Shown: in pieces, positions 1 through 45,829 of the stretch
How the letters are laid out: every line of letters begins with the position of its first letter
How positions within the stretch are numbered: the first letter of the stretch is position 1
Origin: an uncultured Caryophanales bacterium
GTDB taxonomy: Bacteria > Bacillota_I > Bacilli_A > RF39 > UBA660
Direction of reading: 5' to 3'
Assembly (NCBI GenBank): GCA_947168965.1
Contig: CAMVNW010000006.1
Coordinates: 1 to 45,829, forward strand
DNA: 45,829 nucleotides
Program-made: the position numbers and the translations under genes
The notes under the pieces: model-generated
The model's database searches: none
Seen by the model: the letters and a program-made list of their open reading frames with translations, nothing else
Told to the model about the DNA's origin: nothing

Positions 1-322
1 ATGACATATTCTCTACTATATCTGTTTCTACTATGATATTTTCTTCATAGTTTGTTATTTCTTCAAGTTGTTTTTTTATCATCTCATTTGTTGGAATTGT
101 TATTTTTTCTTGTTTTTCTTGGATTGGTATTTTAGATTCTTCTATTTTTGTTTTATCACTTATTCTTACTATTAATGCTAGTATAAGTATTAATACTATC
201 CAAATTGATAGTTTTATGGCTGAACCAATTTTTGGATCATTCCATATTGTTTTAAAGGACTCCTTATATTCTTTATATTTTTTATATTTTTCGTTTTTTT
301 CTAGTTTTTCTAATATTTTCAA
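1..322 (-). CDS. Hypothetical single-pass membrane protein (partial, 3' end outside window)
   Basis: An open frame runs on the minus strand from a probable TTG start at 322 to the window edge without a stop. The TTG overlaps the fmt stop codon by a few bases (TTGA), which suggests translational coupling to fmt. The visible product of about 107 residues has a lysine- and glutamate-rich N-terminus, one membrane segment at about residues 40-57 (starting SIWIVLILILAL), and then a charged, glutamate-rich outer or inner tail. I do not recognise a family. An in-frame stop lies only about ten codons upstream of the TTG, so the start cannot be much earlier. The start codon is uncertain because no ATG or strong Shine-Dalgarno site is present. 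Confidence 0.55.
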   Translation of the reverse strand, partial: MKILEKLEKNEKYKKYKEYKESFKTIWNDPKIGSAIKLSIWIVLILILALIVRISDKTKIEESKIPIQEKQEKITIPTNEMIKKQLEEITNYEENIIVETDIVENMS

Positions 323-1284
323 TTTAGAATTTTTCCAATTAAGGATCCTTTATTCTGCATTCCTCTTATAAAGTCTATTGAACTCATTTTCTTTTTTCCT
401 TCTGGTTGTACTTGTGTTATGATTAATTCTCCATCACTGACTTTAACACCAAATCCATTTTCATATATATTAGTTATTTCTCCATTTATTTTTTCTGGAA
501 AACTATTATCTGATTTTGTACTTTCCCACACTTTTAATAATTTACCATCTAATGTGCAGTAAGCTCCTGGCCAAGAATTTAATCCTCTTATTTGGTCATA
601 TATTTGCTTTTTTGATTTTGAAAAGTCTATTTTTTCATCTTCTCTTTTTATTATAAATCCATATGTTGCTTCTTCATTATTTTGTTTTATTCTATTATTT
701 GTTTTATTTAATATTGATGGAAGTGTTTCTAAAAGTAGGTCTCTTCCTAATATGCTAAGTTTATCATGTAATGTTTCTGCTGTTTCTGTTTCTGTTATTT
801 CTATTTCTTTTTGACTTATCATATCTCCTTCATCCATTTTTTCGTCCATATACATTATTGTTACTCCTGTTTTTGTATATCCATTTATTATGGCTCTATG
901 AATTGGAGCTCCTCCTCTTAGTTTTGGAAGAAGTGAAGCATGTACATTAATACATCCTAATTTAGGTAGTTCTAATATTTCTCTTGGTAGAATTTTTCCG
1001 TATGCACATGTTATTATTAGGTCTGGTTCCATATCTTTTAATGCTTGATACTCATCCATTATTTTATTTGGTTGTAGGACTAATATAGTATTATCTATTC
1101 CTACTTGTTTTACTGGTGGGAATAATACTTTTTGTTCTCTTCCTACTTTTTTATCTGGTTGTGTTACTATAGCTCTTATTTTATAGTTTTCTATTAATCC
1201 TTTTAACACTGTCGCACTAAATTCTGGTGTTCCCATATATATTATTTTTAATTCTTTTTCTACGTTTATATCTTCTAGATTCAT
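319..1284 (-). CDS. fmt: Methionyl-tRNA formyltransferase
   Basis: This enzyme formylates initiator Met-tRNA with 10-formyl-tetrahydrofolate in the cytoplasm. The product is about 321 residues, the usual family length. Visible signatures are the N-terminal Rossmann start (IIYMGTPEFS), the catalytic stretch with Asn-Val-His followed by SLLPKLRGGAPIHRAI, and the downstream DEKMDEGD block that holds the catalytic Asp. The C-terminal part matches the smaller beta-barrel tRNA-binding domain. An ATG eight codons upstream (1308) is possible, but the ATG at 1284 has the better ribosome site (GGTGAT four bases before it). It is followed, with overlap, by a membrane protein gene. A TATAAT-like hexamer lies just upstream, with no clear -35 box. 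Confidence 0.96.
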   Translation of the reverse strand: MNLEDINVEKELKIIYMGTPEFSATVLKGLIENYKIRAIVTQPDKKVGREQKVLFPPVKQVGIDNTILVLQPNKIMDEYQALKDMEPDLIITCAYGKILPREILELPKLGCINVHASLLPKLRGGAPIHRAIINGYTKTGVTIMYMDEKMDEGDMISQKEIEITETETAETLHDKLSILGRDLLLETLPSILNKTNNRIKQNNEEATYGFIIKREDEKIDFSKSKKQIYDQIRGLNSWPGAYCTLDGKLLKVWESTKSDNSFPEKINGEITNIYENGFGVKVSDGELIITQVQPEGKKKMSSIDFIRGMQNKGSLIGKILN

Positions 1285-1310
1285 TTTATCACCAATATAA
1301 TTATACATTA

Positions 1311-1369
1311 TTTTATATTTTTTTACTATAATTTTTTTAATTAAAAAAGTTTAGAGTGTTTCTAAACTT
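1311..1369. repeat. Intergenic repeat, copy 1 (terminator plus AT-rich leader)
   Basis: This is the first of three nearly identical intergenic blocks (the others are near 4,036-4,127 and 5,031-5,118). It shares an AT-rich arm with ACTATAATTTTTTTAATT and the hairpin AGTTTAGAGTGTTTCTAAAC. Here it separates the 69-codon gene from fmt. The leader half with the RBS found in copies 2 and 3 is not conserved in this copy. Confidence 0.7.
1343..1368 (-). terminator. Intrinsic terminator after the 69-codon gene
   Basis: The inverted repeat AGTTTAGA/TCTAAACT at 1348-1368 is followed on the minus strand by a T-run (A-run at 1343-1348 on the plus strand). It sits directly at the 3' end of the gene ending at 1369. 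Confidence 0.8.
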
Positions 1370-1578
1370 TAATGAAATATACTTTTGATATATTTTTTTG
1401 TTTTTTCTATTTTAACTTTTTCTTTTATTGCTTCATATAATATTTCAGTTTTTAATTTATAGTCTGTTATTTTATACCAGTTCACCGGGAATAAATCATC
1501 GTTATTTTGTTCTATTGTTCTATTATTTTCTTTTAAATAATTCATTTCCATTAATATATATAATTCTTTATCGTCCAT
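1369..1578 (-). CDS. Small hypothetical protein (69 aa), partner of the metallopeptidase-like gene
   Basis: The gene begins nine bases after the stop of the 815-codon gene and has a good ribosome site (GGAGT before ATG), so the two form an operon closed by the terminator at 1343-1368. The product is basic and helical, with the motif DDLFPVNWYKITDYKLKTEI in its middle. I do not recognise a named family. There is no signal peptide and no membrane segment. Because it is coupled to a candidate peptidase it could be a modulator or immunity-type partner, but that is inference only. Confidence 0.7.
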   Translation of the reverse strand: MDDKELYILMEMNYLKENNRTIEQNNDDLFPVNWYKITDYKLKTEILYEAIKEKVKIEKTKKYIKSIFH

Positions 1579-1587
1579 ATATACTCC

Positions 1588-4035
1588 TTATCTTTGTTTT
1601 TTATGTTCCAATGGTTCTACTACTAATTCTTCATTGAACTGTTCTAGTATTTCTATTAATTCTTTTCCTACTATTCCTTCTAATATTTTAAGTGCTTCTT
1701 CTTTATATGGTGATTTTATTATTTCATTATAATTAGCAATTATTTCTTTAAAATCTTTTTTTTCTATGTTGTAATAGTCTGACCCGTGTCCTATTTGTTT
1801 AATTATAGAACTATTTATTTTTATTCCTTCATCATATATTTTTCCTTTTTTCAACGCATCTATAATATCAATTATTGTTTCTTTATAGTCTTCTATATAT
1901 AAATGAGAAAATTCATTAATTGACACTTTATTGTAATACATTTTATATTCTTCGTCTATAGATATATTTTCTTTTAAATAGTCAATTATTTCTTTTGAGT
2001 ATGAATTATTCTTTTCTGCTTCATCTAATATTTCTTCTATTCTTTTTCTATAATCTTTTGCACTTTTTTGAGCTTCATTATTTTCACTGTAATAGTCTAT
2101 ATTATTTTGTTTTATTGTTTCTATTATTATATTTATTTCACTAACATAGTTTTTTATAAATTTATTATAGTTTTCTTCGTTTATTTCAAATTGTTGATTT
2201 TTAAATAATTCTGAAATTTTATTTTCAGTTGCATACCAATGTATCGCATGAGCTAGTTCATGATTAAATGTATCAATATTGTATATTTCGCTTATTCCTA
2301 GTATTCCCATGCTGTCGAAGTGACTTATTTGCTCTTTTATCATAATAAATTCTGGATTATTTTTTTTAATATTTATTAGTGAATTTAAATCTCTTTCTGT
2401 ATATTTATAATTATTTAAGAATGAGTATTTGAATGAGTTGCATGCTAGTTCTATTATTTCATCATCACTTATTCCATCTTCGGAGAAAATAGTTTTCATT
2501 TGATTTATTAAGTTTTGTTGTTCAATACTAATACTTTCTTTTAAGAATGGTGCATATAGTTCTTTTATAATTTCATTTTTTTGTTTGTCTTGTACATATT
2601 TTATGTTATATTTATTTTCATTTTCTTTTCCAAATTCTTTTTCTAAATCTATTCCATTTAGTTTTAAAATTGTTTGTATTTCAACATCACTATATAATTT
2701 TTTTTGTTCTATATTTAATAAAACAATTTGTTTGCTTCCTTTTTGTAATAAATGTTCTAGTATTGTTTTATTTTCATATTTGTATAGTAAAATACGTTTT
2801 GATATTTTAAAAAGTGATAAATATCCGTAGTTATCCCCTGAATTTAAATATTCATTTATCTTAGATGTTAAAATCTCATAATAGGTTGTATTCTCGTCAT
2901 ATCTCGAATCCAATATAGCGTCACTTGCGTCTAGCAAGTCTCTCCAATTATCATTTTTTAAAAGTATTTTTGAGTATCTTATATCAATTTTAGCAAGTTT
3001 TTTTATGTTATACCATAAATCTGTTAATGTCAAACTTAAATATTTTTTACTTATTAATAAATCTAATAGAGAGTTCGTGTTATCATATTTTTTCAACAAT
3101 ATATCATAATTATTCTTTATAATTTTTTCTAATGTTTCATACATTTGATTTTCGATTATTGGTTTTATGAGGTCTTCTATTTTATAGTAATAGCTTTCTA
3201 TTTTGATTATTCCTTTTTCTATTAGGAAACTAAATAATGTATTGTGTTCATCTATTTTTTTATTTAACAAAGAGGTATCTGCATTATTTTTAAGAATGTC
3301 ATATTCTTTTATTTCAATCAAAAAATTCATTGTATTTTCATCAATATTGTTTAATATATATTCTTTTAAAATTTTATCTTCTTTTAGATTATTCCAGTGT
3401 TTTTTATATAATTTTAATCTATTATCTGGTGTTTCATACTCTATTATACATCTTATTATTTGTTTTTGTTCTTGCGTTAATGTTTCTTGTTTTATAAAGT
3501 AATTAACAACTATATCATTTATCTGTTTATTTGTTTTTATTCTGCTTTCTAGATTTGCATAATCTGTTTTCCAATGATAATCGTAATTATTTAATACGTA
3601 TTCTAATAATGTAATTCCATTTGTTTTTTTTAATAAATATTCATCTGTATTTTTATAATTTATTGGAGTAATATTATTTTTTAAATATATTTCTAATATT
3701 TCTGGATTTTCTTTTATTCTGCTTTCTAATTCTAAACCTTTAAACACTTCTCCGTATTTCTTTACTAATATTTCTAATATTGTTTTATTCTTGATTTTTG
3801 TTAGATATAGACTACTTGGTATTTCTTCTGTTTCTATAATAAGTGCTTCTGCATATTTTGTATTTATAAAAAGTTTTGCATATTTTTTATTATTTCTAAT
3901 TTGTTTTTCTATGAAATTAAATTGTCGTTTTGATGGCTCATGAAATATTAGTTTGTGTTTTTCATCGTCTTTTGTTGTTGGATTATAAAAAATAATTTCG
4001 TCTTGATTTTTATGTTCATTATTACTTTTCTGCAT
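1588..4035 (-). CDS. Large protein with repeat-rich N-terminus and C-terminal HELAH zinc-metallopeptidase motif
   Basis: The 815-residue product has no signal peptide. Its first ~500 residues are helical and carry loosely repeated leucine-rich units of the type NKTILEILVKK, NGITLLEYVLNN, NSLLDLLISK and NKTILEHLLQKG, reminiscent of degenerate ankyrin-like solenoids. At residues 592-596 it has HELAH within DTFNHELAHAIHW, the gluzincin-type zinc-binding HExxH motif. Downstream glutamates in KEIIANYNEI could supply the third ligand. The start is supported by GAGGTG six bases before the ATG. It is followed closely by a 69-codon gene. I cannot name the family. A metal-dependent peptidase role is inferred from the motif alone, and substrate and location are unknown. 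Confidence 0.75.
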   Translation of the reverse strand: MQKSNNEHKNQDEIIFYNPTTKDDEKHKLIFHEPSKRQFNFIEKQIRNNKKYAKLFINTKYAEALIIETEEIPSSLYLTKIKNKTILEILVKKYGEVFKGLELESRIKENPEILEIYLKNNITPINYKNTDEYLLKKTNGITLLEYVLNNYDYHWKTDYANLESRIKTNKQINDIVVNYFIKQETLTQEQKQIIRCIIEYETPDNRLKLYKKHWNNLKEDKILKEYILNNIDENTMNFLIEIKEYDILKNNADTSLLNKKIDEHNTLFSFLIEKGIIKIESYYYKIEDLIKPIIENQMYETLEKIIKNNYDILLKKYDNTNSLLDLLISKKYLSLTLTDLWYNIKKLAKIDIRYSKILLKNDNWRDLLDASDAILDSRYDENTTYYEILTSKINEYLNSGDNYGYLSLFKISKRILLYKYENKTILEHLLQKGSKQIVLLNIEQKKLYSDVEIQTILKLNGIDLEKEFGKENENKYNIKYVQDKQKNEIIKELYAPFLKESISIEQQNLINQMKTIFSEDGISDDEIIELACNSFKYSFLNNYKYTERDLNSLINIKKNNPEFIMIKEQISHFDSMGILGISEIYNIDTFNHELAHAIHWYATENKISELFKNQQFEINEENYNKFIKNYVSEINIIIETIKQNNIDYYSENNEAQKSAKDYRKRIEEILDEAEKNNSYSKEIIDYLKENISIDEEYKMYYNKVSINEFSHLYIEDYKETIIDIIDALKKGKIYDEGIKINSSIIKQIGHGSDYYNIEKKDFKEIIANYNEIIKSPYKEEALKILEGIVGKELIEILEQFNEELVVEPLEHKKQR

Positions 4036-4127
4036 TTGTTACACCTCTATTGTAATAAGTTTACCATATTTATATTTTTTTTACTATAATTTTTTTAATT
4101 AAAAAAGTTTAGAGTGTTTCTAAACTA
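4036..4127. repeat. Intergenic repeat, copy 2
   Basis: This copy joins the 3' end of the EamA gene to the 5' end of the 815-codon gene. It contains the hairpin at 4106-4126, the AT-rich arm, and a leader with GAGGTGTAA that serves as ribosome site for the 815-codon gene. The leader part matches copy 3 closely (compare TTACACCTCTATTG in both on the plus strand). Confidence 0.7.
4101..4126 (-). terminator. Intrinsic terminator after the EamA transporter gene
   Basis: The hairpin AGTTTAGA/TCTAAACT at 4106-4126, with a T-run on the minus strand, overlaps the TAG stop codon at 4125-4127. Confidence 0.8.
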
Positions 4128-4979
4128 TTTTTTAATTGTTAGTATTATACCTACTATTATTAGTAATGACCAAAGTATTTTTTTTGTTATGTTTTTTTCT
4201 TGATATAATAGTTTTCCTAATAGTATTGTTTCTATTGTTGCAAACTGTTTTATTACTGTCATTATCGATACTTGACTTTCTGGTATTGCATTAGCGATAA
4301 ATAGTACTTTGTCTCCTATTATTAATGTTATTGCCATAATTGGAATCCAGTAGTTTTTCTTTATAGTGGCAATATTTATTTTTTGCTTTTTTACTATTAT
4401 TATTGTCCAATATATGAGCGTTGTAAATAACATATACCAAAATTGTAGTTGTGAGTTTGTTACATGTTGTGATAGTGTTTTATCAAAAATTGCGGATATT
4501 GAATTTAGAAAGAATGAAATTAATAGTATTATTTCATATTTAAGTGAATATGTTTTTTCTTCTTTTTTTGTTGAAATATTAACCATATATAGTCCGAATA
4601 TAACAATACTAATTCCTAATACTATTGATGGAGTTAATTTTTCTTTTAGTATTAGTGTACTTAATAGAACTGAAAAAATCACTCTAGATAGGTATATTAT
4701 TCCGTATTTACTAAGCGCAATATGTTTTACTGAATACAAATTTAATATAAGAGCTAGAACTATGACTGATGATTTTATAAATATACCTGTCAGATATATT
4801 ATTTTTATTTTAAATACATCTTTGCTTATAATGAATGTAAGTATTAATGATAATAATGAAAATGCTCCTAGTATTTCTAAGATACTATTTTTTTCTAGTG
4901 CTTTTTTATTTGATGTTTGAAATAAACCTTTAAGAATAGCATCTACAAATGTCAAAAGAACCCAATTATTCATATACAT
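4125..4979 (-). CDS. EamA/DMT-superfamily transporter
   Basis: The 284-residue product is almost entirely hydrophobic with about ten membrane segments arranged as two similar halves, the layout of drug/metabolite transporters of the EamA family. Typical features are the segment KYGIIYLSRVIFSVLLSTLI followed by LKEKLTPS at the end of the first half, and the matching LLGKLLYQEKNITKKI in the second half. The substrate cannot be predicted. ATG codons at 4979 and 4973 are both possible, and neither has a convincing Shine-Dalgarno site. A 20-codon leader ORF with a strong ribosome site (5028-4966) ends inside the start region, so translation may be coupled or re-initiated. Confidence 0.88.
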   Translation of the reverse strand: MYMNNWVLLTFVDAILKGLFQTSNKKALEKNSILEILGAFSLLSLILTFIISKDVFKIKIIYLTGIFIKSSVIVLALILNLYSVKHIALSKYGIIYLSRVIFSVLLSTLILKEKLTPSIVLGISIVIFGLYMVNISTKKEEKTYSLKYEIILLISFFLNSISAIFDKTLSQHVTNSQLQFWYMLFTTLIYWTIIIVKKQKINIATIKKNYWIPIMAITLIIGDKVLFIANAIPESQVSIMTVIKQFATIETILLGKLLYQEKNITKKILWSLLIIVGIILTIKK

Positions 4980-5028
4980 TTTTACCTATTACTTTTAATT
5001 CAATAATTATATTTTTTTCTTTTTTCAT
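4966..5028 (-). CDS. Possible 20-codon leader peptide upstream of the EamA gene
   Basis: This short ORF starts with ATG five bases after a strong GAGGTG ribosome site. It encodes a charged peptide (MKKEKNIIIELKV...), and its TAA overlaps the EamA start region (ATGAATAA). The EamA gene itself lacks a good ribosome site, so the ORF may couple or attenuate its translation. Alternatively it is the residue of a repeat-borne ribosome site that happens to precede an open frame. Confidence 0.4.
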   Translation of the reverse strand: MKKEKNIIIELKVIGKNVYE

Positions 5029-5030
5029 TA

Positions 5031-5118
5031 TTACACCTCTATTGCCATAAGTTTATCATATTTATATTTTTTTTACTATATTTTTTTAATAAAAAAAGTT
5101 TAGAGTGTTTCTAAACTA
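5031..5118. repeat. Intergenic repeat, copy 3
   Basis: This is the third copy of the intergenic block. It links the spmB stop codon to the leader ORF of the EamA gene and again contains the ribosome site GAGGTGTAAT, the AT-rich arm and the hairpin at 5097-5117. Confidence 0.7.
5091..5117 (-). terminator. Intrinsic terminator of the dacB-spmA-spmB operon
   Basis: The hairpin AGTTTAGA/TCTAAACT is followed by a T-run on the minus strand. It overlaps the spmB TAG stop at 5116-5118. Confidence 0.8.
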
Positions 5119-5637
5119 ATTAAACATTATCTTTGTTATTATTATTGCGGATATTATTCCTATTAGGTCTGCAAGTAGTCCTGCTTTTAAGGCATATTTT
5201 GTTTTTTTTATTCCTATACTTCCAAAGTATAGTGTTATTATATATAGTGTTGTGTCTGTTGAGCCTTGTATTACTGATGACATTTTACTTATTATGTTTT
5301 CTGGTCCATATGTTTCTATTATTGTTTGCAGTAGTGCGATTCCGGATCCTCCTGAAATTGGTCTTAGTATAGCGAGTGGAATTATTTCTTTTGGTATTTG
5401 TATTATTTTTAATAATGGGGTTAATAGATTTAGTATAAAGTTTAGTACTCCACTTTTTACAAATATATTTACACCCAGTATCATCCCAAGCATTGTTGGA
5501 AAAAGTTTTAGTGTCATGTCAAATGATTCTTTTGCACCTTCTGTAAATGTGTCATAAACGTTTACTTTTTTCTTTACACCATAGAATATTATTATTAATA
5601 CTATTAGTGGTAGTATTAGATTTGATATGTTTTGCAT
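5116..5637 (-). CDS. spmB: Spore maturation protein B
   Basis: The 173-residue membrane protein carries the nucleoside-recognition (Gate) domain typical of SpmB, seen in the stretch ILRPISGGSGIALLQTIIET and in GSTDTTLYIITLYFGSIGIKK. It has four or five membrane segments and the usual family length. It overlaps the end of spmA by 22 bases and is the last gene of dacB-spmA-spmB, the same order as in Bacillus. There the products act in spore cortex maturation and core dehydration. The precise transport activity of SpmA/SpmB is not established. Confidence 0.95.
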   Translation of the reverse strand: MQNISNLILPLIVLIIIFYGVKKKVNVYDTFTEGAKESFDMTLKLFPTMLGMILGVNIFVKSGVLNFILNLLTPLLKIIQIPKEIIPLAILRPISGGSGIALLQTIIETYGPENIISKMSSVIQGSTDTTLYIITLYFGSIGIKKTKYALKAGLLADLIGIISAIIITKIMFN

Positions 5638-6209
5638 TTTTTATCCTTTCTTTGGAGTATTCTATCTATTATTAGTCCACCTATTGTCGCTGAAAAGGAT
5701 GCTAGAAAACAAGGTAGTATTATTTCTGTTGGATTTTTTGCATTCATATTTAGTGATAGTATTGTTGTTGGAATTATAGTTAGTCCTGTTGTGTTTAGTA
5801 CTAGGAATGTGATCATACTATGTGATGCTTCTTTTTTATTTTTGTTTAGTTCTTGTAATGATTTCATTGTTTTTAGTCCAATTGGAGTTGAAGCATTACC
5901 TAGTCCAAATAGGTTTGCAACTACGTTTGTTGTGATTAGACTTATTGATTCATGGTTTTCTGGTATTTCTGGAAATATTTTTTTCATTATTGGTGATAAT
6001 AGTTTTGATATTTTTTTTAATAGGTTTGATTCTTCTGCTATTTTCATTATCCCTAACCATAAAGCCATTACTGGAAATATTTTTGTTATCATGTTTAGTG
6101 TGGTTTCTGCTCCTTTTATTATTTCTGTACTTATTAGTTCTACATTGTTTGTTAATATACTATAAATAATTCCTAATATTATGAATGATGCCCATATTTT
6201 ATTTATCAT
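5616..6209 (-). CDS. spmA: Spore maturation protein A
   Basis: The 197-residue protein has a nucleoside-recognition-type membrane domain with the SpmA signatures FPVMALWLGIMKIAEESNL, NVVANLFGLGNASTPIGLK and FLVLNTTGLTIIPTTI. It overlaps dacB by 11 bases and spmB by 22 bases, so the three genes are almost certainly co-translated. It acts in the sporulating cell, probably with SpmB in one membrane complex. Confidence 0.96.
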   Translation of the reverse strand: MINKIWASFIILGIIYSILTNNVELISTEIIKGAETTLNMITKIFPVMALWLGIMKIAEESNLLKKISKLLSPIMKKIFPEIPENHESISLITTNVVANLFGLGNASTPIGLKTMKSLQELNKNKKEASHSMITFLVLNTTGLTIIPTTILSLNMNAKNPTEIILPCFLASFSATIGGLIIDRILQRKDKKCKTYQI

Positions 6210-7269
6210 GTTTGAATATTTCCTTTATTTTTTGAAGTAATGATTTTTTTTGTTTTATTTCTTTTTCTTTTGAAAACAGTGGTTCTTTATGTAATAGTTT
6301 ATCTCCTAGGTATATTTCTATATTACCTGCTGTTTCTTTTGGATTTTTTTCTAGGTTATATTTTATTAGAATACTTTCTTCTTCTGTTTCTAATAGCGGA
6401 TATGTATAGTCGTTTTCTATATAGTATTCTAAATTATTATTTGTATCTGGTATATTTATTGTTCCTTTTTTTAATAGTTGATAATTTGTATAGTTATTGA
6501 AGCCATATTCAAATAAGTCTTGGTGGTCTTTAAAGTCATTTCCATCGTTTAGTGTTACTACTGCTAGATTTAGGTTATCTTTTGACGCTGTTGTTACTAG
6601 TGTACGTCTTGCTTTTACTGTGAATCCTGTTTTTCCTCCTGTTGTGTTTTTATATGAAAAAAGTAGTTTATTTTTATTTGTCCATGAGTATATATTTTTA
6701 TCTGTTTCTATTTTATGGTGTTTTGTACCTGTTATTTCTTTAAATTTATCGTTTTTTATTGCATAACTTATTAGTAGTGACATATCGTATGCGGTTGAGA
6801 TGTTTCCTCCATCTTCTTCATCTAGTCCACTAGGGTTTCTAAATAGTGTGTTTTTCATTCCTAATTCTTTGGCTTTATTATTCATTAGGTTTACAAATTC
6901 TTCAGTTGAACCTCCTACATAGTTTGATATTGCGAGAGCTGCATCGTTTCCTGATCTAAGCATTAGTCCATATACTAAGTCTTCTAGGCTTATATGTTCT
7001 CCTTTTTTTATATATATTCCTGAACCATAGGCTTTATCTATTGAATCATTTATTTCTACTACATCATTTAATTTATCTGATTCTATAGCTATTATTGCGG
7101 TCATTATTTTTGATATACTTGCGATACTTCTTTTGTTATGTATATCTTTTGAGTATAGTATTCTTCCTGAATCTGTATCTACTAGTATTGCGGATGTAGC
7201 TGATGTTTCTATAGCTTTAATTCTCACTGGAATTAATAACATAATACATATAATAATAAATTTTTTCAT
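6199..7269 (-). CDS. dacB: Sporulation-type D-alanyl-D-alanine carboxypeptidase (S11 family)
   Basis: This exported serine peptidase trims the terminal D-alanine from peptidoglycan stem peptides. The 356-residue product has a signal peptide (residues 1-19), the SxxK box SISK with catalytic Ser51 and Lys54, the SGN triad at 106-108, and the KTG box at 213-215. The gene order dacB-spmA-spmB identifies it as the spore-cortex enzyme rather than the vegetative DacA. The start ATG has GGTGAAA just upstream. Its first 56 codons and leader are duplicated at 11692-11903, and the helicase cassette now separates this copy from its probable ancestral upstream region, so its promoter may have changed. Confidence 0.94.
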   Translation of the reverse strand: MKKFIIICIMLLIPVRIKAIETSATSAILVDTDSGRILYSKDIHNKRSIASISKIMTAIIAIESDKLNDVVEINDSIDKAYGSGIYIKKGEHISLEDLVYGLMLRSGNDAALAISNYVGGSTEEFVNLMNNKAKELGMKNTLFRNPSGLDEEDGGNISTAYDMSLLISYAIKNDKFKEITGTKHHKIETDKNIYSWTNKNKLLFSYKNTTGGKTGFTVKARRTLVTTASKDNLNLAVVTLNDGNDFKDHQDLFEYGFNNYTNYQLLKKGTINIPDTNNNLEYYIENDYTYPLLETEEESILIKYNLEKNPKETAGNIEIYLGDKLLHKEPLFSKEKEIKQKKSLLQKIKEIFKHDK

Positions 7270-7312
7270 AATTTCACCTAGATAAGTATATGAAAAAAAG
7301 GACTTTTTTAGT
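7101..7312. repeat. Direct repeat, left copy: dacB 5' end, leader and upstream terminator
   Basis: This segment matches 11692-11903 at a constant offset of 4,591 bases. The first ~156 bases (inside dacB) are identical, and the remaining ~56 bases (start codon region, leader, hairpin) have about five mismatches. The two copies bracket the helicase cassette. Confidence 0.9.
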
Positions 7313-7315
7313 CCT
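7293..7315 (-). terminator. Intrinsic terminator at the end of the helicase cassette
   Basis: The hairpin AGGAC/GTCCT with a T-run on the minus strand contains the TAA stop of the 97-codon gene (7308-7310). A sister hairpin at 11884-11906 ends the lipoprotein gene. Confidence 0.8.
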
Positions 7316-7601
7316 CAATTATTTCATTTAAGTACTTCATATCATTACCAATGATATAAACAAAGTCATTACCTAACTTTTCCATTAATTTTAAAATACC
7401 TTTTTCTACATTATTAGGTTCCATTTCAAATAATTCCATATAATTTAATATAATATCATTAATAAAATAAAAATTGTACTTACTAAAAATATTATAAATA
7501 TCCCTAAAATTATTTTCATCTAATCCTTCTAAATAAGAAGAATCATAATTATTATAAACTAAGTCATAATAAAAGTTATCTAAATACTTATCTAAAAACA
7601 T
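7308..7601 (-). CDS. Small acidic hypothetical protein of the helicase cassette
   Basis: The 97-residue product is predicted helical, rich in Tyr, Asn, Asp and Glu, with a net negative charge and no signal or membrane segment. Its ATG overlaps the helicase stop codon by one base (TAATG), so it is translationally coupled to the helicase. I do not recognise a family. An accessory or inhibitor role in the cassette is inference from the coupling only. Confidence 0.75.
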   Translation of the reverse strand: MFLDKYLDNFYYDLVYNNYDSSYLEGLDENNFRDIYNIFSKYNFYFINDIILNYMELFEMEPNNVEKGILKLMEKLGNDFVYIIGNDMKYLNEIIED

Positions 7602-10600
7602 TATTTATTCTTCTCCTTACCATACATATTAACTAAATCTTCTAAACTAACACCATATTTTAATTTCATATTCATACTAGACATAGAAAATATTTCATGT
7701 AATATACCTTTGTCATCAACAATATTCATTCCATTATCTTTTAAATAAGCAAGTTTAACTTTGAATTCAGTAAATGATATATGATTAATAATATTTTTAT
7801 TTTTATTAATATCTATATTATTATTTTTACATAGATCTTCTATATCAGTTTTATTCTTTTTAATATCCCATACCATTCCTATTGATTCAAGCATTGCAAC
7901 TTTTTCTATTGATAAAGGTTTTAACCCACCATATCTTTGTTCAGCAGGTAAACTAATATTTTTATATGCTTTGCGTTGCATCAAAATCCAAGTACCCAAT
8001 TTTTCACCGTCTTCAGTTACAAATCTTTGTGGTACCTCTAAATTTCCATGTTTGTCATAATATTCTTGTGCAAGTTTATACATTTTGTTCCATTTTGAAT
8101 CATAGACATCCCATACCATTCCTATCGTTTCTAATTTTTTTACTTGTCCTTCAAGCAATGGAGTGGCGCCATGTGCCCACTTTTCTCTTGGTAAACCAAT
8201 ATTAGCATATGCTGTTCTTTGTCTCTGAAGCCAAGCTCCGAGCTTATCCCCATCGATAGTCTTGTATCTTAATGGAATTTCTAAATTTCCATGAGAAACA
8301 TAGTATTTTGTTGCCAATTCATACCATTCATCCCATGAAAACATTTTTGATTCAAATTGCATACCTATTTTTTTCAATTTGTCAATCTGTTGTTCAGTTA
8401 AATTTCCTGATTTATATGACTGCCTCTGTCGATGAATCCACTGACCTAGTTTTTCACCATTTTCTGTTATATAACTATTTGTTAATAACAAATTCCCATG
8501 TTCATTATTATATTCTTGTGCTAACTTATACCATTCATCCCAGGTTAATGTACTAATTTTATTATCACACCGCATTCCTAGTTGACCTAATTTAATAATC
8601 TGATCATTAGGCATTTTACCATTCTTTAATAATGTTCTTTGTCGGTGGATCCATATGCCTAAAGTATATCCATCTTCAGTAATAAATCTTGCAGGTACCT
8701 CTAAATTCCCATGTTCATCAAAATATTTCTGTGCAATCCTGTACATTTCTTCCCATTTTGACTCATAAACATTCCATACCATTCCTATAGATTCTAGCAT
8801 AGATACTTGCTCATCTGTTAAAGGTTTATTGCTTGTTTTTCTTTGTTCACCAGATTTACCCCTATTTTTATATGCTTGTCTTTGACTACCAATCCATGTT
8901 CCTAATTTTTCACCATTTGATGCAATATATCTATGTGGAATATTTAAATCTCCATTTTGATAAAAATATTCTTCTGCCAACCTAAACATACTTTCCCAAT
9001 TATCATCATTTAAGTCCCATTTTATGCCTATAGAAATCAATAAATCTATTTGTTTTTCAGTTAATTCTCCTTTTTTAAACTTTTGTCTTTGACGATAAAC
9101 CCAATCTCCTAAGCCATGACCTTCCTCAGTCTTAAATCTATTTGAAACATTCAAATTTCCATGTTCTTTATAATATTTTTCCGCAAGCCTATACATTTTA
9201 TTCCAGAATGAATCTATAGGATTCCATACCATTCCTATATTTTCTAACATAAACACTTGCTCATCAGTTAATGGATTATATTTGTTTTTGATTTTTCCAA
9301 CAGATATGTCTCTATATTTATATGCAATACGTTGTGTTGCTATCCATTGACCTAATTTCTCACCATTTGATGCAACATACTTTACAGGAATATTTAAATC
9401 TCCATATTGTTCATAATATTCTTTAGCCAACTCATACATTTTTTCCCATCTAAAATCAAGTACATCCCATATCATTCCTATACTTTCTAACTTATAAACT
9501 TGTTCGTCAGTTAATATTCCTATCTTACCTTTCCTAAAATGTAACGGTAAATCTCTATTTTTATATTTTCTTCTTTGTATTCCAATCCATCGTCCCAATT
9601 TCTCACCAGTTGTAATGATATAACCTTTAGAAACATCTAAATTACCATGTTCTTTATAATAATCTCCAGCTAACTTATACCAGTCATCCCAAGTCATTTC
9701 AGTTTTTTGTTTTAAATTCATTAATATATTAAATAATTCAACTTCATATATATCCAAATCAAATGATGCTTCAGATAAAAATCTCTTGTTTATTGTTCCA
9801 TTACCTTTTTCTTGATATTCTTTAATTCTATCTTTTAAATTATCTTCTAATTCTCTAATAAAATCTATATTACCAGCTAAATCAATTATAACTGGCGCTA
9901 CTAATTTTTCTATTAGTTCATTCCTATCCATATCATAGTTATAATTAATACTTTTTTGTGAACACATTAGTCTTAATCTTTCAATTGAATATGTACTATA
10001 TAATTCTATTTTTTCTTTTACCCCACTACTTACAGATAAAGCTCTGCCTAATTGTTCAAAGAAGACTATATCAGAACATGTACCTCTTCCCATTATAACT
10101 CCATCAAGATTAGGTGCATGTACTCCTTCATTATATTGATTAATCGCAAACATTACTCTTAATTTATTATCTACTTTATTACCTTCTAAATCTAAATCAT
10201 CATAAAACGCATCACGATTAGATTTTCCACCATCTTCCATTTCACTTAAAGATGTATAAATAACTATATCTTCTTCAGGAACAATCTCTTTAAACCAAGA
10301 TATTGCCTCTTTCTTGATAGTCTCTATATCATTAGTTTCTTCTTCACCTGCAGGTGGACAGAAATAGATATACTTACCATTTTTCTTAACATTCTGTTTA
10401 ACAACTTCACCTAAGCTTGGGGCTTCATGAATTCTTTTTTTAACATCATTTAATATCTTATTATATTCTGAACATTCTCTTCCTGATGCCTCTAATTTCT
10501 TAACTCTCCCTTCTAATTGACTGGCCATATCAATTAGTTTAATATATGAACTTTTATAAACAGGTTTAGGCAATACTCCATCAATCATCGCATCACATAA

Positions 10601-11134
10601 ATCATATCTACTTACAATATTATTTGAGAATAATTCATCACCTTCATCTAAAGCCATATCTCTTTCATAAGATGTTCCTCTATCTCTTACAGTATAAGCA
10701 GTCATTCCAAATACTTTAATATCCGGGTGAGTTTCAATTATTGAATCAATTCTCGAACCCCATACAGGAGCACCTGTGTGATGGAATTCATCAAGTATTA
10801 ACATATCAACATTTAAATCAGCTATTTCTTCAGAATTTGAATTAACAAAACTTTGATATGTTCTTAATTCCAGATTAGGAAAATCTCTCTCCATATCTAA
10901 ATTAGGATTATCATTAATTGTTTTTAAAATATGTTCTACAATTGAATTACTAGGTACTACCCATACAGTTTTTAAATCTTTATTATCATAAGCAAGTTGT
11001 AATGCATTATAACTCTTACCAGTTCCTGTTGCATGAACTATTCCAACTACATTATTTTCTTTAAATGCTTCTCTTACTTTTCTATAAGATTCTGCATTAT
11101 GTTCATATAATCCAACTTTATCAAACTCATTCAT
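7601..11134 (-). CDS. SF2 DEAD/DEAH-type helicase with eight C-terminal helicase-associated (HA) repeats
   Basis: The 1177-residue product opens with a ResIII-like SF2 core. Motif I is ATGTGKS at residues 35-41, motif II is DEFH at 115-118, motif III is in GMTAYT, and motif VI lies in EQLGRALS. A coiled segment follows. From about residue 481 to 1090 there are eight tandem units of roughly 70-80 residues with the pattern W..MY.LA..YY..HGNL.VP.R, then G..LG.W...QR, then L..IGM.W, the HA repeat (PF03457 type). A 60-80-residue tail ends the protein. No nuclease or methylase domain is visible, so this is not a complete restriction system. It is coupled to small genes on both sides, and a nucleic-acid-translocating defence or element-maintenance role is inference. 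Confidence 0.9.
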   Translation of the reverse strand: MNEFDKVGLYEHNAESYRKVREAFKENNVVGIVHATGTGKSYNALQLAYDNKDLKTVWVVPSNSIVEHILKTINDNPNLDMERDFPNLELRTYQSFVNSNSEEIADLNVDMLILDEFHHTGAPVWGSRIDSIIETHPDIKVFGMTAYTVRDRGTSYERDMALDEGDELFSNNIVSRYDLCDAMIDGVLPKPVYKSSYIKLIDMASQLEGRVKKLEASGRECSEYNKILNDVKKRIHEAPSLGEVVKQNVKKNGKYIYFCPPAGEEETNDIETIKKEAISWFKEIVPEEDIVIYTSLSEMEDGGKSNRDAFYDDLDLEGNKVDNKLRVMFAINQYNEGVHAPNLDGVIMGRGTCSDIVFFEQLGRALSVSSGVKEKIELYSTYSIERLRLMCSQKSINYNYDMDRNELIEKLVAPVIIDLAGNIDFIRELEDNLKDRIKEYQEKGNGTINKRFLSEASFDLDIYEVELFNILMNLKQKTEMTWDDWYKLAGDYYKEHGNLDVSKGYIITTGEKLGRWIGIQRRKYKNRDLPLHFRKGKIGILTDEQVYKLESIGMIWDVLDFRWEKMYELAKEYYEQYGDLNIPVKYVASNGEKLGQWIATQRIAYKYRDISVGKIKNKYNPLTDEQVFMLENIGMVWNPIDSFWNKMYRLAEKYYKEHGNLNVSNRFKTEEGHGLGDWVYRQRQKFKKGELTEKQIDLLISIGIKWDLNDDNWESMFRLAEEYFYQNGDLNIPHRYIASNGEKLGTWIGSQRQAYKNRGKSGEQRKTSNKPLTDEQVSMLESIGMVWNVYESKWEEMYRIAQKYFDEHGNLEVPARFITEDGYTLGIWIHRQRTLLKNGKMPNDQIIKLGQLGMRCDNKISTLTWDEWYKLAQEYNNEHGNLLLTNSYITENGEKLGQWIHRQRQSYKSGNLTEQQIDKLKKIGMQFESKMFSWDEWYELATKYYVSHGNLEIPLRYKTIDGDKLGAWLQRQRTAYANIGLPREKWAHGATPLLEGQVKKLETIGMVWDVYDSKWNKMYKLAQEYYDKHGNLEVPQRFVTEDGEKLGTWILMQRKAYKNISLPAEQRYGGLKPLSIEKVAMLESIGMVWDIKKNKTDIEDLCKNNNIDINKNKNIINHISFTEFKVKLAYLKDNGMNIVDDKGILHEIFSMSSMNMKLKYGVSLEDLVNMYGKEKNK

Positions 11135-11137
11135 AAT

Positions 11138-11374
11138 CTACACCTCAATATCTGTATATTCTATCCCATCAATAACTTGTTTAGTGATAACTACTTCATC
11201 ATCTTTCATAATCTGAACATTGAATTCATTCTGTTCAAACTCAAAACTTTGAATACTGTCATCAATTAATACTTTAAATCCAATAACATTTCTATCCATT
11301 ATATCTAATAATTGTCCATTTTTATATTGTTCTGGAATATAAACTTCCTTAACGATTCCATAAAGTTTTTCCAC
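11138..11374 (-). CDS. Small beta-rich hypothetical protein, first gene of the helicase cassette
   Basis: The 78-residue product probably starts at a GTG (11374) preceded by AGGATGTGAT. It has alternating hydrophobic and charged residues typical of a small beta-sheet protein, with no signal peptide. Its stop lies three bases before the helicase start, and the helicase ribosome site (GAGGTG) sits at its 3' end. I do not recognise a family. Confidence 0.7.
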   Translation of the reverse strand: MEKLYGIVKEVYIPEQYKNGQLLDIMDRNVIGFKVLIDDSIQSFEFEQNEFNVQIMKDDEVVITKQVIDGIEYTDIEV

Positions 11375-11414
11375 ACTATCACATCCTGAGATAATTATAA
11401 CAAAAATAAAGAAA

Positions 11415-11450
11415 TAAAAAAAGAATATTAATTTTGAAAGTTAATATTCT
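11415..11450 (-). terminator. Intrinsic terminator after a decayed gene
   Basis: The inverted repeat AGAATATTAA/TTAATATTCT at 11422-11450, followed by a T-run on the minus strand, lies just past the last readable codons of the remnant described at 11428-11695. Confidence 0.65.
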
Positions 11451-11695
11451 CATTAACAACACTTTGTTCTTGATTAATCTCTCTTTTATTAGACTTAGGC
11501 TCATTATTAAGTATAATAAACGAAAATATCTTAATTATCTCTTCATAATCATAAATTATTTATGGAAAATTCGTTATGTTCATCATGATTAAATAGTTAT
11601 AATTTTTATATTTGTGTAATAAATTGTTTTATATTCATCAGTACATATATTATTGATATTCCTTGTATATTCATTATTCATTACTATGTAGTCAT
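11428..11695 (-). pseudogene. Decayed coding remnant between the cassette and the dacB fragment
   Basis: Three short stretches that read like protein lie in successive frames on the minus strand: one with [14 protein letters not shown], one with NHDEHNEFSINN, and one with YDYEEIIKIFSFIILNNEP that ends at a TAA (11428-11430). They are separated by stops and frame changes, and a terminator hairpin overlaps the end. This looks like an inactivated gene whose 5' end has been replaced by the dacB fragment. AT-rich DNA easily gives spurious short frames, so the call is tentative. Confidence 0.35.
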
Positions 11696-11860
11696 TATTT
11701 TTGATATACTTGCGATACTTCTTTTGTTATGTATATCTTTTGAGTATAGTATTCTTCCTGAATCTGTATCTACTAGTATTGCGGATGTAGCTGATGTTTC
11801 TATAGCTTTAATTCTCACTGGAATTAATAACATAATACATATAATAATTAGTTTTTTCAT
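11684..11860 (-). pseudogene. Truncated second copy of dacB (58 codons)
   Basis: The ATG at 11860 keeps the dacB ribosome site. The frame reproduces dacB residues 1-57 (Phe4 is Leu here), including the signal peptide and the SISK active-site box, and ends at a TAG immediately after the homology breaks off. It lacks the SGN and KTG boxes and therefore cannot be an active peptidase. If expressed it would give an exported or membrane-held 58-residue peptide. Confidence 0.85.
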
Positions 11861-11903
11861 AATTTCACCTATATGAGTATATGAAAAAAAGGACTTGTTT
11901 AGT
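11692..11903. repeat. Direct repeat, right copy: dacB 5' end, leader and hairpin
   Basis: This is the partner of 7101-7312. It adjoins the lipoprotein gene and carries that gene's terminator, and so probably marks the ancestral position of the dacB 5' end. Confidence 0.9.
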
Positions 11904-11906
11904 CCT
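11884..11906 (-). terminator. Intrinsic terminator after the chagasin-like lipoprotein gene
   Basis: The hairpin AGGAC/GTCCT with a T-run on the minus strand lies nine bases after the gene's stop codon. Confidence 0.75.
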
Positions 11907-11914
11907 ATTAATTT

Positions 11915-12295
11915 CTAATCTTTTATATTAGCAACTAATGATATATTTTTATTTTTGTCTACTTTGATATTGAGTTTTTCTTCTTTTTCTATTGTTCCAT
12001 CTATTATGTTTACATATTTAAATGTGATTGTTGTTGTTCCTTTTTTTAGTCCTTTAAATACATAATTTATACTTATTGGGGAACCAACCATATTGTTATT
12101 ATTGTTTCCTATTTCATAACTTTTTACGAATTCTACTATATTTTTATCTTCTATTTCGTATTTCCACTCGTATGGTACTCCTCCATTTGTATTGTATGTT
12201 AGTTCTAATGTTTTTTCTTCATTATTTATTAGGCAGGCTGTTAATCCAAGAATTAGTCCTATTATGAATAGAATTATAAATATTATTTTTTTCAT
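11915..12295 (-). CDS. Chagasin-like (I42 family) lipoprotein, putative cysteine-protease inhibitor
   Basis: The 126-residue product has a lipoprotein signal with lipobox LTAC (Cys21). The mature part resembles the I42 immunoglobulin-like inhibitor fold: a first loop in NTNGGVPYEWKYEIEDKN where chagasin has NPTTG, the core strand SPISINYVFKGLKKGTTTIT, and a closing strand. The third chagasin loop (RPW) is not evident. Family inhibitors block papain-like cysteine peptidases. This one would act on the outer face of the membrane. The family call is by pattern only. Confidence 0.6.
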   Translation of the reverse strand: MKKIIFIILFIIGLILGLTACLINNEEKTLELTYNTNGGVPYEWKYEIEDKNIVEFVKSYEIGNNNNNMVGSPISINYVFKGLKKGTTTITFKYVNIIDGTIEKEEKLNIKVDKNKNISLVANIKD

Positions 12296-12307
12296 TATTT
12301 TCTCCTT

Positions 12308-12793
12308 TTATAGAATAAACTCTATTATTAGTGCGGCTAATGTACATATTATGAGTGCTAATGCCTCACCTATTATAAATCCTTTTATATGAAACCAATA
12401 GTTATGATATTCATCTGTCATGTCTTCTGTTCCTTTAAATACAAAGTGTTTATCATGGCAGAACCATATTATGTCTAATACAATTGCATCCCATAGGTTT
12501 ACTATTGTCCATAATAAGAATCCATTTTTAAAGCTTTCTATAAATGTTTGATATCCATTAATATATCTTAAGACAATACAAATTATTATTAAGAATATTA
12601 TTGATGCTAGTATTTTTGTTGTTATTTTGTTTTCTTGTGTTGGAATTTTATCTTTATATTGTTTTAATGTTTTTACTCTTTCTTGTATTTTAGGTGGATA
12701 ATTATATAGTGTTTTTATTGGTTCTCTAGACATTATATAAACCATTAATGTAAATAATAAACATAGTATTATACTTTCTATAATTAGTATCAT
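12308..12793 (-). CDS. Hypothetical four-helix membrane protein
   Basis: The 161-residue product has about four membrane segments and a polar loop with YNYPPKIQERVKTLKQYKDK between the first two. A conserved-looking block (NLWDAIVLDIIWFCHDKHFV, then DEYHNYWFHIKGFIIG) resembles hypothetical membrane proteins I have seen in gut Firmicutes, but no function is known to me. It lies 12 bases before the chagasin-like gene and is likely in the same transcript. Confidence 0.8.
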   Translation of the reverse strand: MILIIESIILCLLFTLMVYIMSREPIKTLYNYPPKIQERVKTLKQYKDKIPTQENKITTKILASIIFLIIICIVLRYINGYQTFIESFKNGFLLWTIVNLWDAIVLDIIWFCHDKHFVFKGTEDMTDEYHNYWFHIKGFIIGEALALIICTLAALIIEFIL

Positions 12794-12831
12794 TTAATCA
12801 CGTCCTATAATCTATTTAAATTGTTTTTTTG

Positions 12832-13323
12832 TTATATCCAGTTTTCTACTTTTTGTTTTGATGTTTTTGCATCTCTACCTTGTATTGCTAGTCCATCTAA
12901 TATTTTTGCTCCAGTACATATTTCATTTAGTTGTCTTGGTACTCCTGATAAACCAGATCCCTCATGTGTTACAAATGGTCTTATTGTTTTTCCATTGAAG
13001 TCTAGTTCTTTTAGTGCTGTTATAAGTTCTTCTGGCATTCCTCCCCAATAAATTGGAGAACCTATATATATTGTTTCATATTGTGATATATCTTTTATGT
13101 TTTCTTTTATTGGTGCATTATGTGTTTGTGTTCTTACTTTTGCTTCTTCAATGCATGTAGCATAATCTTTTGAATATGGATTTAGTGGTTCTACTTTGAA
13201 CATATCTGCACCAGTTATTTCTTTTATAAATTCTGCAATTATTTCTGTGTTTCCTTTTTCTATGTATCCTACTCCATAGTTTTCGTCTGCTCTACTAAAA
13301 TAAATTATTAATTCTTTTTTCAT
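12832..13323 (-). CDS. Flavodoxin-family protein
   Basis: The 163-residue cytoplasmic protein has the flavodoxin fold of the Flavodoxin_4 type. It starts with IIYFSRADENYGVG, the FMN-phosphate loop region, and has the isoalloxazine-contact segment YIGSPIYWGGMPEEL. Residues GKTIRPFVTHEGSGLSG complete the FMN pocket. Family members bind FMN and act as electron carriers or quinone reductases, and the partner is not evident from context. Confidence 0.88.
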   Translation of the reverse strand: MKKELIIYFSRADENYGVGYIEKGNTEIIAEFIKEITGADMFKVEPLNPYSKDYATCIEEAKVRTQTHNAPIKENIKDISQYETIYIGSPIYWGGMPEELITALKELDFNGKTIRPFVTHEGSGLSGVPRQLNEICTGAKILDGLAIQGRDAKTSKQKVENWI

Positions 13324-13342
13324 TCTATCATCTTCCTATTTT

Positions 13343-15055
13343 TTATAGTTTATTTATGCTTTTTTCTAGTACTTTGAATCCATTTTCTATTACTTCATTA
13401 TTTGTTAGATCTATTTTTAGTTTTTTTAATAAATCAAGTGAATATGCATTACTTCCTGATGATAAGAAATCTATGTATTCTGCTTTTGTTAGTGTTTTTG
13501 TATCTAATAGTTCATCTACTAGTATACTTGATATCATTAGTCCTGTTGCGTATTTATATGGATAATAGCTCCATCTAAATAAGTGTCCTAAACGAATCCA
13601 TTCTACGCATGATGCATCACTATAATCTATATCATCTCCATAATATTTTTTTATAAGATTCATATATTCTTCATTTATTGTTTGTGGTGTTAGTGAGTTT
13701 TTATTTATTAACTCGTAAATTTTTGATTCAAATTCTGTGTACATTGTTTGTTTATATACTGATAGAAAGTAGTTTTCTATTTGTTTTATTAGATAGTATT
13801 GTTCTTCTTCTTTTGTTTTTGAATTTTCTTGTAGATATCTATTTAGTAGTATTTCATTAGTAATGGACGCTGTTTCTCCTACAAATATTGTAGAGTCTTC
13901 ATAAATAAATGGTTGTTTTTGTTTTGACATGTAATAGTTTACTATATGTCCTAATTCATGTATTAGATTTTTTAAGTCTATGTATCTATTTTTATAGTTT
14001 AGAAATGAGTATGTGTGCCATGAGAATGTTATTGACTGATGTTTATTCTCATCCAGTACTGTATCTATATGTCCATTTAACAGAATATTTACAACATCTA
14101 TATATTCTTGTCCTAATTGTTTTACTGTTTCTTTTATTATGTTTATTGCTTGTTCTAATGGATACTCAATTTCTAAATTATGTTGTATCCCAAAGTCATA
14201 TATATGTGGTTTTTCTATATTATTTAAATTTGATTTTATTTTTAGGTATTTATGAATTAGTGATAAGTTATTATTTACTGATTTAATTAGTGTATCTATT
14301 ATTTTTTTATCTATATTTTCTTTCATTAATACTTTTTCTAATACTGAATCATAATTTTCTAATTTACTATTTTCTATTCTAAGTTCATATATTTCTTTTA
14401 GTATTTTAAAGAATTCTATTTGTTTTTCTTTATATCTTTTATCTACACTTAAGTATGCTTGTCTTCTTGTATTTTCATTATTTGATTGTAGTAGTTTTGA
14501 ATAGTTTGAATTGGTTACTTCTATTTGTTCTCCATTTTCTTCTATATTATCAAATTTCATTTCACTTATAAGTGTATTATATTTAGTTAGTAGTTCATTT
14601 ATTCTGTTATTATTTTGTTTTATTTTGTTATTTGTTTCTTCATTTTGAATATGTTCTTGCATCCTAAATAGATTATTTATATATAATTCATATATTTTTA
14701 AATTATTATTTTCTTTTATAAATTTTTCTATTTTTTCTTTTCCTAGTTCTAATATTTTTAAGTCAATAAAATTAAGTTTAGATTCTACTTCACTATTTAG
14801 TTTTTCTGCTTGTGTTTTTAGGTTAATCATTTCTTCACTTTTTATATTTTTATAATAGTTAAGTGATCCATATACTAGTACATTATTTGATTTTTCTTTT
14901 AGTTCCCATTTTTTATTTAAAAGTTCTAATAGATTATCTTTATTTAGTTCTATATTTTCATATTGTTTTATTTTTTCTAATTCTGTTTTAATGTTTTCTA
15001 TTTCATTATAAAAATCAGTTTCTGTTTTAAATAATTCTTCTAAATTCCATTCCAT
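13343..15055 (-). CDS. pepF: M3-family oligoendopeptidase (PepF type)
   Basis: This cytoplasmic zinc peptidase degrades oligopeptides. The product of about 570 residues has the N-terminal helical M3 lid and the catalytic motif HELGH in LIHELGHIVNYYMSKQ, with the downstream GETASITNEILL glutamate as third ligand. A C-terminal RWSYYPYKYATGLMISS block is typical of PepF. The ATG at 15055 (MEWNLEELF) is chosen over one 18 codons upstream because of GAAGGAG eight bases before it and because it fits family N-termini. A short leader ORF with its own ribosome site precedes it. Confidence 0.93.
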   Translation of the reverse strand: MEWNLEELFKTETDFYNEIENIKTELEKIKQYENIELNKDNLLELLNKKWELKEKSNNVLVYGSLNYYKNIKSEEMINLKTQAEKLNSEVESKLNFIDLKILELGKEKIEKFIKENNNLKIYELYINNLFRMQEHIQNEETNNKIKQNNNRINELLTKYNTLISEMKFDNIEENGEQIEVTNSNYSKLLQSNNENTRRQAYLSVDKRYKEKQIEFFKILKEIYELRIENSKLENYDSVLEKVLMKENIDKKIIDTLIKSVNNNLSLIHKYLKIKSNLNNIEKPHIYDFGIQHNLEIEYPLEQAINIIKETVKQLGQEYIDVVNILLNGHIDTVLDENKHQSITFSWHTYSFLNYKNRYIDLKNLIHELGHIVNYYMSKQKQPFIYEDSTIFVGETASITNEILLNRYLQENSKTKEEEQYYLIKQIENYFLSVYKQTMYTEFESKIYELINKNSLTPQTINEEYMNLIKKYYGDDIDYSDASCVEWIRLGHLFRWSYYPYKYATGLMISSILVDELLDTKTLTKAEYIDFLSSGSNAYSLDLLKKLKIDLTNNEVIENGFKVLEKSINKL

Positions 15056-15081
15056 GTGTTTACTCCTTCTCAGTTTTATTA

Positions 15082-15117
15082 TTACTCTTTTATACTTCTT
15101 GGGATACATTTTTTCAT
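15082..15117 (-). CDS. Possible 11-codon leader ORF upstream of pepF
   Basis: ATG at 15117 follows a strong AAGGAGTGAT ribosome site and opens an 11-codon frame (MKKCIPRSIKE) that ends 27 bases before the pepF start. It may be a leader affecting pepF translation or simply a chance ORF. No further support is visible. Confidence 0.3.
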   Translation of the reverse strand: MKKCIPRSIKE

Positions 15118-15202
15118 AGTATCACTCCTTATATATATTTTATCATATAAAAGTTCTATTTTTAATATCATTTTTATAGTTTACTATAAAGTTATAAAGT
15201 GT

Positions 15203-15231
15203 TTGACTTTGATAATATAATGTGTTAAAAT
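15203..15231 (+). promoter_or_regulatory. Sigma-A promoter for antisense RNA 1
   Basis: TTGACT (15203-15208) and TAAAAT (15226-15231) are separated by exactly 17 bases. The predicted start is near 15238. Confidence 0.8.
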
Positions 15232-15237
15232 GTATGT

Positions 15238-15353
15238 AGTGAGGAAATTCTTCATACAATAAAAAAGGGAACATTCAGTTTTTGCATGTTGAATGTCTAC
15301 CCTAAATTTAATAAGGTTGACATTTAAGCTATGTGCTTAAGTGTCATTTTTTT
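15238..15353 (+). ncRNA. Candidate antitoxin RNA 1 of a type I toxin-antitoxin locus
   Basis: A transcript from the plus-strand promoter would run about 115 nucleotides to a strong intrinsic terminator with stem TGACATTTAAGC/GCTTAAGTGTCA (15318-15346) and a T-run. It carries no credible ORF. It overlaps the 3' part of the oppositely oriented toxin mRNA, including the toxin stop codon, so the two RNAs share more than 80 bases of perfect antisense complementarity. The arrangement matches the convergent txpA/RatA type. Confidence 0.75.
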
Positions 15354-15439
15354 ATTTCTACTATTATCATTAATAGGAGGAATAAATTTATGGCTATATA
15401 GAGTAAAACTCTGCAAACGTATTCACGTTTTTTCACCAT
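15344..15439 (-). CDS. Candidate type I toxin 1: 31-residue hydrophobic peptide
   Basis: The ORF starts at ATG 15439 (or GTG 15436) after a near-perfect AAGGAGG ribosome site. The peptide has a basic N-terminus (MVKKREYVCR), one membrane helix (about residues 11-27, ending LLLMII), and a short EIKK tail, as in small membrane toxins. The mRNA 5' end contains ACCTCC, which can pair with and hide GGAGGT of the ribosome site. Its segment 15466-15479 is complementary to 15288-15301 near the 3' end, with GGGAACA (15486-15492) pairing to 15267-15273. These are hallmarks of folded, translationally inert type I toxin mRNAs. Confidence 0.75.
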   Translation of the reverse strand: MVKKREYVCRVLLYIAINLFLLLMIIVEIKK

Positions 15440-15500
15440 ATCACCTCCTTCCTTTTAGAATTGGAGGTAGACACTCAACTACTTTTGTTCCCTATACATA

Positions 15501-15529
15501 ATTATAACTTATAATTAATTTGCAATCAA
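15501..15529 (-). promoter_or_regulatory. Sigma-A promoter for toxin mRNA 1
   Basis: On the minus strand TTGATT (15529-15524) and TATAAT (15506-15501) are 17 bases apart. Transcription would start near 15493 and end at the T-run opposite 15261-15266. Confidence 0.85.
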
Positions 15530-15547
15530 TATAATATTAATTTTTTG

Positions 15548-17275
15548 TTAATTGTTTTTAATTTCAGTTTCATATAATTCTTTATATTCTTTACAGTTTT
15601 TTAATAGATATTTATGGGTTCCTTCTTTTAATATTTTTCCATCTTCGATATAAAGAATTCTATCTGCATTTTGTATTGTTGATAATCTATGTGCGATTAT
15701 TAGTATTGTATATTCATTTTTCATGTTATTTAGTGCGTTTGTTATTTTTTCTTGTGTTATGTTATCTAGTGCACTTGTTGCTTCATCGAATAGTATTATT
15801 TCTGTTTTTTGGACTAGTGCTCTGGCTATTGCGAGTCTTTGTTTTTGTCCTCCTGATAGGTTTACTCCACCTTCTCCAATTATTGTGTCATATTTATCTG
15901 GAAGTTCATTTATAAATTCATCTAGGCATGCGATTTCACATGCTTTAATCATTTCTTTATCAGTTAAATCTTTTTTTACTAGTCTTAAATTATCTTTTAT
16001 TGACATATTAAATATATATGGATTTTGACTTATTATTGTGATATTTCCTCTTATTGAATCTTTGTCTAAATCATTTATATTTATTCCATCTATTGTTATT
16101 GTTCCTTCATTTATACTATACATTTTACATAGTAGGTTGAATATTGTTGTTTTCCCTGCTCCACTTTTTCCTACAAATGCGACTGTTTCATTTTCTTTTA
16201 TTTTGAATGATAAATCTTTTAATATTAGTTTATCATTGTATCCAAATGATACATTTTTAAATTCAAAGTTTCCTTTTACTTTTTTTAAATGTTTTGTACC
16301 AAATTTTTCTTTTTTGAATTTATTATCATCCATTATTTCTTTTATTCTTTCTGATGATAGGTTAAAGTCTCTTATTAGTTCAAATATTTGGTCTAATGTA
16401 TTTGTTGATGAACCTAAACTATTTGCGTAGTTATATACTACTAATGCCATTGCAGGAATAAGCATTCCATATTTCATTTGAAGTATTAACATTATTAGTA
16501 ATAACAATTTTTCAATATCCTTTGTAAATACTATTTTAAATGAATATCCAAATGTTTTTCTATTCATTATGTATCTTTCTTCGTTTGTTTCTTTGATTTT
16601 TGTATTTAATTCATCTAAAAAATCATTTTCACTATTAAGCATTTTTATATCTCTTGCGCCTCTTACTAATTCTCCAACTAGTCCTGTTATTTTTTCGTTT
16701 TTCTTTCTATAAACTTTATCTCTTATTTTTTCTTCATGTGTTTTCTTTCTTTGTAGTATAAATATTAATATCATAAATAATAATTCAAATAAAAATACTT
16801 GTTTATTAACTATAAATAAAGCACCTAATAAGCCTATATATTTTAGAATATTTGAAATTTGTACGATTATATTTGAATATATTGTGGATAGTTTTGATGT
16901 ATCACTTGTTAATCTTTGTATAAAAAGTCCACTTGTATGTTCATCTAGACATTTTGTTTCAATTTTTAGTGTACATTTTCCTAAATCACATGCCATATAT
17001 GTCATTGTTTTTCTATATATTTTACTTCCTAATATTCTTCCTGTATACATTGTTATATTATGTAGACAATCTATTATAAATAGTATTATTGTTATAATTA
17101 ATAATCTTGTATAGTTGTTTGTTGTTAATTCAATTACTATTTTTGCGCTTAATAGTGGTGTTATTACATTTATTAAGATTTGTAGTATATGACTTAGTGT
17201 AAATATTATCATTGGTTTTTTTGAATGTTTTGCATAGTTCCAAGTAAATTTTAAATTTTTTATAAATTCTTTCAT
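15548..17275 (-). CDS. ABC transporter, fused permease and ATPase (exporter type)
   Basis: The 575-residue protein has a six-helix ABC exporter membrane domain (residues ~1-310) and a C-terminal ATPase. The Walker A box is GKSGAGKTT, the Q-loop lies in TIISQNPYIF, the signature is LSGGQKQR, Walker B ends LFDEATSALD, and the H-loop is in AHRLS. It works as a homodimer or as a heterodimer with another half transporter, and no second half is adjacent. Substrate is unknown (lipid, drug or peptide). It sits between a type I toxin-like locus and an OB-fold gene. Confidence 0.93.
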   Translation of the reverse strand: MKEFIKNLKFTWNYAKHSKKPMIIFTLSHILQILINVITPLLSAKIVIELTTNNYTRLLIITIILFIIDCLHNITMYTGRILGSKIYRKTMTYMACDLGKCTLKIETKCLDEHTSGLFIQRLTSDTSKLSTIYSNIIVQISNILKYIGLLGALFIVNKQVFLFELLFMILIFILQRKKTHEEKIRDKVYRKKNEKITGLVGELVRGARDIKMLNSENDFLDELNTKIKETNEERYIMNRKTFGYSFKIVFTKDIEKLLLLIMLILQMKYGMLIPAMALVVYNYANSLGSSTNTLDQIFELIRDFNLSSERIKEIMDDNKFKKEKFGTKHLKKVKGNFEFKNVSFGYNDKLILKDLSFKIKENETVAFVGKSGAGKTTIFNLLCKMYSINEGTITIDGININDLDKDSIRGNITIISQNPYIFNMSIKDNLRLVKKDLTDKEMIKACEIACLDEFINELPDKYDTIIGEGGVNLSGGQKQRLAIARALVQKTEIILFDEATSALDNITQEKITNALNNMKNEYTILIIAHRLSTIQNADRILYIEDGKILKEGTHKYLLKNCKEYKELYETEIKNN

Positions 17276-17328
17276 GTTATCACTACCTACATATATTTTA
17301 TCATATTTATATTTATTTTTATTAAAAA

Positions 17329-17350
17329 TTAAAAAGGACTAATTGTCCTT
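17329..17350 (-). terminator. Intrinsic terminator after the OB-fold-like gene
   Basis: The hairpin AAGGAC/GTCCTT contains the TAG stop codon (17339-17341) and is followed by a T-run on the minus strand. Confidence 0.8.
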
Positions 17351-17548
17351 ATATTTTTTTACAAAGAAAGCTAAGCGTTTTGTTACTTCTACTCCTTTAT
17401 ATTCTTCATCTTCAAATTCTACTATATCTCCTTGTTTTAGTGATTCATCTAGTATGTTTTTTTTATATAGTTCATATACTTTTTTTTGTTTATCTACTAT
17501 TTTTCCATTATATCCATCATATTCAGTGATAACTCCTACTGTTTTCAT
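17339..17548 (-). CDS. Small cold-shock/OB-fold-like protein
   Basis: The 69-residue product has the short alternating pattern of a five-strand barrel: GVITEYDGYNGKIVDKQKKV, then YKKNILDESLKQGDIVEFED, then EVTKRLAFFVKKY. This is like small cold-shock-domain relatives that are C-terminally linked to low-GC Firmicutes regulators. The classic RNP1/RNP2 aromatic motifs are not clear, so nucleic-acid binding is uncertain. Its start overlaps the 3' end of the 1111-codon gene by 26 bases, with GGAG as ribosome site inside that gene. Confidence 0.6.
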   Translation of the reverse strand: MKTVGVITEYDGYNGKIVDKQKKVYELYKKNILDESLKQGDIVEFEDEEYKGVEVTKRLAFFVKKYKDN

Positions 17549-20500
17549 TTTTTAACTCCAATCTATTGTTTATATCATTTAGTACCTCTTCATTTTGTCT
17601 ATATTTATCAAGTACAAATGTATCTATTATTTCTTCTTTATATTTTAATATATAGTATTGGTTATTGGAGATACATGAAATACTTTCTATATCATATTCT
17701 TGATCATTTATTTCAATATCTTCTATTGGTACTCCATTTAATAATTGATTAATTGCGTGTAGTTGTTTTATTTTCTTTATTGCATCTTCTTTATAATATG
17801 TTTTAATATTTTTATTTATAGTATATAATTCTGTTTCATTTTTTCCTAATTTTATTTCTTTTAATTCTCCGTTATTTGATAATACAATTCCTTTAAAATT
17901 ATCACTATTTTCATAGTTAAAGTTTAATCCATACATTGCTTCTTTTCTATTTGTCGTGATTTGTTTTAGTTTTTCTTTTTCTTTTTCCATCGCATAATCA
18001 CTTGTTATTAGTATGTTTTCTATTGGGTATTCACTTTTTCTTGTATAGTTTTCTAATAACTGTGTTACTATTTGATTTACTTCTATTAAATCTTCATTTG
18101 TATATTCTTTTAGTACACTATTTCTTAATTCATTTTCAAATATGGTATTTCCATTTCTTATTCCACTTACTCTTGATATAAATTTGTCAGTTGGTGTTTT
18201 AAATATTATATTAAATCCATTCTTATTTGTTAGTATAAACTCCCATAGGTCTCTGAATGCACCTTTTGATCTTAAGCAAGCATTTGTTCTTTCACCGACT
18301 GTTAGATTTGTAAAGTCTAATGGTTGTCCTATTTCTATTTTTATTTGTTTTCCATTTTTTAAGGTTATTGTCTCATTAATTGGTGGAATTGTAAGGTAAT
18401 GTTTATCATACATTTTTGGAATTACTTCTAATATATTATTTAATCTTACTTGTACTGTTGAACTTGCTCTATTTGTTCCTGTGTTTGAAAATATTAGTTT
18501 GAAGTCTTCATCCCCAATTAATATTGCATATTTATTTGATGTAATTTCATGGCAATATCCTTCTTCTAGTAATTTTGTCATTGTGTGATTTTCTATGAAT
18601 TTTTTTTGTTTTTCTCCTGTACATTCGTATTCATTATATAGTTTATAGAAACAATTTATGAATCCTGCTATTGCTTGGGAGCCAATATTTAAATCAATAT
18701 CATCTATTACTGGATAAAATGTTTGTCCAAATCCTAGATACTTATGTTTATTAAGTATTTCTAATAGTGTTCTGTATGTTTCTTCACTTGTTAGTAGTTT
18801 TTCTTTTATACATTTTATATCTATTTGTGATAATATTTCTATTAAGTAATCACTCTTTACTTTTTTAAAGGAATATATGTATTCTGCATTTTCTTTTTCT
18901 TCTTCTGGTATGTCATTTAATTGTTCTTTTTCATACAAAATGTTTAATATTTCATTAAATACTTTTAAATTTTTTCTTTCTATTTTTTTTAAAATTTCTT
19001 CTGTTGGATTCTTTTTAAATTCTATTATGTATTCTAGTTGTTCATTATTTCCTATTAGTTTTTCTTGATCTTCAGTAAGATTATTTGTGACAATTTTTAT
19101 TTTGTTTTTTATTGTATTTGTGTCTTTTACTTGTATATATTTTTTCTGTATCCATTCTTTTTTGAATACTTTATCTAAATCTAGTAATTTTATGAATTCT
19201 GGTGTTCTTATTTTTGAATATTCTTCTCTTTGTATTTCTATATATTGTTGTGTTATTTGATGAAGTATGTCTAGGCTTTTACCATTTTTAATATTTTGAA
19301 ATAATTCTTCTATTGTTATATTATTACTTGTGCATATAATTTGAAGTTTTTTTGGTCTTTTATTAAATACAGTTTCAATTACTCTATCAAATATATCTTT
19401 AAGATTTGTATCATTTTTTGCTAATTGTTCTTCCATTATTGAGAAAATATTGTATGATTCTGATTCAAAAAACATAAATTCTCTTTGTACTACTGATTCA
19501 ATTATTGAGTCTTTTTTATGTGCATCTATTGTTAGATTTTTTTCATTAAACATACATAATATTTTATCTAAGTCTTGGTTATTTGAATTGATTAGTTCTC
19601 TTATGTTTTCGCTGTTAATGTATTTTAATATTTGATATCCAAATTTATTTATTATTTCTTTTAGATTTTTTTCGTTTAGTTCTTCATATTTTGATATTAA
19701 TTTTATAAGTGTATCACAGTTAACTTCTTCTTTATTGCATTCTATATCATGGTTTAGATTTTCAAAGTATTCAATTATTCGTGTTACTGTTTTTTTCTTT
19801 TCTATATCATTTTCTATTTCTTTATCTTTGGTTATTAAAACTTCATCAATACAGTTTAGCATCGTTTCTTTTGCGAGATATCCTGCAATTTTTAATGAAT
19901 CGAATCTATCATCATTAATTATATATTCTCTAAATTCTTTTCTTCTTTCTTGTTTTGGTATTGTTTGTATATAGTTTGACAATATTATTTCTAAATTATT
20001 TAAATCTATTTCAATATATAGTTTGTCTATAAATTCTTTTTTTCTATCTTTACTTGTCTTTTTTATAAGTTGTACTATTTCAATATTTTTTATATTTTCA
20101 TATTCATTTTCTATTAATAAATCAAATGCTTTAAATGAATCATTTTCATTTAGGTTATTTATTAAGGTATGTAAGTTAACATGTTCTTTTTTAAAATTTG
20201 GTAATTTAATTATTTCTTCAAATATTTCTATTTTGTTTTCTATATTATTTAACACTTTAAATTCTTGAATAAAATTATACTTATCCATTAACTCTAGTAC
20301 TTTTATATATTGTTCTTTTTTTAAAGTTTTAAAAATCATTTCGATTTTAAAATTTAACCCTATTATACTATATTTTTTTTCTGGATTTTTTTCTAGGGCT
20401 TCATCTAATACTTCTAGCGCTGCATCTATATTTTTAAATGATAATATTATTTCTTCATATTTTATAAAATAATAATCAGCGCTATTATCTAGTATATATT

Positions 20501-20858
20501 TTAATGCTTCTGTTTTATAATCATCATTTTCTATATGTTTTATTAATTCTGTGTAATTATATAAAGGTGTGTTTTTTGTTTCTTTTAGTATTTCTAGTTT
20601 TCTTTTATCACTTAGGTGTATATCATATTCTATATAACGTCTTTTTGCTGGAGATAATTGAGATAATTCATCATATACTTCTGCTTCATCTTTTGTAAAT
20701 AATTTGTATTTTACTTTTTCATATTCTTTATTTTTAAAGTACTTAGTGTATTTTGATTGTGTTTCTATTCTTTCTTCATATGTTAGTAAATCTCTTATAT
20801 CTAATTCATCATTTTCTAATACTTTTTTTATTGCTTCTATTATCTTATTTTCATCCAT
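17523..20858 (-). CDS. Very large helical protein of unknown function (1111 aa)
   Basis: The start ATG (20858) follows TAGGTG. The product has no signal peptide or membrane helix. Residues ~1-700 are charged, lysine/glutamate/isoleucine-rich and predicted to be a helical solenoid. From about residue 760 a more globular domain appears, with conserved-looking blocks TVGERTNACLRSKGAFRDLW, LTNKNGFNIIF, FISRVSGIRNGNTIFENELR and a tail of strands. The Cys-Arg-Gly pattern and the N-G-N-T block suggest a real enzyme or binding fold, but I cannot name it. It overlaps the OB-fold-like gene and shares its transcript. Confidence 0.75.
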   Translation of the reverse strand: MDENKIIEAIKKVLENDELDIRDLLTYEERIETQSKYTKYFKNKEYEKVKYKLFTKDEAEVYDELSQLSPAKRRYIEYDIHLSDKRKLEILKETKNTPLYNYTELIKHIENDDYKTEALKYILDNSADYYFIKYEEIILSFKNIDAALEVLDEALEKNPEKKYSIIGLNFKIEMIFKTLKKEQYIKVLELMDKYNFIQEFKVLNNIENKIEIFEEIIKLPNFKKEHVNLHTLINNLNENDSFKAFDLLIENEYENIKNIEIVQLIKKTSKDRKKEFIDKLYIEIDLNNLEIILSNYIQTIPKQERRKEFREYIINDDRFDSLKIAGYLAKETMLNCIDEVLITKDKEIENDIEKKKTVTRIIEYFENLNHDIECNKEEVNCDTLIKLISKYEELNEKNLKEIINKFGYQILKYINSENIRELINSNNQDLDKILCMFNEKNLTIDAHKKDSIIESVVQREFMFFESESYNIFSIMEEQLAKNDTNLKDIFDRVIETVFNKRPKKLQIICTSNNITIEELFQNIKNGKSLDILHQITQQYIEIQREEYSKIRTPEFIKLLDLDKVFKKEWIQKKYIQVKDTNTIKNKIKIVTNNLTEDQEKLIGNNEQLEYIIEFKKNPTEEILKKIERKNLKVFNEILNILYEKEQLNDIPEEEKENAEYIYSFKKVKSDYLIEILSQIDIKCIKEKLLTSEETYRTLLEILNKHKYLGFGQTFYPVIDDIDLNIGSQAIAGFINCFYKLYNEYECTGEKQKKFIENHTMTKLLEEGYCHEITSNKYAILIGDEDFKLIFSNTGTNRASSTVQVRLNNILEVIPKMYDKHYLTIPPINETITLKNGKQIKIEIGQPLDFTNLTVGERTNACLRSKGAFRDLWEFILTNKNGFNIIFKTPTDKFISRVSGIRNGNTIFENELRNSVLKEYTNEDLIEVNQIVTQLLENYTRKSEYPIENILITSDYAMEKEKEKLKQITTNRKEAMYGLNFNYENSDNFKGIVLSNNGELKEIKLGKNETELYTINKNIKTYYKEDAIKKIKQLHAINQLLNGVPIEDIEINDQEYDIESISCISNNQYYILKYKEEIIDTFVLDKYRQNEEVLNDINNRLELKNENSRSYH

Positions 20859-20913
20859 TATTACACCTACTTATAATAAGTATAACATTTTGATTTTTTT
20901 TAGTAAATAATAA

Positions 20914-20941
20914 AGAAAAAAAAGACTAAGTTTAGTCTTTA
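20914..20941 (-). terminator. Intrinsic terminator after the lipoprotein gene
   Basis: The inverted repeat AAGACTAA/TTAGTCTT with a long T-run on the minus strand overlaps the end of the gene stopping at 20932. Confidence 0.8.
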
Positions 20942-21471
20942 TATATTCCTAATATTTTGTCTTCTATTTCTTCTGTTATAGGATCTAGTGTCCATTTCAT
21001 GTTTTTTTTATGTAATGTAAATTCTAATGTGTATGTTACTCTATCTTTTGCATCTTTTAATTTATCTAATAAATATTTTTTATATAAATTATCATTATAT
21101 GTTTCAGATTCAAAAAACTCACTCATATTTTCTCTTTTATAGTTTTCAGCTTCATTTATTATTTTTGTAAAATCTTTTACTATTATTTGAGCTGTTACTT
21201 TTGCTTCATCACCATCTATTTTTTCTTCTTTTATTGTATACTGCATATTTTTATATTGTTTTTTTATTAGTTCTCTATATTCTTCCTTATTTTCATTATT
21301 TAATTTTGTTTTTGATTCTATTACTTCATCTAATTCATTTAGAACTTCTTCATCTAATATTTGGTATTTGTTTAAAAACTCTTCTACTTTTTTTGTAGGT
21401 GTATTACTTATATCTAATGCTCCACATCCTGTTAATATTATTATTGATAGTAAAGTTATTATTTTTTTCAT
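20932..21471 (-). CDS. Hypothetical lipoprotein (179 aa)
   Basis: The signal peptide ends in the lipobox LTGC (Cys16), so the protein should be lipid-anchored outside the membrane. The mature part is charged, with helices followed by strands (YTIKEEKIDGDEAKVTAQII and RVTYTLEFTLHKKNMKWTLD), a layout like small NTF2-like or DUF4878-type lipoproteins. The function is unknown. It lies just downstream of the second toxin-antitoxin-like locus on the same strand. Confidence 0.8.
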   Translation of the reverse strand: MKKIITLLSIIILTGCGALDISNTPTKKVEEFLNKYQILDEEVLNELDEVIESKTKLNNENKEEYRELIKKQYKNMQYTIKEEKIDGDEAKVTAQIIVKDFTKIINEAENYKRENMSEFFESETYNDNLYKKYLLDKLKDAKDRVTYTLEFTLHKKNMKWTLDPITEEIEDKILGIYKD

Positions 21472-21537
21472 ATTTGCCTCCTATCAATATGTTTTACTAA
21501 ATATTTATTTTTATACATTTTAATTTTGTGTTAATTA

Positions 21538-21566
21538 TTGATTTTTTTATTTTTATGTGTTAGAAT
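21538..21566 (+). promoter_or_regulatory. Sigma-A promoter for antisense RNA 2
   Basis: TTGATT (21538-21543) and TAGAAT (21561-21566) with a 17-base spacer. The region from the -10 box onward closely resembles the corresponding part of locus 1. Confidence 0.8.
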
Positions 21567-21572
21567 GTATTT

Positions 21573-21690
21573 AGTGAAGGCATTCTTCATATAATAAAAA
21601 AGGGAATACTTAACTTGTCAATGTTGAGTACTCGCCTTAATGTTTAAGTTTGAGTACTTAATCTATTGCAGATTGAGTACTATTTTTTTA
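21573..21690 (+). ncRNA. Candidate antitoxin RNA 2 of a type I toxin-antitoxin locus
   Basis: A plus-strand transcript of about 118 nucleotides would end at the terminator with stem AGTACTTAATCT/AGATTGAGTACT (21653-21681) and seven Ts. It overlaps the toxin mRNA 3' region and its stop codon. Sequence and layout parallel RNA 1 (shared ATTCTTCATA, AAAAAAGGGAA), so the two loci are paralogous. Confidence 0.75.
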
Positions 21691-21769
21691 TTGTTAAAAT
21701 CATTACTGATATTACTAATAAAATGATAATTATTATTAGAAAAGTGATTAACAAATCTTTTTTCTTCAT
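21680..21769 (-). CDS. Candidate type I toxin 2: 29-residue hydrophobic peptide
   Basis: ATG 21769 follows GAAGGGAGG. The peptide opens with a basic MKKKDLL, has one isoleucine/leucine-rich membrane helix (about residues 8-26) and ends with TIKK. The predicted mRNA starts near 21828. Its segment GGGAATACT (21826-21818) can pair with 21602-21610, and 21800-21813 with 21623-21636, closing the 5' and 3' ends on each other as in known type I toxin mRNAs. No larger protein-coding function is possible here. Confidence 0.75.
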   Translation of the reverse strand: MKKKDLLITFLIIIIILLVISVMILTIKK

Positions 21770-21834
21770 AAATATCAAGCCTCCCTTCATTTGAAGTTTG
21801 GCAAGTACTCAACAGTTAGTATTCCCTATATATA

Positions 21835-21863
21835 ATTATAACTAGTAATTAATTGATGGTCAA
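21835..21863 (-). promoter_or_regulatory. Sigma-A promoter for toxin mRNA 2
   Basis: On the minus strand TTGACC (21863-21858) and TATAAT (21840-21835) are 17 bases apart. Confidence 0.85.
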
Positions 21864-21895
21864 CGCAAATATTAATTTTTTTGTAAATTTTTATA

Positions 21896-21922
21896 TAAAG
21901 AAAAAGAGCTATTTAGCTTCTT
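21896..21922 (-). terminator. Probable terminator of rny
   Basis: AAGAAGCT/AGCTCTT can pair around the rny TAG stop (21909-21911), followed by a mixed T-rich stretch on the minus strand. It is weaker than the other terminators here. Confidence 0.5.
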
Positions 21923-23462
21923 CAATAACTCTTGTTTCTCTTATTACAGTAACTTTTATTGTTCCTGGATATTGTAAATTTTCTTCTATTTTGTTTTTAA
22001 TATCTCTAGCAACTTTATGTGTTTTTAAATCATCTATTTCTTCTGATTTAACTAATACTCTTAATTCTCTACCTGCTTGTACAGCGAATGATTTTTCAAC
22101 ACCATCTATATCATCTGCGATTGCTTCTAGATCTTTTAATCTTTGAACATAGTTTTCTAATGAATCGTTTCTTGCTCCTGGGCGTGACGCTGATAGGGCA
22201 TCTGCGATTGCGACTATTGAAGATATTATTGATGTTGGTTCTGTATCTCCATGGTGTGATTCAATTGCGTTTATAACAACTTCGTTTTCTTTATATTTTT
22301 TTGCAAGTTCTGCTCCTAGTGTTACGTGTGATCCTTCTACTTCATGGTCTATTGATTTACCAATATCATGTAATAATCCTGCACGACGTGCTAGTGCGAC
22401 ATTTTCTCCTAATTCAGCTGCTAGTACACCTGATAGGAATGCTACTTCAATAGAATGTGTTAATGCGTTTTGACCAAAGCTTGTCCTAAAGTGAAGTTTA
22501 CCTAGTATTTCTACTAATTCTGGATCCATTTTAGTTATTCCAAGTTCAAACAATGCATTGTTTCCATATTCTAATACTTTTGCTTTCATATCATTAACTG
22601 TTTTGTCATATAATTCTTCTATTCTTGTTGGATGGATTCTTCCATCTTTTATTAATGTTTCAAGTGTTACTCTTGCGATTTCTCTTCTATATGGATCAAA
22701 ACTTGATAATACTATTGCTTCTGGAGTATCGTCTATTATTAAATCAACTCCTGTTACCGCTTCAATAGTTCTTATATTTCTTCCTTCTCTACCTATGATT
22801 CTACCTTTCATATCATCATTTGGTAGTGTTACTACTGTAACAGTTTGTTCTCCTGCTACTTCTCCTGCATATTTTTGCATACTTGATACGAGCATTGATT
22901 TTGCTTTTTTATCTACTTCTAGTTTTGCTTCTGCTTCTCTATCTTTTATGTATGCAGCAATTTCCATACTCATCATTTCTTCTACTTTTTTAAGTACTAG
23001 ATCTCTTGCTTGATTTTTTGAATATCCTGCTATTTTTTCTAACAATTCAACTTGTTCTTTTTTTATATTTTCCACTTCTACTTGTTCTTTTTGGATATCT
23101 TTTTGTTTATTAATGAGACTATTTTCTTTTTCTTCTAACATCTGTTCACGGTTTTGAAGTGTTTGATCTCTTCTATCCATATTTGATTCTCTTGTTAGAA
23201 GTCTTTCTTCTGCTTCTACTACTTCTTGTTTTTTTTCTTTAATCTCTTTGTCTGTTTCTATTTTTAATTTATGAGCTTCATCTTTTGCTTCTAATAAATA
23301 ATCTCTTTTAATTTTATCTGCATCTTTTTTTGCTTTTTCTAACATATTTTCTATTTTCTTAGATGTATTGTTATTTCTAAGATAATTAAATACAAATACA
23401 CAAATAATTCCAATAAAAATCCCAATAAGGACTAGTAAAATGGAGAATGCTATACCGTTCAT
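21909..23462 (-). CDS. rny: Ribonuclease Y
   Basis: This membrane-anchored endoribonuclease initiates mRNA decay in Firmicutes. The product of about 517 residues has one N-terminal membrane helix, a long coiled coil rich in Lys and Glu (residues ~30-200), a KH domain with [20 protein letters not shown], and an HD domain with HSIEVAFL and [13 protein letters not shown]. The order and length are those of the family. The ATG at 23462 is chosen because TGGAGG precedes it by five bases. An earlier in-frame ATG at 23486 lacks such a site. Confidence 0.97.
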
Positions 23463-23509
23463 AAATACCTCCATTTCATTCAGCACTTTTCTTAATTATG
23501 CTTAATACA

Positions 23510-23538
23510 AGTATAATATAGATTTTATTTTTGGTCAA
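23510..23538 (-). promoter_or_regulatory. Sigma-A promoter of rny
   Basis: On the minus strand TTGACC (23538-23533) and TATACT (23515-23510) are 17 bases apart. The leader to the ATG is about 40 bases. Confidence 0.75.
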
Positions 23539-23559
23539 GTATTTGTAAAATAAGTTTTT

Positions 23560-24690
23560 TTATTTTGTATAAATCTTATTTTCTTTTATTTTTTTGTCTA
23601 ATAATTCTTCACTTGCGAATTCAAACATTTCACTTACTAAGTATTTATATTTTTCTGGATACATCATATATATTTGTTCTAATATGTTTTTTTCTTTTAT
23701 TACTCTTAATGATGCTGTAAAGTTCATATTTCCTAGAAATTGTCCTATACTCCACCACATTGCTGTTATTGAGTTGTAATTATATGATGGATTATTTTGC
23801 ATTTTTCTCAAATCCCATTCTCTATTATTTGTTATATAGACTTTATTAAAAAATTTTTGTTTTATTTCTGCTGGTACTTCTAGTAGTTTTGTATCTACTT
23901 TATCAAATGGTAGTCTTATTGTTTTAGGAATTTCCTTTTCAATTTTATTCCATGTCAAAATAGTGTCAATACTCACTCCAGTTATTTTTGATATTTCTTC
24001 AAGTGTTTTATTGTTTGTATGATATTTAAATGTACTAGTTAACAAAGGATATTCTCCTGTTATTCTTTGATATAAAATATCACACATATCCGCATCTTTT
24101 ACCATTTGTAGCATGCATGATATTGTTAAGTCTTTGTCTAGTAACATTTTTTGTGTTTTAAATTTTTTGTCTATTTTTAAATTAAATTTTCCTAAGTCTG
24201 GTAATGAGTGCATTTCTATTACTTTGTTCAAAATGTCATAATACTTTTTATTTATTTCAAAATCTTTTATTTCATCATTTATAAAAAGAATCCTCGATCC
24301 TACTTCACCATGTCCACTTAATCCATGTTCTTTAAAGAAATCTTCTGCATCTTTATAATTATTAAATAATACTGCTTGCATAAATCTTCCATAATCGTGT
24401 AGTAGTCCCGCTATATTTGATACGCTTTCAAATTCTTTGTTATTTTCTAATATCTTATTTAGATTTTCTACTATTTGTTCAACTCTTAATGAGTGATTGT
24501 ATTTTTGTGTTAGTAGATTTGTTCTTATTTTTTTTAATATTTCAACATCTTTTAAATTTGGATATTTGTCTCTTTCTGATTTTGTAATTTTTTCTAGTTC
24601 TTCTTTTGGATATTCTACTGTGTTTATTCTTTGATTGTAGTATTGATATTTTTTTAAAAATAGTTCTTTATTTTTTTCTATATCTAACAT
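23560..24690 (-). CDS. HD-domain phosphohydrolase-like protein
   Basis: The 376-residue product has an HD superfamily metal-binding set in its first half: YNHSLRVEQIV, then GLLHDYGRFMQA with the His-Asp doublet, then HGEVGSRIL, and VKDADMCDIL with a later Asp. No signal or membrane segment is seen. The second half is not recognisable. Such proteins hydrolyse phosphate esters or nucleotides, and the substrate is unknown. The start at 24690 follows GGGGGAT. A TTGAAA-N17-TAAATT pair upstream may be its own promoter. Confidence 0.85.
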   Translation of the reverse strand: MLDIEKNKELFLKKYQYYNQRINTVEYPKEELEKITKSERDKYPNLKDVEILKKIRTNLLTQKYNHSLRVEQIVENLNKILENNKEFESVSNIAGLLHDYGRFMQAVLFNNYKDAEDFFKEHGLSGHGEVGSRILFINDEIKDFEINKKYYDILNKVIEMHSLPDLGKFNLKIDKKFKTQKMLLDKDLTISCMLQMVKDADMCDILYQRITGEYPLLTSTFKYHTNNKTLEEISKITGVSIDTILTWNKIEKEIPKTIRLPFDKVDTKLLEVPAEIKQKFFNKVYITNNREWDLRKMQNNPSYNYNSITAMWWSIGQFLGNMNFTASLRVIKEKNILEQIYMMYPEKYKYLVSEMFEFASEELLDKKIKENKIYTK

Positions 24691-24745
24691 ATTATCCCCC
24701 ACTTTGTTATAATTTAACATATTATTTTTTTATTTTCAATATTTT

Positions 24746-25078
24746 TTATTCTTCTACTACTTTTCCTAGTTTTGTAAATAATGTATTTATTCCTTTTTTT
24801 GTATATTTTGATATATTTTCTGATATTCCAAGTGTTGCTTTTGATATTTTATTTTGATAATTTTTATTTGTATTTTTTATATATTCTTTTATGTCTATAT
24901 TTTTTCCATTTTTTATATCTTCTTCAAATTGTTCAATCTGTTCTTTTGTAAATGTCATTTTTTTTCTTTCACTATATTCATAATATCCTGATTGTCCAGC
25001 AACATAAAATGTTAGATAACTAATAAAACATAGAAAAAATATTATTTTCATTATTTTGTTTGTTTTTTTATTTTTCAT
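24746..25078 (-). CDS. Small membrane-anchored protein downstream of spoIIP, YqxA-like by position
   Basis: The 110-residue product has one N-terminal hydrophobic segment (MKIIFFLCFISYLTFYVAG) and a charged tail with KMTFTKEQIEQFEEDIKNGK. It overlaps the spoIIP stop by 11 bases. In Bacillus the third gene of gpr-spoIIP-yqxA is a similar-sized protein, so position suggests a YqxA counterpart, but sequence similarity could not be tested. It probably sits in the mother-cell or forespore membrane during sporulation. Confidence 0.6.
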   Translation of the reverse strand: MKNKKTNKIMKIIFFLCFISYLTFYVAGQSGYYEYSERKKMTFTKEQIEQFEEDIKNGKNIDIKEYIKNTNKNYQNKISKATLGISENISKYTKKGINTLFTKLGKVVEE

Positions 25079-25985
25079 TTATTTTCTCCTTTATTATATT
25101 TGACATTATGTCTAATGTATTTGTTACTTCTTCTATTGTATTTTCATTTGCTCCTACTTCCATTAGTATTACTTTAGGATCCATGTCTTGGTTATATATT
25201 CCATTTACGTTTATTCCTTCTTTTTGAAGTATTCCTTTTGTTAATTGTGGATATTGTCTTTCTATTATTTTATTTATCGATTCTGTAAATTCTAAATTTT
25301 TTAAATAGTTATTATGTTCTTTTCCTATTACAAACAATATTTTTGCGTAATTTTTATTATTAATTGTTGTTGTTGATAAATTTTTTTCTACTGAGTCTCT
25401 ATGTAAATCTATAAATATTTTTATATTTGGATATTGGTTTTTTATTTTTTCTAGGTTTACTCTACTTGCTTTATAGCTTTCACTATAATTCCAATTATTA
25501 TTTTTAAGCATTTCTGGTATGCTTGCTTCTTCTACAATTGTCTTTATTCCAAGCGATTCAAGTTTATCTTTAAGGTAGTATGATGCTGTTAACACTGTTG
25601 GTGTTATATCATTTCCTATGTACTCTTCGGTTTGATGTGTATTATATATATACACTTGTGGTTCGTCTATTATTTCATTTTTCATTGCGTAATAGTTTTT
25701 TTCTTCTTTATTTGGGGTTTCATATATCATCATGTTTTTTAATATTGTAGTTGGTTTATTTACGTCTATTCTTAGTATTTGTGTTGATAATTCTATTATT
25801 TCTTCTTTAATATTTTTTTTACTATATATATTTGAATATTCTAATGTTTTTAACGGATCAAGTTTAATTATTTTTATTGTTGCGAGTTGTTTTAATATTA
25901 AAATTATTGATATTAGTATTATTATAGTTAAAATAATTTTTATATATTTTATTTTGATATGTTTTTTAGATTTAAATCTTTTCAT
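25068..25985 (-). CDS. spoIIP: Stage II sporulation protein P
   Basis: SpoIIP is a membrane-bound cell-wall amidase/endopeptidase that, with SpoIID and SpoIIM, drives engulfment. The 305-residue product has an N-terminal membrane anchor and an amidase_3-type domain with the family blocks YIYNTHQTEEY (zinc His), IDLHRDS (second His and Asp) and MDPKVILMEVGANENT (catalytic Glu). It lies downstream of gpr on the same strand, as in Bacillus. It is separated from gpr by a terminator, so it probably has its own promoter. Confidence 0.95.
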   Translation of the reverse strand: MKRFKSKKHIKIKYIKIILTIIILISIILILKQLATIKIIKLDPLKTLEYSNIYSKKNIKEEIIELSTQILRIDVNKPTTILKNMMIYETPNKEEKNYYAMKNEIIDEPQVYIYNTHQTEEYIGNDITPTVLTASYYLKDKLESLGIKTIVEEASIPEMLKNNNWNYSESYKASRVNLEKIKNQYPNIKIFIDLHRDSVEKNLSTTTINNKNYAKILFVIGKEHNNYLKNLEFTESINKIIERQYPQLTKGILQKEGINVNGIYNQDMDPKVILMEVGANENTIEEVTNTLDIMSNIIKEKINEK

Positions 25986-26013
25986 TTTATCACCTAATAA
26001 AACATATTCACAT

Positions 26014-26041
26014 TATATATGATTATGTATGAATAATATGT
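26014..26041 (-). promoter_or_regulatory. Candidate sigma-E-like promoter of spoIIP
   Basis: On the minus strand ACATATT (26041-26035) and CATATATA (26021-26014) are 13 bases apart. They resemble the sigma-E consensus (ATATT-type -35 and CATACA-type -10), and spoIIP is expressed from sporulation sigma factors in Bacillus. The match is imperfect in very AT-rich DNA. Confidence 0.35.
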
Positions 26042-26042
26042 C

Positions 26043-26069
26043 AAAAAAAAGTATATTTTCTATACTTTT
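26043..26069 (-). terminator. Intrinsic terminator of gpr
   Basis: The hairpin AAAAGTATA/TATACTTTT contains the gpr TAG stop (26060-26062) and is followed by eight Ts on the minus strand. Confidence 0.8.
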
Positions 26070-27079
26070 TTTATATTATGTAATGCTTCATTTAAACCAT
26101 TTCCTATTATATCTGTTAATTTTTCTATTATGAAATCTATTTCTTTTGGTGTAACCATAAAATTATATCCTATTGGTGTTAATACTTCATATATTAATTG
26201 TCTGGTTTCTTCTTCTGTAAGATTACCTACCAATCCTAATAATTCTTCTTTTTCTTTTTTATTTATTTCAATATCTTTTTTTAAGTAATTTATGTTACCT
26301 TTTATTATTAGTTTGTTGATTGGATTATTAATGTTTTTCCTTGTGTATGTATAATTTTTTGTTAGATAATTCATGGTATCTGATACTATTGTTACTGCAT
26401 CTACTGTTGTTGGAACTCCGATTGCAATTACTGGTATATTTAATAAATCTTTGCTTATTTCTTTTCTACTATTTCCTATTCCGCTTCCTGGATGTATTCC
26501 TGTATCTGTTATCTGTATTGTTTTATTAACTCTTTCTATCGATGATGATGCAAGTGCATCTATAACTATTATAAAATCTGGTTTTATTTTTTGTGCTACG
26601 CTACTGATTATATCGCTTGTTTCTATTCCTGTTTCTCCCATGACTCCAGGATTTAATGCGGAAATTCTTCTATATCCTTCTTGTAATACTCCTAGTTCAT
26701 GTAAATGATTTGTTATTATTAAATTATCTATTGTTTTAGGTCCTAGCGAATCTGGTGTTGATAATCTGTTACCTAATCCAATTATTAGACATGATTCACT
26801 TTCTGTTATTTTCATTTTGTTTAATAATTTTTTTATTTCTTTTATAAAAATATTTTTTACTTTTTCTTTATTATATTTATCTGTTATATCTTGAAATTCA
26901 ATTGTTATATAGTTTCCTATTTTTTTTCCTATTTGTTTCGATGCGTTTTCATCAATGTAAATTTTACTTACTTTTATTTCTTCTGATTCATATGTTTCTT
27001 TATTAATATTTTCAGGTATTACTTCTATTGCTAAGTCGGTTCTTATTTTATATTTGCTTAAATCTATTTCATGTTTCAT
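26060..27079 (-). CDS. gpr: Germination protease (GPR)
   Basis: GPR is the A25 endopeptidase that degrades small acid-soluble spore proteins at germination. The 339-residue product begins with the family pattern DLSKYKIRTDLAIE around the autoprocessing region. It shows GLGNRLSTPDSLGPKTIDN, VIDALASSSIERVN and ITDTGIHPGSGIGNSRKEIS, all characteristic. Its presence argues that the organism makes true spores with SASPs. It is divergent from rpsT, with a short shared intergenic space. Confidence 0.97.
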   Translation of the reverse strand: MKHEIDLSKYKIRTDLAIEVIPENINKETYESEEIKVSKIYIDENASKQIGKKIGNYITIEFQDITDKYNKEKVKNIFIKEIKKLLNKMKITESESCLIIGLGNRLSTPDSLGPKTIDNLIITNHLHELGVLQEGYRRISALNPGVMGETGIETSDIISSVAQKIKPDFIIVIDALASSSIERVNKTIQITDTGIHPGSGIGNSRKEISKDLLNIPVIAIGVPTTVDAVTIVSDTMNYLTKNYTYTRKNINNPINKLIIKGNINYLKKDIEINKKEKEELLGLVGNLTEEETRQLIYEVLTPIGYNFMVTPKEIDFIIEKLTDIIGNGLNEALHNIKKV

Positions 27080-27131
27080 GTTATCACCTTTTATATTTTT
27101 TTCAAAATTATTAATTTTATTTAAAAATAAA

Positions 27132-27160
27132 TTGATTTTTTAATAATTATTTGATAAAAT
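27132..27160 (+). promoter_or_regulatory. Sigma-A promoter of rpsT
   Basis: TTGATT (27132-27137) and TAAAAT (27155-27160) are 17 bases apart, about 30 bases before the rpsT ATG. Confidence 0.75.
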
Positions 27161-27192
27161 ACTAGAAGTATTAACGACTTGGAGGTGAAATT

Positions 27193-27456
27193 ATGGCAAA
27201 TATGAAAAATGCTAAGAAAAAAATTAAAGTAATAGCAAAAAAGAAAAAAAGTAATAATGAATATAAAACAAGTATGCGTACTGCTATAAAAAATGTTGAA
27301 AAAGCTGTTGTTGCAAACGATAAGAACAAGGCTATTGATGCTTTAGGTGTAGCTATTAAAAGAATTGATAAAGCTACTTCAAAAGGTGTTGTTACTAATA
27401 ACTTCTGTGCTCGTAATAAATCTAGATTAACTAAAAAAGTAAATGAAATGAAGTAA
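27193..27456 (+). CDS. rpsT: 30S ribosomal protein S20
   Basis: The 87-residue, lysine-rich protein has the S20 pattern MANMKNAKKKIKV at the start, TSMRTAIKNVEKAV in the middle, and LGVAIKRIDKATSKGVVTNN with a basic tail. It binds 16S rRNA at the base of the small subunit. A strong GGAGGTG ribosome site lies eight bases before the ATG. In Bacillus, rpsT also neighbours gpr, spoIIP and yqxA. Confidence 0.97.
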   Translation: MANMKNAKKKIKVIAKKKKSNNEYKTSMRTAIKNVEKAVVANDKNKAIDALGVAIKRIDKATSKGVVTNNFCARNKSRLTKKVNEMK

Positions 27457-27472
27457 TTTACTTCTTTTTTTT
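27450..27472 (+). terminator. Intrinsic terminator of rpsT
   Basis: GAAGTAA/TTACTTC, followed by eight Ts, contains the stop codon TAA at 27454-27456. Confidence 0.85.
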
Positions 27473-27506
27473 ATTTGTTATGTTATAATTTATAATAGGT
27501 GATAAT

Positions 27507-28421
27507 ATGAAGAAGGTATTTTTTGGTATTTTGTTATTGGTATTTTTGTTTGTTTTTTTTAATAAGGACGCTATTGTTAATATGATACTCAAAGAATATA
27601 TTAATAGTGAAACTATTACTTTGGGTGAGCCTAATTCATACTATAAGAACTACAGTTACTCTTTTGTGCAAGATACAGATAATTTTTCTCCTAAGAACCG
27701 ACAAGATATATTAAATATCATTTATTCTTTTTTGAACAGAGGTTTGGACGAAATAACATTTTATTGTGATGATTCATATACAACTTGTATTGATGATTTT
27801 AATGAGATTGCTGATAATAGTGTTTACTTATCTTCAATTAATAATTTGGTACATCCTTATAATAGTTACAGTAATATTTATTTTACTTTTAATAACTATG
27901 GTAAGATTCACATTAGTACTAAAAGAACATACTCTGATTCGGATATTCAATTAATTAATAACAGAATTAAGGAAATAACTGATTCTATAATAACTGATGA
28001 TATGTCTGATTATGAAAAAATACTTACATTTCATGATTATATAGTTAATAATACTGTTTATGATGATAATATAGATATTTATAATCAGTCTGAATCTACT
28101 AATTCAAATAATGCACTTGGTTTATTATTTGATGGTAAAGCTATTTGTTCTGGATACAGTGATGTTATGGCTATATTTTTAAATATGTATGGCTTCAATA
28201 ATTATAAAATCAGTAGTAACGAGCATATTTGGAATTTAGTTTACATAGATAATTCATGGCTACATTTAGATGCTACATGGGATGATCCTGTTACAACTGA
28301 TGGAAATAATGTTTTACTTCACGATTTCTTTTTAATTACTACTGATCAATTATTTGAAAAAGAAAGTTCTTTGCAAAAGAATAATCACCAATTTAATAGC
28401 AATTTATATTTAGAGGCTTAA
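27507..28421 (+). CDS. Transglutaminase-like cysteine protein, membrane-anchored
   Basis: The 304-residue product has an N-terminal hydrophobic anchor (FFGILLLVFLFVFFN) and a C-terminal transglutaminase-like core. The catalytic triad is visible as Cys in GKAICSGYSDVM, His in NEHIWNLVYID and Asp in HLDATWDDP. The active domain should lie outside the cytoplasm, where such proteins act as peptidases or crosslinkers, and the substrate is unknown. It is a separate transcription unit ended by a strong terminator. Confidence 0.88.
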   Translation: MKKVFFGILLLVFLFVFFNKDAIVNMILKEYINSETITLGEPNSYYKNYSYSFVQDTDNFSPKNRQDILNIIYSFLNRGLDEITFYCDDSYTTCIDDFNEIADNSVYLSSINNLVHPYNSYSNIYFTFNNYGKIHISTKRTYSDSDIQLINNRIKEITDSIITDDMSDYEKILTFHDYIVNNTVYDDNIDIYNQSESTNSNNALGLLFDGKAICSGYSDVMAIFLNMYGFNNYKISSNEHIWNLVYIDNSWLHLDATWDDPVTTDGNNVLLHDFFLITTDQLFEKESSLQKNNHQFNSNLYLEA

Positions 28422-28451
28422 CACAAAAAAACACTTTTTGTGTTTTTTTTT
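28420..28451 (+). terminator. Intrinsic terminator of the transglutaminase-like gene
   Basis: ACACAAAAA/TTTTTGTGT is followed by a long T-run. It overlaps the TAA stop (28419-28421) and abuts the convergent histidine kinase gene. Confidence 0.85.
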
Positions 28452-29661
28452 AATATTGTAATAATGGTAAAGTTATTGTTACTGTTGTTCCTATATTTTC
28501 TTTAGATTTATATTCTAATTTTCCACTATGTGCGGATATTATTTCTTTTGATAATAATACTCCTAATCCTGTACCATTTTGTTTTGTTGTAAAAAATGGT
28601 TCACTTATTCTTTTTAGATTTTCTTTTGATATTCCTATTCCATTATCTTCTATATATATTTTTATTGTATCTTTATTCTTTTTTGTATAGATTTTTATAT
28701 AACTTTCTTTTGTTTTGTCTTTTGCTTCTATACTATTTTTTATTACGTTTAGTAAAACTTGGTTTAAACGATTATAATCTCCATTTATAAACACTTCATC
28801 TTCTAATGATTCTATATTAAATTTAATATTTTGTTTATCAAACATTAATTTTAAGTTATCTCTTATATCTTCTATAAGTAATGATATATCAAGTATATCT
28901 GGTTCTATCTTTATTTTATTGCATGCTGAAAAGTCTTGCAGAAGGTTTAATGTCTTATTTATTTCTGATTTTAATATTGGTATGTATTTTTCATAATTTG
29001 TTTTTTCATCGCACATGTCTAAGTATCCTTTACATACTGCTATTGGGTTTTTTATTTCATGACTAATTTTGAACAGCGATTCTCTTAACTGATTTTCTTT
29101 CATTAATTCTTTATATGAAATATGTATTTGTATTATTTTTTCTGCTTTTATTATAAAAACTATTATAAAATAAGTAATTATATAATAGAAAATATATTCT
29201 ATTAGAGCTGTTTTTTGCATATTACTTATTAGTATGGTTGTTATTATTCCAAAGAATCTTGTTATGAATGTTATTGTCAAGAAATATTTTTGTTTATTTT
29301 TATATAAATGATATGATTCTATGTAAGCAATATATTTTATTATTATTGGTACTAATTCTATGTTTGCTTTTATTTTTAATGCTACTATTGTTGTTAATGA
29401 TATTAGAATTGATATTTTATAGTGTTTTTTTAGATACAGTATTAATATTGTTGTATCTAATGCTATTTCTAGTATTCGTGTGTAATTTTCGAAATTACCA
29501 CATTTTATTATTAAATAAAATATTGATATTAAGCAAAAATTTAAAAATAATTCATTTTGTTTTGAATTTATATTTTCTGTATATGCTTCATATATCAAAA
29601 AAATCATAATTGGAAATAATATCCATGCAAAGTTCATGAATAATGTGTTGAAATTTGTCAT
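28450..29661 (-). CDS. Orphan membrane sensor histidine kinase
   Basis: The 403-residue product has five or six N-terminal membrane segments (residues ~1-175) and then a HisKA/HATPase core. The H-box is ISHEIKNPIAVCKGYLDM, the N-box is VLNVIKNSIEAKDK-like, the G1 box is EDNGIGIS, the F-box is EPFFTTKQ, and the G2 box is NGTGLGVLLSKEI. No response regulator gene is adjacent. The membrane-embedded sensor layout and H-box resemble sporulation kinases of the KinB type, so feeding a Spo0 phosphorelay is a reasonable but untested guess. Confidence 0.92.
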   Translation of the reverse strand: MTNFNTLFMNFAWILFPIMIFLIYEAYTENINSKQNELFLNFCLISIFYLIIKCGNFENYTRILEIALDTTILILYLKKHYKISILISLTTIVALKIKANIELVPIIIKYIAYIESYHLYKNKQKYFLTITFITRFFGIITTILISNMQKTALIEYIFYYIITYFIIVFIIKAEKIIQIHISYKELMKENQLRESLFKISHEIKNPIAVCKGYLDMCDEKTNYEKYIPILKSEINKTLNLLQDFSACNKIKIEPDILDISLLIEDIRDNLKLMFDKQNIKFNIESLEDEVFINGDYNRLNQVLLNVIKNSIEAKDKTKESYIKIYTKKNKDTIKIYIEDNGIGISKENLKRISEPFFTTKQNGTGLGVLLSKEIISAHSGKLEYKSKENIGTTVTITLPLLQY

Positions 29662-29718
29662 TTTTTCACCTCGATTTCATTTTATAGTATAACAACTGCA
29701 TATTTTGTCGAAAAAAAG

Positions 29719-29743
29719 AAAAAAAGTGATAAATTTATCACTT
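29719..29743 (-). terminator. Intrinsic terminator of the EIIB-like gene
   Basis: AAGTGATAAA/TTTATCACTT contains the TGA stop (29738-29740), and a T-run follows on the minus strand. Confidence 0.8.
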
Positions 29744-30052
29744 TAATTCATTTATGTATTTTATTAATTGTCTTGCATCTTCTCCTAAAATTATTTTTAG
29801 TTGATTATCTACTTCGACTATTCCTTGAGCACCTAGTTTTTGGATACTTTCTTTGTTAACTAACTCTGTATTTTTTACTTGTACTGTTAGTCTTGATTTT
29901 GTGTAATTATAATTAATTATGTTGTCTTTTCCTCCTAGGTATTCAATTAGTTTGTTTGCTTCAATTTTGAAGTTTTTACTTTTTGATTTGACAATCGCTA
30001 GTGCTATTATCACTAAGACAATTATTATTATTAAGTATTGTAAATATTCCAT
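29738..30052 (-). CDS. Membrane-anchored PTS EIIB-like domain lacking the phosphorylated cysteine
   Basis: The 104-residue product has an N-terminal membrane helix (YLQYLIIIIVLVIIALAIV) and a glucose-type EIIB domain: IEYLGGKDNIINY, then SRLTVQVKNTELVNKESIQK, LGAQGIVEV and LKIILGEDA. In active EIIB the position before TRL carries the phospho-accepting Cys. Here the segment reads NYTKSRL and no Cys is present anywhere in the protein. No EIIC or EIIA gene is near. A regulatory or scaffold role is therefore more likely than sugar phosphorylation. Confidence 0.8.
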   Translation of the reverse strand: MEYLQYLIIIIVLVIIALAIVKSKSKNFKIEANKLIEYLGGKDNIINYNYTKSRLTVQVKNTELVNKESIQKLGAQGIVEVDNQLKIILGEDARQLIKYINELK

Positions 30053-30067
30053 ATAATCACCAATATA

Positions 30068-30096
30068 ATTATACTAAAAATACTTTAATTTATCAA
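30068..30096 (-). promoter_or_regulatory. Sigma-A promoter of the EIIB-like gene
   Basis: On the minus strand TTGATA (30096-30091) and TATAAT (30073-30068) are 17 bases apart. Confidence 0.8.
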
Positions 30097-30151
30097 TCAT
30101 TAATTGTATAATATATTTAAGTGTGATTCATAATTAGTTAGAGGTGGTTCT

Positions 30152-31273
30152 ATGAAGTTACGTAATTATAAGGTTAATAAGTGGCTGATTATCAGTGTTT
30201 TATTATTTTCTTTAATCAGTATTCTTACCATTGGTAGTGCGCAAAGATTAATAGGTGCTACCGATCTTATGAAACGTCAAATAATATGGTACATTGTTGG
30301 TTTTGGCTTAATTTTTTTAGTTATGAGGATAAAAAATGAGTTTCTTATTAGGTATACTTGGATTTTATATATTATAGGAGTTATCTTACTAGCATTGTTA
30401 TTAATTTTTGGAAGTGAAATTAATAATGCTAGATGTTGGTTTGATTTACCTGGTATAGGAACATTTCAACCAAGTGAATTTGTTAAAATTATTTTAATTG
30501 TTACTCTAGCTAATATGATTAATAAATTTAATGAGGAATACCATAATCCATCATGTTTTGATGAGTTTAAATTTATTTTAAAGGTTCTAGTTATTGTTTT
30601 AATCCCAAGTATTCTTACATTTCTACAGCCTGATACTGGTGTTGTTTTGATATATTTATTAATTACTTTTATTATGCTTTTTATATCTGGTATTAGATAT
30701 AGATGGTTTGTTATTGCCTTTGCCTTTTTGGGTTTGGCAATTGGTAGTGTTGTTTTTATTTATTTTTATAGTCAAGATATGTTTATTGATATATTTGGAA
30801 CTTCTTTCTTTTTAAGGGTTGATAGATTATTGGATTGGTCAAATAACAGTGGATATCAATTAGAAAACGGATTATCAGCTATTGGTGCTGGTGGACTATT
30901 TGGTTATGGACTAAATAATACTCCTATATATTTTCCTGAACCTCAAACTGATTTTATATTTGCTGTATATGCTTCTAATTTTGGATTTATTGGTTCTTTA
31001 TTTTTAATATTATTGATTGGATTTTTTGATATTAAGTTAATTAATTTAGCAATTAAAACAAGTAACAATATTAATAAATATATTATTTCTGGTATTATTG
31101 GTATGCTCATTTATCAGCAGGTTCAAAATATTGGTATGACTATTGGACTTCTTCCAATTACTGGTATTACTCTTCCTTTTATTTCTTATGGTGGATCTAG
31201 TCTTCTTAGTTATATGTTAATGTTAGGTTTTATTTTTAATATTTCAAATGAGGTTATTAGAGAAAACAAGTAG
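30152..31273 (+). CDS. rodA: SEDS-family peptidoglycan polymerase (RodA/FtsW)
   Basis: The 373-residue protein has about ten membrane helices. SEDS landmarks are LPGIGTFQPSEFVKI, FLQPDTGVVLIY (catalytic Asp region), GLFGYGLNNTPIYFPEPQTD, FIFAVYASNFGFIG and the closing FISYGGSSLLSYMLM. SEDS proteins polymerise lipid II into glycan strands with a partner class B PBP, which is not in this window. RodA is preferred over FtsW because of the closing region and lack of a division cluster, but the two are hard to separate by eye. AGAGGTGG precedes the ATG. Confidence 0.9.
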   Translation: MKLRNYKVNKWLIISVLLFSLISILTIGSAQRLIGATDLMKRQIIWYIVGFGLIFLVMRIKNEFLIRYTWILYIIGVILLALLLIFGSEINNARCWFDLPGIGTFQPSEFVKIILIVTLANMINKFNEEYHNPSCFDEFKFILKVLVIVLIPSILTFLQPDTGVVLIYLLITFIMLFISGIRYRWFVIAFAFLGLAIGSVVFIYFYSQDMFIDIFGTSFFLRVDRLLDWSNNSGYQLENGLSAIGAGGLFGYGLNNTPIYFPEPQTDFIFAVYASNFGFIGSLFLILLIGFFDIKLINLAIKTSNNINKYIISGIIGMLIYQQVQNIGMTIGLLPITGITLPFISYGGSSLLSYMLMLGFIFNISNEVIRENK

Positions 31274-31289
31274 ATTTTACTTGTTTTTT
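31264..31289 (+). terminator. Intrinsic terminator of the rodA-like gene
   Basis: AAACAAGTA/TACTTGTTT flanks the TAG stop (31271-31273) and runs into six Ts. Confidence 0.8.
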
Positions 31290-31330
31290 CTTTTTCTATA
31301 AATATTCTGCTAGAAAAAAACCTTAAAATC

Positions 31331-31362
31331 AAAAAAACTATAAATTTTATTTTTATAGTTTT
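31331..31362 (-). terminator. Intrinsic terminator of the membrane XRE gene
   Basis: AAAACTATAAA/TTTATAGTTTT with a T-run on the minus strand lies just past the stop at 31370. Confidence 0.75.
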
Positions 31363-31369
31363 ATTTTTT

Positions 31370-32842
31370 TTAATCATCTAATTGGTTTTTTAATTCTTCT
31401 ATTTCTTGTTTTAATTCTTTATTTTCATCTTTTAATTCATTTATTCTTTCTTCATATGAGTCTATTATTCTATTGTTTTCTGTTTGTTTCATATTGTTAT
31501 TCCAATTATTTTTTAATGTTTCAATATTTGTTTTATTTGTATATACCGTCATTTTTTCTATAGAGCTATTAATTGGAATTATTTTTTTATCATTAATATT
31601 TTTGATATACTCTTTTGCAATTTCTATTGGATTTTCACAATAGGTCCATGCAGTTATATAGTTGTTGTAGCTATTATCATCTATTTCACAATATTTATTT
31701 ATTTGATATTCTATTTTTATATTTTTATCGTCTGTTTCTATATATTCTATTTCCCCATAGTTATTTGTTATTATTAAATCTTCTTTCATATCATATTCTC
31801 TTGTTACTGTTTTAAGCATGTGTTCATTATCGTATATTATATTGAATGATAGTGTTCCTACAAATGTTAATCCACAACCTATTCCAAATGTAATTAATGA
31901 TATTATAAAACTCCAAATCATTTTTTTCTTATCGTTTTTTCTATTAAATATAAAGTTTATTATTAATAGTAATATTACTATTCCTATTACAGATGCTGAC
32001 AATATTGCGATTAATAGTCCTATAAAGAATAATCCTGTCTTATACATTAGGAACGAAGCTATAAATGATCCAAATAAACATACTAGTACGAATGCGATAC
32101 AAAGTCCAAACCATGTTGCGAATATTTTTATTATTATAATTATAAATTTAAACAACATATTAATGAAATTATATTCACTATGACGTGAGTCTCTTATTAT
32201 TATTCTATCTTCGTTATTTTTTAGAAATTCCTGGTTTTCATCCTTTATTTTATCTTCTGATTCTTTATTATTTTTTTCTTCTTTTACTTTTTCATAATAG
32301 TTTAGATATCTTGTTTTAAATATATGAGTTATTATTATGATTGAAACTATTACTAAAGCAATTACTAATATAGATTTTAAAACTCCACTTAGGAATGTAT
32401 ATATTATGTTTGGTAGTATAATTAATACATTACTAAATAATGACGATAATACATTATAAATAATAAATGAAACTATAAACAATATGAATGCGATTATAAA
32501 TTGTTCAAATAAGCATTTTATTTTACTTTTTAAATTCATATTACTAAACATGTTGATTGTATTAGTAATAAATTTTAAGAAATCATTAATAAAAATATTT
32601 AATTTTTTCTTACTTTCTTCTTCTCCTTTGATTTCTTTTATATCTTTATGTAATAGATCATCAATATTTAAATTGAATTTATCACATAAAGCAATTATTT
32701 TATCCATTTCTGGATATGCGGCACCTGACTCCCATTTGGATATAGCCTGACGAGAAACTCCAAGTTCGTCAGCAAGTTGTTCTTGTGAAAGATTATTTTC
32801 TTTTCTAATCCTTCTTAAATTTTCTTTGAAATTGTTATTCAT
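31370..32842 (-). CDS. Membrane-integrated XRE-family transcriptional regulator
   Basis: The 490-residue protein has an N-terminal XRE helix-turn-helix (residues ~6-62; recognition region in LADELGVSRQAISKWESGA, followed by PEMDKIIALCDKFN). Several membrane segments follow (about 110-185 and 225-330). An extracytoplasmic or juxtamembrane region then contains repeated Asn/Ile/Lys and two Cys residues, and a C-terminal heptad coiled coil (ERINELKDENKELKQEIEEL) ends it. Such one-component regulators sense envelope signals. The phased repeats just upstream (32884-32931) are probably its own operators. GAGGAGG precedes the ATG. Confidence 0.88.
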   Translation of the reverse strand: MNNNFKENLRRIRKENNLSQEQLADELGVSRQAISKWESGAAYPEMDKIIALCDKFNLNIDDLLHKDIKEIKGEEESKKKLNIFINDFLKFITNTINMFSNMNLKSKIKCLFEQFIIAFILFIVSFIIYNVLSSLFSNVLIILPNIIYTFLSGVLKSILVIALVIVSIIIITHIFKTRYLNYYEKVKEEKNNKESEDKIKDENQEFLKNNEDRIIIRDSRHSEYNFINMLFKFIIIIIKIFATWFGLCIAFVLVCLFGSFIASFLMYKTGLFFIGLLIAILSASVIGIVILLLIINFIFNRKNDKKKMIWSFIISLITFGIGCGLTFVGTLSFNIIYDNEHMLKTVTREYDMKEDLIITNNYGEIEYIETDDKNIKIEYQINKYCEIDDNSYNNYITAWTYCENPIEIAKEYIKNINDKKIIPINSSIEKMTVYTNKTNIETLKNNWNNNMKQTENNRIIDSYEERINELKDENKELKQEIEELKNQLDD

Positions 32843-32883
32843 AATTTTCCTCCTCTTTCACAATAATTTTATAATTTTCTACC

Positions 32884-32931
32884 GGTTGCATTCTACCATC
32901 TTTCGGTTGTTTTTTGTAAAATGTTGGTTGC
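32884..32931. promoter_or_regulatory. Three GGTTG(C/T) direct repeats at exact 21-bp spacing (operator-like)
   Basis: GGTTGC at 32884, GGTTGT at 32905 and GGTTGC at 32926 (plus strand) are spaced by 21 bases, two helical turns, placing all three on one face of the DNA. Flanks of the outer two are also alike (GGTTGCATTCTAC and GGTTGCATTTAC). They span a possible minus-strand -10 box (TAGAAT, 32895-32890) and a possible -35 box, 40-90 bases before the XRE gene, as expected for autoregulation. Confidence 0.6.
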
Positions 32932-33000
32932 ATTTACTATTTTATCATATTTTTTTATAAAAAAAATATAGAAATAAATCTATACCTCTTTTATTAATTT

Positions 33001-34284
33001 TTATATTCCTATATTTATTAGTGATATTCTAAATGTTGTACTAGTGTCTATATCTTTTGAATTTTGATAATTGAATATCGAATTGTTTCCTCTTGTTAAG
33101 TATGGATTATCTGTTGTTGGATATGAGTTGTTTGATGTCCAACTTTTTGTTTCTGATAGTGCATATCCTAATGATGATTCATTTTCGTTATCTAGTATTA
33201 CAAATTCTTTATTTCCAGATAAATTATATACTCCTGTTATATTTCCTGTTGTTGTATTATTTTCTAAGTTTCCATATACTGAATTTGTTAAATATGCAGT
33301 TGCTGCCCATTCACTATTTCTTGTCATGTGTGTATTTACATTTTTTAATCCATATATGTTGTTTTCGTTTGTCATTTGAATTGCTGATTCATTTGCTTGT
33401 GTATAATTGATATTTGTCCATGATGTTTGACTTGGCTTTATTATTGGGTTGTTATTGTTATTTGAGGTTTCATATTTTCCTATCCATATTCCCGATAGTT
33501 CTTGGTTATTGTATGTAAATGCTGGATGTGTTAACCATTGTCCTGTTGTTAATCCATTTGCTTTTGTTGTTGATATACTTTCAAATACTATATTTATTGG
33601 TTGTGAACTTGATGAAGAAAATATTTGATATCTGAATCTTGGTATCCATACAAAATATGCAAGTACGTCTGATTCTAATATTGGTGTTCCTGCTGGGGCA
33701 TTCATATATTCATATCTACTTTTTGAGTTTGCGTTATTACTTTTAAATTCATTAACTAATACTGCATTGGCCCAATTTTTTTCTTGATAATTATACCAAT
33801 GTGATGTTATATCTGCTTTTACCCATTTGCTTTGACTACTATCATATTTAACTGGGATCATTGATTCTTGTAATTGTGGTTTGCTTACATATTGAATTAA
33901 TTCTGTACATTCTGTATTTTCTTTAATTTCATATTTAAAACTATTATACTGTGCTTCATAAGTAGCTTTTATTACATTTGAATAGTCTATTTCATCTCCA
34001 TTTATATCTTTAAATGGTGTTTCTAGAATTCCATTATCTATTAATGTTTGTATTGGTATACAATATGTACTTCCGTTTGATTCGTAACTATAGCTATATT
34101 TTCCTGCATTATTTTGTATATATATTTCTGCTGCTGATGCTAAAATTTTTGTATTTGCATCGCTTATTCTCGTTTTATTTTCTTTTATTCCTTTCATCAT
34201 ATTTGGTATTGCTAACAATGATATAAGTGCAATTATTGTTATTACTGCTAAAAGTTCTATTAATGTAAATCCCCTTTTATTCAT
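33001..34284 (-). CDS. Type IV pilin-like surface protein with large C-terminal adhesin-like domain
   Basis: The N-terminus MNKRGFTLIELLAVITIIA is a class A prepilin signal with cleavage after Gly5 and Glu at mature position 5. The 427-residue product is far longer than ordinary pilins. After the pilin helix comes a domain with paired Cys, then blocks VLAYFVWIPRFRYQIF, LSGIWIGKYETSNNN, TRNSEWAATAYLTNSVYG and FRISLINIGI. These recall formylglycine-generating-enzyme/C-type-lectin folds in surface proteins. No pilus assembly genes are near, so assembly must depend on genes elsewhere. A surface-binding role is inferred. Confidence 0.85.
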   Translation of the reverse strand: MNKRGFTLIELLAVITIIALISLLAIPNMMKGIKENKTRISDANTKILASAAEIYIQNNAGKYSYSYESNGSTYCIPIQTLIDNGILETPFKDINGDEIDYSNVIKATYEAQYNSFKYEIKENTECTELIQYVSKPQLQESMIPVKYDSSQSKWVKADITSHWYNYQEKNWANAVLVNEFKSNNANSKSRYEYMNAPAGTPILESDVLAYFVWIPRFRYQIFSSSSSQPINIVFESISTTKANGLTTGQWLTHPAFTYNNQELSGIWIGKYETSNNNNNPIIKPSQTSWTNINYTQANESAIQMTNENNIYGLKNVNTHMTRNSEWAATAYLTNSVYGNLENNTTTGNITGVYNLSGNKEFVILDNENESSLGYALSETKSWTSNNSYPTTDNPYLTRGNNSIFNYQNSKDIDTSTTFRISLINIGI

Positions 34285-34326
34285 ATACTCATCTACTTTC
34301 TATGATATTATTATAAATAAAAAATC

Positions 34327-34355
34327 AAAAAAAAACAACTATTCTTCAGTTGTTT
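34327..34355 (-). terminator. Intrinsic terminator of the DUF177-rpmF operon
   Basis: AAACAACT/AGTTGTTT contains the rpmF TAG stop (34339-34341), with a long T-run on the minus strand. Confidence 0.85.
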
Positions 34356-34533
34356 CTTCTGTACTTTTAATAACTTCTTTTCCTTTGTATGTTCCGCATT
34401 CAGTACATACTCTATGTGGTCTAATTTCTGCTCCACATTTTGGACATTTTACAGTACCGTTTTCACTAATTTTGTAGTGAGTTCTTCTTTTTCTACCTCT
34501 AGTTTTACTTACTTTTCTAAATGGTACAGCCAT
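34339..34533 (-). CDS. rpmF: 50S ribosomal protein L32
   Basis: The product of 64 residues begins [20 protein letters not shown] as L32 proteins do, and has a zinc ribbon with CPKC and CTEC. The ATG at 34533 is preferred over a GTG two codons upstream because MAVP is the conserved N-terminus and GAGGTG lies eight bases before it. It directly follows the DUF177 gene, the usual order. Confidence 0.96.
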
Positions 34534-34548
34534 GTTCACACCTCTTTC

Positions 34549-35025
34549 TTATAATAAATCTTTTAGTTTTTCTAATTCTGGATTTACATTGCCCTTTTGT
34601 TCTGTTACAAATTGCCATCCATCACCTTTTAATTTTTCGGGTTTGGCATTTGGACTAACAACTCTCATGGGAATTTCCATTAATATATTTTCCCATATTA
34701 TTGGTAAAATATCAATAGTATTTTCTATTTTTTTATCATTTTTTACTTCTTCTAGCACGTTTTCAAGCTTATCATCTATTGTAAATGAGAATTTATGTTC
34801 AACTTTCTCTAATGTTATTGCGCATGGTAAGTACATTATTCCTGATACTTTTAGATACAAATTTATGTCGTCCATACTATCTTTTGTTAATTCTCCAGTT
34901 GCTTTTACGTCTTTTATATCTAATAAATCAGTGTTTTCTAGTTGTTCTTTTGTAAAGTTTAATTCTTCATTAATGTCAATTACTTTGTCAACGTTGTTTT
35001 TTAATCTTAGTAAATCTATATTCAT
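34549..35025 (-). CDS. DUF177/YceD-family protein
   Basis: The 158-residue product shows the DUF177 pattern: a central strand region with DLLDIKDVKATGELTKDS, LYLKVSGIMYLPCAITLEKV (one Cys of the family's CxRCL position), and an acidic middle. Members sit upstream of rpmF in most bacteria and affect 23S rRNA accumulation in plants and E. coli. The exact mechanism is not established. GAGGTG precedes the ATG. Confidence 0.9.
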   Translation of the reverse strand: MNIDLLRLKNNVDKVIDINEELNFTKEQLENTDLLDIKDVKATGELTKDSMDDINLYLKVSGIMYLPCAITLEKVEHKFSFTIDDKLENVLEEVKNDKKIENTIDILPIIWENILMEIPMRVVSPNAKPEKLKGDGWQFVTEQKGNVNPELEKLKDLL

Positions 35026-35049
35026 ATTTCACCTCTTCCAAGCAGATTA

Positions 35050-35078
35050 ATTATACAAAATTTTTTATATAAAATCAA
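35050..35078 (-). promoter_or_regulatory. Sigma-A promoter of the DUF177-rpmF operon
   Basis: On the minus strand TTGATT (35078-35073) and TATAAT (35055-35050) are 17 bases apart. The space to the divergent tmcAL gene is only about 90 bases, so the two promoters are packed back to back. Confidence 0.8.
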
Positions 35079-35113
35079 GCAAAAGTGTGTTATTATATTT
35101 TGTAGGTGGTTTT

Positions 35114-36253
35114 ATGACTAATATTGGTATTATTTGTGAATACAATCCTTTTCATAATGGACATGTTTATCATATTGATAAGATTAAGGAGTTATATCCT
35201 GATTCTCGTATTATTCTTGTAATGAGTGGTAACTTTTTACAAAGAGGTGATGTGAGTTTAATAAATAAGTGGGATAAGACTTTAATTGCTTTAAATCATG
35301 GTGTTGATTTAGTTGTTGAGTTGCCTTTTGTTTTTTCTACACAAGGTGCTGATAAGTTTGCTCATGGTGCGATTAGTATTCTTGATAGTTTAGGTGTTGA
35401 TAAGTTAGTATTTGGTAGTGAATGTAATGATGTTTCTTTACTTAAAAATTTAGCTTCAATTCAAGTTAATAATGATGAATATGATTTATTGGTTAAAAAA
35501 TATGTAGATGAAGGTAAAAATTTTCCAACAGCTATGTCTATGGCTTTAGTTGATTGTGGTGGTAAAAGTATTGAAAGTCCTAATGATATTTTGGGTTTAT
35601 GTTATATCAAAGAAATAATAAGTATGGGTAGTAAAATAGAGCCTGTTTCTATTAAAAGAACAAGTGACTATCACAGTAATGATTTGAGTAATATTTGTAG
35701 TGCTAGTGCTTTGAGAGATGCTATTAGAAAAAATATTGATATTTCTGATTATGTTCCTAATGATTCTCTTACTTCTATTAATAGTGATTTATTTGTTGAT
35801 AATTTATATTCTTTCTTGCAATATAAAATTATGACTTGTGATGATATATCGAAATATGTTACTGTTGATGATGGTATTAATTATAGGATTAAAAAGTATA
35901 TTTATGAATGTAAGAATTTAGATGAATTTATTAATTGCATTAAGTCTAAAAGATATACATATAACAGAATTAAGCGTATGCTTATTCATATTTTATGTAG
36001 TTTTACTGATGAAGAGAATAGCAAGTGTTTGGATATACATTATATTAGGGTTTTAGGATTTAATTCAAATGGAAGAGATTTTTTAAATTCTATTAAAAAG
36101 AATTGTTCTGTTCCTATTATTAGCAATTATTCAGGTTATAAAGACATTATGTTAGATATTGAGTTTAGAAGTACGTGTGTTTATTCTCTTTTATTTAATG
36201 ATAGTTCTTGTATTATATCTAGTGAGTATAAAAATAAGCCAATTATAAAATAG
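35114..36253 (+). CDS. tmcAL: tRNA(Met) cytidine acetate ligase
   Basis: TmcAL (YlbM) makes N4-acetylcytidine at the wobble base of elongator tRNA-Met using acetate and ATP. The 379-residue product has the nucleotidyltransferase HIGH-type motif in IGIICEYNPFHNGH, then VMSGNFLQRGDVSLINKW, VVELPFVFSTQGADKFA and the family block SPNDILGLCYIKE. Start at 35114 has GTAGGTGG before it, and family N-termini agree. It is divergent from DUF177-rpmF, as ylbM is next to ylbN-rpmF in Bacillus. Confidence 0.95.
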   Translation: MTNIGIICEYNPFHNGHVYHIDKIKELYPDSRIILVMSGNFLQRGDVSLINKWDKTLIALNHGVDLVVELPFVFSTQGADKFAHGAISILDSLGVDKLVFGSECNDVSLLKNLASIQVNNDEYDLLVKKYVDEGKNFPTAMSMALVDCGGKSIESPNDILGLCYIKEIISMGSKIEPVSIKRTSDYHSNDLSNICSASALRDAIRKNIDISDYVPNDSLTSINSDLFVDNLYSFLQYKIMTCDDISKYVTVDDGINYRIKKYIYECKNLDEFINCIKSKRYTYNRIKRMLIHILCSFTDEENSKCLDIHYIRVLGFNSNGRDFLNSIKKNCSVPIISNYSGYKDIMLDIEFRSTCVYSLLFNDSSCIISSEYKNKPIIK

Positions 36254-36273
36254 TTGGCTTTTATATTTTTTTT
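36236..36273 (+). terminator. Intrinsic terminator of tmcAL
   Basis: AAGCCAA/TTGGCTT surrounds the TAG stop (36251-36253), and a T-rich stretch follows. Confidence 0.75.
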
Positions 36274-36300
36274 GTGTTATCATTATAATGGTGAGTATAT

Positions 36301-37131
36301 ATGAATATAGATATTAATTTTAATAATGAAGAGATTGATACAGTTAAGAAAGATAATAAATTTAAAAAAATTTTTATTATTATTGCTATATGTTTATCTA
36401 TTATTTTTCTTATTATTGTTTATTCTAGATATAAAGCTACAAGTGGATTAAAAGTTTATGAATATAAAATTACTGATCAGGCTTTACCAGATAGTTTTCA
36501 TGGTGTTAAAGTTGTTCATTTTTCAGATATCTATTTTGGTAATACTGTTGATATTAATTATTTAAAAAGTATTGTTTCTTCTATAAATGATTTAAAACCT
36601 GATATTGTTCTTTTTACTGGTGATTTTACTAATAAGGAAATTGATGATGATACAAAGTTTAAGATTATTGATTCATTAAGGTCTATTAATTCTACTATAG
36701 GAAAATACGCTATTAGTGGTGATATTGATAATATAGATTTATTTAATAATATTATGAGTTCTAGTGGTTTTTTGAATTTAAATGATACTTCTCTTAATGT
36801 TTATTATAAGGGTGAAACTCCTATTTTAATTGGAAATCAAGATATTCAGTCTGATTTATTTAGTATTTTACTTATTCATAAGCCTGATGATTTTGATAAT
36901 TTAAATAATGGTTTTAATCTAGTTTTAGCTGGTCATTCTTTGAACGGACAGATAAATATTCCTTTAATTAAGAATTTATTTTTACTTGATGGTTCTAAAA
37001 AATATTATAATCATTTTTATAGTGTTAATGATAATGATTTATATATATCAAGTGGAATTGGAACTACTGATTTTAAGTTTAGACTATTTAATAAACCTTC
37101 TGTAAATTTATACAGACTTACTAAATATTAA
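36301..37131 (+). CDS. Membrane-anchored metallophosphoesterase-like protein with degenerate active site
   Basis: The 276-residue product has one N-terminal membrane helix (residues ~24-42) and a YkuE-type calcineurin-like fold. The motifs are recognisable but altered. HFSDIYFGN stands where SDxHxG is expected, FTGDFTN where GDxxD is expected, ISGDIDN where GNHD is expected, and LAGHSLNGQ where GHTHGGQ is expected. Thus at least three metal-ligand or catalytic His/Asn positions are changed, while LLIHKPD keeps its His. Catalysis is doubtful, and a binding or regulatory role is possible. Confidence 0.82.
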   Translation: MNIDINFNNEEIDTVKKDNKFKKIFIIIAICLSIIFLIIVYSRYKATSGLKVYEYKITDQALPDSFHGVKVVHFSDIYFGNTVDINYLKSIVSSINDLKPDIVLFTGDFTNKEIDDDTKFKIIDSLRSINSTIGKYAISGDIDNIDLFNNIMSSSGFLNLNDTSLNVYYKGETPILIGNQDIQSDLFSILLIHKPDDFDNLNNGFNLVLAGHSLNGQINIPLIKNLFLLDGSKKYYNHFYSVNDNDLYISSGIGTTDFKFRLFNKPSVNLYRLTKY

Positions 37132-37157
37132 AAAATTCACATCTATTGATGTGAATT
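37128..37157 (-). terminator. Intrinsic terminator of the 36-codon gene
   Basis: AATTCACATC/GATGTGAATT is followed by a T-run on the minus strand and includes part of the TAA stop (37156-37158). On the plus strand no T-run follows, so it may only weakly end the metallophosphoesterase transcript. Confidence 0.7.
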
Positions 37158-37266
37158 ATTTAATATTCTTTTCTTTTCTAAATTTGTTAAATAATGTTTC
37201 CATTTTGATATATGTTATGTCATTTATCATATCGTTAAAAATACTTTCCATATGATGTTTATCCAT
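37156..37266 (-). CDS. Small hypothetical protein (36 aa)
   Basis: ATG 37266 has a strong GAGGTGAT ribosome site and the frame ends in its own terminator, so this is likely a real gene despite its size. The peptide is helical and amphipathic (MDKHHMESIFNDMINDITYI at the start, basic KFRKEKNIK at the end) with no membrane segment. I do not recognise it. It is divergent from recU and fills much of an otherwise empty 270-base gap. Confidence 0.6.
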   Translation of the reverse strand: MDKHHMESIFNDMINDITYIKMETLFNKFRKEKNIK

Positions 37267-37359
37267 ATTATCACCTCGTGTTGTTATCTTACCATTTTTC
37301 AAATTCTCTTTCTACTCATTCGACAAAACTAGAAAATATTAGAACTAAATATTTAAAAC

Positions 37360-37388
37360 TTGAAAAAATGTCGTTATTCTAGTATAAT
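37360..37388 (+). promoter_or_regulatory. Sigma-A promoter of recU-pbp1A
   Basis: TTGAAA (37360-37365) and TATAAT (37383-37388) are 17 bases apart, just before the recU ribosome site. Small inverted elements (CGACA at 37321 with TGTCG at 37369; ACTAGAA with TTCTAGT) surround it and could be a regulator site. Confidence 0.8.
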
Positions 37389-37403
37389 TAAAATGGTGAG
37401 GTT

Positions 37404-37976
37404 ATGCGTTATCCAACAGGTGTAAAATTGACTAAAACGAAGGATATTTATTATGGTAATAGAGGTATGAATTTAGAGAATGATTTGAATGAGACAAATA
37501 ATTATTATCTTATTCATGACATTGCGATAGTTCATAAGAAACCTACTCCAATTTTAATTAATAGGGTTGATTATAAAAGTAGATCTGACGCTATTATAAG
37601 GGAGGCCAGATTTAAAATACCTTCTACTACTGATTATAATGGTATATACAGAGGAAAGTATATTGATTTTGAAGCAAAAGAAACTAAAAATAAGACTAGC
37701 TTTCCACTTTCTAATATACATCAACATCAAATTGACCATTTAAGAAGCATAATTAATCACGGTGGCATAGCATTTATTATAGTTAGATTCATAAGTTTTA
37801 ATGAAACATATTATATGGATGCGAATGATTTATTTTCTTTTTTAGATAATAATGATAGGAAATCAATTCCTTATGATTATTTTAAAGAAAAAGGTCATTT
37901 AATTTTAGATAAATATAATCCTCGTGTTGATTATATTTCTGTTATTAATAATTTATATTTTAAGGAGGATGTATGA
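37404..37976 (+). CDS. recU: Holliday junction resolvase RecU
   Basis: RecU cleaves Holliday junctions in recombination and chromosome segregation. The 190-residue product has the family start YYGNRGMNLENDLNETNNYY, then GIYRGKYIDFEAKETKNK with the catalytic Asp/Glu/Lys cluster, and NIHQHQIDHLRSIINHGGIA. It overlaps pbp1A by four bases (ATGA), the conserved recU-ponA pairing of Bacilli. Confidence 0.96.
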   Translation: MRYPTGVKLTKTKDIYYGNRGMNLENDLNETNNYYLIHDIAIVHKKPTPILINRVDYKSRSDAIIREARFKIPSTTDYNGIYRGKYIDFEAKETKNKTSFPLSNIHQHQIDHLRSIINHGGIAFIIVRFISFNETYYMDANDLFSFLDNNDRKSIPYDYFKEKGHLILDKYNPRVDYISVINNLYFKEDV

Positions 37977-40753
37977 GTAACAAGAAAAAAAATGTAAGTT
38001 CTAGTAAAAAAGTTACAAGTTCTAATAAGAATGATAAAAATACTAAGAATAGTTCTAAAAAGGTTTTAAGTGATAAAACTGTTAAGTCAGATAATAAAAA
38101 AAGCGTTAAACGTAAAGGATCTAAAAAGTTACTTATTATTAAGATAATACTTATTGCTCTTTTAGCTGCTATTATTATTGGATGTGTTGCGATTGGTATT
38201 TTCTTTAGTATGATTGTTTCTGAGGCTCCAGATTTTGATCCTCAAAACTTATATACTCAAGAATCTTCGATAGTTTATGCACCAGATGGTAGAGAAATTG
38301 CTAAATTAGGTTCTGAAAAACGTGAAAAGATTACTTATGATGATATGCCACAAGTTTTAATTGATGCTATTGTTGCAACTGAGGATTCGACTTTCTTTCA
38401 ACACAATGGATTTAATGCTGCAAGATTTTTAAAAGCATCTCTTAGTCAAGTATTTGGAGGTGGCGGCGGTGGTGCCTCTACTTTGACAATGCAAGTTTCT
38501 AAAAATGCTTATACTTCTGATGTATCAAGTGGTTTTGAAGGTATTAAGAGAAAGTTCACTGATATTTACTTATCTGTGTTCAAAATTGAAAAAGCTTATA
38601 CTAAGGAAGAAATCATGGAATTCTATGTAAATTCATATTACATGGGTGGTGGAGCTTACGGAGTTGAACAAGCATGTCAAAATTATTTTGGTAAATCTGT
38701 AAGTGATATAAATCTTGCTGAAGCTGCAATGTTAGCTGGTATTTATCAAGCACCTGGTTCTTATGACCCTACTCTTTTCCCTGAAAAAACTGAGGAAAGA
38801 AGACAAGTAGTTCTAAATTTAATGGTTAGACATGGTTATATAACTGAAGAAGAAAGAGAAATAGCTTCTAAACTTACTGTTGATAAATTATTAAGTAAAA
38901 AGAAAGCTGATGGCAATGATGAAATAGATCCAAGATATAAAGATTTTATTGATACTGTAGTTGAGGATGTTCAAAAGAAAACTGGTGGATTAAGTCCTTA
39001 TACTACTCCAATGTTAATATATACTACTATGGATCCTGATAAACAAGAATATGTTACAAATTTAATGAATGGAAATTATTTTGATTGGGAAAATGATAAA
39101 GTTCAAGCTGGTATAGCTGTTATTGATACAAATACTGGTGCGGTTGTTGCAATTGGTGCTGGTAGAAAACGTGAGGGTCTTGATTATAATTATGCTACTA
39201 TGATTAAAAGACAAATTGGTTCTACTTCTAAGCCATTATATGATTATGCTCCACTTATCGAATATAATAATGCATCAACTTATCATTTATTCTATGATGA
39301 GCCTTATACTTATTCTGGTGGAACACCTATTAGAAACTGGGATGGTGGCTATAATGGATTAATAACTATGCGTGAAGCTCTTAGAGTTTCAAGAAATATT
39401 CCTGCATTAAAGGCTTTCCAAGAAAATGAAAATGCTAATATAGTTGAGTTTGTTACAAGTTTAGGTTTAAGTCCTGAATTAGAGGATGGACGTATACATG
39501 AGGCTCACTCAATTGGTGCTTATAATGGTGAATCTCCTCTTACTGTTGCTGCTGCTTATGCTGCTTTTGCAAATGGAGGATATTATACTGAACCATATAC
39601 ATTTACTAAGATTGTTTATCGTAGTAATGATGAGGTTTACGAGTACAAACCTGTTACTAATAAAGTTATGAGCGATGCTACTGCATATATGGTTGCAGAT
39701 ATGCTTGTTACTACTTCTGGTTGGGCAGTTGGTTATAACAGTGTTAATGGTGTTTCATTTGGTAGTAAGACTGGTACTTCTAACTATTCTGATGAGATAA
39801 TGGAACAATATAATTTACCATACGATGCTGTAAATGATTTATGGGTAGCTGGTATTTGTAGAGACTATGCTACTGCTGTATGGTATGGTTATGATGAAAT
39901 TGATCCTAATTTCTATAATCATGGTCATGGTAATACTGCTTTATATTCTCAATTGATTAAAGGAGTATTTACTGGTACTTCATCATTTAGTAGACCTAAT
40001 GATGTCGTAAGTGTTACTGTTGAAAAGGATTCACCTGGTAATGGTTTATTACCAAGTCAATATACTCCTGATAATATGAAAGTTACTGAATTATTTAAAG
40101 CAGGTACTGAGCCAACTCAGGTTTCTACTAGATTTGCTCCTTTAAATGATGTTTCTAATTTGAAGGCATCTATTAATGGTAAAAAAATTCATTTAAGTTG
40201 GGATGCTGCTTCTTCTAATAATTCATTAAGTTATGATTATTTAAAGGGACTATATGCTTCTACATGTAGAAATGTTGATGCATGTATAAGTGCTGTTAAA
40301 GGCGGCGATTTAGTTTATCAAGTATATCTAAAGAAGGCTGGCGGTCTAACATTGATTGATGGTAATGTTACTGGCACATCTGTTGATGTGGATATTCCAA
40401 ATGATGTTGGCGGTAGCGCTACATACGTTGTTAAGGCTACTACTTCTAATAATTCATTAGCTAGTGGTGGTGTTGAAGCTAAGGTTGATATAAGTAGTGT
40501 TGTTAAGGAAATTAAGTTTTCTTTAATTGGTGAGACTAGTATAACTACTACTGCTGGTCATTATCAAGATAAAGGTGTTAAAGTGGAAGAAAATGGTGTA
40601 GATGTTACTTCTAAAGCTACTATTAACATAAGTGTTAATGGTCAAGCATTTGATAATTCTAAACTTTCTACTCCTGGTAAATACACTATAACTTATGATA
40701 TTACATATGGTAATGTTAGTAAGTCTTTAACAAGAAATGTTGAAATAAAATAA
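37973..40753 (+). CDS. pbp1A: Class A penicillin-binding protein (bifunctional PBP1A)
   Basis: The 926-residue enzyme polymerises and crosslinks peptidoglycan. A Lys/Ser-rich cytoplasmic tail (1-52) precedes a membrane helix. The GT51 domain shows EDSTFFQHNGF with catalytic Glu137, GASTLTMQV and YVNSYYMGGGAYGVEQA. The transpeptidase has STSK (Ser417-Lys420), SRN in RVSRNIPALK, and KTGT at 599. The C-terminal ~170 residues hold fibronectin- and DUF5011-like Ig strands (KLSTPGKYTITYDITYGNVS). Translation is coupled to recU. Confidence 0.96.
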   Translation: MSNKKKNVSSSKKVTSSNKNDKNTKNSSKKVLSDKTVKSDNKKSVKRKGSKKLLIIKIILIALLAAIIIGCVAIGIFFSMIVSEAPDFDPQNLYTQESSIVYAPDGREIAKLGSEKREKITYDDMPQVLIDAIVATEDSTFFQHNGFNAARFLKASLSQVFGGGGGGASTLTMQVSKNAYTSDVSSGFEGIKRKFTDIYLSVFKIEKAYTKEEIMEFYVNSYYMGGGAYGVEQACQNYFGKSVSDINLAEAAMLAGIYQAPGSYDPTLFPEKTEERRQVVLNLMVRHGYITEEEREIASKLTVDKLLSKKKADGNDEIDPRYKDFIDTVVEDVQKKTGGLSPYTTPMLIYTTMDPDKQEYVTNLMNGNYFDWENDKVQAGIAVIDTNTGAVVAIGAGRKREGLDYNYATMIKRQIGSTSKPLYDYAPLIEYNNASTYHLFYDEPYTYSGGTPIRNWDGGYNGLITMREALRVSRNIPALKAFQENENANIVEFVTSLGLSPELEDGRIHEAHSIGAYNGESPLTVAAAYAAFANGGYYTEPYTFTKIVYRSNDEVYEYKPVTNKVMSDATAYMVADMLVTTSGWAVGYNSVNGVSFGSKTGTSNYSDEIMEQYNLPYDAVNDLWVAGICRDYATAVWYGYDEIDPNFYNHGHGNTALYSQLIKGVFTGTSSFSRPNDVVSVTVEKDSPGNGLLPSQYTPDNMKVTELFKAGTEPTQVSTRFAPLNDVSNLKASINGKKIHLSWDAASSNNSLSYDYLKGLYASTCRNVDACISAVKGGDLVYQVYLKKAGGLTLIDGNVTGTSVDVDIPNDVGGSATYVVKATTSNNSLASGGVEAKVDISSVVKEIKFSLIGETSITTTAGHYQDKGVKVEENGVDVTSKATINISVNGQAFDNSKLSTPGKYTITYDITYGNVSKSLTRNVEIK

Positions 40754-40755
40754 AG

Positions 40756-40785
40756 ACTCAGGATTTAATCCTGAGTTTTTATTTT
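40756..40785. terminator. Bidirectional terminator between pbp1A and htpG
   Basis: ACTCAGGATT/AATCCTGAGT is flanked by T-rich sequence on the plus side and by a shorter T-run on the minus side. It serves the two convergent genes. Confidence 0.8.
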
Positions 40786-42659
40786 GACATTATTTCACAT
40801 ATAAGATTACTTATTTCAGTTGGATTGTCTATTTGTAATCCTTCTATTAATCTTGCTTGTGCATATAGTATTTTTGTATATTTTTCTAATTCTTCTTTGT
40901 TATTTTCATATAAGTCTTTTAATTTATTTGCTATTTCATGGTTTTCATTTATTTCAAGTATTAGATTTGCTTTTACTTTTTCATCTGTTGGCATAGCATT
41001 AATTACTTTTTCCATTTCTATTGAAATTTCACCTTTTGTTGTTAAACATACTGGATGATTCTTTAGTCTATTTGTAAATTCTATTTCTGATACTTGATTT
41101 TTTAATGTTTCTTTCATTACTTTAAAAATATCATTGTATTCTTTATTCTTAGATTCAGTTTTTTCTTTTTCTTCTTTTGTTTCTAAATCTAATTCACTTG
41201 ATGATACATTCATAAATTTCTTTTCTTTGTATTCCATTAAGGCTTGTATTGTAAATTCGTCTACGTAGTCTGTTAGATATAGAATATCATATTCTTTTTG
41301 TTTTACTTGTTCTACTTGTGGTAAATTATCTATTTTTTCGATTGTTTCTCCACTTGCATAGTAAATATTTTTTTGATCTTCTTTCATTTCATCTACATAC
41401 TCATTTAGTGTTATAAACTCTTTTTTATTTGATGAATAGAATAATACTAAATCTTTTAATTTTTCCTTATCCATTCCATAGTTGTTATATATACCAAATT
41501 TTATTTGTGTTCCAAATGTTGAAAAGAATTTTTTATAATCTTCAAAGTTATTTTTTAGCATATTTGTTAATTCATTTTTAATTTTATTTTCTATGCTTTT
41601 TGCGATTATTTTTAAGTTTTTATCTTGTTGTAGTGTTTCTCTTGATATATTAAGTGGTAAATCTTGTGTATCTACAATTCCTCTTACAAAGCTAAAGTAG
41701 TCTGGTAATAAATCACTACATTTTTCCATTATTAATACACCATTTGTATATAGTTGCAATCCTTTTTCATATTCTTTTGTATAGAAGTCATATGGTGCAT
41801 GAGATGGGATATAAAGTATTGAATTATAGCTACATTGTCCTTCTACGTTAGTGTGTATTACTTTTAATGGTTTTTCATAGTCATAGAATTTATCTTGATA
41901 AAAATTGTTATATTCTTCTTCTGTTATTTCATTTTTATTTTTTTTCCATAATGGAATTTGACTATTTAATGTTTCGTCTTCTAATTTATCTTCATATTCG
42001 CTATCTGATCCTTCTTTTAATACTCTATTTGTAACTTCCATTATGATTGGATATGTTATGTAATCTGAGTACTTTTTTATTATTGATCTTATTCTATATT
42101 CATCTAAATAATCACTATAATTTATATCTTCTGTATCTTCTTTTAGATATAGTGTTATTGCTGTTCCTGTATTTTTTTCTTCTACTTCATCTATTGTGTA
42201 TCCATCTACTCCTGATGATTTCCATACATATGCTTTTTCTTCATTATATTTTTTTGATACTACTTCTACTTTTTTGCTTACCATGAATGCTGAATAAAAG
42301 CCTACTCCAAATTGTCCTATTATATTTACATCTGTTTGATCTTTGTTTTCTTCTTTAAATGTTAATGAACCACTTTGTGCAATTGTACCTAAATTATTTT
42401 CAAGTTCTTCTTTTGTCATTCCACAACCGTTGTCAATTATTCTTATTGTTCTATTTTCCTTATCTGTTTCTATTCTGATTTTTAATTGATTTTTATCAAT
42501 TTTTATTGTTTTATCTGTTAGCGATTTGAAATATAATTTATCCATCGCATCGCTTGCATTCGATATTAATTCTCTTAGGAATATATCTTTGTTTGTGTAA
42601 ATTGAATTAATCATCATATCTAATAATTTTTTTGATTCTGCTTTAAATTGTTTTTTCAT
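40779..42659 (-). CDS. htpG: Chaperone HtpG (bacterial Hsp90)
   Basis: The 626-residue ATP-dependent chaperone has the GHKL ATPase motifs: FLRELISNASDAMDKLYF, RIIDNGCGMTKEELENNLG, IGQFGVGFYSAFMV and the later SRETLQQDK. The conserved length and the start MKKQFKAESKKLLDMM fix the ATG at 42659 after GAGGGTGAT; an upstream in-frame start at 42707 would lie in the promoter and is rejected. A CIRCE operator overlaps the promoter, implying HrcA control. Confidence 0.97.
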   Translation of the reverse strand: MKKQFKAESKKLLDMMINSIYTNKDIFLRELISNASDAMDKLYFKSLTDKTIKIDKNQLKIRIETDKENRTIRIIDNGCGMTKEELENNLGTIAQSGSLTFKEENKDQTDVNIIGQFGVGFYSAFMVSKKVEVVSKKYNEEKAYVWKSSGVDGYTIDEVEEKNTGTAITLYLKEDTEDINYSDYLDEYRIRSIIKKYSDYITYPIIMEVTNRVLKEGSDSEYEDKLEDETLNSQIPLWKKNKNEITEEEYNNFYQDKFYDYEKPLKVIHTNVEGQCSYNSILYIPSHAPYDFYTKEYEKGLQLYTNGVLIMEKCSDLLPDYFSFVRGIVDTQDLPLNISRETLQQDKNLKIIAKSIENKIKNELTNMLKNNFEDYKKFFSTFGTQIKFGIYNNYGMDKEKLKDLVLFYSSNKKEFITLNEYVDEMKEDQKNIYYASGETIEKIDNLPQVEQVKQKEYDILYLTDYVDEFTIQALMEYKEKKFMNVSSSELDLETKEEKEKTESKNKEYNDIFKVMKETLKNQVSEIEFTNRLKNHPVCLTTKGEISIEMEKVINAMPTDEKVKANLILEINENHEIANKLKDLYENNKEELEKYTKILYAQARLIEGLQIDNPTEISNLICEIMSK

Positions 42660-42678
42660 TTTATCACCCTCATTTTTA

Positions 42679-42707
42679 ATGATACTCTTGTTTTTAGCAC
42701 TTGTCAA
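42679..42707 (-). promoter_or_regulatory. Sigma-A promoter of htpG
   Basis: On the minus strand TTGACA (42707-42702) is a perfect -35 box, 17 bases before TATCAT (42684-42679). The -35 box lies inside the CIRCE element. Confidence 0.85.
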
Positions 42708-42720
42708 GAAAGAGTGCTAA
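42694..42720. promoter_or_regulatory. CIRCE operator (HrcA-binding inverted repeat) upstream of htpG
   Basis: TTAGCACTT, a nine-base spacer, then GAGTGCTAA reproduces the canonical CIRCE element TTAGCACTC-N9-GAGTGCTAA with one mismatch. It covers the -35 box of htpG, so HrcA binding would block transcription until heat shock. Confidence 0.95.
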
Positions 42721-42746
42721 AAAAGACAATTTATTTTGTCTTTTTT
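42719..42746 (-). terminator. Intrinsic terminator of dnaD-nth
   Basis: AAAAGACAA/TTGTCTTTT contains the nth TAA stop (42731-42733). It abuts the CIRCE element, leaving almost no spacer between the two units. Confidence 0.75.
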
Positions 42747-43345
42747 CTTTTACATATATCTGATATTTTACATGTTTCACATTTTGGATTTTGTGCTTTA
42801 CAATAATATCTTCCAAATAAAACTAGCTGATGATGCAATCTACATAAATTTTCTTTTGGAAATTTTTTTGATAGTTTTTCTTCTATTTTTCTTACGCTAT
42901 CATTTTTTGTTGCTAAACCCAATCTGATTGATACTCTTGACACATGTGTATCTACTGCTATGCATGGAACATTATATATATTGCTTAATACTACATTTGT
43001 TGTTTTTCTCCCTACTCCTGGTAATGACTCTAAAAATTCTCTATCATTTGGTACATAACTTAAATCTTTTAATTGTTTTGAAATTTCTATTGTGTTCATT
43101 GCCTTTTTATTGAATGTTCCTATGGGTCTTATTATTTTTATTACATCTTCTATATTTGCATCTGACAATTCTTCTAGTGTCTTATATTTTTCAAATAATA
43201 CTTTGGTTACTTCATTTACTCTTTTATCTGTTGTTTGAGCACTAAGCATTGTCGCAATAAGTAATTCATAATCTTTATTATAGTTTAATTCACATTTAGG
43301 ATTTGGTATTAATTCATCTAGATAATTCTGTATTCTTTCAATCAT
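42731..43345 (-). CDS. nth: Endonuclease III (DNA glycosylase/AP lyase)
   Basis: Nth removes oxidised pyrimidines. The 204-residue product has the helix-hairpin-helix LPGVGRKTTNVVL with catalytic Lys, the catalytic Asp in AVDTHVSRVS, and the four-Cys cluster C-x6-C-x2-C-x5-C near the C-terminus (starting CKAQNPKC). It overlaps dnaD by eight bases, the usual dnaD-nth pair. Confidence 0.97.
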   Translation of the reverse strand: MIERIQNYLDELIPNPKCELNYNKDYELLIATMLSAQTTDKRVNEVTKVLFEKYKTLEELSDANIEDVIKIIRPIGTFNKKAMNTIEISKQLKDLSYVPNDREFLESLPGVGRKTTNVVLSNIYNVPCIAVDTHVSRVSIRLGLATKNDSVRKIEEKLSKKFPKENLCRLHHQLVLFGRYYCKAQNPKCETCKISDICKRKKTK

Positions 43346-43976
43346 TTAACCAATCGTAATTTAATATATCATTTTTGGGTTTTGGTTCTTTTTTTTGTTT
43401 AAAGCTTATTCTAGATTTTTCTACATCTTCTTGTGTCTTAATACCTTTTTTTGCCCATTCGCTTATTATTTTATCTATATATCTTAAATTGCTTACTCCA
43501 TTATATGTTGCTTCTTTTAGGGCTAGTAAAATTGTTTCTTCACTTGTGCCATTTTCAAGCCATGCTCCTATTATTTCATATTCCATTGGTGATATTGTTC
43601 TTCCAAATTCTTTTTCAAAGATGTCATATATTGTTGTGTGTGTTTCTTCTTTTTCTTCATTTAATAAGTTAAATGTTAATTTTTCATATAATCCATCTAG
43701 TTCTATATATTCATTTCTTCTATTTCCTATTTTTTTTAATTCAACGTTGAGTATTCCTTTTGATTTTAAATTTGATATTGTGTCCATAACTTCATTTAGA
43801 TTTATATTTAAATCAATACTAATTTGTTTTGGATTAAAAATATCTGTATTATTTATTAAATATATTATAAATATTAATTCTTTTTCTGTTAATCCTATTT
43901 TTTTATAGTTAATAAATAATATTTTAGGAATGGTCATATCTCTTTCTTTAATTATTTCTTTAACTTTTTCTGTCAT
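43338..43976 (-). CDS. dnaD: DnaD-family replication initiation protein
   Basis: DnaD helps load the replicative helicase at oriC and at restart sites. The 212-residue product has an N-terminal winged helix with LTEKELIFIIYLINN and a helical DnaD C-terminal domain with FEKEFGRTISPMEYEIIGAW and the YxxxI-type end (NLRYIDKIISEWAKKGIKT). It is followed by nth, as in Bacillus. Confidence 0.95.
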   Translation of the reverse strand: MTEKVKEIIKERDMTIPKILFINYKKIGLTEKELIFIIYLINNTDIFNPKQISIDLNINLNEVMDTISNLKSKGILNVELKKIGNRRNEYIELDGLYEKLTFNLLNEEKEETHTTIYDIFEKEFGRTISPMEYEIIGAWLENGTSEETILLALKEATYNGVSNLRYIDKIISEWAKKGIKTQEDVEKSRISFKQKKEPKPKNDILNYDWLND

Positions 43977-44041
43977 TTATATCACCGATTTAATTATACC
44001 GTATTATTCTATTTATTGTAATCATTTTTTAATAATTAATG

Positions 44042-44065
44042 AAAAAAGTATCATTAAGATACTTT
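44042..44065 (-). terminator. Intrinsic terminator of cca
   Basis: AAAGTATC/GATACTTT surrounds the TAA stop (44054-44056) and is followed by six Ts on the minus strand. Confidence 0.8.
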
Positions 44066-45130
44066 ATAGTTTTTTATTATATATTTTTTTATTTCTGATT
44101 TTTTATTCTGTAATTTATCATATATTATTTGTTTTTCTATATCTTCATATATTTTTGTCAATACTTTATTTGTTGCATTTGTTATTTCGCATATTTCAAA
44201 GAAGTTTATGTCTATTTCGTCTCTATCTTTTATTTTTAATTTTTTATAAAGCTCTTTTATATTTGTGTCTTCATGTTTTATTTCGTTAACTGTTTCTAAT
44301 ATTTTTGGTCCATATTTATATAAATCATAAAGATCAAATTTTTTATCTTTCAGTTTTATTATTTTGTTTATTTCTTTATATTCTTCTTTCGTAAAATTAT
44401 ATGAATCATCAATTAATATTTGTGCCCATATTCCATTTATATTTTTTGTTAATACTAGTTTATTTAAATTTATTTTAAGATACTGTTCTAAATTATATTT
44501 TTTTATTAGTTCCACACCATATTCTCTATTTTTATGTTCAAATATTTTTTTTAGTTCTTGCTTTTTTCTGTCTGTTGATAAATTTTCTAAATATATTTTA
44601 TATTTGTTAATTGCGTCTTCTAATTTTTTATCAATTTTAAAATTTAATATAGTTGCGAACCTAATAGCTCTAAGTATTCTTAATGAGTCTTGTTTTATTT
44701 TTGTTTTAGGGCCTATCAATCTTATTATTTTGTTATCTAAATCTGATTTTGCATTTTTTAAATCTACATAATTTCCATTTGCGTCAATACACAATGTATT
44801 TATTACAAAATCTCTTCTTTTTAAATCATTTTTGAGTTTTTTTGTGTATTTTATTTTTTTTGGAAATCTATTTTTTAGATATGTACTTTCTTTTCTAAAT
44901 GTTGTTATTTCATATTGTTGATTTTTAAATTGTATTTTATATGATCCATATTTATTATCTTTTATATCTTTAAAAATCTTTTTTAGATCCTTGTATTTAG
45001 CACTTGTACATATGTCTATATCAGTATTTTCTATGTTTAAATATTGATTTCTTGGATAACCTCCTATTATGTATGCTTCGAAGTTGTTTTCGTTTAATTT
45101 TTTTAATATTTCTAACGCTGTTTTATACAT
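44054..45130 (-). CDS. cca: Class II tRNA nucleotidyltransferase (CCA-adding or poly(A) polymerase family)
   Basis: The 358-residue product has the class II palm: IIGGYPRNQYLN, then TDIDICT with the metal-binding Asp pair, then LKRRDFVINTLCID, and the arm motif DSLRILRAIRFATIL. It repairs or adds the 3' CCA of tRNA. The first motif reads PRN where most members have VRD, a conservative but unusual change. The ATG overlaps the upstream stop by one base, so it is coupled to the peptidase gene. Confidence 0.92.
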   Translation of the reverse strand: MYKTALEILKKLNENNFEAYIIGGYPRNQYLNIENTDIDICTSAKYKDLKKIFKDIKDNKYGSYKIQFKNQQYEITTFRKESTYLKNRFPKKIKYTKKLKNDLKRRDFVINTLCIDANGNYVDLKNAKSDLDNKIIRLIGPKTKIKQDSLRILRAIRFATILNFKIDKKLEDAINKYKIYLENLSTDRKKQELKKIFEHKNREYGVELIKKYNLEQYLKINLNKLVLTKNINGIWAQILIDDSYNFTKEEYKEINKIIKLKDKKFDLYDLYKYGPKILETVNEIKHEDTNIKELYKKLKIKDRDEIDINFFEICEITNATNKVLTKIYEDIEKQIIYDKLQNKKSEIKKYIIKNYKVS

Positions 45131-45829
45131 TATTCGTAAGTTGATGTTAAATTATAATATTCTTCTAGTGTTATCCAGTTACCATTGTTGTATAGTTTTT
45201 CAGCTAGTTCTTTTCCAACATATCTTAGGTGCCATGATTCATATTGATATCCTGTCATATTCTCTTTTCCTTCTGGATATCTTAATATTAATCCATATTT
45301 TTGACAATTATCTTTTACCCATTTACCTTCTTCTGTATATGCGAATGAATCATCTATTGTATTTAAATCAAATGCAAGTCCTGTTTGATGTTCTGAGTGT
45401 CCTGGACGTGCGGAATATGTATCAGCTGCTTCTACTCCATCTTGAGCAACATAGTTATTATAAAGATTTGCTTGATAATTATATGATCTAAATCCTGATG
45501 AAATATAAAGGTTTAAGCCAATACTTTGTGCATCTGCTTGCATTTCATTAAATGCATCAAGTGTTTCTTGTGTTAAGCATGTTGTACAGAATTCATAGCC
45601 TTCTGAATTTGGTGCTCTAAATGTTTCTGGAAGACTATATGTTTTATTTACAATCATTACTCCATCTACATATGTAACACCATCAATTGTTTCTATTTTA
45701 TTATCCTCCTTTATTGTTTCTTCCTTTTTTTCTTCTTTTTCTTCTTTTATTTCTTGTTGTTTTTCTTCTTGTTGTTCTTCTTTATTATATGGCATACATT
45801 TTGGATTTATTGTCTTTTTTGACAAATCA
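45130..45829 (-). CDS. M15B-family D-alanyl-D-alanine carboxypeptidase (VanY/DacY-like), 5' end outside window
   Basis: The open frame continues past the window edge, so the N-terminus (probably a membrane anchor or signal) is missing. After a Glu/Lys-rich linker (residues ~18-45 of the visible part) comes the M15 peptidase. Zinc ligands appear in ARPGHSEHQTGLAFDL and in ESWHLRYVG, and SSGFRSYNYQANLY is the usual substrate-side block. It should cleave the terminal D-Ala outside the membrane. It is translationally coupled to cca. Confidence 0.92.
   Translation of the reverse strand, partial: DLSKKTINPKCMPYNKEEQQEEKQQEIKEEKEEKKEETIKEDNKIETIDGVTYVDGVMIVNKTYSLPETFRAPNSEGYEFCTTCLTQETLDAFNEMQADAQSIGLNLYISSGFRSYNYQANLYNNYVAQDGVEAADTYSARPGHSEHQTGLAFDLNTIDDSFAYTEEGKWVKDNCQKYGLILRYPEGKENMTGYQYESWHLRYVGKELAEKLYNNGNWITLEEYYNLTSTYE

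Follow-up and report, generated by a model that had tools for sequence, protein, structure and literature searches.

Two copies of the 5' end of dacB, one in a complete gene and one in a truncated gene, enclose a helicase gene in an uncultured bacterium, and the locus raises the question of how this arrangement arose. The DNA analysed here (the window) is contig C6, 45,829 nucleotides long, from a 1.08-Mb genome in 79 contigs, a MAG about 91% complete. In Bacillus, DacB is the mother-cell (sigmaE) carboxypeptidase of spore cortex formation (PMC5376575). Several sporulation genes are interrupted by intervening elements, i.e., sigK by skin, spsM by SPbeta, spoVFB by vfbin, spoVR by vrin and gerE by gin (PMC5595907, PMC4191935). 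A sequence-only reading of the window had attributed the repeats to single-crossover (Campbell-type) integration of a circular DNA carrying a dacB fragment, or to an element that rebuilds its target.

Results

Positions 7100-7315 and 11691-11906 form a direct repeat of 216 nt (98% identity, offset 4591) that consists of the dacB 5' end and recurs elsewhere in the genome only as short partial matches. There are five mismatches and no others (7258, 7260, 7281, 7284 and 7306), and 7100-7257 matches the other copy over 158 nt without a difference. The 0.2-kb repeat reported from the sequence alone is thus real; its length and identity exclude chance, and an assembly artefact is unlikely because three other assemblies show the same architecture. 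Repeat search and comparison identify copy 1 (11691-11906, minus strand) as the original dacB 5' end, which adjoins the chagasin-like lipoprotein gene of the host and contains the host terminator, a -10-like CATATACT, a ribosome-binding site and dacB codons 1-57. Here the ORF, compared with relatives, is a truncated dacB of 58 codons on the minus strand (11684-11860, start at 11860, TAG stop at 11684), which breaks off with SISKIMTT and the stop where the codons of the active-site SxxK lie. By the same methods, copy 2 (7100-7315, minus strand) is the rebuilt 5' end of the intact dacB (6199-7269, minus strand; Peptidase_S11, E=1e-65), with SxxK at codons 51-54, so a complete dacB on one side and a truncated one on the other were correctly recognised. 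Its CATATACT (7285-7292, minus strand) is a CATANNNT-type -10 that is kept upstream of dacB in most relatives and that we take to be sigmaE/sigmaK-like. The intact dacB is the first gene of an operon and is followed by spmA-like (5616-6209) and spmB-like (5116-5637) genes, both on the minus strand and both with a Gate domain in the profile search.

Over 146 nt of the dacB 5' end, either copy differs from the same-genus genome G002 at 11 positions, while the copies do not differ from each other. The duplication, or a conversion between the copies, is therefore younger than the split from G002, which supports the recent date suggested earlier. The direct repeats allow precise loss of the cassette via homologous recombination, and comparison with relatives revealed an empty site in the same genus (G001), with dacB intact, another gene upstream and no cassette. 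The window has two further repeat families, both intergenic: a three-copy repeat ending in GTTTAGAGTGTTTCTAAACT (72-89%; 1297-1368, 4055-4126 and 5046-5117) and a 90-nt repeat with a promoter-like start (78%; 15203-15292 and 21538-21627).

The cassette between the repeats spans about 7316-11690, and its three main ORFs all lie on the minus strand. Its principal cargo is a 1177-aa helicase (7601-11134) with a ResIII/DEAD domain and eight HA (PF03457) repeats in the profile search. The earlier label of a helicase cassette was accurate in this respect but incomplete, since the cassette also holds a 78-aa ORF with a GTG start upstream of the helicase (11138-11374) and a 97-aa ORF downstream of it (7308-7601). 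The 78-aa helicase partner has homologs in G008, G320, G373, G400, G143 and others. The 97-aa ORF, conserved beside HA helicases in the homolog comparison, takes its last codon and stop from the repeat. No recombinase gene was found between the repeat copies among the ORFs or in the profile search of the cassette, as had been claimed, nor was a second copy of the cassette found in its own genome. The composition profile proposed as a check gave a markedly different GC skew over 7.25-11.5 kb. The cargo shares the ResIII core and the eight HA repeats with other HA-repeat helicases, and its matches to PADLOC defence profiles were weak and partial only, so it was rejected as a known defence system; a TcdB_N match of the 97-aa ORF (E=0.006, below the cut-off) was disregarded. 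In another genus (G367:C10, locus L204), a complete dacB has a homolog of the 97-aa ORF right against its terminator, in a visible region that stops where the contig ends inside the homolog. Because this ORF lies directly upstream of a complete dacB there, the cassette together with the dacB end may be older or transferable.

At the truncation codon, a pattern match with 0 mismatches located an attL-type junction (11657-11695, minus strand) composed of the dacB core ATGAC and a P' arm (TACATAGTAATGAATAATGAATATACAAGGAATA), i.e., the att half-site of a large serine recombinase (LSR) element. The window, G024 and G027 share a conserved sequence on the element side of the truncated dacB (ATGACTACATAGTGATGAAC...GAATTTACAAGGAATA). 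Among 386 genomes of the family, the half-site pattern occurred in 11, the window's and 10 others, and in 10 of the 11 it lay in dacB at the same codon, while the reversed pattern, used as a control, gave 0 matches in these 386 genomes. A match in G160, inside an unrelated ORF, was set aside as chance. G094, where the half-site is followed by >18 kb of sequence in which neither an LSR nor a dacB 3' part was found, was left out of the counts. A looser pattern extended the family to 17 places in 15 genomes, among them tandem sites and arms of a second subtype. Since 20 or more relatives show that the half-site belongs to an LSR family targeting dacB at this codon, the left end of the cassette was made by site-specific recombination. 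The LSR-side arm is an inverted repeat of the P' arm (in L155, ATTCATCACTATGTAGTCATAAGGAA... versus ...TTATGACTACATAGTGAT), as expected of attP, and the comparison of attL with attR would place the exchange point on the Lys codon of SxxK or immediately beside it. The attL core of the window reads ATAATGAC like the host dacB, whereas other P' arms read ATTATGAC, so that some conversion between the copies must be assumed. One dacB-type half-site stands beside an rluB-like gene near a contig end, without a dacB 5' end (G081:C10:33218). The P' arm also contains a mini-ORF of 30 codons (MNNEYTRNINNICTDEYKTIYYTNIKIITI; 11589-11681, minus strand) conserved in about 12 elements (M-N-x-E-Y-x-R-N-T-x-N-I-C), and this conservation reaches beyond what an att half-site needs; one might speculate that it encodes a directionality factor.

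Scans with an alignment of LSRs from four genomes returned 56 genome loci and 8 loci of a viral collection. The domains of an LSR (Resolvase, Recombinase and Zn_ribbon) are present in the relatives tested, e.g., L062, and absent from the window cassette. Where the LSR is at least 55% identical (21 loci: L103-L120, L155, L159 and L160), its 3' end is always fused to dacB, whose 3' part begins at codon 46-54, the SxxK region; in L105, where 26 nt of contig follow the LSR, dacB was recognised by eye. Every such locus has a dacB 3' half without the N-terminus, and dacB is therefore broken while the element is present. In G027:C44, for example, an element of 8 kb interrupts dacB at the same codon, and the end of its LSR gene lies in the dacB 3' half. 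The LSR of L121 (47%) is also fused to dacB; the other relatives are not, except for the SxN-type cases. In these, LSRs of ~47-52% appear to target the SxN codons 106-108, the second active-site motif, of S11 carboxypeptidases (L158:1909-2290 and 11560-12128; L160:3458-3720 and 6860-7742; L121:9449-9720 and 17380-17904), and in L160 and L121 a single gene has stacked insertions, one at SxxK and one at SxN.

The hosts of the LSRs are uncultured Bacilli, Erysipelotrichaceae MAGs, Candidatus Aphodocola and Candidatus Faecimonas. A small ORF of 36-48 aa is conserved directly before the LSR gene (L103-L120, L155, L159 and L160); it has a weak SHOCT_2 match (E=0.0046) and is a candidate directionality factor or accessory protein. 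The cargo of the LSR-bearing relatives is of metabolic or modification type, and among the proteins tested no phage structural genes were detected apart from a weak portal-profile match to a NUDIX protein. In the window's own genome, at its completeness of about 91%, no close helper LSR was found, the best (30-32%) being on C38 and C43. On C38 (G000:C38:1-3157, L099), two tandem overlapping LSR genes of another subfamily, 30-31% identical to the dacB LSR, lie beside polysaccharide genes. A search of the open-access literature found no publication that describes dacB as an LSR insertion site.

When relatives were searched for dacB, two other genomes turned out to have a short copy of its N-terminal part close to dacB, and pattern searches then separated two states: complete elements with an LSR split dacB (G027, G399, G204 and G085), while those without an LSR have its 5' end duplicated (the window, G024 and G158-A). 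With L112-A, four LSR-less cassettes were found, all with the duplicated dacB 5' end and with unrelated cargo. Their 5' breakpoints differ, lying about 24, 46, 132 and 190 nt before the dacB ATG, and the identity between a repeat and its own host is 94-98%, while the hosts differ strongly among themselves. These two observations together suggest that the second copy is host DNA rather than a packaged module. In G024:C40, which has the same architecture (repeat of 198 nt, 96%), the repeats enclose genes for an HTH/Rep-like protein, a Cro-type regulator and an ABC transporter. Both the -10-like CATANNNT and the ribosome-binding site are gone from the truncated copy there but present in the rebuilt copy, and so selection seems to act on the rebuilt gene. 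The locus L112 reads, in order, dacB 5' end with arm, element A, LSR stub, 300-nt copy, second arm, element B and dacB 3' part. The stub at the breakpoint of element A is the LSR N-terminus (79-83% to the LSR start, E to 4e-14), joined abruptly to the 300-nt copy (94%), which comprises the tail of the host upstream gene and the dacB 5' end. Element B, whose LSR is intact, is inserted into the rebuilt dacB. In L112, therefore, host DNA bringing a dacB 5' end took the place of the recombinase end, and the rebuilt gene then served as a target once more. L112-A is the sole case, since no LSR stub above noise was detected at the breakpoints of the window, G024 and G158-A.

Discussion

We consider it very probable that the window holds an LSR element minus its recombinase and one att site, and that dacB was rebuilt by a host-derived second 5' end. 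The left junction is site-specific, LSR and attR are lost, and the second 5' copy occupies the place that the P arm and the recombinase gene have in the LSR-bearing elements. In this scheme, an LSR would insert the element into dacB at the SxxK codons, and its attL side, i.e., the host dacB 5' end with the P' arm, would survive at 11657-11906. The window cassette itself presumably once carried a dacB-type LSR. In place of the recombinase gene, P arm and attR there would now be a second copy of host origin, comprising the terminator, promoter and first 57 codons of dacB; it would restore a complete dacB and lock in the helicase cargo. This copy probably arrived by recombination with an element-free dacB allele, and a sister chromosome, incoming DNA or a Campbell-type circle as its source would all leave the same final structure. 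Serine integrases do not recombine attL-type sites with attB (PMC3783163); a direct LSR reaction is thus an unlikely source of the second copy, and a circle with an attL-like junction would itself need homologous recombination. Three observations weigh against our reading, namely the lack of an LSR stub at the breakpoint of the window, the host-like core of its attL, and the 97-aa ORF next to a complete dacB in G367.

If such a circle bore the P' arm, the cargo and a fragment of the dacB 5' end, a single homologous crossover within the 216-nt repeat would integrate it and yield exactly the final structure observed, and 158 nt of perfect identity are long enough for RecA where a recombinase is absent. 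We regard this route as a possible but doubtful origin of the whole locus, because it leaves the LSR half-site unexplained by itself: the circle must first stem from an LSR insertion in dacB, and two copies equidistant from G002 and identical in 146 nt call for a donor of the same species or a later conversion. The Campbell-type integration put forward by the sequence-only reading therefore fails for the left end, which is an LSR half-site junction, and is retained as a candidate for the later replacement of the 5' end only. Its other proposal, an element that rebuilds its target, was essentially right, dacB being intact via the second 5' end.

It is unlikely that the LSR-less cassette is a satellite mobilised in trans, which would bring its own dacB 5' end to restore the target and would depend on an LSR gene located elsewhere. 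Restoring modules are known in other integrative elements, such as SXT at prfC, and the same 97-aa ORF abuts dacB in G367. Such a satellite would nevertheless form a circle with an attL-type site instead of attP, its own genome (about 91% complete) offers no LSR closer than 30-32%, and the four rebuilt loci, with their different cargo and 5' breakpoints and their host-matched repeats, do not resemble a packaged module. Direct repeats alone would also be compatible with a tandem duplication of the dacB 5' region plus an unrelated helicase insertion, or with an assembly artefact; either is highly improbable, given that the conserved P' arm lies precisely at the codon of truncation and that the architecture recurs in three other assemblies.

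The genome, from an uncultured bacterium of gut type that would form spores, has spo0A and spoIVA matches. Gpr-like and spoIIP-like ORFs were recognised in the window by eye. The presence of spo0A and spoIVA strengthens the likeness to sporulation-gene intervening elements of the skin/gin type. In the relatives, an LSR-encoded element splits a sporulation gene at a short core, here at SxxK of dacB, which forms an operon with spmA/spmB, and in-frame restoration on excision is expected; as with gin, none of the proteins checked in the LSR-bearing relatives was recognised as belonging to a phage or a conjugation system. By analogy, the dacB LSR family may work like skin, vfbin, vrin and gin, although its target is not mentioned in the reports on those elements (PMC5595907, PMC4191935). 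In relatives with an intact element, LSR excision would be the only way to restore the split dacB, and the mother cell of a sporulating host the most likely place for it; sporulation genes and a CATANNNT -10 were the observations made in this respect. The window copy is not a working member of the family, because its cassette encodes no LSR and its dacB is unsplit, restored by 5' duplication.

Two further classes of elements offer partial parallels. CIMEs, known from the ICE/IME literature, are likewise remnants without recombination genes next to an att site. They keep both attL and attR, whereas in the window attR is gone and an intact attB-bearing gene stands in its place. SXT, inserted in the 5' end of prfC, likewise leaves the gene intact while exchanging its 5' end, and elements of this type carry the replacement segment in the att region. 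The 5' copy described here, in contrast, appears host-derived and is confined to LSR-less derivatives; breakpoints and sequences that differ among the four loci argue against an identical element-borne segment, while G367 leaves some doubt.

For the family as a whole, we lean slightly towards a dacB LSR family widespread in small-genome uncultured Bacilli, with developmental excision, recurrent loss of the recombinase with rebuilding of dacB, and stepwise accumulation of cargo before dacB. Under this reading, the crossover would fall at or next to the catalytic Lys codon, and each rebuilt dacB would regenerate the site for further insertions.

Conclusions

These findings add dacB to the genes that are interrupted by LSR elements in spore formers, with an att site tied to codons that are unable to change without killing the enzyme. 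They point to an evolutionary exit from the intervening state, in which the recombinase is lost, the gene is rebuilt and the cargo is left behind, and the four parallel cases allow a test of selection on dacB restoration. These cases also offer a genomic approach to sporulation in lineages that metagenomes alone have revealed.
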